A DNA stretch of 64,000 nt from Gammaproteobacteria bacterium. GTDB taxonomy: Bacteria > Pseudomonadota > Gammaproteobacteria > GCA-001735895. Position 1 is the stretch's first letter; every line of letters starts with the position of its first letter. The DNA is taken from positions 1-64,000 of the forward strand of contig JAOTXY010000007.1 of NCBI GenBank assembly GCA_029862125.1, given 5' to 3'. The position numbers were made by a program, and so were the translations under genes. This document shows positions 1 to 64,000 of the stretch, piece after piece. Below the pieces are notes generated by a model. It was given only the letters and a program-made list of their open reading frames with translations, was not told the origin of the DNA and did not search any database.

Positions 1-260
1 GCGATATTCAACGCCAGGCGCAACAACGTGGCAATCAGCAGGATGGTCGGGAAAACCGTGAAGTCGAGAGGTCGTAACGCATAAACCGAAACCAGCAGTA
101 CCACCAGCGCGAAAGTGATGTTGAAGGTAAACAGCATGTCCAGCGCCATTGGTGGCAGGGGTATCACCACCATCGCCAGCATCATGATGACGACTAAAGG
201 AGCTGCGAAGCCCTGGGGATTGAATCCGCGGAGTTGAGCGCTAAGGGTTTGTCCAGCCAC
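1..260 (-). CDS. flhA: FlhA, flagellar export gate protein (N-terminal part, runs off the window)
   Basis: Only the first ~86 codons are inside the window; the gene continues past base 1. The reading starts at a GTG at 258-260 with a GGGGAGAG ribosome-binding site five bases upstream. The translation begins VAGQTLSAQLRGF, then runs into hydrophobic segments containing VVIPLPPMALDML and RPLDFTVFPTIL, typical of the FlhA/LcrD membrane domain. FlhA is the large gate subunit of the flagellar type III export apparatus; its cytoplasmic domain receives chaperone-substrate complexes. It follows flhB by 64 bases in the same direction. That gap holds a small GCCAGC/GCTGGC hairpin (275-289) and no recognisable promoter, so it is probably cotranscribed with flhB. 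Confidence 0.9.
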   Translation of the reverse strand, partial: MAGQTLSAQLRGFNPQGFAAPLVVIMMLAMVVIPLPPMALDMLFTFNITFALVVLLVSVYALRPLDFTVFPTILLIATLLRLALNI

Positions 261-324
261 TAGTACTCTCCCCGGCCAGCTTTGCTGGCTTCAACGCAAG
301 CTGAAGTGTTTGATGACGAGGCCA

Positions 325-1455
325 CTATGCTTCCTCGTCCATCGGCATGTGAGGATCGGGACGCTGCGGCATTTCGCTTCCCTGATCGCGCGCGATACGT
401 AACTGGAACACGAAAGCGAGTATCTGCGCGACCGCGAAGTAGAGATGTGCTGGAATTTCCCGGTCCAGCTTGCAGTTTGCGTAAAGCGCTCGCGCCAGGG
501 GCGGTGCCTCGAAAATCTCGATATCGTGGAATTCAGCAATTTCCCTGATCTTGAGCGCAATCAGGTCCTTACCCATGGCAAGCACTACTGGCGCTGCCAT
601 GTTGTCGTGATCGTATTTCAACGCGACCGCGTAATGCGTCGGGTTGGTAATGATCACGTCTGCATCCGGCACCGCCTCCATCATGCGGCGCTGAGCCATC
701 TCCTGCTGTACCTGGCGCACTTTCGACCTGACCTCGGGCTTACCCTCGGTGTCTTTCAATTCGTCGCGTACTTCCTGCAGCGTCATCTTCAGCTTTTGAG
801 AGTGATCCCAGAGCTGGAATGGAACGTCGATAGCCGCTATCAGTATTAATGTCGAAGATACCACCAGGAAGCTCTGTCCCAGCAACCAGGCACCGTGCTC
901 CAGTGCCAGGGCCAGCGGCTGTGCTCCCAGCCCGAGGAATTCGTCGGCCTTGCTCCAAAGGAATACCACCGCAACACTGGACACCACTACGAATTTAGCA
1001 ACCGCCTTTAGCAGCTCCATCAGCCCCTTGGCCGAAAACATGCGTTTGAAACCGGCTATTGGGCTGATACGATCAGCCTTGAACGCCATCGACTCGATGC
1101 TGAAAGACCAGCCACCGATTGCCAGCGGCGTGAAAATCGCAATCACTGTCATCAGGAACATGAACGGACCGATCGCGGTCAGTGCCTCGTAGGTCGCGAC
1201 GCCGAATTTTTCGAACACGGCCTGCCTGGAATAAATGTCGGCACGCGATATGGTGAATCCCTCCTGCATGAATATCGAAATATGTTCGATCATGTGTGAA
1301 CCCATGAACAACAGCCCCAGGGCGCCGAAAACCATGATGGTCATGCTATTGAGTTCTTTGGAGCGCGGTACCTGACCTTTTTGCTTCGCATCGCGAAGCT
1401 TTTTCGCGGTAGGTTGTTCCGTTTTTTCCTGACCGGAGTCGCTTTCGTTCGCCAT
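325..1455 (-). CDS. flhB: FlhB, flagellar export substrate-specificity switch protein
   Basis: This 376-residue protein has the usual FlhB layout. A charged N-terminus (KTEQPTAKKLRDA) is followed by four hydrophobic segments between about residues 38 and 215 and a cytoplasmic C-terminal domain. The self-cleavage motif NPTH is intact at residues 271-274. In this family, cleavage between Asn and Pro allows the switch from rod/hook to filament export in response to FliK. The gene lies 12 bases after fliR and upstream of flhA, as in other gammaproteobacteria, and should be transcribed from the fliL promoter. Length is normal. Confidence 0.97.
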   Translation of the reverse strand: MANESDSGQEKTEQPTAKKLRDAKQKGQVPRSKELNSMTIMVFGALGLLFMGSHMIEHISIFMQEGFTISRADIYSRQAVFEKFGVATYEALTAIGPFMFLMTVIAIFTPLAIGGWSFSIESMAFKADRISPIAGFKRMFSAKGLMELLKAVAKFVVVSSVAVVFLWSKADEFLGLGAQPLALALEHGAWLLGQSFLVVSSTLILIAAIDVPFQLWDHSQKLKMTLQEVRDELKDTEGKPEVRSKVRQVQQEMAQRRMMEAVPDADVIITNPTHYAVALKYDHDNMAAPVVLAMGKDLIALKIREIAEFHDIEIFEAPPLARALYANCKLDREIPAHLYFAVAQILAFVFQLRIARDQGSEMPQRPDPHMPMDEEA

Positions 1456-1467
1456 ATCCGATTATCC

Positions 1468-2256
1468 TCAGGGTGCCACGACCGATTGCGAAAGCTGCAT
1501 CGCCTGCAACATCATTTGATTGAAGCGCGGCAGAATTCCGGGCATGACCAGCAGCAGGATGATGAATCCCATGAACATCGTGACCGGAAAACCAACCGAG
1601 AAAATATTTAACTGCGGTGCTGCCCGCGTCATGACACCCATCGACAGCGTGATTACCAGCATCGAGATCAGCGCCGGGATCGCGACCCACAGAGCACCGA
1701 TAAACATCTGGCTACCCCAGGCAATCAGCGACCAGAAATCAGCGCGTCCGACGCCAGTCGCCGAGATCGGCAGGCTCTCAAAACTGGACACGACCAGCTG
1801 AATCAGCATCAGGTGACCACCCAGGGCAAGAAACAACAGCGTGCCGATAATAATAAAAAACTGCGAGATCACGGGCACATTGACGCCGTTGGTGGGATCG
1901 ACCATCGACGCAAATCCGAGACCCATGCTCATCGCGATTGATTCGCCAGCGATCATCAGCGCACCGAAAACCAGCTGCATCGTAAAGCCCATCGACAGGC
2001 CAATCAAAATTTGCTGTGCCGAGATGAAAAATCCCTCGACCGAGAGTGCTTCGACCTGCGGTACTTCGGGTAGTAGCGGCACGACTACGACTGACAGCAC
2101 CATGGTAATAATGATCTTGACGCGGGTCGGTACCAGGCGCGTACCGATTACCGGCATCGCGATAAACATCGAACCGATGCGCATCATCGGCCAGATCAAT
2201 GATCCAACGAACGCGGTTGCCTGGGCGAAGTTGAAATCCATCTGCAGATCAACCAA
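1468..2256 (-). CDS. fliR: FliR, flagellar export apparatus membrane protein
   Basis: A 262-residue, very hydrophobic protein with about six membrane segments. It matches FliR by features such as the N-terminal FVGSLIWPMMRIGSMF and the internal GFTMQLVFGALMIAGE. FliR forms the export gate core with FliP and FliQ inside the MS ring. Its start codon overlaps the 3' end of fliQ by 8 bases, which suggests translational coupling. The order fliP-fliQ-fliR-flhB is the canonical one. Confidence 0.96.
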   Translation of the reverse strand: MVDLQMDFNFAQATAFVGSLIWPMMRIGSMFIAMPVIGTRLVPTRVKIIITMVLSVVVVPLLPEVPQVEALSVEGFFISAQQILIGLSMGFTMQLVFGALMIAGESIAMSMGLGFASMVDPTNGVNVPVISQFFIIIGTLLFLALGGHLMLIQLVVSSFESLPISATGVGRADFWSLIAWGSQMFIGALWVAIPALISMLVITLSMGVMTRAAPQLNIFSVGFPVTMFMGFIILLLVMPGILPRFNQMMLQAMQLSQSVVAP

Positions 2257-2518
2257 TCAGGCCCGGGATGCCAATATAAAGGCGCTTGGTAAAGCTCAAC
2301 AGCAGGTTAAGCATCCAGGGCCCTGCGATCAGTATCGACAGTAGCAACACCATGAGCTTGGGGATAAAACTCAGGGTTTGTTCGTTGATCGAGGTTGCGG
2401 CCTGAAACATACCGATCAACAAACCGATCGCGAGCGCCGAAAGCAACATTGGTGCAGTCAGCATTGCGATTACGTACAGTGCCTGCTGCGACAGGTCGAT
2501 GATGGTGTCGGGTGTCAT
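2249..2518 (-). CDS. fliQ: FliQ, flagellar export apparatus small membrane protein
   Basis: An 89-residue protein with two membrane hairpins, the standard FliQ size. The N-terminus MTPDTIIDLSQQALYV and the internal GLLIGMFQAATSINEQTLSF are family hallmarks. It is part of the FliP5Q4R1 export gate. It begins right after the fliP stop codon and overlaps fliR by 8 bases. Confidence 0.96.
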   Translation of the reverse strand: MTPDTIIDLSQQALYVIAMLTAPMLLSALAIGLLIGMFQAATSINEQTLSFIPKLMVLLLSILIAGPWMLNLLLSFTKRLYIGIPGLIG

Positions 2519-2519
2519 A

Positions 2520-3263
2520 TCAGGCTCCCAGCAGGAAACTCGAGGCCAGGGTACCCATGATCAACGCCCAGCCATCAACCAGCACGAATAACATCAGCTT
2601 GAAGGGCAAGGAAATAATCATCGGCGACAACATCATCATACCCATTGACATCAGCACACTGGCAACCACCAGGTCGATGATCACGAAGGGAATGAAGATC
2701 AGGAACCCGATTTGAAATGCTGTCTTTAACTCGCTGGTGACGAAGGCAGGCATCAGCAAAGTGAAAGGCGTTTTCTCCGGGGATTCAATTTCGGCCACAC
2801 CGGCAATATCGGCAAACATACGGATATCGGTTTCACGCGTTTGCGCCAGCATAAACGTCTTGAATGGCTCGGTCGCCGCCCGCATCGCGTCCATCGCCGA
2901 CATCGAGCCATTCAGGTATGGCTGCATGGCTACCTGGTAAACCTGGTCAAACACGGGTGACATCACGAACAGTGTCAGAAAAAGAGCCAGTCCCAGGATG
3001 ATCTGGTTTGAAGGTGTTTGCGCAGTACCCAGCGCCTGGCGCAGGATCGACAGCACGATAATAATGCGCGTAAACGAGGTCATCATCAGCAGGATCGCGG
3101 GCAACAACGTCAACATCGTCATCAGTGCCAGGATTTCCAGAGTTACCGTGTAAGTCTGGCCATCGCCATTGCCACCGTCGATCGAAATCGCCGGGATACC
3201 AGCCGACTGTGCCTGCACTTCGGGTACCACCATCACTAGCAACAAGCCGAACAGGAATTTCAT
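2520..3263 (-). CDS. fliP: FliP, flagellar export apparatus membrane protein
   Basis: A 247-residue protein with an N-terminal signal peptide ([20 protein letters not shown]) and four later membrane segments. The conserved stretches [18 protein letters not shown] and [16 protein letters not shown] are present. FliP is the main constituent of the export gate pore. Its ATG overlaps the fliO stop codon by four bases, a usual sign of coupled translation. Confidence 0.97.
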
Positions 3264-3676
3264 CTTGACTCCCGCTCACCCATGACGCGATTAAGCTTCT
3301 CGGCGAAAGAAGACGGAGCCAGTTGTCCTTCCGGGGCATCCAGTGGCTGTGACAGGGTGTGCAGCTTTTCGATGCGCCCTGGAGTCAAGCCAACCAGGAT
3401 CTGTTCCTCGCCGATTTGCAACAGTACGATTCGATCCCGGGTACCAATTGAAAGCCCCGCGATAATTTTGATCAGGCCATTTTGCGATTGCTGGTTCAGG
3501 TTGAATTTTCTGACCAGCCAGGCGAGCACAAATATCACCATCACGACCAGCAGTAACCCACCTGTCAGCTTGAACAGGTAGGGCGTCGAAAGCGGTTCCA
3601 GTGCAGGTGAATCAATTTGGGACTGCGCTAACGCCGTACTGGAGAGCAATCCGCTAAGTACCAGTATCCAGCGCAT
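3260..3676 (-). CDS. fliO: FliO, flagellar export apparatus assembly protein
   Basis: A 138-residue protein with an N-terminal hydrophobic signal ([12 protein letters not shown]) and one strong membrane helix ([18 protein letters not shown]). A small cytoplasmic domain contains [21 protein letters not shown], typical of FliO. FliO acts as a scaffold for FliP complex assembly. FliO is the most variable protein of the operon, but position between fliN and fliP and the domain pattern make the call safe. Its first base is the last base of fliN. Confidence 0.92.
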
Positions 3677-4107
3677 TAGCGGAGATTCTTGATCCGATCA
3701 GCCGGGCTGACCACGTCGGTCAGGCGAATACCAAACTTTTCGTTGACCACGACAACCTCGCCATGCGCCACGAGGGTGCCATTGACGAGCACGTCCATCG
3801 GTTCACCCGCGAGCCGGTCGAGCTCGACGATAGAACCCTGGTTCAGCTGCAGCAGGTTTCGAATACTGAGTTGGGTGCGACCGATTTCCATGCCCACGGT
3901 CACCGGAATGTCAAGGATAACGTCCAGCTTGACGTCACCAGAATCCGGGTTCGCGGTGTTATTCAAATGCTTTGCCGAAACCTGCTGGAATTCATCACCA
4001 CTACCCTGGTCGGCAGCTTCGTCTTCAACGCTGCTATCCGACGTCGCGGCTTCCAGTTCCTCGGCCAGGTCTTCCTGTTCAACGGCCTGTTCTGTGTCAT
4101 TGCTCAT
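3676..4107 (-). CDS. fliN: FliN, flagellar motor switch protein
   Basis: A 143-residue protein. The acidic, low-complexity N-terminal half (to about residue 50) precedes the C-terminal SpoA domain with LDVILDIPVTVGMEIGRT, GSIVELDRLAGEPMDVLVNG and GEVVVVNEKFGIR. FliN with FliM builds the C ring and also docks FliH during export. The gene starts 18 bases after fliM and touches fliO by one base. Confidence 0.96.
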   Translation of the reverse strand: MSNDTEQAVEQEDLAEELEAATSDSSVEDEAADQGSGDEFQQVSAKHLNNTANPDSGDVKLDVILDIPVTVGMEIGRTQLSIRNLLQLNQGSIVELDRLAGEPMDVLVNGTLVAHGEVVVVNEKFGIRLTDVVSPADRIKNLR

Positions 4108-4125
4108 AAGTTAGTCTCCTACAGA

Positions 4126-5145
4126 CTATTCCTGGTGTGTAATTGCGTTTTTGATGTCTTCGTTTTCCGGATCGTAGATCTCGATGATCTCTTCCACCTT
4201 GACGGCGGAGTTACCCTGATGCTCGCCAAACTGACCGCGGATAATCGGCAGCTCTTCGGCAAGAACCATGACTTGCTCGGGTAAATCGATCGGTATGATG
4301 TCGCCGGCCCTAAAGTTGATCAGATCGGAAAGCGGCACCTGCTTCTCGACGAACAGGGCTTGCATATTAATCTTGGCGTGCATCAATTCTTCCTTGAGAA
4401 GAATGGCCCAGCGTTCGTCGATATCGCCACGATCGCTCTGCACGCCGGTGTCGAGCAGATTTCGGATCGGTTCGATCATCGAGTACGGGTACACTACCTG
4501 TATATCCCCTCCGCCACCTTCGAGCTCGACATGGAAAGTTGAAACCACGACAACTTCGGTGGGGCTGACGATGGTCGCCATCTGCGGATTAACCTCGTGA
4601 TTGTGGGAGTTGAAATTAACCGACATGACGGGCTCCCAGGCCTTCACCAGGTCCTCAAAGCAGATCTGCACAACCTTGTCGATAACCCGCAATTCGGTGC
4701 CGGTAAATTCGCGATCCTCGATCTTGGCCTGAATGGTGCCGTCACCACCAAAAAAGTTGTCGACCAGAACGAAGACCAGTTTGGGATCCAGCATGATCAA
4801 CCCGGTGCCCCGCAACGGCGCCATTTTTATCAGGCTCAAACTGGTCGGCACATCCAGGGTCTGGATATACTCGTTGAACTTGACCATCTCGAGGCCTGTT
4901 ACCGAAATTTCCGGTGACTTGCGCAGCAGGTCGAAAAAACTGATGCGAAAGTAGCGTGCGAAACGCTCGTTAATCATTTCCAGGGTCGGCAGGCGTCCGC
5001 GAACGATGCGCTCCTGGTTGTTGAAGTCGAAAGGCATGGCTTCGCCATTAACTTCAGCGTTATCCGATGATGTATCGATAACGCCGTCGTCGACGCCGCC
5101 AAGCAGGGCATCGACTTCGTCCTGGCTGAGAATGTCGTCACTCAA
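4126..5145 (-). CDS. fliM: FliM, flagellar motor switch protein
   Basis: A 339-residue protein of typical length. The N-terminal CheY-P binding peptide LSQDEVDALLGG lies at residues 5-16, followed by a linker, the CheC-like middle domain and a C-terminal SpoA domain. FliM sits in the C ring and changes rotation sense when CheY-P binds, so the intact peptide implies that a CheY is encoded elsewhere. It lies 10 bases downstream of fliL. Confidence 0.97.
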   Translation of the reverse strand: MSDDILSQDEVDALLGGVDDGVIDTSSDNAEVNGEAMPFDFNNQERIVRGRLPTLEMINERFARYFRISFFDLLRKSPEISVTGLEMVKFNEYIQTLDVPTSLSLIKMAPLRGTGLIMLDPKLVFVLVDNFFGGDGTIQAKIEDREFTGTELRVIDKVVQICFEDLVKAWEPVMSVNFNSHNHEVNPQMATIVSPTEVVVVSTFHVELEGGGGDIQVVYPYSMIEPIRNLLDTGVQSDRGDIDERWAILLKEELMHAKINMQALFVEKQVPLSDLINFRAGDIIPIDLPEQVMVLAEELPIIRGQFGEHQGNSAVKVEEIIEIYDPENEDIKNAITHQE

Positions 5146-5155
5146 GATTATTCCC

Positions 5156-5656
5156 CTACTGCATCACAAAGCTGGTGAAAAAAACGTTGTCGACTTCACC
5201 ACCCGAGCCATGCTTGTTTATTACGGTTTGCACCGTATCCAGTGCCGATTTTTGCAGGCGCTCCTTGCCTTCGGGGACACGCAGTTCGGCCGAACTTTGT
5301 TGACCGAACAGGACCACCAGGTTATTGCGTATCAAGGGCTTGTGCTTTTCGAGTTCTTCGGCGACATCGTCGTCGAAAGTCAGTACCTGCATTGAAATCT
5401 GCAGGAATCCAACCGGATCCTCGGGCGCCAGGTTTACCGTAAAGGCAGGCTTCAGATCGATGTAACTGGCATCGCCCCGAGAAACTTCGACTTCTTCCAT
5501 GACCTCGGTTTCGGCAGTGTCATCGCCCCCGACGATCAACAGGGTGCCACCGACCGAACCACCGACCAGCAATATCACACCCACAATGATGAAAATTAGT
5601 TTTTTCTTGCCGCCGCCGGTTGCTTCGGCTTCGGCCTGTTGCTCTTCTTCCGCCAT
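5156..5656 (-). CDS. fliL: FliL, flagellar basal-body associated protein
   Basis: A 166-residue single-pass inner-membrane protein. A short, Glu-rich cytoplasmic N-terminus and a GGGKKK stretch precede a membrane helix (LIFIIVGVILLVGGSVGGTLL, ~20-40). The periplasmic domain holds IDLKPAFTVNLAPEDPVGFLQ. FliL forms a ring around the stator units and supports torque. It is first in the fliLMNOPQR-flhB-flhA unit, and a sigma-54 element lies about 40 bases upstream of its start. Confidence 0.95.
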   Translation of the reverse strand: MAEEEQQAEAEATGGGKKKLIFIIVGVILLVGGSVGGTLLIVGGDDTAETEVMEEVEVSRGDASYIDLKPAFTVNLAPEDPVGFLQISMQVLTFDDDVAEELEKHKPLIRNNLVVLFGQQSSAELRVPEGKERLQKSALDTVQTVINKHGSGGEVDNVFFTSFVMQ

Positions 5657-5694
5657 TTTTTGGATTCCTGTCTGTTAACAGATACCTAAGGCTG

Positions 5695-5710
5695 AGCAAT
5701 TCCTATGCCA
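5695..5710 (-). promoter_or_regulatory. Sigma-54 promoter of fliL
   Basis: The minus strand reads TGGCATAGGAATTGCT. The GG and GC pairs are separated by the required ten bases, and the match to TGGCAC-N5-TTGCW is close. Transcription would start near 5684, about 28 bases before the fliL ATG. It lies directly downstream of the fliK terminator. Confidence 0.85.
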
Positions 5711-5825
5711 AATAATTTTCCTTTTACTTTTCAGATAGTTATATTAATCAAAATCAAAGTAGACAGTTTTTTGACAGTGTTTTCCGGCTTAGAGACAATA
5801 ACTTGTCGGCGGCTGGTTTGAAGGG

Positions 5826-5856
5826 ACTAAAAAGATTGCGGCGCGAACGCCGCAAT
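5826..5856 (-). terminator. Rho-independent terminator after fliK
   Basis: A perfect 9-bp stem (5835-5843 with 5848-5856, ATTGCGGCG type) closes a four-base TTCG loop. On the minus strand it is followed by CTTTTTAG. It ends the fliK transcript just before the fliL promoter. Confidence 0.88.
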
Positions 5857-5866
5857 AAGGGGGTAA

Positions 5867-7513
5867 TCAGGCGAAGGTGTCTACAATTCCGTCGCCAATG
5901 AAATAATTAACCGCATCGCGCTGCTGATGGTCGAAATCCGGGTCCTGGTAAGATTCATCCTGCTGATCAGCGTCTGCACCGGGGCTCGTTTGCGAACGGG
6001 CCTGCTGCTGGTCCTGGCGCTGTGAAACATCGACGCTTACATTCTGATAACCGCTTTCCTGCAAAAAGTCGCGCAGACGAACCGAGGCGGATTCAATCAA
6101 GTCGCGGGTTTGCGCATGCTGAGTCTGAAAGATAACCGTGGTCGCATCGTCAGCAAGTTTAATTTGCACATCGAGTTTGCCCAGGAATGGCGGATCAAGC
6201 CGAATATTTGCCGTATTTTGCTTCTGGTTAATCATCCAGTTGACGCGCTCACTCAATCCACTACCCAATTGCGTTGAATCCGGGTTGCGTGCCAGTGTCA
6301 GCGTCTCAAGATGGGTTGGAAAGGTATAGGATTGGGTCGTGGCTGTCAGCGGAGGCGATAAAGCCGAAAATGCCTGGGCCGCGCTTGTCGACAGGGCGAC
6401 GTTTTGCTGTGATGTATTTGCGCTCGGCTGCGCCGGGATTTCGAGATTTCGATACTCGGGAGTGCTGATATTGAGCATATCGCGAGCGGTTAAGCTGTCA
6501 GCGACCGGTATCTTTTCGGCTAACGACAAAACCCTGTCCGTGATCGGCACAGTAGCAGCAGCAAGGTCCCTGGTTACATTCTGAATCAGGCCTTTTGGAT
6601 TCCTTTCAGCAGGTACGGAGCGATCCCCCCCTGCTGGCACGGCAACAGGGATTGCAGGTTGCAGTGTCAATCCAGCCAGGTCCGCAGGCCGTAAGGGAGG
6701 CGGTGCCGTCCCGACATCCGGGATACGCGTTTTTCCAACAATCCCGGCTTGGTCAACAAGCCTGGCTGCTGGCAACAGATCTTTACTGATGGTTCGAGGA
6801 GATTGAGGAGCAACGATTTTATCCCTGGCAATAACCTGGTCTGACTCGGCGACCGGGGATTTACCCATCACCGCCACAAAATCCGCCGCCACGGGCCCTT
6901 TATCCGTTATCCCCTGCAGCGAGGCTACCCCACGCGGTTGTGGAGCGACCGTGGGCGGCCGGGTTACTCTTGACAGACGAGCTGGCAGGACTTCGGAACT
7001 GGCTGGCCTGATAACCTCGGCAACAGCTACTTGCGTCACTGAAGGCGCAACCGTCTTTGCAAACATGTCCTGTTTTGCTATTTCCGGCCCGGCATCATCC
7101 GGCAAAAGATTTCCGCCGATGGGCAACGGTTCGCCCTTTTCCCCGCTTGTCGGCGCATTTAGCATGCCGCTGATATCAGGCCCTGGGATTTGTTTTACGG
7201 GGTTAACGACAGGTTGCGGCAGTATATTTATGCCGGGATCAGAATCCCGCTTGAACATGCCCGGATCGTGCAATGGAACCTCACCATCGGTTACCACCAG
7301 TGGCAGCTCCGGGGTCATCTCGGAGGTTTCCGTTTGTATCGGTAGCTTTTCTAAAAAATCTTTAAAATCAACGCCTTGGCCTTCTTTTTCGGACGCCTGG
7401 GGGAGCTGTTGGGAAAACAAACCGGCAAAGCTGTCCGCACCTGATTCCACCACCATGGAAACGTCCTGTTGCTCCAGGGTGAGCGCGGTTAAATCGGTCA
7501 GCATTATATTCAT
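5867..7513 (-). CDS. fliK: FliK, flagellar hook-length control protein
   Basis: A 548-residue protein. A long, Pro/Val/Ala-rich, low-complexity N-terminal region (about 1-400) precedes a conserved C-terminal Flg_hook domain with LDPPFLGKLDVQIKLADD and LRDFLQESGYQNVSVDV. FliK is secreted as a molecular ruler, and its C-terminal domain triggers the FlhB specificity switch. The ATG at 7513 is used here; a second ATG four codons on (MLTDLTALT) is equally possible. The gene stands alone between its own sigma-54 promoter and a strong terminator. Confidence 0.93.
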   Translation of the reverse strand: MNIMLTDLTALTLEQQDVSMVVESGADSFAGLFSQQLPQASEKEGQGVDFKDFLEKLPIQTETSEMTPELPLVVTDGEVPLHDPGMFKRDSDPGINILPQPVVNPVKQIPGPDISGMLNAPTSGEKGEPLPIGGNLLPDDAGPEIAKQDMFAKTVAPSVTQVAVAEVIRPASSEVLPARLSRVTRPPTVAPQPRGVASLQGITDKGPVAADFVAVMGKSPVAESDQVIARDKIVAPQSPRTISKDLLPAARLVDQAGIVGKTRIPDVGTAPPPLRPADLAGLTLQPAIPVAVPAGGDRSVPAERNPKGLIQNVTRDLAAATVPITDRVLSLAEKIPVADSLTARDMLNISTPEYRNLEIPAQPSANTSQQNVALSTSAAQAFSALSPPLTATTQSYTFPTHLETLTLARNPDSTQLGSGLSERVNWMINQKQNTANIRLDPPFLGKLDVQIKLADDATTVIFQTQHAQTRDLIESASVRLRDFLQESGYQNVSVDVSQRQDQQQARSQTSPGADADQQDESYQDPDFDHQQRDAVNYFIGDGIVDTFA

Positions 7514-7571
7514 CTGGTCATCCAGTCAGTTCTTTTGGTGTTGCGATTTTCTAGCTATTGCATGGACTGAA

Positions 7572-7587
7572 TGCATCATGCGTGCCA
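7572..7587 (-). promoter_or_regulatory. Sigma-54 promoter of fliK
   Basis: The minus strand reads TGGCACGCATGATGCA, with a perfect -24 box TGGCACG and a GC ten bases after the GG. The start would fall near 7561, about 48 bases before the fliK ATG. It lies in the 90-base gap between fliJ and fliK. Confidence 0.85.
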
Positions 7588-7603
7588 GTTTTGTTGAATC
7601 GTC

Positions 7604-8038
7604 TTAGCGGCGGTTAAATTTACGCTGCGCAAATTCATCGAGTGCTTTCTGCTCTTTGCGCTCCTGCTCTACAAACTCCTGCTGTTGCAGCTTATCAACT
7701 ACCTTGTGCATCTTCTTCGAATCGATGCGCATCGCATTCCAAAGCCGTCGTTTCTGTAACAGTTCCTGCTGGCGCAACTCAACCACTTCCATCTGGCGTT
7801 CAATGGTCTGATCGAGTTGCTGCAGGAAGCGGTTGAACTCCTGCAGTTCATGTGGCGTAAAAACACCAATGTCGTATTTTTTCTTCTCCAGGTATTCAAG
7901 CTTGTAGTTCTGCAGCTGAACTTGACGGGCCTGTTCTATTTCAAGCAGGTTCTGACTCACGGCAACTTCCTGCAGTGCGCGCTGCTCTTTTTTATCGGTA
8001 TGCTGAACCACCGGGTGTAAACGCTGGGAACGAGTCAT
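7604..8038 (-). CDS. fliJ: FliJ, flagellar export chaperone-escort protein
   Basis: A 144-residue, almost wholly charged and Gln-rich protein predicted to be a continuous coiled coil (for example LEYLEKKKYDIGVF and LDQTIERQMEVVELRQQELL). Size, composition and position directly after fliI identify it as FliJ. FliJ resembles the gamma stalk of F-ATPase, links the FliI hexamer to FlhA and recycles export chaperones. It begins 3 bases after the fliI stop. Confidence 0.93.
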   Translation of the reverse strand: MTRSQRLHPVVQHTDKKEQRALQEVAVSQNLLEIEQARQVQLQNYKLEYLEKKKYDIGVFTPHELQEFNRFLQQLDQTIERQMEVVELRQQELLQKRRLWNAMRIDSKKMHKVVDKLQQQEFVEQERKEQKALDEFAQRKFNRR

Positions 8039-8041
8039 AGC

Positions 8042-9490
8042 TTACCCAACCAGTTCGCCACTTAACGGCTGATCCACCTGCACATCCGCCGATTGATCCA
8101 CCGGCGTATCGTCCGCAACGGGCCGCTCGTCATCCCCGGTATTAATCAGCACTTCGGCTAACTGGGTGCGACTGCTGTCAAAACTGACCGAGTGGTTCAT
8201 ATTCTGGGTGATAAATTCGATCAGCTGGGGGTGCATCCGAATCGCGCGATCGATCGCAGGATCGGATCCCTGCTGGTATGCGCCAACGCTTATCAAGTCA
8301 CGATTTTGCTGGTAGAGACTGTAAATATGCTTGAAATTCTGGGTCATGCTCATGTGCTCGGGTGTCGTAATCTGGGGCGTCAGCCGGCTAATCGAAGATT
8401 CGATATCGATCGCGGGATAGATGCCGGTTTCCGCCAATTGACGCGACAGTACGATATGCCCGTCGAGAATAGCCCGGGCGGCGTCGGCAATTGGATCGGC
8501 GTGATCATCGCCCTCTACCAGGACCGTATAAAACGCGGTAATCGAGCCGGCATTATCGGCACCGTTTCCGGCGCGTTCGACTAACTGGGGAAGACGGGCG
8601 AAAACCGAAGGTGGATAGCCCTTGGTCGCCGGTGGCTCACCGATGGCCAGGGCAATTTCTCGCTGCGCCTGGGCAAATCGGGTGAGTGAATCCATCAGCA
8701 ACAGCACATTTTTCCCCTGGTCGCGGAAGTACTCGGCGATACTGGTAGCCTGCATCGCGCCATGGATACGCATCAACGGCGAAGAGTCCGCCGGTGCGGC
8801 CACGACAACCGCCTTGCGTAATCCCTGTTGGCCCAGGATTTCCTGGACAAATTCTTTCACCTCGCGGCCGCGTTCACCGATCAATCCGACGACGACGATA
8901 TCGGCCTCTGTATAGCGGGTCATCATGCCGAGCAAAATCGATTTGCCCACCCCGCTTCCGGCAAATAAACCCATACGCTGACCCCGACCAATCGGAAACA
9001 ACGCGTTAATGGCGCGAACGCCTACATCGAGTTCTTCGTGAATCGGGGTTCGATTCAGCGGATTGATCTCCTTGCCCTGCAATGGATACTTCTGGTGTGC
9101 TCGTAAAGGTCCCTTGTCATCCAACGGCCTGCCGCGCCCGTCGATAACCCGGCCCAGCAATTCCGGGCCCGCCAGCACGTCGGATCCCTGTCGCATCGGA
9201 ATCACGCGCGCATTCGGCACCAGCCCGCGAACCTCTGCAGTCGGCATCAGGTAAAGACTATCGCCGGAGAAGCCGACGACCTCGGTTTCGACGCGGTCAC
9301 CCCTTGAATTAACGACGTCGCAACGCGCCCCGGTCGGTGCCTGGCAACCAACCGCCTCGAGCGTCAAACCGACCATGCGAGTCAGCACGCCTTCGACTAC
9401 CGGACTACCAAGATGTCTCGATTCGCTGCCTGTCCGCGCCAGCGAAGTCATCCAGCCCCGGGTCGCCTTTTCGATTAGTGGATTGGGCAC
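8042..9490 (-). CDS. fliI: FliI, flagellum-specific export ATPase
   Basis: A 482-residue F1-beta-like ATPase. Walker A AGSGVGKS lies at residues 177-184, Walker B-type VLLLMDSLTRFA near 265, and the family signature AIGEPPATKGYPPSVF is present. The C-terminus carries an extra acidic tail of about 25 residues compared with many FliI proteins. FliI forms a hexamer under the export gate with FliH and FliJ. Its first base coincides with the last base of fliH, which suggests coupled translation. Confidence 0.97.
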   Translation of the reverse strand: MPNPLIEKATRGWMTSLARTGSESRHLGSPVVEGVLTRMVGLTLEAVGCQAPTGARCDVVNSRGDRVETEVVGFSGDSLYLMPTAEVRGLVPNARVIPMRQGSDVLAGPELLGRVIDGRGRPLDDKGPLRAHQKYPLQGKEINPLNRTPIHEELDVGVRAINALFPIGRGQRMGLFAGSGVGKSILLGMMTRYTEADIVVVGLIGERGREVKEFVQEILGQQGLRKAVVVAAPADSSPLMRIHGAMQATSIAEYFRDQGKNVLLLMDSLTRFAQAQREIALAIGEPPATKGYPPSVFARLPQLVERAGNGADNAGSITAFYTVLVEGDDHADPIADAARAILDGHIVLSRQLAETGIYPAIDIESSISRLTPQITTPEHMSMTQNFKHIYSLYQQNRDLISVGAYQQGSDPAIDRAIRMHPQLIEFITQNMNHSVSFDSSRTQLAEVLINTGDDERPVADDTPVDQSADVQVDQPLSGELVG

Positions 9491-10104
9491 TAGTCCTGCT
9501 CCCTTTCGCCACCCAGAACCGAAGCCGCCAACTCTGACAGCCTATTTTCAAGTGTCGCATTGATGGCCGATGGGGGCGCATTTATCTCGCAACCACCGCG
9601 TGTAATCATCGGATCTTCAACCAGTTTCCAGTTATGTTCTTCATCGCTGGTTTCGATCGACAGCGCGTTACGCACCAGTTGCGCGTCTTCCGGATGCAAA
9701 ACGATCGAAATATTGCGCTGCATTCCCGGTAGCAGCTGAACCGAGTCGCGTATCAAGCCAATAATTTCACCCGGTTCGACCTTCAACTCCCGTCGTACCA
9801 ACTGCTGCGCCAGGGTTACGGCAAGCTGGGTTAATTGATGTTCGATATCCTCGTTTAGCGCTTGCAGAGGATGTTCAAAAAAATCGATTAATTGCAGTAA
9901 CTGCTGCTGTAACTCGCGCGTCTCCTGCTGGGCACGGACCAGTCCCTGCTGGTAGCCCTCTTCCTCGGCCTGCGCTCTCCATTGATCGATATCGTTGGCG
10001 GTCGGGATCGAGGCTTCATGCTCTTCGCGGTAGCGAACCACGCGACTGGGGTCGGCATCCATTACCGGTGCGTGCCATTTTTCGACCTCTTTGTCAGCCA
10101 TCAT
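9490..10104 (-). CDS. fliH: FliH, flagellar export ATPase regulator
   Basis: A 204-residue protein. A Glu/Gln-rich coiled coil (IDQWRAQAEEEGYQQGL, LQQQLLQLIDFFEHPL) is followed by a C-terminal domain with LTQLAVTLAQQLVRRELKV and DPMITRGGCEINAPPSAINA, a typical FliH/YscL pattern. FliH holds FliI inactive and docks it to FliN. Two adjacent ATGs exist at the start (MMADKEV). The fliG stop lies about 50 bases upstream. Confidence 0.93.
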   Translation of the reverse strand: MMADKEVEKWHAPVMDADPSRVVRYREEHEASIPTANDIDQWRAQAEEEGYQQGLVRAQQETRELQQQLLQLIDFFEHPLQALNEDIEHQLTQLAVTLAQQLVRRELKVEPGEIIGLIRDSVQLLPGMQRNISIVLHPEDAQLVRNALSIETSDEEHNWKLVEDPMITRGGCEINAPPSAINATLENRLSELAASVLGGEREQD

Positions 10105-10154
10105 TCCTGTTTTCTCATTGCATTTCTATTAGCCCGGTGCCAGCAAATGCCAAC

Positions 10155-11174
10155 CTAGACCATTTGCTCGCCACCGCCGGAAAGCATGATCTCTCCGGAT
10201 TCCTCGAGCTTGCGAGCGACGCCGAGGATCTCCTTTTGCGCAGCCTCGACTTCGCTGAGCTTGACCGGACCCTTGGCTTCCATATCTTCGACCAGCATCT
10301 CCGCGGCGCGCGAGGACATGTTTTTGAGAAACTTCTTCTGCATCTCGTCGTCGACCCCCTTGAGCGCCAATGACAGCAGGTCGGTCGAGACCTCGCGCAT
10401 CATGGTCTGGATACCACGATCGTCGACGTCACGCAGGTTCTCGAACACAAACATCATATCTTCGATCTTGGTCGCGAGTTCTTCGTTCTCGGTGCGTACC
10501 TGTTCCATGAGTTCGTTCTCAATCGTAGTGTCGATGGAATTCAGTATATCTGCGGCGGTTCTTTCGCCACCGACCATTGAAGACTTGACGTTCTCGTTGT
10601 CACTGAAATAACGCTCCATAATCGAGTCGAGTTCCTTGATTGCGGCCGGCTGCACTCCTTCCAGGGTTGCAATCCGCATCAATATTCCGGCACGGCTATC
10701 TTCGGGCAGGTGGGTCAGCACGCGTGCGGCGCTGTCGGCTTCGAGATACGACAGCACGATGGCCACAATCTGTGGGTGCTCGAGTCGAATAATTTCTGCT
10801 ATCGCCTTGGGATCCATCCACTTCATCGACTCGAGGCCGTTGCTACCGCTACCCATCAGGATTCGATCGATGACGCTGCCCGCTTTATCGCCCAGGGCCT
10901 TTTCAAGCATGCCGCGGATATAGGTGTCATTGCCAATACCGAGGGCAGTCTGCGATTCAAGCACATCGAAAAAGTCGTCGATTACAAATTCCACCGTCGG
11001 ACGCGATACATCGTTCATCGTCGCCATGGTGGATCCCACCTTCTGCACTTCCTTGGGACTCATGTGCTGCAAAATCTGCGCAGCGACATCTTCGCCCAGG
11101 GTTAGTAACAGGACGCCGGCCTTTTCTGCGCCCTTGACCGAGGTCGAGCCTTTATCAACTTGTTCATCAGCCAC
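10155..11174 (-). CDS. fliG: FliG, flagellar motor switch protein
   Basis: A 339-residue protein of standard length. The N-terminal domain contains EKAGVLLLTLGEDVAAQIL; the middle domain has the EHPQIVAIVLSYL motif. The C-terminal domain has FENLRDVDDRGIQTMMREV and the charged torque helix region with AEMLVEDMEAKGPVKLSEVE. FliG binds the MS ring and interacts with the stators. Its ATG overlaps the fliF stop codon by one base. Confidence 0.97.
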   Translation of the reverse strand: MADEQVDKGSTSVKGAEKAGVLLLTLGEDVAAQILQHMSPKEVQKVGSTMATMNDVSRPTVEFVIDDFFDVLESQTALGIGNDTYIRGMLEKALGDKAGSVIDRILMGSGSNGLESMKWMDPKAIAEIIRLEHPQIVAIVLSYLEADSAARVLTHLPEDSRAGILMRIATLEGVQPAAIKELDSIMERYFSDNENVKSSMVGGERTAADILNSIDTTIENELMEQVRTENEELATKIEDMMFVFENLRDVDDRGIQTMMREVSTDLLSLALKGVDDEMQKKFLKNMSSRAAEMLVEDMEAKGPVKLSEVEAAQKEILGVARKLEESGEIMLSGGGEQMV

Positions 11175-12949
11175 TATTCGTCACCCACCCAATGTTTCAT
11201 TACGTTTGCGACCCGTGCTGGATCATCCATAACCACGGTTCGTGCCATATCTACTTTCTGCTCGTAAGTCGCGTCCTTGCGCCTGACCATGGCCGCAGGG
11301 TTGTTGGGATCGCTGGCTAAATCAGGGATGCCATAATTCTGCCCTCCGGCTTGCTGACCCGGCATGGCGTATTGCATCGGTGTCGGTGAACCGAGGTTGT
11401 GAACAGCGCCGGAATCCGAGCTACCCGCAGCACTGGTAGTTTCGGCATCATTATTTTTCAGTGACAGCGAGCGCAGTGCCGGGCGCACGAAAATAAAGTA
11501 AACGATGATCAAACCGAGCGCTCCCAGCACCTGCTTGATCAGGTTGACAATCCAGGCTTCGTTTAGCAGGCTTCTCCAGGCCGGAACCGCTTCAACCACG
11601 GGCTCTTCGACTTCGAGGAACGATGCATTTATGACGCTAACCGAATCACCCCGGTTGGCGTCAAAGCCTATGGTTTCCTTGACCAGGTTGGTGAAGCGTG
11701 CGATTTCTTCATCGCTATAGGGTGTCTTGGAAATGCTACCGTCGTCCGCGGTAACCTGCTTTTCATCGATAATCACCGCTACCGACAGGCGCTGTACGCT
11801 GCCGACCGGATTACTGGTATGACTGATGACACGATCTACCTCGTAATTGCGCGTCGCCGAACGATTCTGGTTAGTTGGGATTTCTTCCGCGGCAGCGCCT
11901 GTCGTTTCAGCGCCGGCCTCCGTTTCGACTTCAATCCTGCCGGCCGCGGAGGGCTGATTGCTAAGCGCACCGGGGATCCCCAATGCCTGGGAAAAACTGC
12001 GGTTTTCTTCTTCGTTGATTTGCTCGCTACGAATCACGCTACGCTCGGGATCATAAGCCTCGCGCGTCGATTCAACCGCGGAAAAATCAAGCTGGGCGGC
12101 AACCTGCGCATTCACTTTACCCTCGCCGACTATCGGTTGAAGCAGGTTAATAATTCGGTCGGCAAAGTTGTCTTCGAGTTTGCTGGTATATTCGAACTGT
12201 CGGGTCGTCAATGACATGCCTTCGTCTTTCTCGCTGGTCAGAAGCCGACCAAACTGATCGACCACCTTGACCTCGGTGCTTTCCAGCATCGGGATACTGG
12301 AAGCTATCATCTGCACAATAGCTTCCACCTGCCCGGGATTCAGTACCCGGCCCGGATGCAACCTGACCACCACCGAGGCACTCGGCTTGGTGCGATTGCG
12401 AATAAAAATTGATTGCTCCGGTATTGCCAGGTGTACCCGCGCCCTGTCGACCGAGCGTATCGACTCAACCGAACGTACCAGCTCAGCCTCGACGGCATGG
12501 TTATAGCGCGCGGTTTCAATAAACTGGCTGGTACCGAGGCCCTGGTCCTGCTGCAACATTTCGAGGCCCTTGGCAGTACCATCCGCCAGACCCTGCGAGG
12601 CGAGCAACAGGCGTGCTTCAGACAACTTGGCCTGGTCTACGAGCAGGGTGCCCGTGTTCGCCTCCAGCTTGAATTCGATATCTTTTGACATCAACGTGTC
12701 AGCAATCTGGGCCGCATCCTTACCCGACATATTGGTATACAGCGGTGCATAATTCGGCTCCGCAGTCCATAACACGACGACCATACCGACTGCGATCGCG
12801 GCGGCTAGCCCGACGAGCTTGCTGATATGGCGTACCGCACGAGACTGGGCCACGGCATCGATAGGGTTAATCTGTCGCGGCGCTACTGCCACTATCCCCT
12901 GTCCATCCTGCCCGGGTACACCCTGTTGGTTTACGGTTGCTTCAGCCAT
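11174..12949 (-). CDS. fliF: FliF, flagellar MS-ring protein
   Basis: A 591-residue protein with membrane helices near residues 43-61 and 462-488 flanking the periplasmic ring-building motifs. LVRSVESIRSVDRARVHLAIP and DRARVHLAIPEQSIF mark the YscJ/FliF domain. The C-terminal tail (RTVVMDDPARVANVMKHWVGDE) is the FliG-binding peptide. FliF is the first flagellar structure built. It lies 3 bases downstream of fliE. Confidence 0.97.
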   Translation of the reverse strand: MAEATVNQQGVPGQDGQGIVAVAPRQINPIDAVAQSRAVRHISKLVGLAAAIAVGMVVVLWTAEPNYAPLYTNMSGKDAAQIADTLMSKDIEFKLEANTGTLLVDQAKLSEARLLLASQGLADGTAKGLEMLQQDQGLGTSQFIETARYNHAVEAELVRSVESIRSVDRARVHLAIPEQSIFIRNRTKPSASVVVRLHPGRVLNPGQVEAIVQMIASSIPMLESTEVKVVDQFGRLLTSEKDEGMSLTTRQFEYTSKLEDNFADRIINLLQPIVGEGKVNAQVAAQLDFSAVESTREAYDPERSVIRSEQINEEENRSFSQALGIPGALSNQPSAAGRIEVETEAGAETTGAAAEEIPTNQNRSATRNYEVDRVISHTSNPVGSVQRLSVAVIIDEKQVTADDGSISKTPYSDEEIARFTNLVKETIGFDANRGDSVSVINASFLEVEEPVVEAVPAWRSLLNEAWIVNLIKQVLGALGLIIVYFIFVRPALRSLSLKNNDAETTSAAGSSDSGAVHNLGSPTPMQYAMPGQQAGGQNYGIPDLASDPNNPAAMVRRKDATYEQKVDMARTVVMDDPARVANVMKHWVGDE

Positions 12950-12952
12950 GTT

Positions 12953-13273
12953 TTACACCGACATGTTCATAACATCCTGATAGGCGCTCAGGAGCTTGTT
13001 ACGGACCTGCGTCAGGGCCTCGAACGAAATGCGGGACTTCTGTACCGCGATCATGACTGCAGAAATATCGACATCTTCACCCAGTTCAAACGCCTTCGTC
13101 AGAGACGAGGCCTGCATCTGCGTTTCATTTACCTTGCCGATTGCCTGCTGCATCAGGTCACCAAAACTCTGCTCCTGCTCCGTTTTGACCTCGGGTTGCA
13201 TCGCCTGGCCCTTGGCCAGGGATTCGATTGCCTGCATCTGACTTAACAAGTGGTTCTGTGCGTTATTAATCAT
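12953..13273 (-). CDS. fliE: FliE, flagellar hook-basal body junction protein
   Basis: A protein of 106 residues when started at the ATG at 13271-13273 ([13 protein letters not shown]), which has a TAGGGAA ribosome-binding site. An upstream extension of 14 codons is open but has no site, so the shorter start is preferred. The C-terminal signature [24 protein letters not shown] is typical of FliE. FliE joins the MS ring to the rod and is the first exported component. It heads the fliEFGHIJ unit. Confidence 0.94.
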
Positions 13274-13396
13274 GAAATTCCCTACTGGTCGATTTTTTGA
13301 CGGATTTAGCCCCAATCCGCAGATCAGGTCTAAAACTGTTAACTTTTTGACATTTAATCGGTTTCACTGCTCTTTTCGGGCATCTTCTGGATAGTC

Positions 13397-13412
13397 AGCA
13401 ACAATCGCGCCA
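13397..13412 (-). promoter_or_regulatory. Sigma-54 promoter of fliE
   Basis: The minus strand reads TGGCGCGATTGTTGCT: GG and GC separated by ten bases, with a full TTGCT -12 box. Transcription would start near 13386, giving a leader of about 113 bases before fliE. A palindromic element begins about 20 bases upstream of the -24 box, in the area where an activator such as FleR would bind. Confidence 0.85.
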
Positions 13413-13431
13413 ACTTTCCCTAATTTCCAAC

Positions 13432-13576
13432 GCCACCTTGGGAGAAAGGTCGCGAAAGGCGCTCCCAACCGGCGCAAGCGCCGGTTGGTCCATCCATGGA
13501 ATCGCTTGGAGCCCGAAGCGTCGGACCGCGGCATCCATGCCTCGCTACACTTTCGCGACCTTTCTCCCAAGATGGC
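13432..13576. repeat. Long palindromic element I with nested hairpins
   Basis: A 22-bp perfect inverted repeat (13437-13458 with 13550-13571) extends four more base pairs after one mismatch. The enclosed ~90 bases carry a second perfect hairpin, 11 bp with an AA turn (13465-13475 with 13478-13488). They also hold two small 4+2+4 palindromes around CATCCATG (13490-13499 and 13531-13540). No coding region fits. It resembles dispersed palindromic repeats of gammaproteobacteria; whether it recurs in this genome cannot be seen here. Confidence 0.9.
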
Positions 13577-13588
13577 TAAAATATTCGG

Positions 13589-13699
13589 GGCGTGATCATC
13601 GGTACATCTTTGCTGGACGCTGCGCAACAGGGATGTTGCGCGCGAGCCTACATGGACGTATTCACGGCGTTCCAGCAAAGATGTACCGATGATCACGCC
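13589..13699. repeat. Long palindromic element II with nested hairpin
   Basis: A 29-bp perfect inverted repeat (13589-13617 with 13671-13699) encloses 53 bases. Inside is a second hairpin of 8 bp (13622-13629 with 13634-13641) closing a GGGA loop. The right arm ends 8 bases from the last base of fleR. On the minus strand the arm is not followed by a T run, so it is not a classic terminator, although it could still protect the fleR mRNA 3' end. It lies 13 bases from element I. Confidence 0.9.
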
Positions 13700-13706
13700 T
13701 TTAGAT

Positions 13707-15032
13707 TTAGTCGGGGAGCGAGGCACCGGCATCGCGCAGCTTGGCGAGCTTGTAGCGCAAAGTGCGTGGACTGATACCGAGTTTTTCAGCCGTTTTCTTG
13801 CGGCTGCCCTTGAAGTTACGCAGGGTCTCAAGAATGACCTCGGTTTCCCGATCACGCAGATCTGAATGCAACTTGCCGTTATCCTCGAGCAACGGTTCGA
13901 GTGGAACCTGTTCGATGCTACTTTCCAGCATGATGTCCTGTGGCAGGATTTCTTTGCCCTGCTTCAGGATCAGGGCCCGTTGTATCACGTTATCAAGCTC
14001 TCGCACGTTACCCGGCCAGCTGTGCTGAGATAAAGTTTCGCAGGCCGCCTCGGAAAGCTGGATCGATTCGCCGGCCGCGCGGCTGTATTGCGCAAGAATC
14101 TTGCGTGCGACAGGGACGATATCATCGGGGCGTTCACGCAACGCGGGTATCGAAATAGGAAATACATTGAGCCGATAAAACAAATCTTCACGAAAGCGTT
14201 TTTCACGTACCTCGTGGCGTAAGTCACGGTTAGTCGTGGCGATGATACGTACGTCCAGCTCGATAACCTGGTTGCTGCCGAGACGCTCTACTTCCTTTTC
14301 CTGCAGCACTCGCAGAATTTTTGCCTGCAATCCAAGGTCCATCTCGGTAATTTCGTCCAGCAGCAAGGTACCGCCCTGGGCCTGCTCAAATTTGCCCATG
14401 GTTGCCTTGTGTGCGCCGGTAAAGGCACCCTTTTCGTAACCAAATAGCACGGCCTCGAGCATGTTTTCGGGAATCGCCGCGCAATTGATCGCGACAAACG
14501 GCTGCCTGGAACGTGCTGATTGCTGGTGGATGAATCTCGAATAGATCTCCTTGCCGACTCCACTCTCGCCGGTGAGCAGGACCGAGGTATCGGTGTTAGC
14601 AACGCGCCTGGCCATTTCCAGGATTTCCCGGCTAGCCATGTCCACGGCCACAAGATCGTCGTCCGTTGGCAACGGGTTTCGAATCTGCTTGCGCACCGTA
14701 CTCACCAGGCTTGATACCTCGAAAGGTTTTACCAGGTAATCGACCGCCCCCGCCTGGATCGCATCCACGGCCTGCGGGATAGAGCCATAAGCCGTCATCA
14801 AGATCACCGGCACATCGATTTGACTGCTGCGAATCGACGACAACAGCTCGTAGCCGTTGCCCGGGCTCATCTGCACGTCACTAAGTACCAGGGATGCCGA
14901 ATGGCTGGCCAGGAAACGCTCCGCGGCAAGGCCGTTTTCAGCCTCGTGAAAACTGATTTCATTGAGCTGCAGCGTATCGCATATTGCCTCGCGCAGATCT
15001 TCATCATCTTCTACTACCAGTACATCAACCAT
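13707..15032 (-). CDS. fleR: FleR/FlrC, sigma-54-dependent flagellar response regulator
   Basis: A 441-residue NtrC-type activator. The receiver domain (1-115) has acidic pocket E8-D9-D10 and phosphoacceptor D52 (LVLSDVQM). The AAA+ domain has Walker A GESGVGKE and the sigma-54 contact loop GAFTGA. The C-terminal Fis-type helix-turn-helix contains RKKTAEKLGISPRTLRYKL. FleR, phosphorylated by FleS, activates class III genes such as fliE, fliK, fliL and flg promoters at sigma-54 sites. The gene follows fleS by 31 bases and is followed by the palindromic elements. Confidence 0.95.
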   Translation of the reverse strand: MVDVLVVEDDEDLREAICDTLQLNEISFHEAENGLAAERFLASHSASLVLSDVQMSPGNGYELLSSIRSSQIDVPVILMTAYGSIPQAVDAIQAGAVDYLVKPFEVSSLVSTVRKQIRNPLPTDDDLVAVDMASREILEMARRVANTDTSVLLTGESGVGKEIYSRFIHQQSARSRQPFVAINCAAIPENMLEAVLFGYEKGAFTGAHKATMGKFEQAQGGTLLLDEITEMDLGLQAKILRVLQEKEVERLGSNQVIELDVRIIATTNRDLRHEVREKRFREDLFYRLNVFPISIPALRERPDDIVPVARKILAQYSRAAGESIQLSEAACETLSQHSWPGNVRELDNVIQRALILKQGKEILPQDIMLESSIEQVPLEPLLEDNGKLHSDLRDRETEVILETLRNFKGSRKKTAEKLGISPRTLRYKLAKLRDAGASLPD

Positions 15033-15063
15033 GGTCTAGCTCCATTGTTTTAATTTATTGACT

Positions 15064-16230
15064 TCAGGTATTGCTAACTTGAGTTTTCATCGCCTGCCTG
15101 CAAGGCAGGAAAATACGAAAACGACAACCGCGACCGGGGCGGGAAAATACCGCGATACGACCCTGGTGCGATTCGATAACAGCCTTTACCACCGCAAGCC
15201 CGAGTCCGGTGCCATCAGCCTTGGTGCTGAAAAAAGGGTCAAAGATGTGTGCACGTGTATCCCGATCCATGCCGCAGCCATTGTCTTTTAGCGAAATTGA
15301 CAATAAGCCATGTATGGTGGTGGCAATCCTGATGTCGATTAGAGGTTTTTGCTCGCAGGCCTGCAGTGCGTTCATGCATAGATTGGCGAGCGCACCAAGC
15401 AGGGCGTCCTTATTCCCCTGCAGTTCCACTTCACATTGCTGACCCTGCAGTTGCAATACCGCGCCACGTTGCTGCAACTGGAGTAGTAACTGATCGTTGA
15501 GTTCGGTAAACAGGTCGGCCACCGAGAAACGAGTCATGACGAATTGGCCACCATGGGCGAACACGAGCATATCGTTGATCAGTTTTTCGATATGTCGGCT
15601 GCGTGCCAACGCCTTCTGACAAAAAGATCGCGTGGTCTCGCTATCGAGGACAGTGTCGACACATTGCGACAGGTAAAGCATCGTCGACGCCAGCGGCGTT
15701 CTAATCTGGTGCGCAAGGCTCGCCATCATCTTGCCCATGGTTACCAGGTGTAGATTCTGTTGTGCCGTACGTTGAAGTTCGCGGGTCTGGGTGACATCAC
15801 TAAGCAACAGAACCTGGCCGGGCGCGTAGCCAAGGGGACGGGTCGAGATACTGAATTGCCTGCCATCGGCGGTTTTCAGTTCCCCCTGGTCCAGCTCCGG
15901 TAGAAATACACGTTTTACAATTTCCCGCCAGGGCTCCTGCAACAGCGGCGTATCCAGCAGCAGGCGCGCACCCTCGTTGGCTTCAGCGACTTTACCCTGG
16001 CGGTCCAGTACCACGACCCCACCCGGTATCGCGTCAATCAATCGGGAATTGGCACCAGCTTCGGTCTGCGCCTCGGCCGGCTTGATGCGATCAACATTCT
16101 GGCTGATTTGCTCGACGCTGGCGTTCAGGGTCTCCGAGAGGCGATTAAATTGCTCAAACGCACCCTGCAGGCTTTGTAACGCTGGCGTTTCGTTTAGTTT
16201 TTGATTTTCCACCCCGAACAGGGTGCACAA
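15064..16230 (-). CDS. fleS: FleS/FlrB, flagellar two-component sensor kinase
   Basis: A soluble histidine kinase of 388 residues from the TTG at 16230. A GTG at 16212 (VENQKLNETP) is an alternative start with a G-rich stretch before it. A PAS domain (about 62-150) contains IPGGVVVLDRQGKVAEANE. The dimerisation box SLAHQIRTPLAS has the phosphorylatable H174. The ATPase domain has ALANLCMNALQA (N box), DNGCGMD and FFSTKADGTGLGLAV (G boxes). No membrane segment is present, as in FleS and FlrB. It is cotranscribed with fleR. Confidence 0.93.
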   Translation of the reverse strand: MCTLFGVENQKLNETPALQSLQGAFEQFNRLSETLNASVEQISQNVDRIKPAEAQTEAGANSRLIDAIPGGVVVLDRQGKVAEANEGARLLLDTPLLQEPWREIVKRVFLPELDQGELKTADGRQFSISTRPLGYAPGQVLLLSDVTQTRELQRTAQQNLHLVTMGKMMASLAHQIRTPLASTMLYLSQCVDTVLDSETTRSFCQKALARSRHIEKLINDMLVFAHGGQFVMTRFSVADLFTELNDQLLLQLQQRGAVLQLQGQQCEVELQGNKDALLGALANLCMNALQACEQKPLIDIRIATTIHGLLSISLKDNGCGMDRDTRAHIFDPFFSTKADGTGLGLAVVKAVIESHQGRIAVFSRPGRGCRFRIFLPCRQAMKTQVSNT

Positions 16231-16307
16231 GACAAACCAATTGCAATAAGTCTATGTATATCAATTAGTTAGAATTTTAATTTTTTGCGAATGACAGAAA
16301 AATGACG

Positions 16308-17723
16308 CTATTCGGTGCGTTCTATTTGATATTTGCGCATTTTTTCGACGAGTGTGGTACGTCTCATATTGAGCATGGTTGCGGCGCGCGCAACCACGTT
16401 ACCGGATTTTGACAGGGCTTGTTCGATCAACGATACCTCGATATCGGTCAGGTACTTCTTCATATCGATACCCTCGCCCGGGAGCTGGCTGAGGTTGGGT
16501 TCCGACATCGACACCATGACATCGTCGGTGGAGGCTTCGCTGATTTCCAGATTACCCTCGCTTTGATACTTCTCCGGTAAATCCTTTGAATCCACAACAC
16601 CATGCGGAAACAAAATCGCCAAGCGTTCGATCAGGTTTGCCAACTCACGCACATTTCCCGGCCAGGGGTATTGCTGCAACATTGCAATCGCTTTCTTACT
16701 CAGCCGCACTGAACCGCGGTTCTCACGTTCGATACGCGCTATCATTTCATGAATCAGCAGCGGAATATCGGATTGGCGTTCACGCAGCGGTGCCACTTCG
16801 ATTGGAAAAACATTGAGTCGATAAAACAGGTCTTCGCGAAATTTACCCTCTTCTATCAACTCTTCGAGTCGCCGATGAGTTGCGGCAATGACACGCACAT
16901 CGGCCTTGATCGACTTGTTGCTGCCAACCTTTTCATAACAGCGTTCCTGTAAAACGCGCAGTAATTTGACCTGCATCGGTAACGGCATGTCACCGATTTC
17001 GTCGAGAAAAAGCACGCCGCCCTCGGCGAGTTCGAAACGCCCCTGGCGCGCGCTAATCGCGCCGGTAAAGGCCCCTTTTTCGTGGCCAAATAACTCGCTT
17101 TCCAGTAAATCTGCCGGGATCGCGCCGCAGTTAATCGGAATAAAGGGTTTTTTGCTGCGCGAAGACTGCGCGTGGATATTGCGCGCGATCACTTCCTTGC
17201 CGGTTCCCGAATCTCCCAGCACCAATACCGATGCATTGGTATCCGAAACCTGGTCGATCATCAGGTTAATGCGTTCGATGGAGTTACTGTTTCCGATCAG
17301 TGGCTGACACTCGCGATTGTCCATGCGGCGTTCGCGTTTATTATGCTTACTCGCCTGATCGAGAACCTGGGATAGGGAGTAGTAATCAGACTGGAAGCAC
17401 AGCCCGGCAATAAATGGCAGTTGAACCACGATTTCAAGCGCGCTCAATTCTGACTTGTCAGCCAGTAGAACCACCGGGTACTGGCATTTATCTTCCTTGT
17501 TACGCTCGAGGAAAAACCTGGAAATATCGTCACCGTCAATACTGAATATGGCGAGATAATTGAATAGTTCCCGGCGCGGGATATCGGGCAGCTGATCGGG
17601 AGTGATTAGCCTTGCTTCAACCTTGATAAAACTGAGTACTGCGAGAAAAGAATGTCCGCGTGTATTATTGGAATCAACGACCAGGACCTCGCTACCGTCC
17701 CGGTTTCCACCCTGTTCCGCCAT
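16308..17723 (-). CDS. fleQ: FleQ/FlrA, master sigma-54 activator of flagellar genes
   Basis: A 471-residue protein from the ATG at 17723, which has AGGGGG nine bases upstream; an in-frame TTG three codons earlier lies too close to that site. The N-terminal FleQ domain (about 1-130) lacks a clear phosphoacceptor. The AAA+ domain has GDSGTGKEV (Walker A) and GAFTGA. The C-terminal Fis-type helix-turn-helix contains NVVARAATMLNMRRTTLVEK. In Pseudomonas and Vibrio this protein starts the flagellar cascade; Pseudomonas FleQ also binds c-di-GMP, which would connect it to the cyclase and phosphodiesterase genes in this window. The upstream gap (17724-17873) is AT-rich and probably holds its promoter. 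Confidence 0.94.
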   Translation of the reverse strand: MAEQGGNRDGSEVLVVDSNNTRGHSFLAVLSFIKVEARLITPDQLPDIPRRELFNYLAIFSIDGDDISRFFLERNKEDKCQYPVVLLADKSELSALEIVVQLPFIAGLCFQSDYYSLSQVLDQASKHNKRERRMDNRECQPLIGNSNSIERINLMIDQVSDTNASVLVLGDSGTGKEVIARNIHAQSSRSKKPFIPINCGAIPADLLESELFGHEKGAFTGAISARQGRFELAEGGVLFLDEIGDMPLPMQVKLLRVLQERCYEKVGSNKSIKADVRVIAATHRRLEELIEEGKFREDLFYRLNVFPIEVAPLRERQSDIPLLIHEMIARIERENRGSVRLSKKAIAMLQQYPWPGNVRELANLIERLAILFPHGVVDSKDLPEKYQSEGNLEISEASTDDVMVSMSEPNLSQLPGEGIDMKKYLTDIEVSLIEQALSKSGNVVARAATMLNMRRTTLVEKMRKYQIERTE

Positions 17724-17873
17724 CTGTTGCAACCCCCTGCTACCAGGAAAACAATCCCAGCCAGTTTTTTGACGACCCTGGAATTTAATTAAAATTCTAG
17801 CCTAGTATGACAATATATCGGCGCATAAAATCCGACTTTTTAGATTAAATATTTCAATCGATCAGGTATCGAT

Positions 17874-18182
17874 TTATTTGGGGTACGAGTCGTTACTCAG
17901 GTAGGCACGAGTCGCTTTTGACGCGATTCGTATACGTTTTTGCTGCAGGATAACCGATTGTTTGAACAGGTTGAGTTTTTCCACAACCTGCTGATTCAAG
18001 CTTTGCAGGTGCTGTGCCTTGATTCGGTCGACATGCTCGATCGAATCTGCAAACGCTTGTTCTATATAGATTTTTCTCTGCGCCTCAAGCTCCTCGACGC
18101 GCTCAAATTCGCCTTCCTCGAGTATCTCGAGAATTTCATCAGTCAGCTTAATCGCCGCGCTCAGGGCTTCCTGCTGGTTCAT
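17874..18182 (-). CDS. fliT: FliT-like flagellar protein, probable FliD chaperone
   Basis: A 102-residue helical protein from the ATG at 18182 (MNQQEALSAAIKLTD). A GTG at 18206 overlapping the fliS stop codon would add eight residues and is a real alternative. The sequence is charged and coiled-coil rich (EILEEGEFERVEELEAQRKIY) with no membrane part. Position directly after fliD-fliS and size fit FliT, the chaperone of the filament cap; sequence identity within this family is always low. A weak stem-loop (17856-17862 with 17868-17874) overlaps the stop codon and could end the transcript. Confidence 0.72.
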   Translation of the reverse strand: MNQQEALSAAIKLTDEILEILEEGEFERVEELEAQRKIYIEQAFADSIEHVDRIKAQHLQSLNQQVVEKLNLFKQSVILQQKRIRIASKATRAYLSNDSYPK

Positions 18183-18198
18183 AATTGGAATAAGTTGC

Positions 18199-18603
18199 CT
18201 AGGCACCGGTTTCTTTTGCCGAGTCGGGTATTTGCTCCCAGGCGGACTTGATTGTGAGCAAAAGATCGCTTATTTCATTGAGCCTCGCTATATCGTCGCT
18301 CATATTGGCTTCGGTCAAGGCAATAATCATGTACTGGTAAAGGTCTGACAGGTTCGCGGAGAGCTCTCCTTGCTGCGAATGGTCAAGACACCCTTCGAGA
18401 CCGCCAATGATTGAAATGGCTTTACCGATACATTCACCTTTTTGCGCTGTTTCATTGCGCTCTATGGCTCCCCTGGCCTGGGCGATTCGCTCCATGGCAC
18501 CATTCATCAGGCGCAGGATCAGCTCGTGTGGGTCCGCGTACGCGATAGAACTATTGTCTGCGGACTGGTACTGGTTTACGGCTTTAAGTGCGACATTTGT
18601 CAT
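18199..18603 (-). CDS. fliS: FliS, flagellin export chaperone
   Basis: A 134-residue helical protein. Family features are the N-terminal LKAVNQYQSAD, DPHELILRLMNGAMERIAQARGA in the first helices and NLSDLYQYMIIALTEANM near the C-terminus. FliS caps the C-terminus of FliC and keeps it unpolymerised until export. The gene lies 77 bases after fliD; no clear sigma-28 box was found in that gap, so it is probably read from further upstream. Confidence 0.95.
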   Translation of the reverse strand: MTNVALKAVNQYQSADNSSIAYADPHELILRLMNGAMERIAQARGAIERNETAQKGECIGKAISIIGGLEGCLDHSQQGELSANLSDLYQYMIIALTEANMSDDIARLNEISDLLLTIKSAWEQIPDSAKETGA

Positions 18604-18680
18604 TTTGGTTTTCGCTCCATGGTCTGGTTCTATATCAGGTTATCGTCTCTTACCCTATTTTCTTGAGTAAACAGTCGAAA

Positions 18681-20738
18681 TTAGTCGTTACTATTGATCG
18701 TGTTCGGTTTGGGCAGGTTTGCGAGCTGCTGGGTCAGGAAGCTGCTGGTCTGGTTGAACTGCGCAATGAGTGCATCCAGTGCTGAGAACTGCCGAATCAG
18801 GCGCGCCTCGAGGGCCAGTATCCTGTCTTCGAGTCTGAAACGTTCGTCTTCAATATCTTCGAGACCTTCATTCAAGCTCTCTTCACGGGAAGCAATCGTG
18901 CCATCTGACAGCAAAAAGGCATCCAGAATACCATCCAGCGTACCCGCCAATCCATTTGATACGGTCACGGTTCCCCGATTACCGGGAGTATTGGTCAGGA
19001 GCTCAACCGACAGTCCGTTACTGGGGCCCGACTCGCTGGTGAAAATCTGCCCATTTGCGGTCGCAATGACGCCATCAATGGTCACCTCGCGTCCGGTGTC
19101 TGTGCCATCAACTCCAGTCGAGACCGAAAGACCGAGGTCAGCGAAAGTGTTGGTATCGACCCTGGTGATTTCGACTGTCGATGAGGGCCCGCTACTGTCC
19201 GAAGTAATCAAGAAGCGATCGGCAGTCGCGTCGTAGGTTACCGTGACCGTGGCATTACCTGACAACCTGGTATTAATCCTGCCCTGCATCATCGTTGCCA
19301 GGTCAGCCTCGCTATTGTAGGTGCCATTGCTGAAGTTGAAATTTCCAGTCGAAAACCCGTCAACAATGATCCCAAATCTCCTATTATCATTAGCGTTGCT
19401 GATTACTATGGGTGTTGCGGCAACCGGGCCGCTACCTGTCAAAACACCTTGGGTCAGGACTTGAGATACATTGATTGCATAGTCCCCGGGCTCGGTATCC
19501 GACGTAGACGACACGTAACTGACCCCGGGATCAGTTGTTATTCCCTTTATGCCGAACAGGGCCTCTACCTCGGATGGGTAATTATCCAGTGCATCCGAGA
19601 GTTTGGCACTGTCGATGTCGAGGGTGCCGTTCGAGTTGGTGGTAATACCAATGTCGACCAGTGACTTGATATTACCCTGCAGCCCGGAAATGCTGCCAAA
19701 CAGGACGCTGCGAATCTGGCTGCTGATGCTGCGCACGGTAAAATCGCCAATCAGTACGCTGCCGGTACCGGTTTCGGCATCGTAACTGGTAAGTGACTTG
19801 ATACTCTCGGTCAATTCGTTGTAAGCCTCTACGAAACCATTAATCGTTGCGGTTATCTCGGCACGATCTTCGTTTACGTCGACATTGACGATATTGCCAA
19901 CATCCGCTTTCAGCAGATCCAGCGTGACCCCATTAATCGCTCCGCTGATCGAATTAGTATCGCGGGTGATTCCAAGCCCGTTAATCGTCAGCGACGCATC
20001 CTGGGCCTCAACATTTTGAATCAGGCTGCCCTGTGCCGAAGCGTTGAACGCCAGTTGCGACAAACCCGCGTTATCGTTGTCGTTACCATCACCGTCGGCC
20101 GTTACCGTCAGCTCCATGCTGTTGGCAGCACCGGTGTCTTCCGAGGTGAACACCAGTCGGTAACCGTTGGTACCATCGTCAACAATCGACGCCTGAAAGC
20201 CGAAATCATTATCGTTAATGTAATCTCGTAAGCCACTGACGGTATCGTTGCCATTAGCCGCACTGATATCGATAGCCTGCGGGGGCCTTGCCGGGTCGGG
20301 CGTAAACGAGTAAGAAGGACTAGTGGTTGTTGTGCCAAACTGGACTGTCAGCGTGCCGCTGCCGATCACGTCATCGACCGTAGCGAAGGCGGTTGCTGCA
20401 CTGGTTGCCAGCGACTGCGCCTTGGCCATGGCCAATACTTCGACCGAGTAGCTGCCAATGTCGGCAAAACTTTCCACCGAAGTCGAAAATACCGATGCAT
20501 CGGAGGCAGTGATCGCTTTTGCATTAAAAGCAGACGAATTCTTGAGCCCGTCAAGACTGGTTTGAAACTGGGACAACGAGCTACGCAGTAATCCGAATGC
20601 TGACAACTCAGTGGTGAAGTTTAGCTGCTTCTGGTTGAGACGGTTTTCGACAGGCGCACGTTCAGCTTCGATCAGGCCCGAAACCAGCGTTCCCAGGTCC
20701 AGCCCGGAACCGACACCGAGTGAAGTGATTGCCGCCAT
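18681..20738 (-). CDS. fliD: FliD, flagellar filament cap protein (HAP2)
   Basis: A 685-residue protein. The N-terminal domain has ITSLGVGSGLDLGTLVSGLIEAERAP and the C-terminal coiled coil has RLEDRILALEARLIRQFSALD, both characteristic of FliD. The middle is long, with repeated beta-rich, Thr/Ser/Asp-rich segments, making it longer than the ~470 residues of enteric FliD. FliD caps the filament and folds incoming flagellin; in polar flagellates it can also bind surfaces. A good AGGAAAGGAAG ribosome-binding site precedes the ATG. Confidence 0.95.
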   Translation of the reverse strand: MAAITSLGVGSGLDLGTLVSGLIEAERAPVENRLNQKQLNFTTELSAFGLLRSSLSQFQTSLDGLKNSSAFNAKAITASDASVFSTSVESFADIGSYSVEVLAMAKAQSLATSAATAFATVDDVIGSGTLTVQFGTTTTSPSYSFTPDPARPPQAIDISAANGNDTVSGLRDYINDNDFGFQASIVDDGTNGYRLVFTSEDTGAANSMELTVTADGDGNDNDNAGLSQLAFNASAQGSLIQNVEAQDASLTINGLGITRDTNSISGAINGVTLDLLKADVGNIVNVDVNEDRAEITATINGFVEAYNELTESIKSLTSYDAETGTGSVLIGDFTVRSISSQIRSVLFGSISGLQGNIKSLVDIGITTNSNGTLDIDSAKLSDALDNYPSEVEALFGIKGITTDPGVSYVSSTSDTEPGDYAINVSQVLTQGVLTGSGPVAATPIVISNANDNRRFGIIVDGFSTGNFNFSNGTYNSEADLATMMQGRINTRLSGNATVTVTYDATADRFLITSDSSGPSSTVEITRVDTNTFADLGLSVSTGVDGTDTGREVTIDGVIATANGQIFTSESGPSNGLSVELLTNTPGNRGTVTVSNGLAGTLDGILDAFLLSDGTIASREESLNEGLEDIEDERFRLEDRILALEARLIRQFSALDALIAQFNQTSSFLTQQLANLPKPNTINSND

Positions 20739-20774
20739 ATGATTCTTCCTTTCCTTTATTAACTTACTTTCCAG

Positions 20775-20838
20775 GACCAGGCCTCTGCCTGGTCATTTAA
20801 CCGAAAATGAGAAGGGGCAGTTTTACCTCCCCCTTCTC
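20775..20838 (-). terminator. Double stem-loop terminator between flaG and fliD
   Basis: Read on the minus strand, a 9-bp GAGAAGGGG/CCCCTTCTC stem (20830-20838 with 20809-20817) is followed by ATTTTCGG. A second perfect 8-bp hairpin with a four-base loop follows (20775-20782 with 20787-20794). The first is a plausible flaG terminator; the second would lie in the fliD leader if read-through occurs. Confidence 0.65.
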
Positions 20839-20881
20839 AAGTATGCTTTAAGTTTTAACAGCAAGAAATGGACCAGATTTA

Positions 20882-21295
20882 CTAGGTACTATCAGAAAAT
20901 AGTAATCCCTGGCCTATTTCATTTTGACTCACTGCATCTTCCTGAAATTCACGAAGCTGCGACGCTATTGCCAGTACTTCTTTCGACGGAATCTGTCGAA
21001 TCAATTCTCCGCTTTCCGTATCAACGACCCGAATCACGGTTTTACCGCTGTCCTCATCCATGTTGAACGATAAATCGCGCTGTACACTTTGTACAATTTC
21101 GTTGATCTCGCTTACCGCCTGGCGAACCTCGACGGTATTTGCGGTCTCGGGTGGCTGTTGTTTACCGTTAACCGGCAAAGCCTGGCCACCTTTTTCTGGC
21201 AAACTGGCTACGTCAGGCTTCGCGACCTGTCGTGAGTTTTTAGCAGCGCCGCTCAATGCCTTGATTGACGCTATGCTTGAAATCTCGTTAGCCAT
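20882..21295 (-). CDS. flaG: FlaG family flagellar protein
   Basis: A 137-residue protein. The C-terminal half carries the FlaG signature: LSFNMDEDSGKTVIRVVDTE then SGELIRQIPSKEVLAIA. The N-terminal half is a variable linker. In polar flagellates flaG lies between the flagellin gene and fliD and affects filament length; its mechanism is not well defined. Order fliC-flaG-fliD-fliS is the usual one. Confidence 0.93.
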   Translation of the reverse strand: MANEISSIASIKALSGAAKNSRQVAKPDVASLPEKGGQALPVNGKQQPPETANTVEVRQAVSEINEIVQSVQRDLSFNMDEDSGKTVIRVVDTESGELIRQIPSKEVLAIASQLREFQEDAVSQNEIGQGLLFSDST

Positions 21296-21317
21296 GTTAG
21301 TTCTCCGTTTGAAGAGA

Positions 21318-21343
21318 TGACTGGCATAAAATCATGCCAGTCA
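21318..21343 (-). terminator. Stem-loop after fliC
   Basis: A perfect 10-bp inverted repeat, TGACTGGCAT with ATGCCAGTCA (21318-21327 with 21334-21343), has a six-base loop and lies 12 bases after the fliC stop. There is no T run after it on the minus strand, so it may stabilise the flagellin mRNA or attenuate transcription into flaG rather than terminate fully. Confidence 0.6.
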
Positions 21344-21355
21344 CTCATTCACCTG

Positions 21356-22717
21356 TTACTGGAGTAACGCCAGAACGTTCTGCGGTAAGGCGTTAGCCTG
21401 CGACAGAATCGCAATACCGGCCTGCTGCAGAATCTGGCTCCGAGTCAGCTCGGCAGTTTCCGCCGCGAAGTCCGCGTCACGAATCCGTGAACGAGCAGCC
21501 GACAGGTTCTCGGAGGTAATACTCAGATTCGAAATGGTAGATTCGAAACGAGTCTGTACCGCACCGAGTTCTGCCCGCAAACCACTCACCTGCTGCAGCG
21601 CGAAGTCCAACGTTAACAAGGCATCGTTCGCATTGCTACCGGTCAGAACATCGACTCCGGTCAGGGTATTGTCTCCCTGAACGGCAGCACCTAGTGCTAT
21701 ACCTTCAACGTCGAGGCCAACAGCCGTCGCGGTGAAGGCACCTTCACTAACCGCGCCTGCCAGGGTTATACCTGCCTGGAAGGTTTCAACTGCTGCCGCT
21801 ACACCACCCAATTGTCCTGTGCCAGTGTTATCGACAGAGATATCAGAGCCATCAGTATTACTGAGTGCGACGTTAGCACCAGCGACCGTTGCAGTGACAC
21901 CGGTTTGGGTTGATACCGAATTAATAGCAGCAGCCGTCGAAGCAGCGTCACCAGCTGTGACATTTACCGCGACAGAATTAATACTAACAACACCGGTTGT
22001 AGTAATTGCCAGACCGGCAGCTGCGGTAGCGGTGGTGGTTGCTTTCAAAGCTTGCACACCCGTCGTCGAAGACACAGTATTAATTGTATCTACAACTTCC
22101 TGGGTTGTTGTTAGGCCTGATATATCAACAACATTGCCACTGACAGTAATAGTCGTAAATGCTCCCACTACGGCGCTCGTAAATGATGAACTGGTCGAAG
22201 TACGCGCACCCAGTTGAGAAGTTCTCGAATCAACTCCATCCACCTGGATGGTCTGGCCCTGGTTAGCTCCGACCTGGAAGGTCAGGGTTGATAATGAACC
22301 GTCGAGAATATTCTGACCGTTGAACTGGGTCGAATTCGAGATACGATTGATTTCCGCGATCAGCTGACTGGCCTCGTTGTTCAGGGCCTGACGGTCTGCC
22401 GAAGAGTTGGTATCGTTGATCGACTGCACCGCGAGTTCACGAATACGTTGCAGTGCATCACCGGTGGTGCTTAGCGCACCTTCGGCAGTTTGCGCAAACG
22501 AAACACCGTCGTTGGCATTTCTGATCGCCTGGTTCAAGCCACGAATCTGAGTCGTAAAACGCTCTGAAATCGCAAGACCGGCTGCATCGTCCTTCGCACT
22601 GTTGATACGTAAACCTGTCGACAAACGCTGTAGCGAAGTAGCCAGGCTATTTTGAGAACCGTTCAGGTTCCGCTGCGCCGTCAACGACGCAATATTGGTA
22701 TTAATAATCTGAGGCAT
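21356..22717 (-). CDS. fliC: FliC, flagellin
   Basis: A 453-residue flagellin with conserved ends and a variable centre. The N-terminus holds INTNIASLTAQRNLN, RLSTGLRINSAKDDAAGLAI and NANDGVSFAQTAEGAL; the C-terminus holds RIRDADFAAETAELTRSQIL and QANALPQNVLALLQ. The middle (about 170-350) is Ala/Thr/Val-rich and would form the surface domain. It is the only flagellin gene in the window. It has its own sigma-28 promoter and an AGGAGAG ribosome-binding site. Confidence 0.97.
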   Translation of the reverse strand: MPQIINTNIASLTAQRNLNGSQNSLATSLQRLSTGLRINSAKDDAAGLAISERFTTQIRGLNQAIRNANDGVSFAQTAEGALSTTGDALQRIRELAVQSINDTNSSADRQALNNEASQLIAEINRISNSTQFNGQNILDGSLSTLTFQVGANQGQTIQVDGVDSRTSQLGARTSTSSSFTSAVVGAFTTITVSGNVVDISGLTTTQEVVDTINTVSSTTGVQALKATTTATAAAGLAITTTGVVSINSVAVNVTAGDAASTAAAINSVSTQTGVTATVAGANVALSNTDGSDISVDNTGTGQLGGVAAAVETFQAGITLAGAVSEGAFTATAVGLDVEGIALGAAVQGDNTLTGVDVLTGSNANDALLTLDFALQQVSGLRAELGAVQTRFESTISNLSITSENLSAARSRIRDADFAAETAELTRSQILQQAGIAILSQANALPQNVLALLQ

Positions 22718-22804
22718 TATTCTCTCCTAAATTACGCTTGACTAAAGCGCCAAATTTAAATTACGGACAATCCGAGAGCTTTCTGGATTAACCGTTCAAG
22801 GGCT

Positions 22805-22831
22805 TTAGCGGCCGGAAGAGAATAAACTTTA
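22805..22831 (-). promoter_or_regulatory. Sigma-28 (FliA) promoter of fliC
   Basis: On the minus strand a perfect -35 box TAAAGTTT (22824-22831) is followed after exactly 11 bases by GCCGCTAA (22805-22812), one mismatch from GCCGATAA. Transcription would start near 22797, about 80 bases before the fliC ATG. Confidence 0.9.
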
Positions 22832-22843
22832 GAAAAATATCGA

Positions 22844-24043
22844 TTATTTTAGGAAGTTAAACAGCGAAGAGCTGGTAATCCTTGCAAACACGGCCTGTGC
22901 GGCATCCAGCGTGGTTTGTTCCAGGGTTAACTGGCTGATCGCTTCAGCCAGGTCCGTGTCACGCAGGGTGCTCAGCGTGGACCGGGTTACGAATACCTGC
23001 GCATCGTTGTCTTCGCGCTGGGCTTCGAGTGCATTGAGCCTGCCGCCTAACTGGGTACGGGCATTCAGTGCATTTTCAAATGCCGCGTCAAGATCGGCCA
23101 GCGATTGACCAATATTGGCGGCCCTGACGTCGGCGTCCGGCTCTGTTCTCAGGGTTTCCGACAGGCCGGCGACAATTGCAAATACGTCCTCAAACTGGCC
23201 GGCACTGATAGTAAATACATCACCCACGGCGGGTGCACCGGTGATCGAAGTCCTGACCCCCTGGAAATTAATATCCTGTCCATCGGTATAAGTGGCACCG
23301 GTGACTATGTTGACGCCCCCGGCGACATCGAAAACGTCGTAAACGCCGGCCGCGACAAAGCGTATCTCGTAGTCACCCGCGACGTAGACAGAACTATCAA
23401 CCACGCTGGCTGGCGCGATCAGGCCGGTACCGACGTTAGCGGCAGCGGGCAGCTCGCGCAGCGCGATGGCCGAGGGAACTTGCATGAAAATTTCGCGACC
23501 GGGAATATCGACCTCGAGTTGACGATTTTGACTGATCTGCACGGATCTGACGCCGTCATCGCCGTTAAAACTGATAAAATCCCTGGAACCGGTAGTCGCC
23601 CTGGTAAACGGGGCCGTATTGTTCTGGTATCCGGCAAACAGGTAGTCGCCGTTGCCATCCAGGGTATTTGCCAGCGACAGCAGTTCGTTCAGTCGCTCAT
23701 CGATCTCTGCAGCAATCGCATTCCGGGAGGTCGCATCAACCGGTGCATTGTTGGCCTGTATTGCCAGTTCGCGAACCCGGATCAACAGGCTGTCATAGTT
23801 CGCCAGTGTCGCATCCTGCTGGTTCAGGCGCTGTTCCGCCAGGTTGATATTTGACTGGTATTGCAGGTTGAGCGAAACCGTTTGCTCCAGTTCGAGAATC
23901 TTCGAAGCCGCCGCCGGATCGTCCGATGGTTTGCTCAGACGAACCCCGGTCGAAATCTGCTGCTGCAGTTTTGCCAGCTTTTGTTGCTGCTGCTGAAAGG
24001 CTTCCAGTCCCTGGGTGTAGATTTGTCGGGTTGATATTCTCAT
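22844..24043 (-). CDS. flgL: FlgL, hook-filament junction protein (HAP3)
   Basis: A 399-residue protein. The N-terminus MRISTRQIYTQGLEAFQQQQ and STGVRLSKPSDDPAAASKIL, and the C-terminus DTDLAEAISQLTLEQTTLDAAQAVFARI, are flagellin-like helices typical of FlgL. FlgL joins the hook cap region to the first flagellin subunits. The gene follows flgK with 2 bases between, and its 3' end is followed by the fliC promoter. Confidence 0.96.
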   Translation of the reverse strand: MRISTRQIYTQGLEAFQQQQQKLAKLQQQISTGVRLSKPSDDPAAASKILELEQTVSLNLQYQSNINLAEQRLNQQDATLANYDSLLIRVRELAIQANNAPVDATSRNAIAAEIDERLNELLSLANTLDGNGDYLFAGYQNNTAPFTRATTGSRDFISFNGDDGVRSVQISQNRQLEVDIPGREIFMQVPSAIALRELPAAANVGTGLIAPASVVDSSVYVAGDYEIRFVAAGVYDVFDVAGGVNIVTGATYTDGQDINFQGVRTSITGAPAVGDVFTISAGQFEDVFAIVAGLSETLRTEPDADVRAANIGQSLADLDAAFENALNARTQLGGRLNALEAQREDNDAQVFVTRSTLSTLRDTDLAEAISQLTLEQTTLDAAQAVFARITSSSLFNFLK

Positions 24044-24045
24044 GA

Positions 24046-25968
24046 CTACCTTACGCTATCCAGTAATGTTTCAAACAGGAGCTGGGCGGTACTGACCAGG
24101 CGAGCCGTTGCTTCGTAGGCCTGTTGATAACGCACCAGGTCAGCAGCTTCTTCGTCCAAATTGACCGAAGCTTTAGAAGATTGTCGATCGACCGCCTGGA
24201 AAAGCAGCGATTGTTGAGCATCTCGTTCGAGGTTTGCAGCCAGTGTCTGCGAGCCGACGAAACCAACCAGCGAGCCATAGGTCTCCTGGAAACTGGCAAC
24301 GCCGCCATCGAAAATCCCGCTGTTCTGCAGGTTGCCGAGATTCAGCGCATTTCGGTTATCGCCGCTGCCATCAATATTTGCTTCAACCGTAAATACATCC
24401 CCAGCCTGGGGAGTCCCGCTCAAACTGACCTGCCAGCCATTCGCGTCGACGACCATGTTATTACTATAGGGAATCGCCGCGCCGGCAAGGTAGGATACCG
24501 CACCCACGATGACATCGGCATCCGCTCGCAGCGTGGTGGGTGGCGTGTCGAAGGTGAAGGTCACGCTATTGAGCAGGTTTGGATCGGTAACATCGGTAAT
24601 AATGCCGGGACTGATATCAGCATCGCCAAGGTTATTCAGTGACGCACTGCTGCGAACCGGTAGCGCCGCCGCGATTGCACTCGGATCGGTGGTAATAACC
24701 TGCAGGTTATCGGCACCGGCGAGGGTTGGCTTGATCGTGAATTGATCGCCCGCAACCGCCGTGGCCCCGTTTATGGTCAGGGTCATGCCCTCGAAAACCA
24801 GGGTAGCGGGCGCGCCGTTAGCAACACTGGCACTGCTGCCGCTATCCGAAGTCAGGGTCCAGTTAACGCCATCGAATGCGAGTTGATAGTCATCCGTGGT
24901 AAGCGCGGTGACATCACTGATGACGGTTGCAACGGTTGCTGTTCCAACGTTAGACGAAAACGCAATTGATTGCGGCGCGCTATAACTGAAAAAATCCTGC
25001 CCGAGATTACCATTCAGATCCATGCCATCCCGCATCTGGGCGTTAAAAGTCTCGGCAATCCCGATCGCGGTGCGTCCGAGCGCATTCCGGGTAGGATCCA
25101 GCACACCATCACGAAAATCGAGCAGGCCCCCGAGTTCGCCACCTGAGAGGTTTGCGCTGATATCGTAAACCGTGATCAGGCCGTTATAGGCGATCACCTC
25201 CCTGGTCGGGTCGCTAACGTCAGGCTGAGTACTCAGGGTAAAACTCTCGATCCCGGTCAATACGGTTTGACCGTTGCCGATAAAAATCGAGAGGTTGCTT
25301 TCACCCTCGTCGATCACGGTTATATCGACTTTCTCGGCGAGTTGATTCAACAAAGCATCACGACGATCAAGTAAATCTGCGGACTGTTGGGTCGAGCTGC
25401 TCGATGGTGCGACATTATTAAGGCTGATATTGACGTCGCGAATCTGCCCTACCAGCAAGTTTATTTCATCAACAACACCGCGAATCTCATTGGTCGTGTT
25501 GCGCGACAACTCCTCGAAACGGGTATCGATACTCTGGAACCGCCCGGCCAGGGTTTGTGCCGTGTTAATCATGGCGTACCTTGCCGTGCTTGAGGCCGGA
25601 TCATCGGCAACGCCCTGCACCGACTCGAAAAAGTCGTTTAATATCGGGCTGATGCCCCCGGCGGGGTCGGCCAGCACGTCGTCGATACGCGACGAAAGTT
25701 CGCTGAAACGGGCAACGCGCGCATAGGCCGAGGTCGTGTCACGGACTTCCCGGGTCAGGAATTGATCGTAGGAACGGATGATCGAGTCGATCTGTACCCC
25801 GTTACCGAAGTAGTTACCGCCGAAATAAGATGGATTATTGGTGCCGAACTCCACGGTTTGACGGCTGTAGCCCGGTGTATTGACATTGGCGATATTGTGG
25901 CTCGTAGTGCTGAGAGCACGCTGAAACGAGAGTAATCCGCTAACCGCCGTATTAAGAATATCAGGCAT
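24046..25968 (-). CDS. flgK: FlgK, hook-filament junction protein (HAP1)
   Basis: A 640-residue protein. The N-terminal rod/hook motif ALSTTSHNIANVNTPGYSRQ and the C-terminus VNLDEEAADLVRYQQAYEAT are diagnostic for FlgK. The long centre contains repeated domains with AGDQFTIKP-like and AGDVFTVEA-like segments. FlgK forms the first ring above the hook. Its start overlaps the 3' end of flgJ by 8 bases. Confidence 0.96.
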   Translation of the reverse strand: MPDILNTAVSGLLSFQRALSTTSHNIANVNTPGYSRQTVEFGTNNPSYFGGNYFGNGVQIDSIIRSYDQFLTREVRDTTSAYARVARFSELSSRIDDVLADPAGGISPILNDFFESVQGVADDPASSTARYAMINTAQTLAGRFQSIDTRFEELSRNTTNEIRGVVDEINLLVGQIRDVNISLNNVAPSSSSTQQSADLLDRRDALLNQLAEKVDITVIDEGESNLSIFIGNGQTVLTGIESFTLSTQPDVSDPTREVIAYNGLITVYDISANLSGGELGGLLDFRDGVLDPTRNALGRTAIGIAETFNAQMRDGMDLNGNLGQDFFSYSAPQSIAFSSNVGTATVATVISDVTALTTDDYQLAFDGVNWTLTSDSGSSASVANGAPATLVFEGMTLTINGATAVAGDQFTIKPTLAGADNLQVITTDPSAIAAALPVRSSASLNNLGDADISPGIITDVTDPNLLNSVTFTFDTPPTTLRADADVIVGAVSYLAGAAIPYSNNMVVDANGWQVSLSGTPQAGDVFTVEANIDGSGDNRNALNLGNLQNSGIFDGGVASFQETYGSLVGFVGSQTLAANLERDAQQSLLFQAVDRQSSKASVNLDEEAADLVRYQQAYEATARLVSTAQLLFETLLDSVR

Positions 25969-27010
25969 GGTCGGTTACTCCCGCGTCGAGCCTGGCGAGG
26001 GCGCGTTGCAAAATCCCGCCATTGAGTATATTCAGCACCTTGTCCGCATACTGCGGATCGGTAGCATATCCGGCGCGATGAATCTCACGGATAAAAGCCT
26101 GATCATCACCCGCCTGCGCCAGTGCCTGCTGGTAACGAGGATTGCCATGAATAAATTTGACGTAATCGGCAAAGCTTTGTGCCGGAGTGTCATAAGCCCG
26201 GAAACGGGATACCTGGTTTTGCAGGACTCCGTCACGGAATTCCAATGATGTCTTTTGCAAAGAAGGCCCCTGCCAGTCAGGACCGGTCTTGATGCCAAAC
26301 AGGTTGTTGCTGCTGCGACCATCGGCGTACTTCATGGTGTGCTTGCCCCAGCCAGTTTCCAGGGCAGATTGCGCCACCAGCAAGCGCGCACTGATACCGA
26401 GGGTATCGGCCGCGGCCTGAGCCTGCGGTAAGATATCGGCAATAAACCGGTCAGGACTCTGCCAGCGTTTGCTGGCTTGTTCGATTCGCGAGACCTCGGC
26501 AAAATCATCATCTAACACCCTGCTCACCCGCACTGTCGGTATTTCCTCCGCTACAGCAGGCAGCATCCTGGTGGACTTTTCATTACCAATCGTGACTACC
26601 TCTGCCGGAACACCTGCGGCGTTTACCGAAGGTATATTCGGGTTGAGCGTAGCGACCCTCACCGGGGAGAATTCCAGTTTGGGCTTAGTCTCCGGATTGC
26701 CCGATTCCGCCTCACCGGCTGGCATTTGCTGCAGGATCAATTTAGCGACCCCGAGTCGATTCTGGCCAGCAACGGTTTGCGCCAGTTGCTTGTCATACAT
26801 TTCCTGGTAGAAATCCAGGTAAGAGCTGTCCTGCCCGGTATCGATTTTCGCTGCCGAGCGCATCGCGGCCAGCATCTGCTGTACAAACAATCCTTCGAAC
26901 TGCTCTGCGACTGATTTGGCAGCGTCGTCAGAACCACTGCGAGCACCCAGCTTCATGTCGCCAAATTGTTGAAAATTAAGGTAAAAATCTGCCTGGTTGG
27001 AAATCGACAT
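25961..27010 (-). CDS. flgJ: FlgJ, rod-capping protein with peptidoglycan hydrolase domain
   Basis: A 349-residue bifunctional FlgJ. The N-terminal rod-scaffold domain (to ~100) includes AEQFEGLFVQQMLAAMRSA. The C-terminal glucosaminidase-type domain (about 185-340) includes SARLLVAQSALETGWGKHTM and NNLFGIKTG, with the catalytic Glu in the LETGWG motif. The enzyme opens the peptidoglycan for the growing rod. A single-domain FlgJ is common in other groups; the fused form is typical of gamma- and betaproteobacteria. Confidence 0.96.
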   Translation of the reverse strand: MSISNQADFYLNFQQFGDMKLGARSGSDDAAKSVAEQFEGLFVQQMLAAMRSAAKIDTGQDSSYLDFYQEMYDKQLAQTVAGQNRLGVAKLILQQMPAGEAESGNPETKPKLEFSPVRVATLNPNIPSVNAAGVPAEVVTIGNEKSTRMLPAVAEEIPTVRVSRVLDDDFAEVSRIEQASKRWQSPDRFIADILPQAQAAADTLGISARLLVAQSALETGWGKHTMKYADGRSSNNLFGIKTGPDWQGPSLQKTSLEFRDGVLQNQVSRFRAYDTPAQSFADYVKFIHGNPRYQQALAQAGDDQAFIREIHRAGYATDPQYADKVLNILNGGILQRALARLDAGVTDHA

Positions 27011-27022
27011 TGCAAATCCCGA

Positions 27023-28126
27023 TTAAATCACGATCAACTCGGCGCTCAGCGCACCAACTTGCTTGAGCGATTCCAGGATCGCAACCAGGTCACTGGGTGA
27101 AGCGCCAACCTGGTTAACCGCGCGCACGATTTCACTTAACGTGACACCCTTCGGGAAGCGGAACATGCGTTTATTTTCGGCGGTTACCTCGATATCCGAT
27201 TCAACATTTTCGGTCGTGGTACCGTCGCTGAACGGACCCGGTTGTTCGACGTCGACGGTATTGGTGATCGTCACGATTAAGTTACCATGCGATACCGCGG
27301 CAGAGTAAACCTTGACGTGATTACCGATGACGACGGTACCAGAGCGTGAATTAATAATGACCTTGGCCGGGCCTTCGCCGGGCTGAAACTCCAGGTTCTC
27401 GATAAACGACATGAAGCCAACTCGCTGCGAAACATCTTTTGGCGCATTGATCGAAACCTCGACGCTATCCTTCGCGCGAGCATTATTGGGCCCCAGAACC
27501 TGGTTAATGGTATCCGCCAGACGCTTTGCGGTTGTGAAATCCGGGCGTTTCAAATGCAGGGTTAGCTTTTCGGCGGAGGCGAAGGGGTTCTGGATTTCAC
27601 GTTCGATGCTGCCACCGCCGGGTATGCGTCCAACACTCGGCACGTTAATCGTGATCGACGATCCGTCGGCACCTTCAATACCAAGACCGCCCACGATCAA
27701 ATTACCCTGTGCCATCGCATATATATTGCCGTCAGCACCTTTAAGGGGCGTCATCAACAAGCTGCCACCACGCAGGCTCTTGGCATTGCCCAGTGATGAC
27801 ACCGTGACATCGATGGATTGGCCTATTTTGGCAAATGCCGGCAAATCCGCATGCACCGAAACCGCGGCGATATTCTTCACCTTCGGACTGACATCGGGCG
27901 GCAGGGTAATCCCGTACTGGGACAGGAAGTTTTTCAAACTTTGTACTGTAAACGGGGCTTGTGAGGTCTGGTCTCCCGACCCATCGAGACCTACAACCAG
28001 GCCATAACCCACCAGCTGGTTGCCACGTACGCCCTTGATCGAGGTAACGTCCTTGATACGTTCAGCCCAGACATTTTGGAAAAAGCCTATAAAAATCAAT
28101 AAGATAAATAATCTTGCAAGTTTCAT
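27023..28126 (-). CDS. flgI: FlgI, flagellar P-ring protein
   Basis: A 367-residue periplasmic protein with a signal peptide ([16 protein letters not shown]). Conserved features are [20 protein letters not shown] and [15 protein letters not shown] near the N-terminus. FlgI builds the P ring in the peptidoglycan layer and normally needs the chaperone FlgA, which is not in the window. It lies 12 bases upstream of flgJ. Confidence 0.97.
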
Positions 28127-28135
28127 AACAAGCTC

Positions 28136-28825
28136 CTAGAGCGGGAACACCGGGCTATCGAAAAAGCGAGACAGCCAGCCCCTGGTGTTGGATTCGGCAA
28201 TGACACCACCCCCGCCGTAGAAGATCCGGGAATTCGCTATTTTGCTCGACACCACGATATTGTCGGTGCTGACGTCCTGCGGGCGAACGATACCCGAGAT
28301 GCGGATGAATTCTGAGCCCTGGTTGAGGCCTATTATTTTTTCGCCGCGCACTAATAAGTTGCCATTGGGTAAAACATTGACCACGGTGACCGCAATCTCA
28401 CCGCTCAGGCTGTTGCTCTGCGCACTGTCTCCGCTGCCGGAAAATTCACGCTCGCCGTCGATCTGGGTGTTTAGCATCGGGACACCGTTGTGGGTGGGGC
28501 CGACGCCGCCAAGTATCGCACCAACACCGATATCGACTTCATCATCCTTGTCGGTATTGGTTTCTGCCGATTTGGATGCATTGGTTGATTCCATCAGCGT
28601 CACGCTGAGTACATCACCGATGCGAAAGGCTTTATTGTCTTCGAACAGTCGAACCGAACGTCCTGTCTGAAAAATTGACCCATTCGGCTCGGGCTTAAAC
28701 TCCATCGCGTTCAAGTCTACCGGTGCATACTGCGGATCAGGCTGCACCACGATTCGAGTCTGTGAGCAACCACCTGCGAGGCCGATCAGCATCATTATGA
28801 AAATTAATCTGGATATAGGCTTCAT
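28136..28825 (-). CDS. flgH: FlgH, flagellar L-ring lipoprotein
   Basis: A 229-residue lipoprotein. The lipobox LAGGC places the acylated cysteine at residue 20. Conserved parts include GSIFQTGRSVRLFEDNKA, RIGDVLSVTLMEST, and VLPNGNLLVRGEKIIGLNQG. FlgH forms the outer-membrane L ring. It is 8 bases downstream of flgG and 9 upstream of flgI. Confidence 0.97.
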   Translation of the reverse strand: MKPISRLIFIMMLIGLAGGCSQTRIVVQPDPQYAPVDLNAMEFKPEPNGSIFQTGRSVRLFEDNKAFRIGDVLSVTLMESTNASKSAETNTDKDDEVDIGVGAILGGVGPTHNGVPMLNTQIDGEREFSGSGDSAQSNSLSGEIAVTVVNVLPNGNLLVRGEKIIGLNQGSEFIRISGIVRPQDVSTDNIVVSSKIANSRIFYGGGGVIAESNTRGWLSRFFDSPVFPL

Positions 28826-28833
28826 TGCGTCAC

Positions 28834-29619
28834 CTAGGTGTTGTTGTTGAGGTATTGCATCATGCCGTCAGCAGTAGCAATCAACTTTGAATTCATTTCG
28901 TAGGCGCGTTGGGTCTCAATCATGCTGACCATCTCTTCTACAATGTTCACATTCGAGGATTCGAGCGAACCCTGGCGCAATCGACCGAGCCCGCTTTCAC
29001 CAGGGGTCCCCTCTTGCGGAGCGCCGCTGGAAGCCGATTCAATATAAAGGTTTTCACCGATAGACTGCAGGCCGGTTGGATTGATGAAGTTGGTGATCTG
29101 AATAGTGCCTATGGCGGTCGGTGAAGCCTGGCTCGGGAGTTGTACGCTGACGATTCCATCGGTGCCTATGGTAACCGTCTGGGTATCATCCGGCAGGCTG
29201 ATACCAGCCTGCAATTCATAGCCGCTAGCGGTAACCATTTGCCCCTGGTCGGAAATCATGAAGCTACCATCGCGGGTGTAGGCCTCGGTACCATCAGGCA
29301 ATAGAACCGGGAAAAAACCCTTGCCGTCGATGGCGACGTCAAGCGATTTACCGGTATTCTCTATATTTCCCTGGGTATGAATCTTTTCGGTTGCGACCAC
29401 GCGGGTACCGGTACCGAGCATCAAACCTGAGGGTAAACGCGTGTCTTCAGAGGTTTGCGCGCCTACCTGGCGCAGGTTCTGGTACAAAAGATCCTCGAAC
29501 GCCGCACGCGATTGCTTGAAGCCGGTGGTGCTGACGTTGGCGAGATTATTAGAAATCACCGTAAGCCGCGTTGCCTGTGCATCGAGCCCGGTTTTTGCAA
29601 CCCAAAGGGCCTGGTTCAT
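28834..29619 (-). CDS. flgG: FlgG, distal rod protein
   Basis: A 261-residue rod protein. The N-terminal motif [20 protein letters not shown] and the C-terminus [20 protein letters not shown] match FlgG. It is the first gene of the flgGHIJKL unit here, separated from flgF by about 30.7 kb of other genes. The ATG at 29619 has GGAGAAG upstream and a sigma-54 promoter about 36 bases before it. Confidence 0.97.
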
Positions 29620-29654
29620 ATTACTTCTCCATCGATAGTTCTGTTGAAGAACTA

Positions 29655-29670
29655 TGCAGTTACCATGCCA
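29655..29670 (-). promoter_or_regulatory. Sigma-54 promoter of flgG
   Basis: The minus strand reads TGGCATGGTAACTGCA: GG and GC are ten bases apart, with one deviation (C for T) in the -12 box. Transcription would start near 29644, about 25 bases before flgG. This gives the detached flgGHIJKL block its own class III promoter. Confidence 0.78.
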
Positions 29671-29867
29671 ACCTGGGTTTTAACCTCATTCACGCGGCAA
29701 CACTATTCCCGGGAAGTATCCTGTGCTGATGTAAATAACCAGCAAAGACCGAAAGCCCATCGCTTAAACCGGTAAATTCGTCGTCTCGTTGAGTGCCTGT
29801 GCTTTATAAGATGGCTTGAATTCTGTACTCTGGTGGCTGTCAGCAATTACCAAGTGAGATCGATAAC

Positions 29868-30305
29868 ATGGCAACTACCAAGAAAACTGCAGCGAAAAAG
29901 AAATCCGCCGCGAAAAAATCCGCACCAAAAAGCAAACGGGCGACGCGTAAAAAGGCACCGGCCAGGAAAGCCAGTGTTAAAAAGAAAAGAACGGTCACAA
30001 AACGCAAAGTTGCATCAAACAACCGCCAGGCATTACTCAAGAAACTGCGCGAAGATTTAAAAGCGACCAGGGCGAGCCTTAAAAAAGCGAGAGCAGCTGC
30101 TAAAGAAGAACTTAAACTTGTTAAAGCGTCTGCAAAGGCAGAAGTCGACCTGTTAAACGATAATCTCAGAAGCGCATTAAAAAGAGAACAGGCGCTGTTA
30201 AAACTGGGAGAACAGAAAGCCAAAATGATGATTGCTGCCGGCCAGCGCTGGGAGAAAAAGCAGGTCGCAAAAATCAGAAAATTAGCGGCAAAAAAATCCA
30301 GATAA
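29868..30305 (+). CDS. Lys/Ala-rich histone H1-like DNA-binding protein
   Basis: A 145-residue, strongly basic protein. The first ~55 residues are a Lys/Ala/Arg-rich, presumably disordered tail of repeated AAKKK/AKK units (TTKKTAAKKKSAAKKS). Residues ~55-125 form a charged coiled coil (LREDLKATRASLKKARAAAKEE). The C-terminus returns to Lys-rich sequence. The tail resembles bacterial histone H1-like proteins of the Hc1/BpH1 and AlgP type, which bind and compact DNA; no enzymatic motif is present. It is monocistronic, at the edge of the flagellar block and divergent from flgG. The gap after it contains only a weak hairpin (30378-30385 with 30401-30408). Confidence 0.75.
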   Translation: MATTKKTAAKKKSAAKKSAPKSKRATRKKAPARKASVKKKRTVTKRKVASNNRQALLKKLREDLKATRASLKKARAAAKEELKLVKASAKAEVDLLNDNLRSALKREQALLKLGEQKAKMMIAAGQRWEKKQVAKIRKLAAKKSR

Positions 30306-30451
30306 GACGAGTTCCGCTACGCGCCAGCACCTGTGATCGAACCGGCTAACAGCACAAGTCTGGCTACCTGAAGCCCAAACCTTCCTTGCGTCGCACTGGT
30401 GGAAGGTTGTATCCCCGGGCTGCTTTAAAGCCTGTATGGTAAGATTGCCGG

Positions 30452-31552
30452 ATGAAAAGACAGCTCTCAGCGATTCTGTATGCAGACGTGGCTGGCTACA
30501 GCCGTCTTACCGGTCAGAATGAGGAACAAACCCATCAGCAGCTAAATACCGGATTAAATCTACTCAGCGAAATAATTACGGCTCACGACGGCAGCAAAGT
30601 CCACGAAGCAGGCGACGCGATACTGGCTGAATTCTCAAGTGCAACCGAAGCTGTCGATACGGCGGTCGAATTTCAAAAGCAAATGGCCTCTCGGGATTCG
30701 GATCCGGGCGCAGGTGAGTTAATCGAGTTTCGGATTGGGGTAAATATCGGGGAAGTTATCCGCGACCGCGGTGACATCTATGGAGACGGTGTTAACATCG
30801 CCGCGAGAATTCAAGAAGTTGCGCCACCCGGCGGCTTATGTGTTTCGAGCGTGGTACTGGAGCAGTTATCGTCAAAAGACTATAACTATGATGATCTTGG
30901 CTACCGCAATTTTAAAAATATAGAACGGCCTGTTCACGTATACGAAATCAGGCTTCCTGACCTATCTGAACATCATCCGATGAAGGCAATCGAGACACGG
31001 GTTCAGGGTCAGCCCCTGTTTGACGATGCCATTGATAAACCGCCGATAACAGCAGGGCATTGTTCCTGTGGTTCGGTAACACTTGAAGTAACCCAGGAGT
31101 CACTGGGTACAGGATTTTGTCATTGCAAAATATGCAGACGTTGCACGGGGGCACCGGTATTTGCCTGGGCAGCCTTTCCCATCGAAGCGGTAAAATTTAC
31201 GCGCGATAAACCCAAGTATTACCGGTTGTCCTTAATAGCCGAAAAGGGATTTTGTAAAAAGTGTGGCTCCTTAGTAGTCTGGCGAGGCTTAAAACCTGAG
31301 CCCGCCAATTACTTCGCGGTCCCGACTGCTATCCTCGACAACCCGGAAGATTATGCCCCGACCTGGCATGGAGGAATAGAAAGCCAGATCCCCTGGCTGC
31401 AAATTCACGACGATCTTCCCAGAACACGTTGCACAGAATCGCCTTTTCTGAAGAAGTCATGGGGCTCGGTGGGCGCTTCCGACCCCGATGAATGGATATC
31501 GTTGGAGTACGAAAAGGCAAAGCAACTGGATGACGATTCGGCATCAAGTTGA
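30452..31552 (+). CDS. Class III nucleotide cyclase fused to a GFA/CENP-V zinc domain
   Basis: A 366-residue protein with two unrelated domains. Residues ~5-168 are a class III adenylate/guanylate cyclase: metal-binding D12 (YADVAGYSRL) and D55 (HEAGDAILAEF), and transition-state residues N115 and R119 (GDGVNIAARI), so it looks active. Residues ~200-320 are a GFA (glutathione-dependent formaldehyde-activating)/CENP-V fold with all cysteine clusters: HCSCGS (204, 206), CHCKICRR (223, 225, 228) and CKKCGS (268, 271). The cyclase part resembles soluble cyclases that usually carry TPR or other C-terminal partners. The GFA module may bind zinc or a thiol adduct and control the cyclase; this is inference. 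Start ATG at 30452. Confidence 0.88.
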   Translation: MKRQLSAILYADVAGYSRLTGQNEEQTHQQLNTGLNLLSEIITAHDGSKVHEAGDAILAEFSSATEAVDTAVEFQKQMASRDSDPGAGELIEFRIGVNIGEVIRDRGDIYGDGVNIAARIQEVAPPGGLCVSSVVLEQLSSKDYNYDDLGYRNFKNIERPVHVYEIRLPDLSEHHPMKAIETRVQGQPLFDDAIDKPPITAGHCSCGSVTLEVTQESLGTGFCHCKICRRCTGAPVFAWAAFPIEAVKFTRDKPKYYRLSLIAEKGFCKKCGSLVVWRGLKPEPANYFAVPTAILDNPEDYAPTWHGGIESQIPWLQIHDDLPRTRCTESPFLKKSWGSVGASDPDEWISLEYEKAKQLDDDSASS

Positions 31553-31706
31553 TTAAGATATTGGAATTGAGCTAGCTGTTTCCTGTTTTCTTAGTTGTCA
31601 GCAGTAGGATTTAGGTTCTAAGGCTGTTCGCTGTTAATGAGCGCAACAATTACCCGTTCAAATGTCGTTTCGAAGACACGTATACGAAGACAGATCAAAC
31701 AGGGAA

Positions 31707-31952
31707 CTAGATCGGCTCGAGCGGCGGATCCAGCAGGTTGAACAGGCGTTCCATGTGTTCGATGGCCTCGCGACCATTATCGGTGAGCTGCCCACCCTCG
31801 GCAGTGCTAATCAAACCTTTTTCGAACATGCGTTCGGCCGCCGCGATAACCGCGGGATCAGGATTGTCGTGCACATTCATCGCCACCGGGCCGCCCATGC
31901 TGAAGCGACGCAGCAGGTTGAGTTCATCAATAAGTTCTGGATCGATATGCAT
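31707..31952 (-). CDS. Small conserved protein of the TIGR02647 type
   Basis: An 81-residue protein. The pattern (DPELIDELNLLRRFSM, VHDNPDPAVIAAAERMFEKGL, LTDNGREAIEHMERLFNLL) matches the small TIGR02647 family known from Pseudomonas and relatives. It looks like a compact winged-helix-type helical domain. Function unknown. It lies 14 bases downstream of secF in the same direction and may be cotranscribed with the Sec genes. Confidence 0.75.
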   Translation of the reverse strand: MHIDPELIDELNLLRRFSMGGPVAMNVHDNPDPAVIAAAERMFEKGLISTAEGGQLTDNGREAIEHMERLFNLLDPPLEPI

Positions 31953-31966
31953 ATTATTCCCCCGCG

Positions 31967-32905
31967 CTACGGCCTCGCCAGGTCCTCGCCTTCTTTTTCC
32001 GGCAACAACAGGTCGCTGCGACTGATACCGAGGGTCAGTGCCGAAGTGGTGGCAACATAAATCGAGGAATAGGTTCCGACCACCACGCCGATTATCAGTG
32101 CCAGGGCAAATGCGTGTATCGCCTCGCCGCCGAGAAAGAAAAGCGATAACAGCACCAGCAAGGTAGTAAATGATGTCATCAAGGTACGCGAAATGGTCTG
32201 GTTGATTGACGTGTTGACGATTTCGATTGAAGTCTTTTTGCGAATTTTGCGGAAATTTTCACGCACCCGATCGAATACCACGATGGTATCGTTCAGCGAG
32301 TAGCCGATAACCGCGAGAATCGCCGCTAGTACGCTCAGGTCAAAATCGAGTTGCAATACCGAGAAGATACCGAGGGTGATAATCACGTCGTGTACCAGGG
32401 CCGCAACCGCGCCGAGTGAAAATCGATATTCGAAGCGAAATGCAACGTATATCAGGATCGCGATCAACGCGTAAAGTACTGCCAGCCCGCCGTCTTCGGT
32501 GAGCTCTTCGCCAACCTGCGGACCGACGAAATCGACCCGTCGAACATCGATCGAGGTATCACTGGCTGCCTGCAACAGGCCGATGATCTGGGAACTGATT
32601 TCGGCTTTATCCTTGCCAGCTTCAGGTACCAGCCGAATCAGGACCTCTTGCGCACTGCCGAAATGCTGCACGATCGCATCGCCAAAACCATCAGCTTCGA
32701 GCGCCGTTCGAATCGGCTCCAGTTCTACCGCCTGTTGATAGCCGACTTCAATAATACTGCCGCCGGTAAAATCGATACCCACGTTTAATTTGAACGTTGC
32801 CAGGCTGATAACCGAAATCAGCAACAACACCACCGAGGCCACCAGCGCCGGTTTGCGCAGCGCCATGAAATCGAAATTATTAAATAGTGTCCTGGCCATA
32901 ATCAA
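31967..32905 (-). CDS. secF: SecF, protein translocase accessory subunit
   Basis: A 312-residue membrane protein with six segments. It has the first periplasmic loop motif GIDFTGGSIIEVGYQQ and the conserved membrane part AALVHDVIITLGIFSV and GYSLNDTIVVFDRVRENFR. With SecD it uses the proton gradient to help pull proteins across the inner membrane. Its ATG overlaps the secD stop by four bases. Confidence 0.97.
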   Translation of the reverse strand: MIMARTLFNNFDFMALRKPALVASVVLLLISVISLATFKLNVGIDFTGGSIIEVGYQQAVELEPIRTALEADGFGDAIVQHFGSAQEVLIRLVPEAGKDKAEISSQIIGLLQAASDTSIDVRRVDFVGPQVGEELTEDGGLAVLYALIAILIYVAFRFEYRFSLGAVAALVHDVIITLGIFSVLQLDFDLSVLAAILAVIGYSLNDTIVVFDRVRENFRKIRKKTSIEIVNTSINQTISRTLMTSFTTLLVLLSLFFLGGEAIHAFALALIIGVVVGTYSSIYVATTSALTLGISRSDLLLPEKEGEDLARP

Positions 32906-34770
32906 ATTGCCAACCGGGTTACCTGCTTACGACCGTAAATCAGGTTGATCACCGCCCGCGTACCAAAAATCGCGGTGAACATTGACGACACGATGCCGAT
33001 CATCAGTGTGACCGCAAATCCCTGGATCGGACCGGTGCCGAAACCGAATAATACGATTGCCGCAATGAAAGTTGTGATGTTGGCGTCCGCGATGGTCCCG
33101 AAGGCCTTTTCATAACCAACATAAATGGCCGCCTGGGGCGTATTTCCGAGTCGAATTTCCTCTCGAATTCTTTCGAAAATCAATACGTTAGCATCAACCG
33201 CCATGCCCACGGTCAATACAATCCCGGCAATCCCGGGCAACGTCAGGGTGGCCTGGAATATCGACAATATCGCCACCATGAATACCAGGTTAAGGCTAAG
33301 AGCGAGATTCGCAACCAGCCCGAATAATTTGTAATACACGGCCATGAACACCAGCACCAGCACAAACCCCACCACCACCGACAGGAATCCGCGATCTATA
33401 TTTTCCTGTCCCAGGCTCGGACCTACCGTGCGCTCTTCGACGATTACCATCGGTGCGCGCAATGCGCCGGCACGGAGTAACAAGGCCAGGTCGCGCGCCT
33501 CGCGGGTACTGTCGAGCCCGGTGATATGAAATCGCTTGCTCAGTTGATCGCGGATCGTGGCAACATTAATGACCTGTGATTCAGTGGTTCGAATACGCCG
33601 CTTTTCCCCGTCCACATCGCGAAATTCGAACTTATCCTCGATAAATACCACACCCATTGGTTTGCCGATATTTTCGCGAGTGATCTTGGCCATGCGATCG
33701 GCGCCCTTGGCATTCATCGTGATGGTGACATCCGGCGTACCACTTTGCTGATCAATACCCGAGGCAGCGCCAACAATTTGATCACCGGTAACAATAACAC
33801 TGCGTTTCAGTAAAACCGGGGAACCATCGCTTTGCGTATAGAGCCGGGTACCAATCGGGGCCTTGCCGTTAGCCTGTGCTGCGCTCCATTCTGCAAAGCT
33901 GCCATGTACAAGGCGAAATTCCAGGGTCGCGGTGGCGCCGAGGATTTCCTTTGCCCTGACGGTGTCCTGTACCCCGGGGAGTTGCACCACGACACGCTCC
34001 GCACCCTGGCGCTGTATCACCGGTTCAGCAACACCGAGCTCGTTGACCCGATTCTTCAGCGTGGATATATTCTGCTCGATCGCGGAACGGCGTTCCTCGT
34101 CTAGTGCAGTTGGATTAAAGCTGATATCGACAAACCAGCTGCGGTCATCGTTACTATCGGCAATCACGAAGTCGCGGTATTCTTCTTCCAATAGCAATTT
34201 AGCCGCATCACGATCTTCAGGAGTGCCAAAGCGTATACTTATTTTTTTCGCGGTAGCCTGCACCGCCTTGTAACGAATTTTTTCTTCGCGCATGAAACTG
34301 CGCAGCTCGCCAGCGGCACGCTCGAGTGATTTCTGGATCGCGGATTCCATGTCGACTTCCATCAGGAAATGCACTCCGCCGCGCAAATCCAGCCCGAGAT
34401 ACATCGGTAACGCGCTCAGCGCGGTGAGCCATTCGGGTGTAGCCGGTGCAAGATTGAGGGCGATACTGTAACGACGATCACTCGCATACAATGCCTCGCG
34501 CACTTGTGTCGCCGCCTTAAGCTGTGCTTCTTCCGAGTCAAAGCGAACCAGCACATTGTTTCCATCAAGCTCTAGCGAACGGAAATCGATAGCCTCGGTT
34601 TCAAGCGTGCTCCTGATATTGTTCAATTCACCTTCATCAACGAGATTTACCCGGTGGGTAATCTGCAGCGCCGGATCCTCGCCATAGAGATTGGGCGCAG
34701 CGTAGACTGCCCCAATGGCAATAATCAGGATGAGGAGAATATATCTCCAGGGAGCATAACGATTGACCAT
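32902..34770 (-). CDS. secD: SecD, protein translocase accessory subunit
   Basis: A 622-residue protein with a large periplasmic part between membrane segment 1 and segments 2-6. Diagnostic stretches are YLGLDLRGGVHFLMEVDM, RVNELGVAEPVIQRQGAERV and GMAVDANVLIFERIREE. It works with SecF and YajC. The gene lies 5 bases downstream of yajC, in the standard gammaproteobacterial order. Confidence 0.97.
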   Translation of the reverse strand: MVNRYAPWRYILLILIIAIGAVYAAPNLYGEDPALQITHRVNLVDEGELNNIRSTLETEAIDFRSLELDGNNVLVRFDSEEAQLKAATQVREALYASDRRYSIALNLAPATPEWLTALSALPMYLGLDLRGGVHFLMEVDMESAIQKSLERAAGELRSFMREEKIRYKAVQATAKKISIRFGTPEDRDAAKLLLEEEYRDFVIADSNDDRSWFVDISFNPTALDEERRSAIEQNISTLKNRVNELGVAEPVIQRQGAERVVVQLPGVQDTVRAKEILGATATLEFRLVHGSFAEWSAAQANGKAPIGTRLYTQSDGSPVLLKRSVIVTGDQIVGAASGIDQQSGTPDVTITMNAKGADRMAKITRENIGKPMGVVFIEDKFEFRDVDGEKRRIRTTESQVINVATIRDQLSKRFHITGLDSTREARDLALLLRAGALRAPMVIVEERTVGPSLGQENIDRGFLSVVVGFVLVLVFMAVYYKLFGLVANLALSLNLVFMVAILSIFQATLTLPGIAGIVLTVGMAVDANVLIFERIREEIRLGNTPQAAIYVGYEKAFGTIADANITTFIAAIVLFGFGTGPIQGFAVTLMIGIVSSMFTAIFGTRAVINLIYGRKQVTRLAI

Positions 34771-34775
34771 CGCGG

Positions 34776-35102
34776 TTACAGGTTCTTGATCGTGCCCTTG
34801 GGCAGTACTGAGGCGATCGCGTGACGTTGAACCTTGACCTCGACGTTATCCGAAATTTTGCAGGTCAGAAAATTATCGTCGACTTCGGTAATCTTGGCCA
34901 GAAGCCCGCCGTTGGTAATGATTTCATCTCCCTTGCCGAGTGCTTCAACCATGGTTTTGTGTTCCTTGGCTTTCTTCTGCTGGGGACGGATTAACAGGAA
35001 GTAGAAAATACCGAACATCAGCAGCAACGGCAGAATCAACTCCAGGGTGCCTGCCTGGCCCCCGCCATCTTGTGCCATCGCATCACTTATAAAGAAACTC
35101 AT
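34776..35102 (-). CDS. yajC: YajC, Sec translocase accessory protein
   Basis: A 108-residue protein with one membrane helix (LELILPLLLMFGIFYFLLIRP) followed by QQKKAKEHKTMVEALGKGD and a small cytoplasmic beta domain. This is the full YajC pattern. It is part of the SecDF-YajC complex. It lies between tgt and secD as in Escherichia coli and Pseudomonas. Confidence 0.97.
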   Translation of the reverse strand: MSFFISDAMAQDGGGQAGTLELILPLLLMFGIFYFLLIRPQQKKAKEHKTMVEALGKGDEIITNGGLLAKITEVDDNFLTCKISDNVEVKVQRHAIASVLPKGTIKNL

Positions 35103-35212
35103 ATTTGATCTACCTTTGGTTTTCGATTTACTGGCCCAGGGCCCTACCCTGAGCGGCGCGTATTATGGCACTAGGACGGTTATCCCACAAGGCGGAAACG
35201 GTAAATTCAGGT

Positions 35213-36319
<1,107 letters not shown>

Positions 36320-37354
36320 TTAGTCTCGCACTGCCCGGGCATTGATATACATCGCGTCACCGTAACTGAAGAACCGGTATTGTTGCGTAACGGCATGCGC
36401 GTAGGCCTCGCGCATCAGCCCGGTCCCGGCAAACGCACTGACCAGCATCAGCAGGGTGGATTTCGGCAAATGAAAATTGGTCAGCATCGCGTCTACAACC
36501 TTAAAGTGGTAACCGGGTTTTATAAACAGCTTCGATTCTCCCTGCATCGGCACCAGTTTACCAGTTGCCGCTGCAGTCTCGAGACTACGGACCACGGTAG
36601 TGCCGACCGCGATAACGCGACCTCCCTGCTCGCGGGTTTGATTTATTGCATCGACCACCGATGCCGAAACCTCGAACCATTCCGCATGCATGACGTGGCT
36701 GTCAATATCGTCTCCCCGCACCGGTTGAAAGGTTCCTGCACCCACGTGCAACGTGACCTGGGTGGACCTGACGCCCTGTTGGTGCAGGGTATCGAGCATG
36801 GTGTCGTCAAAATGCAGTCCCGCGGTTGGCGCTGCCACCGCACCTGGTTTTGTCGCGTATACCGTCTGGTAGCGTTCGCGGTCGAAATCGGCGTCGGCAC
36901 GCTGTATGTAGGGAGGCAAAGGCACGTGGCCGTATTGCTCAAGTAACTCGAGCCAGGGCTTGTCGCCCTGGTGCAGCACAAAGAGATCACCCTCGCGCGC
37001 CTGCATCACGCATTCGATATGGTTTTCGAGCACCAGTCGTATACCCGGTTTTGGTGCCTTACTGGCGCGTATATGCGCGAGCAGGGTTTCATCGTCAAGC
37101 ACACGCTCGACCAGAATTTCGACCTTGCCACCACTTTGCTTGTGCCCGAACAGGCGCGCCGGGATCACGCGGGTATCGTTGAATACCAATAGATCACAGC
37201 TTTCAAGCAAGCCCGGGAGATCGGTGAAACGTTTGTCCGTGAATTCATCCTTGAGCGGATCAACCAGCAGCAAGCGCGAGGCATTGCGTTCGGCCAGCGG
37301 CGCCTGCGCGATCAACTGCTCGGGGAGATAGTAGTCGAAATCGCTGAGTTGCAT
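36320..37354 (-). CDS. queA: QueA, S-adenosylmethionine:tRNA ribosyltransferase-isomerase
   Basis: A 344-residue enzyme that converts preQ1 in tRNA to epoxyqueuosine using the ribosyl part of SAM. Diagnostic features: [17 protein letters not shown] at the N-terminus, [31 protein letters not shown] and [17 protein letters not shown]. It is first in the queA-tgt-yajC-secD-secF unit, divergent from tRNA-Leu, with 82 bases between; the queA promoter should be in that gap. Confidence 0.97.
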
Positions 37355-37436
37355 CGTCAGGTCAGTTTGAAAAACGACGTATCATAACGCTTAGGCTACC
37401 ACTTGGATATATTTTGAATTAGAATGCGCGCTCCTT

Positions 37437-37523
37437 GCCGGGGTGGCGGAACTGGTAGACGCGGCGGATTCAAAATCCGCTGGTGGTAACACCTTGGGGG
37501 TTCGAGTCCCCCCCCCGGTACCA
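37437..37523 (+). tRNA. tRNA-Leu (anticodon CAA)
   Basis: An 87-base gene with encoded CCA (37521-37523). The acceptor stem pairs 37437-37443 with 37513-37519, starting with a G-T pair. The anticodon stem GCGGA/TCCGC closes the loop TTCAAAA, giving anticodon CAA for UUG. The variable arm is long, as expected for Leu, and the T arm is GGGGG-TTCGAGT-CCCCC (37496-37512). A TAGAAT hexamer lies at 37420-37425, eleven bases upstream of the 5' end, and is a likely -10 box; the -35 region is not clear. Confidence 0.97.
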
Positions 37524-37646
37524 TTGCTATATCAACATTTCTTGCACTCTTACGTTGTAACTCAAATCCGATATGTTTGCGATGATAAACACAACTAAGG
37601 TTAAGATAGGCATGGAAGCACCTGGTTGATATTGAAGTCCGGCGTG

Positions 37647-38159
37647 ATGAAACTTATGAAAAGAATCGGCAACGCGATTGGCAGTTGTAATAAAACAAGA
37701 ATATTTATACTGATTACCATGCTGATTATTTCCAGCCAGGGCAAGGCATGGATTGCTTACGGCTTTAAAAGCGGTATGAGTCGTTTCGATGCCATTAGAT
37801 ACCTGTCTGAAAACGAGTTTTTAGTTGTGACTGACGGTTCACGGCAAACGTATGCCGGTCCCGAAGACAACAAAAAAAAATACAATTTAAACTATTGCTC
37901 CACACCTCAAAAATTATATTTAATGCAATATGACCTTGATGATTCGCTCCAGGCATTTGTTAAAACAAAAGAAAAATATGAAAGCAGGTACGGGGATCCC
38001 ACCCCGTTAAGTTATGAAGCAGATAATTGGGAAGCCGACAATTGGGAACTTGTCGATATTTCATTTATATGGGATTTAAATGAGTTTGAAACTATCGTGC
38101 TAACGCACAATGAAAATGGAACGCAAGCAGAATTTCAGGACCTGTCAGTTTGTAAATAA
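37647..38159 (+). CDS. Hypothetical secreted protein
   Basis: A 170-residue protein from the ATG at 37647 (MKLMKRIGNA); the frame is open for seven more codons upstream, and another ATG three codons downstream is possible. Residues ~14-35 form a signal peptide (TRIFILITMLIISSQGKAW). The mature part is acidic and aromatic-rich (IRYLSENEFLVVTDGSRQT, NWEADNWELVDISFIWDL) with two cysteines that could pair. The family was not recognised. The gene is clearly poorer in GC than its neighbours and follows tRNA-Leu, which suggests accessory DNA. Confidence 0.6.
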   Translation: MKLMKRIGNAIGSCNKTRIFILITMLIISSQGKAWIAYGFKSGMSRFDAIRYLSENEFLVVTDGSRQTYAGPEDNKKKYNLNYCSTPQKLYLMQYDLDDSLQAFVKTKEKYESRYGDPTPLSYEADNWEADNWELVDISFIWDLNEFETIVLTHNENGTQAEFQDLSVCK

Positions 38160-38627
38160 GATTTGACCGATAAACTTTACGCCCTGTTACCTAAACAAAA
38201 ATCTGGGAGCCTGCTTTCTCCAAAGCGAACACTGAAAAGTACTGTAGCTGAGTCCGAGAAAGGCCAGTTTCTGTCATTCCGGCGAAAGCCGGAATCCAGT
38301 TCAATATTTCTGGATCCCGCGGTCAAGCCGCGGGATGACAGATTCTGGAACTGATTATTATTCATCTTGAGGGGCTGTTGAGGGTCGGTTGCTGCCGCTG
38401 ATCAATACAATTTGAGCGTCTGCTTTGGTGGTTGATTAATATTATTCCCCCGAAAAATGTGGGCGGCGAACGTATATGGATATGACATTGATTGCGCCCC
38501 GGTGGTGTTCATACAGGTACCAATTTTAGCCCACTAAAGGGCAGTGAAAAATTTCACACTCTTGTATCTGAGCAACAGGACATCTATCTACTATTATTAA
38601 ACATGAGATAAATTATCGGAGGTTGTC
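38160..38627. other. Long intergenic region
   Basis: 468 bases without a convincing gene. A 63-codon plus-strand frame (38163-38354) and a 62-codon minus-strand frame exist only because they read through the palindromic repeat at 38270-38343. Downstream are a direct-repeat half (CCCCGGTG at 38497, CAGGTACCAAT at 38514) and the GGAGG ribosome-binding site of the next gene. No promoter was identified with confidence. Confidence 0.6.
38270..38343. repeat. Dispersed palindromic repeat (CATTCCGGC/GCGGGATGACAG type)
   Basis: The outer arms TCTGTCAT and ATGACAGA (38270-38277 with 38336-38343) enclose two hairpins: 8 bp with a GAAA loop (38276-38283 with 38288-38295) and 9 bp with a TCAAG loop (38314-38322 with 38328-38336). 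CCAG (38296-38299) also pairs with CTGG (38310-38313). This cruciform layout is that of a repeat widely scattered between genes in many proteobacteria. Only one full copy lies in the window. Confidence 0.85.
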
Positions 38628-38885
38628 ATGGTGAAAATTACGACGATGCGAATTTGGATAGGTATCTCTATCGCCTGGCCCTTTTTGTGTATGCTGATGT
38701 TTAACAGATGGTTCTTTTTTAGCCCGTTGGGATTGCTAATCACGTTTGTGCTGCCCGTTGCGGGTTGGGCTTTGTGGTGGAAATTTTACCGCGAAGAAGA
38801 GCAAATACTTGCCATTAACGATAAACTTAGCGTAGATAAAGGTATCGGGTTTTTAACGAACCTGAAAAAACGCCTTTTTAATTAG
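38628..38885 (+). CDS. Small hydrophobic membrane protein
   Basis: An 85-residue protein with two membrane segments (about 8-24, IWIGISIAWPFLCMLMF, and 32-51, LGLLITFVLPVAGWALWW) and a charged C-terminal tail with a probable short helix (EEEQILAINDKLSV). An excellent GGAGG ribosome-binding site lies 6 bases before the ATG, which supports expression. No family was recognised. It is flanked by an imperfect direct repeat (38497-38524 and 38947-38977). Confidence 0.6.
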   Translation: MVKITTMRIWIGISIAWPFLCMLMFNRWFFFSPLGLLITFVLPVAGWALWWKFYREEEQILAINDKLSVDKGIGFLTNLKKRLFN

Positions 38886-39313
38886 TCGGCATTTCTCATA
38901 CCCTTGATCCCTGTTTATCAGGCTCTCCCCATCCATTTTTGTAACACCCCGGTGTTTTAAGCCTCCCAGGTACCAATCGATTCCGTCATTGTGAGTCGGG
39001 TCACGCAAATTGAATCCTGGATCACGGAAACTGAACCTGTTTATCCAGGGCAGAAAATAGTGTGGTTAAAATAACAGTGATCCTGTCAAAGCTTTTCCTG
39101 GTACTGCTGTTACCATTTGTCTTAATCTGGGCGATCGTTACCGATATACTCGGCATAGCAGTCTCTGAAGGATAACCTGGAGCGGTCCAAAACTCCCCGG
39201 AGCCCTGCCTTGGCATGGGCCGGAGCTGATTCCACTAAAAAACTTCAGCAATACAAGCTATCCATCCCATTGAAGGGTAGCTACAGGCAATCGAGAATCA
39301 TTTCACAACCCCG
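38886..39313. other. Long intergenic region with one possible small gene
   Basis: 428 bases between a small membrane protein and a kinase-like gene. It contains the second half of an imperfect direct repeat (38947-38977) and a 37-codon frame (39062-39175, listed separately). No palindromic repeat, RNA gene or promoter was recognised. The frame on the minus strand at 39022-39216 is the shadow of that small frame. Confidence 0.5.
39062..39175 (+). CDS. Possible 37-residue membrane peptide
   Basis: A GTG at 39062 opens a 37-codon frame ending at TAA 39173-39175. The peptide begins VVKITVILSKLFLVLLLP and continues FVLIWAIVTDILGIAVSEG, one membrane helix with a Lys-positive N-terminus. A weak AGGGCAG lies about 10 bases upstream. 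Both this peptide and the product of the gene at 38628 begin with VKIT after the start residue. Evidence is only composition and the ribosome-binding site; it may be chance. Confidence 0.3.
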   Translation: MVKITVILSKLFLVLLLPFVLIWAIVTDILGIAVSEG

Positions 39314-40327
39314 ATGAAAAGCGAAATATTCAGGCAATGTCAAAGACTATTCCCGGAGTGGTCTGCACTCTCGATGACAGATTTCGAGTTTGACGATCCC
39401 GGGGGTTTTTCGTCGTTCACGATGGGTATTCGGTCTAGCAAACCGGTACAACCACCTGCGGTCCTCTATCGTCGACTCGAGGGTAAGGACAATGCGATTC
39501 TGGACTTTGAAACCGAAAAGGAAGTGTTTCTTGCCCTGGGGGCCAATAACATAGCTGCCCACTGCCATTACTACGATAAAACCTGTCGCATCGAGAGCTT
39601 CTATCAGGGTCGCAGTTTGACCGCCGATGATTTATTCGAAGCGGAAAACCTGCGCCAGATCGCCAGTCAACTTTATCGCTTGCACCAGTTGATGCCACCG
39701 GGCCTGCCCCGACAATCGCTTTTCGAACTGCTACACGATAAGTGGGGCCAATTAGCAAAACAGGTTCTGGAAAATGAAATCGATTGCTTCCCGCCCAATG
39801 AGCGAGCCATGTGCGATGCGCTACGCGAAATTTACAGTCCGGCAACGCTTGAAAAGGTCAGGCAATGCCTGCCCGATGGCGAGCTGACTTTTTGTCACAA
39901 CGACACCTATCATGGCAACATCATGAAACTCGATGGCGGCGAGATCAAGCTGGTTGATTTTGAATTTTCCTGTCTCAACAACAAGGCTTACGACTTTTCC
40001 AACCTGTTTGCCGAAACCGTGATGCGTCATCAGCAGGCGGATTATCCTTATTTTCGGATTGCGGAACCGGAATTCGATGACCATGAACTCGGCATGCTAA
40101 TCAATTTTTACCTGGATAACACCGAATTTGAAAACCCGCAGGCAAGACAAAAAGAGTTTGAGAAATTGCTACGCGATACTAACGCGATGCTGATGCTATC
40201 TGACTACAAATATGCCATGGCCGCACTACCATTAGCCGTTAATCCTATCCAGAAAATTCGCTTTATCCCCTATGCCTACCAGCGATTTAACAAGTTCCTG
40301 GTGTCCTGCGAACAGCTCGACTCATAA
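39314..40327 (+). CDS. Choline/ethanolamine kinase-like phosphotransferase
   Basis: A 337-residue protein of the aminoglycoside phosphotransferase/choline kinase fold. The Brenner motif FCHNDTYHGNIMK (catalytic D197) and the metal-binding LVDFEFSCLNNKAYDFSN (D215) are in the form typical of choline and ethanolamine kinases rather than antibiotic kinases. The N-terminal lobe has the GGFSSFTMGIR nucleotide-loop region. The likely role is ATP-dependent phosphorylation of choline or a related amino alcohol; the substrate cannot be fixed from sequence. No partner genes (LicB, LicC) are adjacent, so the pathway is unknown. Confidence 0.78.
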   Translation: MKSEIFRQCQRLFPEWSALSMTDFEFDDPGGFSSFTMGIRSSKPVQPPAVLYRRLEGKDNAILDFETEKEVFLALGANNIAAHCHYYDKTCRIESFYQGRSLTADDLFEAENLRQIASQLYRLHQLMPPGLPRQSLFELLHDKWGQLAKQVLENEIDCFPPNERAMCDALREIYSPATLEKVRQCLPDGELTFCHNDTYHGNIMKLDGGEIKLVDFEFSCLNNKAYDFSNLFAETVMRHQQADYPYFRIAEPEFDDHELGMLINFYLDNTEFENPQARQKEFEKLLRDTNAMLMLSDYKYAMAALPLAVNPIQKIRFIPYAYQRFNKFLVSCEQLDS

Positions 40328-40393
40328 TCTGAATCCGTGGGAAATTATTTCATGCGGCTGATGAATATAGCTGCCGAGGCAGAGCCGATAAAA

Positions 40394-40933
40394 TTAATCT
40401 GGCACGCAAACCCCGTCGGTTGATTTGCTTTCCAGGTTCTCGTCAGCAGCAACAGGATTCGTAGTGAATTGCACTACATCTTCTTCAATGAAAGCCGGAC
40501 CATCCAGCGTCTTACCCAGTAAGTACCTCGTCAGGTTTGTGGGCGTAACCTTGTTTATCGCGCCTTCTTCTGAATCGTTAAGGCCCGCGGTCACACCCAG
40601 TTCATAGGCATTCGAGCATCCCGCTTTATAACTTGCTGCCAAAGGATCTGCCAATGCTATCCCCTTTTCATAGATTCCCCACAACTTGTCGGGCGAAATT
40701 TTATTACAGGTATCTCTGAGCAGTTCTTGCTGCAGGGCCATATCACTACAGCCCTGGCGATTCAACGCGCTCCAGAAGAATGACTTGAGATAACCTGAAG
40801 TAAATGCCACTTCTTCCGGCGCTTGAAATAACTGCTTATGACTAACCAGGGCATCGAGTATCTGGCGGTGTATCAGCACACCAATTTTGCTGGCCGACTT
40901 TCTATACTTTCGATTGCCGCGAAAACCAAACAT
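40394..40933 (-). CDS. Hypothetical protein
   Basis: A 179-residue, probably soluble and mostly helical protein with a basic N-terminus (GFRGNRKYRKSASK) and an acidic C-terminus ending in CVPD. No membrane segment or known motif was found. Two halves separated near residue 120 may be a helical domain (IHRQILDALVSHKQLFQ) and a tail. A strong GGGAGGG lies right before the ATG, which supports expression. No family recognised. Confidence 0.55.
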   Translation of the reverse strand: MFGFRGNRKYRKSASKIGVLIHRQILDALVSHKQLFQAPEEVAFTSGYLKSFFWSALNRQGCSDMALQQELLRDTCNKISPDKLWGIYEKGIALADPLAASYKAGCSNAYELGVTAGLNDSEEGAINKVTPTNLTRYLLGKTLDGPAFIEEDVVQFTTNPVAADENLESKSTDGVCVPD

Positions 40934-41128
40934 ATACCCTCCCGAACTGACGTAGCATTACTATTTTTATCAACAAGAGAGAGATTACCACAACAGGCAG
41001 GAACCAAAACCAGTTTCGCATCGTTTTCAGTAGGTCTGTTATAGAGCTAAACGAAGTTTTCTAACAAATCTGGCGGTATCAATCGGAATGTTAACGCCGT
41101 ATAGATGGGGTTTAAGCGGGGAAACCTT

Positions 41129-41160
41129 CAAAGCCGCCGCAGCCCCGGCCAGGCTGCGGC
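41129..41160 (-). terminator. Stem-loop terminator after hsp20
   Basis: A 9-bp GC-rich stem (41136-41144 with 41152-41160) with a seven-base loop begins 13 bases after the hsp20 stop. On the minus strand the stem is followed by GGCTTTG, a poor T run, so termination may be partial. Confidence 0.5.
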
Positions 41161-41173
41161 AACTCACTACTAT

Positions 41174-41641
41174 TTAAGCAGCTTTTTCAGCTTTATCCTT
41201 ATGCTCGAGGGTAGTGCCGGCAGAGCCGATAGCAATCGACTTCGGCTTCATTGCCTCGGGGATTTCCTTGACCAGGCTGACAGTCAACAGGCCGTTTTTC
41301 AAGTCTGCGCCGCTGACCTCAATATGGTCGGCAAGGTTGAACTTGCGCTCAAAGCTGCGATTGGCGATGCCGCGATACAGGTAGGATCTTTCCTCGCTGT
41401 CATCGGCTTTTTTACCGCGTACCCGCAACTCGCCTTTTTCGACCTGGATATCAAGTTCGCTTTCTTCGAAACCCGCAACCGCGAGCGTAATCGCGTAGCG
41501 ATCGTCTCCGGTAGCCTCGATATCATAAGGCGGGAAACCGACTGTAGTCTTTTGGCTACGCAAGGCATTATCCAGCAGGGAACCCATGCGGTCGAAACCG
41601 ATGCTGCTGCGGTACAAGGGGGATAAATCGATAGTTGTCAT
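41174..41641 (-). CDS. Hsp20 family small heat-shock protein (IbpA type)
   Basis: A 155-residue protein from the ATG at 41641 (MTTIDLSPLYRSSIGFDRM), chosen because AGGAG lies 8 bases upstream; the frame is open 14 codons further but without a site. The alpha-crystallin domain covers residues ~35-130, with PPYDIEATGDDRYAITLAVAGF, YLYRGIANRSFERKFNLAD and the C-terminal beta strand GLLTVSLVKEIPE. It is an ATP-independent chaperone that holds unfolding proteins. A sigma-32 type promoter lies upstream, fitting heat-shock control. Confidence 0.94.
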   Translation of the reverse strand: MTTIDLSPLYRSSIGFDRMGSLLDNALRSQKTTVGFPPYDIEATGDDRYAITLAVAGFEESELDIQVEKGELRVRGKKADDSEERSYLYRGIANRSFERKFNLADHIEVSGADLKNGLLTVSLVKEIPEAMKPKSIAIGSAGTTLEHKDKAEKAA

Positions 41642-41713
41642 AACAAATTCTCCTAATGAAGCAATTGGTAAACGTGCCGCCACTCTCTTCGAGACCTGGC
41701 GATCACTGCTTCC

Positions 41714-41742
41714 TATGTGGGAGTTTTTGTTATGATTTCAAG
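41714..41742 (-). promoter_or_regulatory. Sigma-32 heat-shock promoter of hsp20
   Basis: On the minus strand a perfect -35 box CTTGAAA (41736-41742) is followed after 14 bases by CCCACATA (41714-41721), close to CCCCATNT. The transcript would begin near 41706, with a leader of about 65 bases. It sits in the gap after the hybrid kinase gene. Confidence 0.75.
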
Positions 41743-41755
41743 GCTGGGCCCGGGA

Positions 41756-44700
41756 TTATTTTCCCGCTTTCTGTTGGTCGAGCCACTGAATCAGGTGGTT
41801 GAAAGGTAACGGGCGCGACACGATGAAACCCTGTACCTGGTCGCAACCAACCTCGGCAACAACATCCCAGTCTTGCTGGTCCTCGACGCCCTCGGCGACT
41901 ACCTTCATGTCGAGTTTTTTCGCCAGCAGCACGCTTGATTCAAGAATCGCACGCGCCGAAGCTTCTTGCGCCACGCCATGCACAAAAGCACGGTCAATTT
42001 TAAACTCGGAAAAAGGAATACGCTGCAGTTGTTCCATCGAAGAATAACCCGTGCCAAAGTCGTCGATCGACAAGTTAAAGCGCTTCAGTGATAGCCGGCT
42101 CAGAATATCAAGTGCAACCGAAAGATGTTCCATCAAACGGCTTTCAGTAATTTCGAATGAAATACTGGATGCCTCCAGTCCACAGTTTTCGAGCATGTTT
42201 GAAACCCGGTCAGGCCAGTCCAGGTCAGTTAATGAATCCACCGACAGGTTAATCGCAATATTGAGGTTGTGGCCCATTGATTTCAATTTCGTTGCGTACT
42301 CCAGAACCCTGATTAAAACCTGGTCGGTTAGATCTCTTATCAGTCCATTTTCCTCCGCCAGGGTAATGAAAGCATTCGGCTTTATTAATCCCTTGTCTGG
42401 ATGGTTCCAGCGTATCAGCGCCTCGACGCCGACAACCTGGCCGGATTTAATATCTACCTTGGGTTGAAAATAGGTATCCAGCTGACCCTCGGCGATCGCT
42501 TTTTTAAGCTCTGCAAGTGGAAGCGGACCAACCATCATCATCGTCCCTTCCTGGCGAATCTGGTCGAGGGAATCCAGCAGTTCGCTGAGTTTCGCGGGTA
42601 CTGCCGGTTTTTCCAGTACACCAAGCACATGTAAATCGTGTTCGATGGCCAATTTTTCGACGGTCTTCAGAATTCGTAAATCTTCTCCACTGGTCAGAAT
42701 CAACGATCCCGAAAATTCCCGTTTTGACAGGTGGCGAATAAACTCGACTCCATCCATTTCGGGCATGTTCAAGTCACAAATCACGACATCGACCCGGCCA
42801 CCATTGCCTTCCAGAATTTCCAGCGCCGCCGGTCCGGACATCGCGTTTAACACCCCCGAAATACCCAGATCGTTCAGCATTACCGTCATCACGCGGTGCA
42901 TGATGTAGTCGTCATCGACCAGCAGTAGCTTGATACTAAACTGGGTAACATCTTCGTCATCGTCAGGCAACTGGGAATTGAACTCCGGTTCCACAACAAC
43001 CGCTGCGCTTTCGGATACCGGTTCACCGAGAAATTTCTCGATGAACCCTGACGCTTCGGCGGCATGCTCGCGTAAGCGGGGAATCATAACCGCGATCTGG
43101 TCCCAGGCCGCGTCGGTCGCCCTGGACTCCAGTTGCTGGCAGGTTTGCGCCATGACCATCGCGCCCAGGCTTCGCGACGACGATTTCAACTTGTGGGTAT
43201 ATTCGGCAATTTGCTCGTTATTCTTCCAGGCAAAGGCCTGCTGGATATGCTCAAGCTCATCTTCAAGCGTTTCTTGATAAGATTTAAGCAACCTTCGGTG
43301 CAGGTCGGGATTGTCTCCGGTGGATTGCTTCAGCACACTCAGGTCGATGACCCCTTCTACAACCAGGTCAACCGCTTCGTGTTTATCCTGCCCTGCTTCA
43401 TCGGATAAATTGGCCGGCGCCCATTTTTCAAGCGCACTGCGTAAATCATCGAGTTCTACCGGCTTGGGGATGACGTCATCTACACCGACAGCGAAGCATT
43501 TCTCGACATCCGCTTCCAGCGCGTTGGCGGTTATTGCGATTACCGGTGCGCGTGCGTCGTGACCATTTTCCTGCTCCCTGATTTCCTGCACCAGTTCATA
43601 ACCATTCATTTCCGGCATACGGATATCGGTAAGCAACAGCTTATAGTGCCCACGCTGCCAGAGCTCGAGTGCCTGCGCTCCGTTTTCGACATAGTCGGCG
43701 CTGTAGCCAAGAATATTCAGCTGTGCGGCCATCAGTTCCTGGTTAATCAGGTTATCTTCGGCAACCAGGATGTGTGAAGTTTCCCCATCGGGTCGACTGA
43801 CCCGGGTTGTTTTCGGATCGGGGAAATCTACCAGGCTGCCAGCTTTCGATGTTGGCGCGAGTTCGAGCCTTACCCAGAATGTACTGCCCTCTCCGGGATT
43901 GCTATCGATTTCGAGTTCACCGCGCATTAAATCAACCAGCTGCCGGGTAATCACCAGTCCAATTCCGGAACCTTCGACGCCGCTAAATTCAGCACCCAGT
44001 CGATTGAAAGGCTGGAACAGTTCTTTAAGTTTTTCGGGTGAAATTCCAACGCCGGTATCGCGGACACCTATGCGCAACAGGTTATCGTCGCCATGTTCAA
44101 AAATAACACTGACAGTGCCATTCTCATGGTTGTACTTGACGGCATTTGTCAACAGGTTCAGGAAAACCTGCTTGAGTCGAATCGAGTCCGCAACCACGTT
44201 TAAATTTTCGAACCGTGATGCATCAAATTCGATAACGATATTACGATTCTGGGCTAGTGGTTCCACCCAGTGAACGCTATCGTTTAAAACCTGCTTCAGC
44301 GAAACCGGCTCCAGCGATACGTCGGTTTCACCCGCTTCGATGCGTGATAAATCGAGTATCTGGTCGATCAGCGACATCAGGTGTTTGGCAGCTCGATTTA
44401 TTTCGGTTGCGTTGGCGAGGTGCTGTTCACTCAGGCTCCGATCATATTCAAATAATTGCGAAAACCCGAGAATCGCATTCAGCGGGGTACGCAGTTCGTG
44501 ACTCATGCTCGACAGGAACTCGGATTTCGCCTGGTTGGCCTCCTCCGCCTGGGTTTTGGCCTCGATCAATCTTGTCTCCGCCTCTTTACGATCGGTGATA
44601 TCTTCATGAATGGTAATAACCCGCTCCCAGCTATCTTCGTAACCCCTCACCACGGTCACGATCGAGCGGGTTTCAAAATACGAGCCGTCTAAACGAGAGT

Positions 44701-45565
44701 CGGCCCGTTCTGCAGAGTGGTATTTTTCATCGCTGGCGAGTGCTGCAATTTCTTTAGCGTAGTATTCGACCCATTGTGCATTCCACCAGTCATCGACATC
44801 GTTTTCACCGGCGAGAAACGCTTCTTCGGAGTCGGCTTCGTGAATGCGTAACAACGCCTCGTTGACACTGGTAATACGTGTTTGCTTGACGAGGTCCTGA
44901 AGAATTTTCGGGTTGTCGACGAAATACTTTTCAAGATCCACCTCGCCCTTGGAACGCAGTTTATCAACTACTTTCTTTATCTCGGAATAATCTTCCTCCT
45001 GCACACCCAGCGGCAATTGTGCAAACAGGGAGATAAATCGCTCTTCGCTTTGTTGTAACGCATTAATCGAGGCTACGGATTCTGATATATCCTGCACCAT
45101 GCCAAAGGTCGAAACCAGGTCGCCATCATCGTCGAATACACCCTGTTCGAATTCGCGCAAATGGCGCACCTTATTTTTACCGGCCATTATTCGATATTCG
45201 AATACATGGCATTTGTCCGGCTTCAAAATAGATTTGGAATCAAGGTGAGAGCGAAACAGTTCCAGGTCATCCGGGTGGACGATACTTTCAAAATTGTTAC
45301 GATTCTGGAATAGCTTTTTAAGTCCCGCAGCAGTAACTCCAAAAACATCGACCAACTCATCCGAGTAGGACAATGCCTTGTCCGCCTTTTCGTCCCACTC
45401 CCAGATACCCAGGTTAAGCATTTTTGACAGGGCCTGGCTGCGAAATTCACGGTATTCGAATAAAACCTCTGCCTCGGCTAATTGCGAGCGCAATTCCGCA
45501 ACTTCATCTTGCAACTCCTTCTTAGTGGGGTTGGCTTTCGACGATTTTCTGGTTTTCGCTGTCAA
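41756..45565 (-). CDS. Hybrid sensor kinase with Hpt, two receivers and an EAL phosphodiesterase
   Basis: A 1269-residue soluble multidomain protein. Order: a basic coiled-coil start, a PAS domain (~45-160), a second PAS-like region (~175-330), HisKA with H356 (SMSHELRTPLNA), HATPase (~420-570), receiver 1 with D647 (LLLTDIRMPEMNG), Hpt with H791 (AEYTHKLKSSSR), receiver 2 with D931 (VVICDLNMPEMDG) and EAL (~1010-1260). The EAL domain keeps its catalytic residues (EALIRW at 1048, SFEITESRL, IDDFGTGYSS, FKIDRAF, AEGVED), so c-di-GMP hydrolysis is expected. The chain holds a complete phosphorelay (H-D-H-D) leading to a phosphodiesterase. The start is a TTG at 45565 without a clear ribosome-binding site, and no ATG lies nearby; the first residues are uncertain. 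Confidence 0.9.
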   Translation of the reverse strand: MTAKTRKSSKANPTKKELQDEVAELRSQLAEAEVLFEYREFRSQALSKMLNLGIWEWDEKADKALSYSDELVDVFGVTAAGLKKLFQNRNNFESIVHPDDLELFRSHLDSKSILKPDKCHVFEYRIMAGKNKVRHLREFEQGVFDDDGDLVSTFGMVQDISESVASINALQQSEERFISLFAQLPLGVQEEDYSEIKKVVDKLRSKGEVDLEKYFVDNPKILQDLVKQTRITSVNEALLRIHEADSEEAFLAGENDVDDWWNAQWVEYYAKEIAALASDEKYHSAERADSRLDGSYFETRSIVTVVRGYEDSWERVITIHEDITDRKEAETRLIEAKTQAEEANQAKSEFLSSMSHELRTPLNAILGFSQLFEYDRSLSEQHLANATEINRAAKHLMSLIDQILDLSRIEAGETDVSLEPVSLKQVLNDSVHWVEPLAQNRNIVIEFDASRFENLNVVADSIRLKQVFLNLLTNAVKYNHENGTVSVIFEHGDDNLLRIGVRDTGVGISPEKLKELFQPFNRLGAEFSGVEGSGIGLVITRQLVDLMRGELEIDSNPGEGSTFWVRLELAPTSKAGSLVDFPDPKTTRVSRPDGETSHILVAEDNLINQELMAAQLNILGYSADYVENGAQALELWQRGHYKLLLTDIRMPEMNGYELVQEIREQENGHDARAPVIAITANALEADVEKCFAVGVDDVIPKPVELDDLRSALEKWAPANLSDEAGQDKHEAVDLVVEGVIDLSVLKQSTGDNPDLHRRLLKSYQETLEDELEHIQQAFAWKNNEQIAEYTHKLKSSSRSLGAMVMAQTCQQLESRATDAAWDQIAVMIPRLREHAAEASGFIEKFLGEPVSESAAVVVEPEFNSQLPDDDEDVTQFSIKLLLVDDDYIMHRVMTVMLNDLGISGVLNAMSGPAALEILEGNGGRVDVVICDLNMPEMDGVEFIRHLSKREFSGSLILTSGEDLRILKTVEKLAIEHDLHVLGVLEKPAVPAKLSELLDSLDQIRQEGTMMMVGPLPLAELKKAIAEGQLDTYFQPKVDIKSGQVVGVEALIRWNHPDKGLIKPNAFITLAEENGLIRDLTDQVLIRVLEYATKLKSMGHNLNIAINLSVDSLTDLDWPDRVSNMLENCGLEASSISFEITESRLMEHLSVALDILSRLSLKRFNLSIDDFGTGYSSMEQLQRIPFSEFKIDRAFVHGVAQEASARAILESSVLLAKKLDMKVVAEGVEDQQDWDVVAEVGCDQVQGFIVSRPLPFNHLIQWLDQQKAGK

Positions 45566-45903
45566 AACATTGAGAATTCAATTTTCACAGCGCTAAGTAT
45601 AGGTGCGATTTGGGGGGAAATCCGGACCGAATTCACGTATTTGTGACCTGTATCTCCAGCCGGAATCAGCGTTTATTCCGCGCAACCGGGAGTGATTTCT
45701 ACAAGCGAGTTGCAATCCTTGCGATCGTCTTGCGGCCGAGAATTTCGTCCTCCCGTTCATTGTCAGGAACGATCCTGACAACCCGGGGTGGTGCTGGCCT
45801 GGCGGATCTGCTCCGGATCCTGGCAACGCGGAGATCCGATCCTGCTTCCGTGACCCCTTAATCAGAGTATAATTTACCCTGATCAATTTTATCGAGTACC
45901 GAA
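45566..45903. other. Intergenic region with one hairpin
   Basis: 338 bases between divergent genes (hybrid kinase leftwards, thioredoxin-like rightwards), so both promoters should be here. A perfect 8-bp hairpin TGTCAGGA/TCCTGACA with an ACGA loop (45761-45780) is visible. Frames on both strands at 45593-45961 look like chance, with no family resemblance or ribosome-binding site. Confidence 0.5.
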
Positions 45904-46479
45904 ATGTCCGAAACCCCATCCACAATGCTTGAAATCGGCACCCAGGCGCCCTCCTTTTCACTACCCGAACCTGCCAGCGGCAACCAGGTAAGCCTGTCAG
46001 ACTATAATGGCAGGCCGTTGCTGGTGGTTTTCTCCTGTAACCACTGTCCTTACGTATTGCACATCCTCAAGTCTTTTACCGAGTTTGCCAACGCGGCAAA
46101 GTTTCGCGGCCTCGAAACGGTCATGATCAACTCCAACGACGTTGCCGGATACCCGGCCGACAGCCCCGAAAAAATGGTTGAATTGGCACTAAATCTCGAC
46201 TTCGAATTTCCCTACCTGTATGACGAATCACAGCAGGTCGCGTTATCCTACCAGGCAGCATGCACCCCGGATTTCTTTTTATTCGATGCGGATCATAGAC
46301 TGGTTTACCGCGGGCAGTACGATGGCTCGAGGCCCGGTAATAGTACCGCCGTCAGCGGCAGTGACATCAAAGCCGCGGTCGACGCGTTGCTCGCTGGCAC
46401 TCTACCATCAGGCGAACAGGTTCCAAGCGTGGGTTGCAATATCAAGTGGCGCGAAGGCAACGCACCGGGTTATTTCTGA
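45904..46479 (+). CDS. Thioredoxin-like peroxiredoxin (AhpC/TSA fold)
   Basis: A 191-residue protein. Thioredoxin fold with GTQAPSFSLPEPASGNQVSLSDY, then the CNHCP motif in SCNHCPYVLHILKS (two Cys, redox type), TPDFFLFDADHRLVYRGQYD and the C-terminal VPSVGCNIKWREGN. This is the pattern of the AhpC/TSA-like cytosolic proteins often called thioredoxin family proteins; reductase or peroxidase activity is likely but not proven. It is alone on the plus strand and converges with the gene that follows, their 3' ends overlapping by ten bases. Confidence 0.85.
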   Translation: MSETPSTMLEIGTQAPSFSLPEPASGNQVSLSDYNGRPLLVVFSCNHCPYVLHILKSFTEFANAAKFRGLETVMINSNDVAGYPADSPEKMVELALNLDFEFPYLYDESQQVALSYQAACTPDFFLFDADHRLVYRGQYDGSRPGNSTAVSGSDIKAAVDALLAGTLPSGEQVPSVGCNIKWREGNAPGYF

Positions 46480-47087
46480 GCTTCGACTGCCGTCGCGCTG
46501 TCGTGATCGGCTTTCATCGCGTCCACCTTGTCCATGACTTCCTGTAAGGTAAGCTGGTGGTCCTTGCCACCGCCGAAGATTTCTCCGAATTCAGTAATCA
46601 GGTCGCTGATCTTGTTCTGGGCAACAGAAAGATCGCCTCGCAGCATGTCGTTCTCGCCGCGTAGTGTTGTCATTTCCTGGACCACTTCCGGTTGTTCCAG
46701 CGGTGGTATTTCAACCCGTGGTTGCATGCATTTATAGGACTTGATCAGTTTGTCCAGCGATATATCCAGTGTCTTGATTTGTGCCTTGCCGCCCCGGTAC
46801 AAGCACTCTATCAGGCGCTGGAAAAATTCTGTTTCATGTTTATCAATATCGGCCAGCGTTTTCCTTAAATCATCGCCTTCAAGCTGGTAGACCACCTGCA
46901 GGAAAGATTCGGTTTGCTGTCTATGTGCGGCGGAGCGACCCTTGATGGCTGTAGCAAGATCCGCGATGCTCTTGCGTCTACGCCGCCTGCGAATTAATGT
47001 CACCAGCAACCAGACCAGTAACAGCACCAGCGACAGCACGAAACCTTCGAGCAGTAGAATAAAATAAATTGCGTTGACTTCAAGCAC
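46470..47087 (-). CDS. Membrane-anchored coiled-coil protein, partner of the VWA gene
   Basis: A 205-residue protein with a membrane helix at residues ~8-32 (FILLLEGFVLSLVLLLVWLL) followed by the basic stop RRRRRRKS. The cytoplasmic part is helical and charged (~40-200) with a coiled coil around LRGENDMLRGDLSVAQNKIS. It starts with a GTG that overlaps the end of the VWA gene by 8 bases, implying coupled synthesis. No family was recognised; a structural or scaffold role next to the VWA protein is inference. Confidence 0.65.
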   Translation of the reverse strand: MLEVNAIYFILLLEGFVLSLVLLLVWLLVTLIRRRRRRKSIADLATAIKGRSAAHRQQTESFLQVVYQLEGDDLRKTLADIDKHETEFFQRLIECLYRGGKAQIKTLDISLDKLIKSYKCMQPRVEIPPLEQPEVVQEMTTLRGENDMLRGDLSVAQNKISDLITEFGEIFGGGKDHQLTLQEVMDKVDAMKADHDSATAVEAQK

Positions 47088-48822
47088 CGTATTCCTCCTC
47101 TTTGAGATCCAGCTCGGGCGGGCCCTTTTTCATTTTCAGCAACCACCAGCCAAGTACCAGCAGCAAAAGTAAGGAAAGATTTACTGCCACTATTACCCCT
47201 CCGACCAGTACCCAGTTGATGGCATCGGGTTCTATCTCCGGCTCAACAATTTCAACCTGTTCGGCCTCGGCCACTTCCGCTTCTACAACCGGCGGCGCAC
47301 GGTAAACGCCGAGCATCGAAAATGTCCCGAGATCAATCTCCTGGATTTCGCCCGCATGCGATTGTGCCGAAACTTTTACATGGGCGCGGTAGAGTCCTGC
47401 CTGGTTTGTCTCAATCTCGGCACGCCACCATCCGGCCCAGAAATCAAGGGCAAGACTATCCCGGGCTCCATCCGCTGCTTCGATATCTACCTCGGCCACC
47501 AGACCATCCGGGATCAGATACTCCTCGCGTGCACGCAGTTTCAATTCATAAATGCCGGGCGCCTGTTGTGCCTCGACCCTGACTTCCACCGGCCACTGCA
47601 CCTGCATGTCGTAGCGCTTGCTGCGGTTAAAAGTACGGCTGTCTGCAGAAATAACAAATCGATGCATTCCCTCAGCCAGTTTCTGTTCGAGGGGATAAAG
47701 ATACTGCCCCTTATCCTCGCGTACTCCGGTGTGTGTCATTACATGCGTAACTTCATTACCCTCGGCATCGATATGGGTGAATTCGAAATCAACAAAGCGT
47801 AGAAAACTATTGCGGCTGATCTTCTTGTCTCGATTAAACAATTCGGCCGTAACCCCGAGCGCATCTCGCGGCGTGCTATACGCGGGCACCCCACCCACCT
47901 GCAATTTTAAATCCGTAACCACCATCAGGCGATTGTCCGGATCCATCTCGGCATCGATTCGCCAGGTACCGGCCTCGGGATTTTTAACCGTAATCAAATC
48001 GTAACCCTGGTCACTACGCCAGCGGGACCCACGTGGTTTTTGAGCACTGATCGCGGGACTATCCGGTGGGATCAGTAATGCTGGCGCGCTACCCGCCTTG
48101 CGAAACAGCAGCAAGGTCATTTCCTTGATACTGGAATCTATCGGAAATTCCCTGCCGTTTAGCTCAACCGTGTCCGGTTCACTGGCGCGCTCGAACATCT
48201 TGAAGAACACCTTTTGCAGTTCAGCGGCACTTTGTGCGACGGCGAATGACCCACCGGTTTCAAGGGCGAGCTGTTTCAGCAACACCTCGTCCGTACCCTG
48301 CGATAGCGCAATCGTATGAACCTGTGCCCCCGCTTGCTTGAGCGCAAGTAGACTTTTACTTAACACCCGGGCACGGGATTGTTCGTTTTTTGCGGTATCT
48401 TTAGACACATCCACCTTGCCGTCGGTCAGCATTAACAGAATGCGACTGGTTTTGGCATCCGGCTTGTTCCAGCCTACGCTGGCCCGCGCGAGTGCGCTTT
48501 CAATGTTGGTAAACAAGGCATTGGAGTGGATACTATCCGCGCCCAAATCGGCCTGCTTGCGCCAGGCATCGTTGACCACGCCCCATTTCACGCTCATGTC
48601 AACGTAGCGCCCGAAGTTCCATACGCCAGCGCGGGAACCGGTCGGTATCAGGCCATTCATCAATTTTAACGCCGGCACGCGCAGATTCTGCGGATCGCTT
48701 TGCTTCATGCTTCCGGAAACGTCGATTACGATCCGAAAGTCATAGCGGGGCTCCGCCGCTAACAACTGACCCTGTGTAAGGACAGAAATTAAAAGCATAT
48801 ATAGACAAATACGCATGCGCAT
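47080..48822 (-). CDS. VWA-domain membrane protein
   Basis: A 580-residue protein with a signal peptide (MRMRICLYMLLISVLTQGQL), a von Willebrand A domain (~28-215) with metal site DVSGS at 34-38, and a long beta-rich region. One membrane helix (~538-563) precedes a short cytoplasmic tail ending in KEEEYGA. The VWA domain faces the periplasm. The signal peptide start (two closely spaced Met codons) is natural. It is two-gene coupled with the membrane coiled-coil protein. Similar VWA/membrane pairs can be assembly or secretion factors, but the function is unknown. Confidence 0.75.
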   Translation of the reverse strand: MRMRICLYMLLISVLTQGQLLAAEPRYDFRIVIDVSGSMKQSDPQNLRVPALKLMNGLIPTGSRAGVWNFGRYVDMSVKWGVVNDAWRKQADLGADSIHSNALFTNIESALARASVGWNKPDAKTSRILLMLTDGKVDVSKDTAKNEQSRARVLSKSLLALKQAGAQVHTIALSQGTDEVLLKQLALETGGSFAVAQSAAELQKVFFKMFERASEPDTVELNGREFPIDSSIKEMTLLLFRKAGSAPALLIPPDSPAISAQKPRGSRWRSDQGYDLITVKNPEAGTWRIDAEMDPDNRLMVVTDLKLQVGGVPAYSTPRDALGVTAELFNRDKKISRNSFLRFVDFEFTHIDAEGNEVTHVMTHTGVREDKGQYLYPLEQKLAEGMHRFVISADSRTFNRSKRYDMQVQWPVEVRVEAQQAPGIYELKLRAREEYLIPDGLVAEVDIEAADGARDSLALDFWAGWWRAEIETNQAGLYRAHVKVSAQSHAGEIQEIDLGTFSMLGVYRAPPVVEAEVAEAEQVEIVEPEIEPDAINWVLVGGVIVAVNLSLLLLLVLGWWLLKMKKGPPELDLKEEEYGA

Positions 48823-48947
48823 TGGTATAAGAAAGAGTTATCTACAAAAGCTATATCGGCCAAAAGTGGAACTTCTAAACTAATTGGAGTCTCAGTAAAA
48901 TGAGCCATGCAATCTCAGTATATAAAGTGATAAAAGGTCACCGCTAA

Positions 48948-51221
48948 ATGCCCTCCGATTTGGATAATCCACAGATCAATACCCGCGTTTACGATTTTTG
49001 TGTCAGGGCATTCCGAACTACCAAGAAATTGCTGAAACTCAATATCAAGCTGCACCAGGACGTTGGCGCTGAAAACGAGGCGGTACAACAGGGTGATATT
49101 TTCTTATTCAATCATTTCGCGCGTTTCGAGACCTTTATTCCGCAATACCTGATCAACGAGGCGACCGGCGCCTACTGTCGGTCGGTTGCCGCGGCAGAGT
49201 TTTTTGAAGGTGACGAGCGTTTCAGCCAGTTCCTCTACTCCATCGGCGTTGTCCCCAACGACTTGCCGAACCTGTTCCCTTTCCTGGCACAAGAAATACT
49301 ACATGGCCGAAAACTTGTCGTGTTTCCCGAGGGTGGCATGGTCAAGGACAAACGCGTGGTCGACCAAAAGGGCCGGTACAGCGTTTTTTCACGCACCGCC
49401 AACGAACGTCGCAAACATCACCGTGGATCGGCAGTGATCGCGCTCGCAGTGGATGCATTTAAAACCGCTTTATTGCATGACTTCGCAGCTGGTAAATATG
49501 ACCGCGTCGAGCACTGGGCCGAGCAACTGAAATTTGATAGTGTCGAACACCTGATGCAGAAGGCGGTAAAACCGACCGTTATCGTTCCGAGTCATATTAC
49601 CTTCTACCCGATCCGGGTGAGTGACAACATTTTGCACCAGGCCGCACGCCTGTTTAACCGGGGTATTAACAAGCGTTTCGCCGAAGAACTAATCATCGAG
49701 GGTAACCTGTTATTCAAGGAAACCGATATGGATATCCGCTTTTCGCGACCTATTTTCGCCGGTGATTACTGGCGCTGGTGGGAAAAGAGACTGCTCCCCA
49801 ACGTCGTGCATCGCTTCGAAACCTTAAACGAACTATTCGCACTTAAACCCAGTGCCGGTCATTGGGGCGGGCGTGTTCATGCGATCGGCATGAAGGTTAA
49901 ATCCAACCATGTGCGCGATGACTACATGCGCTCCATGTACGAGGCGGTTACGGTCAACCTCAGTCATATCGCATCGCTGATCATTATGGAACTATTCGAA
50001 CAGGGCCTTACCCAAATTGACTGCGGCCGCTTTCATAAGATGCTTTATCTCGGAATCAAGCTTATACAAAAAACCGATTATCACCTGCACCGCAGTTTAT
50101 GCAATCCCGAGGAGTACGGCGCGATCATCAACCGCGGCAGCAGTCGGCTGGATCAATTTCTCAAAACCACGACCAGCATGAAGCTGCTGCATGTTGATCA
50201 GGGCAACTACGTGATCGATCAAAAACTGATTGAAGATTTCCACGTCGACGATATTCGTACCGAAAACCTGATCAGTGTATACGCAAATGAAGTCAGCCCC
50301 CTGTCGAAAATAACTCGCATCATTGAAAATGCGATGCAGCAAGCGGACCAGATCAACGCGCGTGCGCTTGCCGATTATCGCTTTAATGACCAGGTACTGG
50401 CCTACGAATGGGACCGTAAGCAATTTCAACGTGAGCGCTACGAAGAGATCAATTCGCAGCAAACGCAAACCGCCGATGCCAACTGGTATTTTCTCAAATC
50501 GAATAATAAATCGGCTTCGGCAGTGCTGCTGATTCACGGATTCCTCTCGGGTCCCGCTGAATTGAGAAGCCTTGGTGAGCGTCTGCATGCTGCCGGCCAT
50601 CACGTACTGGGTGTACGACTCAAGGGCCACGGTACCTCACCCTGGGATTTGCGCAGCCGTAACTGGCATGATTGGGTCGCATCGGTGGAGAGAGGCTACG
50701 ACATTGTTAAAGCATACAGTCAATCGGTGCATATCGTGGGCTTTTCCACCGGTGGCTTACTGGCCTTGAATCACGCCGCGAATCATCCCAATAACAGGAT
50801 AAAATCGGTAACCAGTGTCAACGCGCCAGTTCGTTTCAAGAATAAAAACATGGTTTTCGTACCCCTGGTGCATCATGCCAATCGGCTCGTGAGCTGGGTA
50901 AGTTCCGAAGGACTGGTACCCTTCACGCCAAACCAATCCGAGAACCCGGAAGTCAATTACCAGCATATCCCGGTACGCGCGCTTTACCAGTTACAGCAAT
51001 TTATCGACCACTTAACCGCAAATAACCTCACGATCGCTGCAGATGTCCACTTATACCAGGGAGATGAGGATCCGGTGGTGGCCCCCGCCAGTGTCGAAAC
51101 GCTGGATAAACTGATCATTGCCGAAAATAAAACCCGGATTACGCTGAACAGCGACATACACGGTGTGGTTTTTCGCAATATTGACCAGGTCCAGGAAAAG
51201 ATTTGCGCATCTATTCTATAA
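48948..51221 (+). CDS. Fusion of a glycerophospholipid-type acyltransferase and an alpha/beta hydrolase
   Basis: A 757-residue protein with two enzymes. The N-terminal part (~40-330) is an LPLAT/PlsC-type acyltransferase with FNHFARFE as catalytic motif (H56-x4-E61; the usual motif is H-x4-D) and FPEGG at 126-130. The C-terminal part (~520-757) is an alpha/beta hydrolase with IHGF oxyanion loop, nucleophile S600 in GFSTGG, an acid in the EDPVV region (D708) and H738 in DIHGV. The two domains could transfer and release acyl chains in phospholipid or storage-lipid remodelling. The start ATG is the first in frame. Confidence 0.85.
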   Translation: MPSDLDNPQINTRVYDFCVRAFRTTKKLLKLNIKLHQDVGAENEAVQQGDIFLFNHFARFETFIPQYLINEATGAYCRSVAAAEFFEGDERFSQFLYSIGVVPNDLPNLFPFLAQEILHGRKLVVFPEGGMVKDKRVVDQKGRYSVFSRTANERRKHHRGSAVIALAVDAFKTALLHDFAAGKYDRVEHWAEQLKFDSVEHLMQKAVKPTVIVPSHITFYPIRVSDNILHQAARLFNRGINKRFAEELIIEGNLLFKETDMDIRFSRPIFAGDYWRWWEKRLLPNVVHRFETLNELFALKPSAGHWGGRVHAIGMKVKSNHVRDDYMRSMYEAVTVNLSHIASLIIMELFEQGLTQIDCGRFHKMLYLGIKLIQKTDYHLHRSLCNPEEYGAIINRGSSRLDQFLKTTTSMKLLHVDQGNYVIDQKLIEDFHVDDIRTENLISVYANEVSPLSKITRIIENAMQQADQINARALADYRFNDQVLAYEWDRKQFQRERYEEINSQQTQTADANWYFLKSNNKSASAVLLIHGFLSGPAELRSLGERLHAAGHHVLGVRLKGHGTSPWDLRSRNWHDWVASVERGYDIVKAYSQSVHIVGFSTGGLLALNHAANHPNNRIKSVTSVNAPVRFKNKNMVFVPLVHHANRLVSWVSSEGLVPFTPNQSENPEVNYQHIPVRALYQLQQFIDHLTANNLTIAADVHLYQGDEDPVVAPASVETLDKLIIAENKTRITLNSDIHGVVFRNIDQVQEKICASIL

Positions 51222-51284
51222 TTAGACTAATGTGAGACTGGCATAAGGATAGAGCCACCAGATTCAAGGCTTGAAACTCGGTAA

Positions 51285-52580
51285 ATGCATCACCCTACTC
51301 GTTTACTCATCTACGGCTTTGCAATCGTCATCCTGATGATGATTACCCTGGCCGTTATCGCGTTTTACTCGAGCAGTAGCGGTAATCGCGCTGTAACCCA
51401 GCAGGTTTCGCAACAGCTCGAGAAAATAAACCTGATAAACGAGCTCTCCACCATTATCCAGGGCCGCACCCGTTTCATGCAATCGATGCTGCTGCACGAC
51501 GAGGAATTCATCGAGGCAGAGTCATGGCCAAACTTCAACCGCCTGGCCGGCGCCTACACTGAGACCCGCACCCGGCTGCTACCCTTGCTGGCACCGCGCG
51601 AGCGGGAAATCATGGATGCAATTGATCGCCTGGATCGCGATATCAATGATTTGAATCGACAGGTTTCGGTGCTGTTTCTCAATGGCAGTCGCGATGAAGC
51701 CAGCAAGATCCTGCTGCAGGAAGTGCTGCCCAAGACAGCACCCTTACTCTCCCACCTTTCCGAACTTACCCAGGCGCAGCGTATGGATGTGCAAAAGGTG
51801 CTGCTGATGACCACTAGCGATGCTGAAAAAAATCGTATTCAAATCGTTATTTTTTCGGTCATTGCAGTGTTGGTAAGTCTTACCGTGACCTTTATCGCAA
51901 TATGGTACGGACGCAAATTGTCGGGCCAGTTACAGAATATGAACAATTACCTGGAGCAGAAAATCTATGAACGTACCGAGTCCCTGCTCGATACGCAAAA
52001 GGAACTGCTTGAAGACAATAGCGAATTAACGCGTTTGGCGTTAACCGACAACCTGACCGGTTTGTCGAATCGCACCAGTATGAACCAGATTCTGCGCAAG
52101 GAATTTTCGCGCTTTGAACGCCATGATCAGCGATTCGGCATCATCATGCTGGATATCGATCATTTCAAGAAGGTCAACGACAGCTACGGTCACGATACCG
52201 GGGACACGGTTTTGCAGGAGCTGGCATCAATTTTTGAAAGCGCGATTCGTGCCAGCGACTTCGTCGCACGCTGGGGTGGAGAAGAGTTCCTGATTTGCTG
52301 CACCACGATCGAGGAGGAAGATTTACTGCCCATAGCGGAAACAATCAGAAAGCTTGTTGCAACAACCAAATTCGAATCCGCAGGACAGATAACCGCCAGT
52401 CTCGGCTGCGCGGCAATCGTAAAGGGCGAGTCCATTGGCGAATTGATCAAGCGCGCTGACGTGGCCCTTTACGAGGCAAAAAATAACGGTCGCAACCAAT
52501 CGGTAGTTTCGGAGTTCACCGATATCTCGCTAATCCAGGACCCGGATGAGAATGTGGATTCGGACTTCCATGATATCTGA
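51285..52580 (+). CDS. Membrane diguanylate cyclase (GGEEF)
   Basis: A 431-residue protein with membrane helices at ~9-28 and ~186-206, and a helical periplasmic sensor domain (~30-185) of the four-helix-bundle type. A cytoplasmic coiled coil and a GGDEF domain (~250-410) follow. The active site is GGEEF at 331-335, and the inhibitory I-site RASD (322-325) is present, five residues before it. It should make c-di-GMP and show product inhibition. It follows the acyltransferase-hydrolase gene by 63 bases and may share its transcript. Confidence 0.93.
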   Translation: MHHPTRLLIYGFAIVILMMITLAVIAFYSSSSGNRAVTQQVSQQLEKINLINELSTIIQGRTRFMQSMLLHDEEFIEAESWPNFNRLAGAYTETRTRLLPLLAPREREIMDAIDRLDRDINDLNRQVSVLFLNGSRDEASKILLQEVLPKTAPLLSHLSELTQAQRMDVQKVLLMTTSDAEKNRIQIVIFSVIAVLVSLTVTFIAIWYGRKLSGQLQNMNNYLEQKIYERTESLLDTQKELLEDNSELTRLALTDNLTGLSNRTSMNQILRKEFSRFERHDQRFGIIMLDIDHFKKVNDSYGHDTGDTVLQELASIFESAIRASDFVARWGGEEFLICCTTIEEEDLLPIAETIRKLVATTKFESAGQITASLGCAAIVKGESIGELIKRADVALYEAKNNGRNQSVVSEFTDISLIQDPDENVDSDFHDI

Positions 52581-52635
52581 CCCTGCTTCCCGGTCATCTC
52601 TCTCCTGCTGCTCTTTGCAAGCTATCAGCTTCAAT

Positions 52636-53193
52636 CTAGTCAATTGAATGCAACACCACTTTGCGGTCTGCGCCACGGCTGAACCAGGCGTGGTGAACCT
52701 TGTCGGTGCCATGCTCATAAAACAATTTCAGGCTATGGGTCACAACCGGGAAGGCAAGCTCGTCCCATGGAATCTGTTCCCGGGTAAACATACCGACCTC
52801 GAGGCTTTCCTGTCCTGCCGAAATCTCTTCACTGGCAAGTTCTCCATGAAACATGAGATAAACCTGGGAGATATAAGGCATGCTGAAAATACCGAACAAG
52901 GTCAGGGGTCCGGATTCCGCATTGGCCTCTTCCATCGCTTCCCGGGCCGCGGCCTCGGCCACGGTTTCGTTATTTTCCATAAAGCCGGCAGGTAGAGTCC
53001 ACAATCCGTAACGCGGTTCGATCGCGCGTTTGCACAACAGTATCCTGTCGCCGCGCGTTAGTAGCGCACCACATACATTGTTCGGATTTTGATAATGGAC
53101 GTGGCCACAGTTGTCGCAGACAAAGCGCTCACGATTATCATCGACCGGAATTTTCAGGGTAACAGGCTGTCCACACTGGCTACAGTAGTTCAT
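52636..53193 (-). CDS. Nudix hydrolase with N-terminal zinc ribbon
   Basis: A 185-residue protein. A zinc ribbon (CSQCGQ ... CDNCGH, residues 4-30) precedes the Nudix fold. The Nudix box is GFMENNETVAEAAAREAMEEA (Glu residues of the REAMEE core intact). Such proteins hydrolyse nucleoside diphosphate derivatives such as ADP-ribose or NADH; the substrate is unknown. Its start codon overlaps the mtnP stop by four bases, the last gene of the ispF-nagZ-mscS-hpt-mtnP unit. Confidence 0.88.
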   Translation of the reverse strand: MNYCSQCGQPVTLKIPVDDNRERFVCDNCGHVHYQNPNNVCGALLTRGDRILLCKRAIEPRYGLWTLPAGFMENNETVAEAAAREAMEEANAESGPLTLFGIFSMPYISQVYLMFHGELASEEISAGQESLEVGMFTREQIPWDELAFPVVTHSLKLFYEHGTDKVHHAWFSRGADRKVVLHSID

Positions 53194-53933
53194 TGTTGCA
53201 TCAATCTCGCCGCAGCGAACAACAACGACTTTACCTGTCGCATGCCCTGTTCCATGTTTTGCAGAATATCCTGCATGCTGATAGAGCTGTCGCCGACACC
53301 TGCAGCCCAGTTTACAACCAGCGCCAGGCAGGCGTAATCAATCTCGAGTTCTCGCGCCAGCGCCACCTCCGGCATGCCCGTCATACCGACCAGGTTACAG
53401 CCATCGTTTCGCATCCGGGTAATTTCGGCAGCGCTCTCGAGGCGAGGGCCATTGGTGCTGCCATAAGTACCGGATGCAGCGAGCGGTTGACCCGTTTGCA
53501 ATCCAACTTCCATCAGGATACCGCGTAACTCGGCATTGTAAGGCCAGCTGAAGTCAACATGGGTAACTTGAGCATCGTCTCCATCAAAAAACGTATGTTC
53601 ACGTCCCGAACTGTAATCGATAACCTGGTCAGGCAGGGCCAGTGTCAGGGGTGGCATATCGCTAGTGATTCCACCGACCGCATTTACCGCGATAATCTTT
53701 GTAACCCCGAGTTGCTTCAAGGCCCAGATATTGGCGCGATAGTTAACGCGGTGCGGTGGCACCCGGTGCCCCGGTCCATGACGTGGCAAAAAAACCAGTG
53801 GAATATCTTGCCAGCGCCCCTGCAAAATATCTGCCGAGGTATCACCGAAGGGAGTATTACGAGGTGCCTGCTCCTCTAGATGAAAATCTTCTCCGAGCGA
53901 ATAAAGTCCGCTACCACCAATGATTGCCAGCAT
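53190..53933 (-). CDS. mtnP: Methylthioadenosine/methylthioinosine phosphorylase
   Basis: A 247-residue MTAP-family phosphorylase. Key features: LAIIGGSGLYSL (phosphate loop), RHGPGHRVPPHRVNYRANIW, NAVGGITSDM and TNGPRLESAAEI. It cleaves methylthioadenosine or methylthioinosine for methionine and purine salvage; in Pseudomonas the equivalent gene near nagZ encodes the methylthioinosine type. Adjacent hpt would recycle the released hypoxanthine, which favours the inosine version here. Its first base is the last base of hpt. Confidence 0.9.
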   Translation of the reverse strand: MLAIIGGSGLYSLGEDFHLEEQAPRNTPFGDTSADILQGRWQDIPLVFLPRHGPGHRVPPHRVNYRANIWALKQLGVTKIIAVNAVGGITSDMPPLTLALPDQVIDYSSGREHTFFDGDDAQVTHVDFSWPYNAELRGILMEVGLQTGQPLAASGTYGSTNGPRLESAAEITRMRNDGCNLVGMTGMPEVALARELEIDYACLALVVNWAAGVGDSSISMQDILQNMEQGMRQVKSLLFAAARLMQQ

Positions 53934-54487
53934 CAGACTACCTTTTCAGGCAGGGCATAAATACTGGAGAGATTGCGAAAATGTCCGTTCAAATCCATGC
54001 CCACACCGTAGACATAGCAGTCGCCGCATTCGAGTCCGACGTAGTCTGGAACTACATCTGCCTTTTTCCTTTCATGGGTTTTACCAATCAGGAATACACT
54101 GCTACATTTGCGCGCGCCGTGCTTCTGGCAGTAGGATTTGACTTCTTCGAGGGTGTAGCCCTGGTCGTAAATATCGTCAACGATAATTACGTTGCGGTCC
54201 TTGATTTCATTTTGAGGATAGGCTTTCCATAAAACGTCTTTACCGAGCGTCGCGAGCCGGTATCGAGTGGCGTGCACGTAATCGAGCGTTAACGGAAAAT
54301 TCCAGTGACGCAGCAATTGCCCGGTTAAATAGAGCCCGCCATTCATGACGCAAAGGACCAGCGGAAAATCCTCTTCGCCGTCAGCTTCGACCTTGTGTGC
54401 GAGCTCGGCAATAGCCTGCTCGACCGCGTTATCGTCGAACAATAGTTCGGCGGTCTGGTGTACTTGCTGGGCTCGGTCTGCGTTCAT
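53933..54487 (-). CDS. hpt: Hypoxanthine-guanine phosphoribosyltransferase
   Basis: A 184-residue type I phosphoribosyltransferase. The PRPP motif VIIVDDIYDQGYTLEEV and the purine site region KADVVPDYVGLECGDCYVYG are present, along with LCVMNGGLYLTGQLLR. It makes IMP and GMP from free bases. It touches mtnP by one base and is followed upstream by the mscS gene with a 1-base gap, so it is in one operon. Confidence 0.92.
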   Translation of the reverse strand: MNADRAQQVHQTAELLFDDNAVEQAIAELAHKVEADGEEDFPLVLCVMNGGLYLTGQLLRHWNFPLTLDYVHATRYRLATLGKDVLWKAYPQNEIKDRNVIIVDDIYDQGYTLEEVKSYCQKHGARKCSSVFLIGKTHERKKADVVPDYVGLECGDCYVYGVGMDLNGHFRNLSSIYALPEKVV

Positions 54488-54488
54488 G

Positions 54489-55568
54489 TCAGGATTTACT
54501 TATCGCAACGGGTTCACCAATATGAATTGTCGATGTCGGAAATGCAATCTCGGCGTTGTTTGCCTCGATGATCTCGCCAATGCGCAGCATGACATCCTGC
54601 TTGACCTGATGGAATTTTACCCACTGCGTGGTTTTGGTAAAGCAATAGATAAAGAAGTCCACCGACGAATCTGAAAACTCATTGAAGTTAACCATCATGG
54701 TTGTATCGGGATCTATTTCGTCGTGGCTTTTAAGCATTGCTTCTACTTCGGCCACGACCTTATCCATGCTGGTCAGGTCGGAATAGCGCAGACCGATGGT
54801 TTCGTAGATGCGACGATTCGCCATGCGCGAGGGGTTTTCGACGATTATATTGGTGAATACCGAGTTGGGTACATACAGGGGTCGCGATTGAAAATCGCGG
54901 ATCATCGTTACCCGCCAGCCGATGTTCTCCACGGTGCCCTCGATATTGCGATCGGGGGAACGAATCCAGTCACCGATAACAAACGGTCGGTCCAGGTACA
55001 CGATTAGGCCGCCGAAGAAATTGGCCAGCAGGTCCTTGGCCGCGAAGCCGACCGCGATACCGCCAATGCCACCCATCGCCAATACGCCCGACACACTGAA
55101 ACCGAGTGTCTGCAGTATTACCAGGGAGGCAGTAATGATAACCGCCAGGCGCACCAGCTTGCTGATTGCCTGTACGGTATGCTTGTCGACTCGATCCGAA
55201 TTCTCGCTGTATTCCTTTTCCGCCCCGCGAATTATTCCGAGCATAAACCAGGTGATACAAACCAGTATGCCGACGTCGCGTACGTAATCGGAATAGGTAA
55301 AAATTGTACTATTGGTTTCGGCATAAATAATATCAATCGCAATATCCAGCCCCGCCAGCCAGACTATCCAGGTAATCGGTCGCATCATCGCGCCGAAAAC
55401 GATGTCGTCCCAGCGTGTCGCGGTGTAATCAAGCCGCTTATGCACCCTCGCGAGAAGGCGCTTGACGAAAAAGCTGGCGAACGCGGTGATCAATATAACG
55501 ACGAATACCTGCACTACCCAGAGCCATTCCCGGTCGATACCAGGCAACCAATTTTCCAGATTAAACAT
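54489..55568 (-). CDS. MscS-family mechanosensitive channel
   Basis: A 359-residue protein with about four membrane helices followed by the conserved pore and vestibule core GIGGIAVGFAAKDLLANFFG and DRPFVIGDWIRSPDRNIEGT. The cytoplasmic beta/alpha domain ends near the C-terminus. It should open on hypo-osmotic shock. Compared with E. coli MscS (286 residues) it has extra N-terminal helices. It lies between nagZ and hpt, sharing one base with the former. Confidence 0.9.
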   Translation of the reverse strand: MFNLENWLPGIDREWLWVVQVFVVILITAFASFFVKRLLARVHKRLDYTATRWDDIVFGAMMRPITWIVWLAGLDIAIDIIYAETNSTIFTYSDYVRDVGILVCITWFMLGIIRGAEKEYSENSDRVDKHTVQAISKLVRLAVIITASLVILQTLGFSVSGVLAMGGIGGIAVGFAAKDLLANFFGGLIVYLDRPFVIGDWIRSPDRNIEGTVENIGWRVTMIRDFQSRPLYVPNSVFTNIIVENPSRMANRRIYETIGLRYSDLTSMDKVVAEVEAMLKSHDEIDPDTTMMVNFNEFSDSSVDFFIYCFTKTTQWVKFHQVKQDVMLRIGEIIEANNAEIAFPTSTIHIGEPVAISKS

Positions 55569-56620
55569 TACTCAAATAAATCCCCGCTTTCCGCCAGTCC
55601 CAGGCGATGATTGAAGTCATGTAATTCCTCGCAGGCATTTTGCCAGTCCCGGGAGGCGAACAAATCCGCATCCACCGCCTCTCCGTGCAAGCGTATCATG
55701 CGCAGCTGCGAGGTCGGATTGGCGTAATCGTTGAGCGAATCCAGCACTTCATCGGCACCGTCCGGACTGTTGCAAACCAGCAGAATATCGCTGCCCGCTG
55801 CCAGCGCGTGCCTTGCGCGTTCCGGGTAACCGCCGACCGATTCCGCACCACTCATGCTCAAGTCATCGCTAAACACAATACCCTCAAACTCGAGCTGCCC
55901 GCGCAACACCGTCTCTATCCAGTAGCGTGAGTAACCTGCCGCGGCCTTATCCACGTGATCATAAATTACATGGGCCATCATAATGCCGGTTAGATGAGTT
56001 GCAATCACCCGCCGAAAAGGCACCAGGTCCAGTGCTTCAATTTCGCGGAAGCGGCGACGATCGAACGGCATCACATGGTGAGAGTCACCTTCCACCGAAC
56101 CGTGTCCGGGAAAGTGCTTGCCAACCGCTTCCATGCCTGCCCTGCGCATGCCCCGAATCCAGGCATTGGCTAAATGGGAAACTGTTTCCGGGTCCCGGTG
56201 AAAAGCGCGATCACCGATCACACTGCTGATCGGATTAGCAATATCCAGAACCGGGGCAAAGCTCAAATCAACGCCGTAATGGAGTAACTCGGCTGCCATC
56301 ACCCAGGCGAATGTCTCCGCCAGGCGGATTGCATGTTGCTGATCCTCGTCGTAAAGATCACCCAGCAACCCCATTGCCGGTATCGCCTGAAATCCGTCAC
56401 GAAAACGTTGTATCCGACCGCCCTCATGGTCAACCGCAACCACCAGGCGCGGATCTCTAAGTGCATGAATTTCGCTGCACAGACCGGCGAGCTGATGCGG
56501 GTGCTGGTAGTTACGGCTGAACAGGATGACACCGCCGACCTGCGGGTGAACGAGGCGCTTACGATCTTCGGGGGTTAATTCGCATCCGGCGATATCGAGC
56601 ATAACCGGCCCAAGGGTCAT
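55568..56620 (-). CDS. nagZ: NagZ, beta-N-acetylhexosaminidase
   Basis: A 350-residue GH3 enzyme. Catalytic and binding features: VAVDHEGGRIQRFRDGF, KHFPGHGSVEGDSHH (with the KHFPGHG-DSH motif) and VFSDDLSMSGAE. It removes GlcNAc from muropeptides in the cytoplasm during cell-wall recycling. The length is normal. Its ATG overlaps the ispF stop by four bases. Confidence 0.96.
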   Translation of the reverse strand: MTLGPVMLDIAGCELTPEDRKRLVHPQVGGVILFSRNYQHPHQLAGLCSEIHALRDPRLVVAVDHEGGRIQRFRDGFQAIPAMGLLGDLYDEDQQHAIRLAETFAWVMAAELLHYGVDLSFAPVLDIANPISSVIGDRAFHRDPETVSHLANAWIRGMRRAGMEAVGKHFPGHGSVEGDSHHVMPFDRRRFREIEALDLVPFRRVIATHLTGIMMAHVIYDHVDKAAAGYSRYWIETVLRGQLEFEGIVFSDDLSMSGAESVGGYPERARHALAAGSDILLVCNSPDGADEVLDSLNDYANPTSQLRMIRLHGEAVDADLFASRDWQNACEELHDFNHRLGLAESGDLFE

Positions 56621-57102
56621 TGATTCATCTCCAGCATGACAACCGCCTCCGCGGCAATTCCCTCTTCACGTCCGATATATCCAAGCCGCTCGGTCGTGGT
56701 TGCCTTGATATTGATTGTTGCAGGCGCACAGTCCAGCTCCTGAGCCAGGATTTCTTTCATCGTGTCGATGTGGGGTGCCATTCTCGGTGTCTGCGCAATG
56801 ATGGTGACATCGGCATTACCCAGGCGGAAGCCATCGCTATCAAGCAGTTGTTTTATTGCGCGTAAAAATTCACGACTATCCCGACCCTCATTGCCTGCAT
56901 CGCTATCAGGAAACAACCGACCGATATCACCGCGCCCCATGGCACCCAGCAATGCATCGCATAAAGCGTGTATAAGTACATCGCCATCGGAATGGGCTAC
57001 TACCGCTTTATCACAGGATATTAAAACGCCACCCAGGACAAAGCCGTCGCCATCAGTGAATGCGTGCACATCATAACCGTGCCCAATTCTGGAAATGCTC
57101 AT
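56617..57102 (-). CDS. ispF: IspF, 2-C-methyl-D-erythritol 2,4-cyclodiphosphate synthase
   Basis: A 161-residue enzyme of the MEP isoprenoid pathway. Features: RIGHGYDVHAF (metal-binding Asp and His), AHSDGDVLIHALCDALLGA and GRGDIGRLFPDSD. It is upstream of nagZ and not paired with ispD here, which usually sits beside it. It follows cox15 by 56 bases in the same direction. Confidence 0.97.
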   Translation of the reverse strand: MSISRIGHGYDVHAFTDGDGFVLGGVLISCDKAVVAHSDGDVLIHALCDALLGAMGRGDIGRLFPDSDAGNEGRDSREFLRAIKQLLDSDGFRLGNADVTIIAQTPRMAPHIDTMKEILAQELDCAPATINIKATTTERLGYIGREEGIAAEAVVMLEMNQ

Positions 57103-57158
57103 CGGATCCCAGTCTCGATTTTACCAAACCGGGCAATTATAACCGCCTGTCGCGGCAA

Positions 57159-58193
57159 CTACACCCGGCTGAGTGCATGTAAATTAAAAAGTAGCGCGCT
57201 GAATAACAGCAACGCGCCGGCCTGGTGTAACGCGCCCAGCAGCACGGGAACCTGCATTAGCAGGGTCATAATTCCAAGTACCAACTGAATAATGACCATC
57301 ATGCCGACGAGCTTGAAACTGCCTTGCAGCATTGTTGCTTCGAAATGCGAACGCCCCCTGATGTACCAGATAATCAGGATTATTCCGGTTATAGTCGCCA
57401 GCCATCGGTGGTTGAACTGCACGGTGACCATGTTTTCCAGTGGGTTCAAATACCACGGGGACAAGGCACCGATACCCTCGGGTATCAGGCTGCCACCCAT
57501 CAGTGGAAAGGTATTAAAAATTAATCCCGCCTTTAGCCCGGCCACAAAACCGCCGGAAACAATCGTGATCAGCACCAGGATGACCAGGCCCAGGGACAAC
57601 TTGCGCCAACCTGCGACACTCGACTCGGCAAGTCGCCGGTACTCTCTTGTCGTCACCAGGTTGAATATCGTCCACAGGATGAATCCGTAGATCAGAATTG
57701 CACTGAGTAAATGTGCGCTCAATCGATATTGACTGACATGCGGGTTGCTTACCAGGCCACTTTTAACCATGTACCAGCCGAGCAAACCCTGCAACCCTCC
57801 CAGGACAAACATGATCATCAATCGAGGGGTCAATCCCGGTTTGATCATTTTGCGTAACCAGAAATAAACAAACGGCAGCAAGAATACCACGCCTATCAAT
57901 CGCCCGAGCATACGATGCGAGTACTCAAACCAGTAAATCGATTTAAAGCCATCAAGCGTCATATCGCTATTAAGTTTCTGAAACTCGGGATATTGCTGGT
58001 AACGCTCGAATTCAACGAGCCAGCGTTCAGTATCCAGCGGCGGCAGCATTCCGGTCGGATGCCAGGTAACCATGGAAAGTCCTGAATCGGTAAGCCGCGT
58101 CACACCGCCCAGAATTATCATCGCAAAAACTAAAACCAGGCAAACTTGCAACCACCGCTGAATGGCGCGGTCGTTTTCACTTATGTCACGCAT
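57159..58193 (-). CDS. CtaA/COX15-type heme A synthase
   Basis: A 344-residue protein with eight membrane segments. Conserved His regions: WFEYSHRMLGRLIG, LSAHLLSAILIYG, FNHRWLATITG and GALHQAGALLLF. It oxidises the C8 methyl of heme O to a formyl group for aa3 oxidases. The Cys pair of the Bacillus CtaA type is absent, which fits the COX15 group. It lies alone between the ispF operon and a strong terminator; the usual cytochrome oxidase and ctaB partners are not in the window. Confidence 0.9.
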   Translation of the reverse strand: MRDISENDRAIQRWLQVCLVLVFAMIILGGVTRLTDSGLSMVTWHPTGMLPPLDTERWLVEFERYQQYPEFQKLNSDMTLDGFKSIYWFEYSHRMLGRLIGVVFLLPFVYFWLRKMIKPGLTPRLMIMFVLGGLQGLLGWYMVKSGLVSNPHVSQYRLSAHLLSAILIYGFILWTIFNLVTTREYRRLAESSVAGWRKLSLGLVILVLITIVSGGFVAGLKAGLIFNTFPLMGGSLIPEGIGALSPWYLNPLENMVTVQFNHRWLATITGIILIIWYIRGRSHFEATMLQGSFKLVGMMVIIQLVLGIMTLLMQVPVLLGALHQAGALLLFSALLFNLHALSRV

Positions 58194-58267
58194 GCTGAAT
58201 AATTACTCCGAAATTACGACGATGCTTGCAGGATTAGAATATTAAACATAACGAGGAGTTTCTGCCC

Positions 58268-58297
58268 ATAAAAAAAGGCGCCTGTGGGCGCCTTTCT
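58268..58297 (-). terminator. Rho-independent terminator downstream of the DddP-like gene
   Basis: GGCGCC (58277-58282) and GGCGCC (58287-58292) pair around a TGTG loop, extended by AAA/TTT. On the minus strand the stem is followed by seven T residues, a strong signal. It closes transcription from the DddP-like gene side, after the decayed ORF at 58315-58560. The plus strand has only TTTCTC, so the effect there is weak. Confidence 0.88.
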
Positions 58298-58314
58298 CGT
58301 TCTCGCAGCCGCTA

Positions 58315-58560
58315 TTATTTTTCTTCGGCAGCTATCTCCTCCAGTCTCTTCGCCCTTGTTCGACTGACCTTCTGGGGTTATGTCTCCAACTCCGGGTCAG
58401 GGGCCACTGATATTGATTGACCGTAGTAGACCACAGGTTTTTCAAAGTTTCTAGCGAATTTTGCATTAATTTCATCCGCGAAAATTGAAACATCGGCCTG
58501 GCAAAGCGAAGCAGATACAACGATCACAGTGCCAATCGTGATCCCTGAAACGCGAACTAA
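58315..58560 (-). pseudogene. Possible decayed small secreted-protein gene
   Basis: A minus-strand frame begins right at the end of the DddP-like gene with a signal-peptide-like VRVSGITIGTVIVVSASLCQA, continues DVSIFADEINAKFARNFEKP and reaches PELET, then a TAA at 58378-58380. The same frame resumes with PQKVSRTRAKRLEEIAAEEK before a second TAA (58315-58317), and then the strong terminator. AGGAG (58564-58568) has no ATG or GTG at the right spacing (GTT instead). This looks like a small gene with a lost start and one nonsense codon, but the evidence is only composition. The first GTG inside (58527) gives a 49-residue product if functional. Confidence 0.35.
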
Positions 58561-59810
58561 ATCTCCTCGAACGGGAAACTGTCGAGACGTTCGATGCCCC
58601 CGTCCCTGACCACCACCTGGACTTCCAGCTTAACCGACTCGCTGCCTTTTTCACCGATAAGGCTTTCCACGCAGAGCACCATGTTTTCCTCGAAATAACC
58701 TTCACCCGCGGTTTCAAAATCGGGGTGCAGCGGAATCACCGGCCATTCGTCCGCCATGCCGACACCATGTGCCGCCAGCGAGTAGCGATAGGGTTGATAC
58801 TGTTGCGGAATCTGCCAGGACTTCGCATTGAACTCGCGAAAACTCATCCCGGGCTGGATAATTTGCAGGTTGTGATTTATCTGCTCGACAGCCGCGCGGT
58901 AAAGTTCGGATTGCTTTGCTGTCATCGCGGTATAGCCGCAGGTCCACGAACGCGACAGATCGGCGCAGTATCCGTAAGGCCCGATCAGGTCGGTGTCAAA
59001 TGAGATCATTTCCCCTTGTTGGCAGACATAGTCTGAGCATTCCCGGTACCAGGGATTGGTGCGTGCCCCGCAGGTCAGCAAGCGGGTTTCAAGCCATTCC
59101 CCACCGGAACGCGCATTTTCGTAATGTAATTCCGCCCACAATTCCTGCTCGGTGCGTCCCGGTAGTGAGTTCTCGTACATGCGCGCCATCCCGGCCTCAC
59201 AAACGCGTATCGTCCATCGCATCAAGGTCAATTCGTCCTCGCTTTTGAGCGCGCGCGCCAGTTCAGTAATTTGCTGACCTTCGACATATTCGAAACCTTC
59301 CGCTTCGAGCGCCTTGAACCCAGGTGGCTCGACCTTGTCGATCGCAATACGTCTATTGGCGCCGTATTCACGCATCAGGCCAGCTATTTCGCGGCTCCAG
59401 TCGCGCACCATTTCTACGCTGCGAGTGCCGGTTTCCATAAAAATCCACGGAATCGAGTTGCGTACCTCATCGATACCTTCGTAACCGTCACACAAATGAT
59501 GGCAGCCCTTGAACTCGAACATGATTGCCGGCCCGTCAGCAAAAATCAGCGCGTAACGCATCGCATCGTGTGCGGTCCAGACCTGCATGTTAGTCACATC
59601 GAGGGCGTAGCGGATATTGATCGGACTGTAGAGCAGAATTGCCGCACAATCGAATTCCTGCAACTTTGTACGTAATCGTTGCAGGCGATACTTTCGAGCC
59701 TTAACCAGGGTGTCATGGGGGATGGGACTTTTCAGCGGGCGATCGGCACCTTCCGGATTAAGATAGGCTCGCTTGCGCTGATCAAAGAAAATCTCACCCG
59801 GGGCCTTCAT
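58557..59810 (-). CDS. DddP-like M24-fold protein, candidate DMSP lyase
   Basis: A 417-residue M24 (creatinase/aminopeptidase-fold) protein without aminopeptidase partners. In the C-terminal half, GGEWLETRLLTCGARTNPW is almost the DddP sequence, and the metal residues of DddP are all present with the same spacing: D272, D274, D284, H348, E382, E396. The Asp that acts as catalytic base in DddP is D354 (HGVGMADEW). DddP cleaves dimethylsulfoniopropionate to dimethyl sulfide and acrylate. A general Xaa-Pro peptidase is the alternative, but the local sequence argues for DddP. It follows the HugZ-like gene with one base between. Confidence 0.8.
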   Translation of the reverse strand: MKAPGEIFFDQRKRAYLNPEGADRPLKSPIPHDTLVKARKYRLQRLRTKLQEFDCAAILLYSPINIRYALDVTNMQVWTAHDAMRYALIFADGPAIMFEFKGCHHLCDGYEGIDEVRNSIPWIFMETGTRSVEMVRDWSREIAGLMREYGANRRIAIDKVEPPGFKALEAEGFEYVEGQQITELARALKSEDELTLMRWTIRVCEAGMARMYENSLPGRTEQELWAELHYENARSGGEWLETRLLTCGARTNPWYRECSDYVCQQGEMISFDTDLIGPYGYCADLSRSWTCGYTAMTAKQSELYRAAVEQINHNLQIIQPGMSFREFNAKSWQIPQQYQPYRYSLAAHGVGMADEWPVIPLHPDFETAGEGYFEENMVLCVESLIGEKGSESVKLEVQVVVRDGGIERLDSFPFEEI

Positions 59811-59811
59811 T

Positions 59812-60303
59812 TCATCGCCTCGGATCGGTGAGGTGGAGGTCGTCGAATCTTTCCCCGGTTAATTCGTAGGCCTGCCCAAACCCACGAACAAATCGACCCG
59901 TTGTTACCCGCACGCAAAACAGTTGAAAATCAGGGAGCGGTTCAATGATCTTCATCACCTTGCCAAAACGTTGATGAAACTCGCTGAGCACGCTTTTGAA
60001 TATATCACTTTCCCGCTCAACAGGCTCGGCCCTGCCCTGCAGGCTGATACGCCTTCGGGCAAATGCATTTGCTGCTTCGAATTCATCTTCGATCAGCATC
60101 AAACCAAGCTCGGGATTGCTCATCAGGTTAGCTGTGTGGCTCGCTAGCTGACTGAGGAAAAGATAGTAATCACCTGCAAACAAAATACAGGGTGCGTAAC
60201 TCGCCTCGGGAGTCGTGTCTTTAGCGAGAGTCGCTAGTTGAGCACTGGAGGCGTTATCGCGCAGCGCCAGGAAATCCTGGCGTGCGCTATCCGATTCGTT
60301 CAA
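59812..60303 (-). CDS. HugZ-like flavin-reductase-fold protein
   Basis: A 163-residue protein of the pyridoxamine-phosphate-oxidase-like split-barrel fold. Features: SAQLATLAKDTTPEASYAPC, YYLFLSQLASHTANLMSNP and ISLQGRAEPVE, as in heme-utilisation protein HugZ, but shorter (the second HugZ domain is missing). It may bind FMN or heme; the function is not fixed. It is cotranscribed with the DddP-like gene and lies 39 bases downstream of flgF. Confidence 0.8.
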   Translation of the reverse strand: MNESDSARQDFLALRDNASSAQLATLAKDTTPEASYAPCILFAGDYYLFLSQLASHTANLMSNPELGLMLIEDEFEAANAFARRRISLQGRAEPVERESDIFKSVLSEFHQRFGKVMKIIEPLPDFQLFCVRVTTGRFVRGFGQAYELTGERFDDLHLTDPRR

Positions 60304-60342
60304 AACTGTTCCCGGTAGTCAATACCCGGTTATTTTGCCACG

Positions 60343-61086
60343 CTAGCCGGGCATACGCATCAAACTCGCACTGGCTTCGTCGTTCTCACTGGCAAGCTTC
60401 ATCAGTTTGACCTGGTGCTCGTAGTAGCGCGCATAATCAATCATTCGCACCATCGCGTCGACCGTGTTGACATTGCTTGCTTCGAGTGCACCCGCGGTTA
60501 CGCTAACCGAAGCGTCGGCGACGGCCTCGATGCCATCTCGACTGCGAAACAACCCGTCTTCACCACGATAAAGCTGATCCTGCGGCGGATTAACCAGGCG
60601 GATTCGATCCACCCCTACCATGGCATTGGCGGCCTGACCGGTGGGACGAATACTGATACTGCCGTCACGACCGATCTGCAGGCTTTCAAATTGCGGAATT
60701 GTTATCGGACCGCCGTCACCCAGTACAATTTGATTGGCGCCGTTGAGCAGCAGCCCGTTCGGGTCGATTCTGAAATCGCCGCGTCGTGAATACGCGGCGC
60801 TACCATCAGCGGCCTGAACCGTAAACCATCCGTCACCATTAAGTGCAAGGTCAAGATCTCGCCCGGTGGTAACGACTGCACCAGGATTCAAATTAGCACC
60901 ACTGCCCTCGTCACTGACGTACACACGATCAGCGTATCCTGGACCGGATACCGGGTTTGATTCGAAAAAGTCCAGCGCGGACTTGAAACCAACTGTACTG
61001 ACATTGGCAAGGTTATTGGCGTTACTTTGCTGCGCAAGCATCGCTTGCGCAGCTCCATTCATTGCCAGGTACAGGTAATCATCCAT
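60343..61086 (-). CDS. flgF: FlgF, proximal rod protein
   Basis: A 247-residue rod protein: [23 protein letters not shown] near the N-terminus and VNTVDAMVRMIDYARYYEHQVK at the C-terminus. In other species flgF is followed by flgG; here it ends the flgBCDEF group, 39 bases before a HugZ-like gene. FlgF is one of the rod subunits between MS ring and hook. Confidence 0.95.
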   Translation of the reverse strand: MDDYLYLAMNGAAQAMLAQQSNANNLANVSTVGFKSALDFFESNPVSGPGYADRVYVSDEGSGANLNPGAVVTTGRDLDLALNGDGWFTVQAADGSAAYSRRGDFRIDPNGLLLNGANQIVLGDGGPITIPQFESLQIGRDGSISIRPTGQAANAMVGVDRIRLVNPPQDQLYRGEDGLFRSRDGIEAVADASVSVTAGALEASNVNTVDAMVRMIDYARYYEHQVKLMKLASENDEASASLMRMPG

Positions 61087-61107
61087 TACGATTTAAATCT
61101 CAATGCT

Positions 61108-62433
61108 TTATCGAATCTGGATAATGGTATCGGTGATCGAATTTGCTGTTTCGATCGAACGCGCGTTGGCCTGGAAGTTACGCTGTGCAGTAATCAGGCC
61201 TACCAGTTCTTGCGTCAGGTCGACGTTAGAGGTTTCCAGCGCCCCCGATTGAATCAGGCCGAAGCGCCCGGTTCCGGCAGCACCGGTGATTACCGGACCC
61301 GATTCGATGGTCTCCTGCCAGGCGGTTCCACCCACGGCGTTCAATCCCTGGACATTGGCAAAATCAGCCATCGCAACCTGGCCCATGGGAGTCTGGATAC
61401 CGTTACTGTAGGTCGCACGTAGCAATCCTTCCTCGGAGATATCAAGCCCCGTCAGCCTGCCCGTGGTAAAGCCATCGGGATCGAGAGTGCTGACAGAAAA
61501 CGCAGCCGAAAACTGGGTCGTGCTGTTGTTGGCGAAATCATGCAGTATCGTGAGTGGGTTAGCACCGGTGGTTAACGGGATCGCAACGTTTTGCAGCGCA
61601 GCAGGAGTACTGCTGGCAAAACTGCCATCAGGATTGAAATTCAGGATTCCGACATCCTGGGTAACCGGCAAACCGCCGTTCAGGTGGGCAACCGCAGTAC
61701 CGCCCGCGATATCGACTTCGGCACCATCAAGATAGGAAGCAACAATCCACTGGTTAGGGTCACCTGGAAGTGGATTTGTCGCCGATCCCGGCAGGTCATG
61801 GATGAAATAGTAGGACATCACATGCGAGGCGCCGAGTGAGTCATACACCGTGGTCGAAGTTGCATGTGAATAGGTGTTGCTCGCGGTCGGGTCGAACGTG
61901 ACAGGGTCGATCCCGGGTCTCGAAGCATCCAGGTTCAGACCGACCTCTACCTCGGTCGTCGCCTGCGGGGCGCCAGTGGTTGCCGGCAAAACAATCGGGA
62001 TCGTAGTGTTCAGGCTGGTCGAGGTAACATTACCACTCGCGTCTACCGGGAAAGCCTGCAAGAATTCGCCCGCGCTATTGGTGATGGTTCCAGAGTTATC
62101 AACGCCAAACTGGCCGGCCCGGGTATAAGAGATGTCGCTGCCGGTCAGGGTTTTGTTGGTGATAAAAAAGCCCTGGCCGCTGATCGCCATGTCGAGGCTG
62201 GCGTCGGTAAACTTCAGGTTACCCTGGTCGAACTGCTGACTGACGCTCAATACCTCTACGCCACTACCGACCTGGGTAGATGTATTACCAAAAGGTGAAA
62301 TTTCGAACAGATCGCCAAATTCGGTGCGCGAATTCTTGAATCCGGTGGTTGCGACGTTAGCGATATTATTGCTGGTAACGCTAAGATCGACGGTTGCGGC
62401 CTGTAATCCGCTGAGTGCTGCATTAAATGACAT
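61108..62433 (-). CDS. flgE: FlgE, flagellar hook protein
   Basis: A 441-residue hook protein. Terminal motifs SVTSNNIANVATTGFKNSRTEF and VDLTQELVGLITAQRNFQANA, and a long variable middle, are typical of FlgE. It polymerises on the FlgD scaffold into the hook. The gene lies 17 bases after flgD. A strong AGGAGA site precedes the ATG. Confidence 0.96.
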   Translation of the reverse strand: MSFNAALSGLQAATVDLSVTSNNIANVATTGFKNSRTEFGDLFEISPFGNTSTQVGSGVEVLSVSQQFDQGNLKFTDASLDMAISGQGFFITNKTLTGSDISYTRAGQFGVDNSGTITNSAGEFLQAFPVDASGNVTSTSLNTTIPIVLPATTGAPQATTEVEVGLNLDASRPGIDPVTFDPTASNTYSHATSTTVYDSLGASHVMSYYFIHDLPGSATNPLPGDPNQWIVASYLDGAEVDIAGGTAVAHLNGGLPVTQDVGILNFNPDGSFASSTPAALQNVAIPLTTGANPLTILHDFANNSTTQFSAAFSVSTLDPDGFTTGRLTGLDISEEGLLRATYSNGIQTPMGQVAMADFANVQGLNAVGGTAWQETIESGPVITGAAGTGRFGLIQSGALETSNVDLTQELVGLITAQRNFQANARSIETANSITDTIIQIR

Positions 62434-62450
62434 TATATTCTCCTGCCTTG

Positions 62451-63128
62451 TTACATTATTTTGCGAACCTGGCCCATGTCGATATCGCCGAGGCCGGACA
62501 CGCTGAGCGTGAGGTCCTGACCACCGACGCCGAGCGTTACACTCTCGACATCAACCACCGAAAACATACTTCCCGAGGTAACCTCGGTTCCTCGATAAAC
62601 TTCTGCGGCAATCTGGTATTCACCACTCGGCAAACTGTTGCCATCTGCATCGAGACCATTCCATTCAAAATCGATCAGGCCTGCCTGCTGCAGACCCAAC
62701 TCCTGGCGATTTACCAGCTGGCCGGCAGCATTCTTGATCGTAACGACTAAATTGCTGGCAGGTTGAGCGAGCTCAACAGACCCCATCAAGTTAGCACCCT
62801 CATTCAGGATGCCGGTTTGTGCAGGGACCAGGACGCGCCGACCAACCAGGGTCGAAGCCTGTAAGGCCTGGTTTGACTGGAATGACGAACTCAAAGTGTT
62901 AAATGTTGCGTTCAAATCATTGATGCCACTGACGGTACCGAACTGGGCCATCTGGCCGAGGAAATCTCCATTTTCCATTGGCGCGAGTGGATCCTGGTAT
63001 TGCAGCTGGGCAGTCATCAATGCCAGAAATTCGGCCTGCCCAAGTTCATCGTTGTCCCTGGTGTTATTTTCCGCAGGCTGGCTTAAACCAAGCTGGGCAT
63101 AAATCGAATTAGTATCGATATCAGACAT
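62451..63128 (-). CDS. flgD: FlgD, hook-capping scaffold protein
   Basis: A 225-residue protein with the N-terminal cap motif ELGQAEFLALMTAQLQYQDPLAPMENGDFL and QMAQFGTVSGINDL. The C-terminal Ig-like part contains IDFEWNGLDADGNSLPSGEYQI. FlgD caps the growing hook and leaves after completion. It lies between flgC and flgE. Confidence 0.96.
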   Translation of the reverse strand: MSDIDTNSIYAQLGLSQPAENNTRDNDELGQAEFLALMTAQLQYQDPLAPMENGDFLGQMAQFGTVSGINDLNATFNTLSSSFQSNQALQASTLVGRRVLVPAQTGILNEGANLMGSVELAQPASNLVVTIKNAAGQLVNRQELGLQQAGLIDFEWNGLDADGNSLPSGEYQIAAEVYRGTEVTSGSMFSVVDVESVTLGVGGQDLTLSVSGLGDIDMGQVRKIM

Positions 63129-63140
63129 CTTCAGTCTCCG

Positions 63141-63551
63141 TTAACTTCCCAACGACAGAACCCGTAACAACAGGTCGCGTGAGGTGCTCAATACTTGCAC
63201 GTTATTCTGGTAGGCGCGTGAAGCCGAAATCATGTTAGCCATCTCTTCGACCGGGTTGACATTGCTGCCAAACACAAAACCCTCTTCATTGGCAAGCACG
63301 TGACCCGGTTCGTAACGACTTGTAACCTTCTCCTGGCTTTCAACGATTTGAAGCATCTTCACACCGACCTCACCCGGTCGTGCATGATCGCCGAGCATTG
63401 CCTGGAACACCGGCTGGCGCGAGCGATAAGCCTCGGCCTCGCTGCTGGCGCTGGTTTCGACATTGGACAGGTTACTGGCGATGGTATTCAGTCGCACCGA
63501 CTGCGCGCTGATTGCGCTTCCAGAAATATTAAAATTGGCAAACAGTCCCAT
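63141..63551 (-). CDS. flgC: FlgC, proximal rod protein
   Basis: A 136-residue rod protein: NISGSAISAQSVRLNTIASN at the N-terminus and GSNVNPVEEMANMISASRAYQNNVQVL at the C-terminus, both typical. It assembles with FlgB and FlgF into the proximal rod. It begins 2 bases after flgB. Confidence 0.96.
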   Translation of the reverse strand: MGLFANFNISGSAISAQSVRLNTIASNLSNVETSASSEAEAYRSRQPVFQAMLGDHARPGEVGVKMLQIVESQEKVTSRYEPGHVLANEEGFVFGSNVNPVEEMANMISASRAYQNNVQVLSTSRDLLLRVLSLGS

Positions 63552-63553
63552 GA

Positions 63554-63955
63554 TTATTCTCCCTTCAGGGCCTTCATAAGACCCGTAACCTTGCTATTAA
63601 GAAAACTAAAGCTGGTTTGAAACATCAGCGCATTTTCGGAAAACTTGGCCTGTTCAACGTGTGAATCTACAGTGTTGCCGTCCAACGACGGATGTAAGGG
63701 ATTACGATACATCAGTGCCGGTTGCATGGTGTTTGCCTGGGGTGCAATGTGGTCACGATGCGTGCTCGCCATCGCAACCTGGCCAACCTGCTGCTGGCTT
63801 GCGTTGCGCAGCATTGCGCCAAAGTCAATATCGCGCGCTTTATAGTTCGGGGTATCAGCGTTGGCGATATTAGAAGCCAGGATCGAGGTGCGCTGGCCAC
63901 GTAGCAGCAGCGCGTCATCGTGTATTGAAAAGGCTCTTTCAAAGCTAATGGGCAT
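63554..63955 (-). CDS. flgB: FlgB, proximal rod protein
   Basis: A 133-residue protein from the ATG at 63955 (MPISFERAFSIHDDALLLR); an in-frame GTG three codons earlier sits inside the GGTGAG ribosome-binding site and is less likely. Features: ASNIANADTPNYKARDIDFGAML and TVDSHVEQAKFSENALMFQ. It is the first gene of the flgBCDEF block. About 45 bases of upstream DNA are in the window; a possible -12 element ATGCA is seen at 63990-63994, but the matching -24 box would fall outside. Confidence 0.95.
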   Translation of the reverse strand: MPISFERAFSIHDDALLLRGQRTSILASNIANADTPNYKARDIDFGAMLRNASQQQVGQVAMASTHRDHIAPQANTMQPALMYRNPLHPSLDGNTVDSHVEQAKFSENALMFQTSFSFLNSKVTGLMKALKGE

Positions 63956-64000
63956 GGTTCTCACCGTAAATCATCATTACGGCTACCTTTGCATAGACGG

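Follow-up and report, generated by a model that had tools for sequence, protein, structure and literature searches.

A class III nucleotide cyclase fused to a GFA/CENP-V zinc domain is conserved in two distant bacterial groups

An open reading frame that runs from a class III nucleotide cyclase domain into a GFA/CENP-V zinc domain raises two questions: whether such a gene is authentic and, if it is, whether the second domain serves the first as a regulatory input. The frame lies in the window, the whole stretch of 64,000 nucleotides of gammaproteobacterial DNA analyzed here. A preliminary description had placed both domains in a single frame at 30452-31552; the coordinates proved exact, and both Pfam domains scored above their cut-offs, identifying a cyclase homology domain (Guanylate_cyc, E 3.2e-13, 50.1 bits against 21.9) and a GFA/CENP-V family domain (GFA, E 1e-18, 67.9 bits against 24.3). 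The nearest solved sequences are 3mr7 for the cyclase half (E 1e-33) and the CENP-V/GFA protein 8ajq for the GFA half (E 4e-9, or 6.8e-16 with the family profile). We hold with moderate confidence that the protein is a soluble class III cyclase whose C-terminal GFA domain acts as regulatory input, a reading in which we infer the activity, the nucleotide, the ligand, the direction of the effect and the gating by GFA. The features that bear on it are the following.

30452-31552, + strand: AC-GFA fusion gene, 366 amino acids plus stop, starting with ATG; an open reading frame with stop-free full-length homologues in 12 other genomes and dN/dS of about 0.01-0.10 in both domains in close pairs
30452-30955, + strand: class III nucleotide cyclase domain, residues 1-168 (Pfam match 7-155, PF00211, 3.2e-13; AlphaFold2 model compared with 5d0e and 3mr7)
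30485-30487, + strand: codon of D12, first metal-binding Asp, invariant in 13 fusions
30602-30604, + strand: codon of His51, the residue aligned with the adenine-specifying Lys; His in the nine gammaproteobacterial fusions and Lys in the four of the other class
30614-30616, + strand: codon of D55, second metal-binding Asp, invariant in the fusions
30773-30775, + strand: codon of D108, second base-contacting residue, Asp in 13 of 13 fusions
30794-30808, + strand: transition-state residues N115 to R119, conserved in 12 of 13 fusions; the G848 copy has Ile for Asn
30956-31048, + strand: linker, residues 169-199, partly helical, pLDDT about 57-59
31052-31369, + strand: GFA/CENP-V zinc domain, residues 201-306 (PF04828, 1e-18; 8ajq, E 6.8e-16 with family profile), modelled with pLDDT >90
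31061-31069, + strand: C204-x-C206, first half of the structural zinc site by homology (C31/C33 of Paracoccus Gfa; PMC4682968), in 13 of 13 fusions
31118-31135, + strand: C223-H-C225-x-x-C228, labile three-Cys zinc site (C52/C54/C57 of Gfa), in 13 of 13 fusions
31253-31264, + strand: C268-x-x-C271, second half of the structural zinc site (C99/C102 of Gfa); C268 in 13 of 13 fusions, C271 in 12 of 13, with Phe in G017
31370-31495, + strand: conserved tail, residues 307-348, consensus WLxIHDDLPRTRxxESPxLxKAWxSxGxxDP, common to fusions of both classes

The fusion is an authentic protein, conserved across two bacterial groups that are only distantly related. The same full-length, stop-free frame was recovered from seven congeneric genomes at 66-93% identity, from G253, a gammaproteobacterium outside this family, at 60% identity, and from four genomes of a different class, those in the order of G476, at 37-40% identity; the assemblies of these second-class carriers are of high quality, one of them being a single contig. 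In close pairs, dN/dS was 0.01-0.06 for the cyclase and 0.07-0.10 for the GFA half, indicating that strong purifying selection maintains both halves. A frameshift here, with orthologues kept as separate adjacent genes, had been named in the preliminary description as what would speak against a fusion. No frameshift was found, an artefact joining two genes was ruled out by the frame being stop-free in 12 other genomes, and with the open frame present in 13 independent genomes we attach next to no probability to an error of sequencing or assembly. Adjacency of separate genes does occur, in that G253 has a stand-alone GFA gene (L129:5592-6062, - strand) 18 bp upstream of a cyclase-TPR gene (L129:3651-5573, - strand), but these are non-orthologous paralogues, the pair was seen only once, and G253 carries the fused gene too. 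The pair may reflect chance, since it is the single such case among the 41 stand-alone GFA loci checked and both families are abundant in its genome.

The taxonomic distribution of the fusion is sparse. Carriers make up 8 of the 31 genomes of the genus, the window's own included, and none was found among 10 other genomes of the same family, so that the function, whatever it is, is dispensable. Counts in the large samples are lower bounds, as scoring was confined to the top 5-9 candidates of each genome and divergent fusions can be missed; they stand at 2 of 369 genomes in the class sample (window's own included), 4 of 245 in the order of G476, and one carrier besides the window's own genome in the phylum sample. 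Several places in plasmid records seemed in tblastn to cover both domains; the four that were checked (L043-L046) align with the cyclase only, in frames of 580-855 amino acids, and with the distant fusion as query no plasmid record reached 80% coverage. No relative was found in viral contigs.

Structure prediction bears first on the cyclase half. An initial AlphaFold2 model built from 9 rows was poor (pLDDT 54.6) and was superseded by one from 61 rows with a mean pLDDT of 88.3. Residues 1-170 of the latter superimpose on the Ma1120 cyclase of Mycobacterium avium (5d0e_B) with a Z-score of 25.7 and an rmsd of 1.5 A over 162 aligned residues, and the cyclase half on 3mr7 with a Z-score of 25.6 and an rmsd of 1.9 over 168. 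The predicted model thus shows the class III cyclase fold in this half, and since the matches listed in the PDB fold comparison fall there, the structural support covers the cyclase fold. Ma1120 and Rv1900c/LipJ (Z 25.0) share with the fusion both the fold and the layout of residues, whereas their partner domains are others.

Five of the six canonical catalytic residues are retained in the cyclase. The preliminary description had listed D12, D55, N115 and R119 together with three Cys clusters, and all are present; it had, however, passed over the base-contacting Lys, which is replaced by His51 (D108 being kept). Twelve of the 13 fusions have all four of the listed cyclase residues; the two metal-binding Asp and the Arg are invariant, the Asn is lost once (to Ile, in G848), and three of the four members of the second class have the full canonical set. 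According to the base-contact rule, Lys/Asp marks adenylyl cyclases and Glu guanylyl cyclases (PMC4215837). The Lys/Asp pair of cAMP-specific class III adenylyl cyclases is seen in the four distant members, while the fusion of the window has His51/D108; neither does it have the Glu that replaces Lys in guanylyl cyclases. As His/Asp matches neither rule, cAMP and cGMP are not to be told apart from the sequence.

The replacement invites the alternative that the cyclase half is dead or makes another nucleotide product, the protein being a nucleotide-binding or unusual cyclic-pyrimidine regulator. His51, the Asn lost in G848 and low-scoring hits to Pycsar cyclase models (PycC, best E 1.2e-6) are all compatible with it. 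We nevertheless regard it as very improbable, since the metal Asp pair and Arg never vary, and since Ma1120, in which the base-contact pair is Lys/Asp and Ala replaces the transition-state Asn, is naturally active (PMC4215837). His also occupies the Lys position in several cyclase-TPR paralogues of the same genomes, others having Arg with Glu at 108, which makes His51 a feature of the lineage and not of decay. PycC matches are moreover expected of any class III fold, and a Pycsar system pairs PycC with an adjacent effector: none adjoins the fusion in the window, where flagellar, lysine-rich and secF genes surround it, and none recurs in the other carriers. Class III cyclase-TPR paralogues are numerous in the genomes of L002-L008 and L016-L036, with His/Asp, Arg/Glu, Lys/Asp and Glu/Thr as base-contact pairs that apparently covary.

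The GFA half is likewise preserved. All seven zinc-ligand cysteines (CxC, CxCxxC, CxxC) are present here and in 12 of 13 fusions, and the ligands are conserved as well as those of stand-alone GFA proteins. Gfa of Paracoccus denitrificans (1X6M, 1XA8), of the same Pfam family and with the same seven cysteines, has been assigned a four-Cys and a three-Cys zinc; it binds glutathione with a KD of 500 uM, and displacement of the three-Cys zinc on glutathione binding has been proposed (PMC4682968). First described as an enzyme, Gfa was later seen as a possible glutathione carrier, and it did not catalyze S-hydroxymethylglutathione formation under standard conditions (PMC4682968). The fusion protein scored 12.5 bits against the S-(hydroxymethyl)glutathione synthase model TIGR02820 (NCBIfam), whose cut-off is 234.55. 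In contrast to Gfa and other stand-alone proteins, which have no cyclase, the fused GFA domains form a clade of their own with a distinct C-terminal tail.

This history of Gfa (PMC4682968) allows a bifunctional thiol-adduct protein in place of a sensor, in which GFA would chiefly act as an enzyme or carry glutathione and the cyclase would be a regulator or a co-localised second activity. The complete zinc ligands, conserved as in stand-alone GFA, agree with such a protein, as does the S-(hydroxymethyl)glutathione dehydrogenase (glutathione-formaldehyde dehydrogenase) present in 10 of 10 carriers tested, an enzyme so common in such bacteria that it does not discriminate. Yet carriers hold several stand-alone GFA proteins, so the chemistry needs no fused copy, and class III cyclases mostly comprise several domains, the additional ones serving to receive signals (PMC4626032). 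We therefore judge the bifunctional alternative rather improbable and retain GFA as input to the cyclase.

What joins the two halves is less uniform. The linker diverges faster than any other segment of the protein and is (at about 170-199) the lowest-confidence part of the model, whereas the tail is conserved, its distal part being confined to fused proteins and absent from aligned stand-alone GFA proteins. The genes that surround the fusion differ between carrier groups. In G000, G029, G016 and G026 it lies between flgG and secF, both on the opposite strand (names read from translations); in the remaining carriers it is sited elsewhere, and no partner gene recurs across carrier groups. In G017, G027 and G024 the fusion has an HDOD-family gene nearby, which was considered as a partner and rejected: most congeners possess this gene, in G000, G029 and G016 it is on a different contig, and Pfam shows no cNMP-binding domain in it. 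A gamma-glutamyl cyclotransferase-like gene (PF06094) divergent from the fusion was found in G024 only. Just upstream of the fusion and on the same strand, at 29868-30305 (+), is a Lys/Ala-rich, histone H1-like frame of 145 amino acids with no Pfam match, conserved in G029 and G026 and not at the G016 locus.

A short, variable linker predicted at low confidence and the lack of a conserved neighbour pointing to a stimulus are what would be expected if GFA were a structural or dimerisation module only, with no ligand gating and with cyclase activity constitutive or set by expression. That alternative is unlikely in our estimate, because the labile three-Cys site, which pure structure would not need, is invariant in all 13 fusions. 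Under the regulatory reading, retention of the fusion in at least 13 genomes of two classes, in changing neighborhoods and with no fixed partner, is what one expects of a sensor that is complete in itself and whose output diffuses. Plausible inputs and outputs are at hand, given that besides the dehydrogenase cNMP-binding proteins were found in 5 of 5 carriers tested (12 cNMP-binding-domain matches in the window's genome), although both are common.

The closest precedent for regulation by a C-terminal metal-binding domain is AC-YHS of Mycobacterium phlei (class IIIc, PMC4626032), a soluble protein with a single cyclase domain, a short linker and a small Cys-rich domain that is activated by copper in vitro. 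YHS is, however, another Pfam domain of about 50 residues, while GFA offers two zinc sites and a glutathione site; Pfam gives GFA and no YHS in the fusion protein, which thus lacks the copper-sensing domain of AC-YHS, and copper activation of the latter was measured, while regulation of the fusion protein is a proposal. Taken together with glutathione binding and the proposed zinc displacement in Paracoccus Gfa, this precedent underlies our proposal that GFA gates the cyclase through zinc/glutathione occupancy. The cyclase domain would form the usual head-to-tail homodimer and convert a nucleoside triphosphate, most likely ATP, into its 3',5'-cyclic form. In GFA, C204, C206, C268 and C271 would bind a structural zinc and C223, C225 and C228 a labile one, the latter displaced, by homology with Paracoccus Gfa, when glutathione binds. 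A change in glutathione, glutathione-adduct or zinc status would then alter the conformation of GFA and switch the cyclase via the linker and the conserved tail, the cyclic product acting in trans on ordinary cyclic-nucleotide receptors. The fusion protein probably senses stress inside the cell. The idea of a GFA-regulated cyclase, put forward in the preliminary description, stands as far as sequence can carry it, the sensing of thiols, aldehydes or zinc being the part that we infer.

Several observations count against a GFA-gated cyclase. The gammaproteobacterial group has His51 for the adenine-specifying Lys; the copies of G848 and G017 lack the transition-state Asn and one structural-zinc Cys, respectively, so that neither residue is absolutely kept; no conserved genetic partner indicates the signal; and the sparse distribution shows the function to be dispensable.

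Phylogenetic trees of the two halves tell different histories. Among stand-alone GFA proteins, the GFA domains of the 13 fusions fall into a single clade (support 89/88 with 36 rows and 94/81 with 59 rows), and when a fused-GFA profile was run on the phylum sample, stand-alone GFA proteins reached at most 127 bits and the fused protein of the other class 254, the latter being itself among the profile rows. The fused cyclase halves, by contrast, came together in no bootstrap tree (AU test p = 0.016): those of Gammaproteobacteria form their own clade (100/99) among the cyclases of that group, and the other four group with rhizobial-type cyclases. With one GFA clade and two cyclase lineages, in trees of modest sampling and several long branches, it is likely rather than proven that the GFA module was joined to a cyclase at least twice, or that one cyclase was replaced once. 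The pattern suggests that the pairing was selected repeatedly. Closest to the cyclase domain are AC-TPR proteins of about 590 amino acids in the same genomes, up to 55% identical over the domain and some with the same His/Asp pair, which differ in carrying TPR regions where the fusion has GFA; the C-terminal slot of these cyclases is consequently exchangeable.

We found no description of the cyclase-GFA architecture in the open-access literature, in agreement with the preliminary description, which knew of none. Its surprise at the architecture is tempered by the 1369 class III cyclase architectures counted in InterPro in 2015 (PMC4626032), against which one more domain combination is less surprising. 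It is possible, and we put it forward tentatively, that the fusions constitute a signalling family not described before, which arose on at least two occasions with different cyclases and places cyclic nucleotide synthesis under the control of a zinc/glutathione switch in GFA. If so, glutathione, aldehyde or zinc state would be coupled directly to a second messenger, and a response to thiol or aldehyde stress would be a new input to bacterial cyclic-nucleotide signalling. The function of the GFA/CENP-V domain is unsettled, and a cyclase linked to it is a simple and sensitive read-out of the GFA ligand, which could make the question of that ligand directly testable.

Other arrangements of GFA genes were seen in passing. 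In a Sinorhizobium meliloti pSymB record (L130:3510-4965), three tandem overlapping GFA family genes lie between cysS and a prolyl aminopeptidase gene, and two congeners, G013 and G003 (L092, L093), encode tandem two-domain GFA proteins of 282-313 amino acids. Elsewhere in the window, a frame of 177 amino acids at 37626-38159 (+) that adjoins queA and has no Pfam match may encode a secreted or exported protein.
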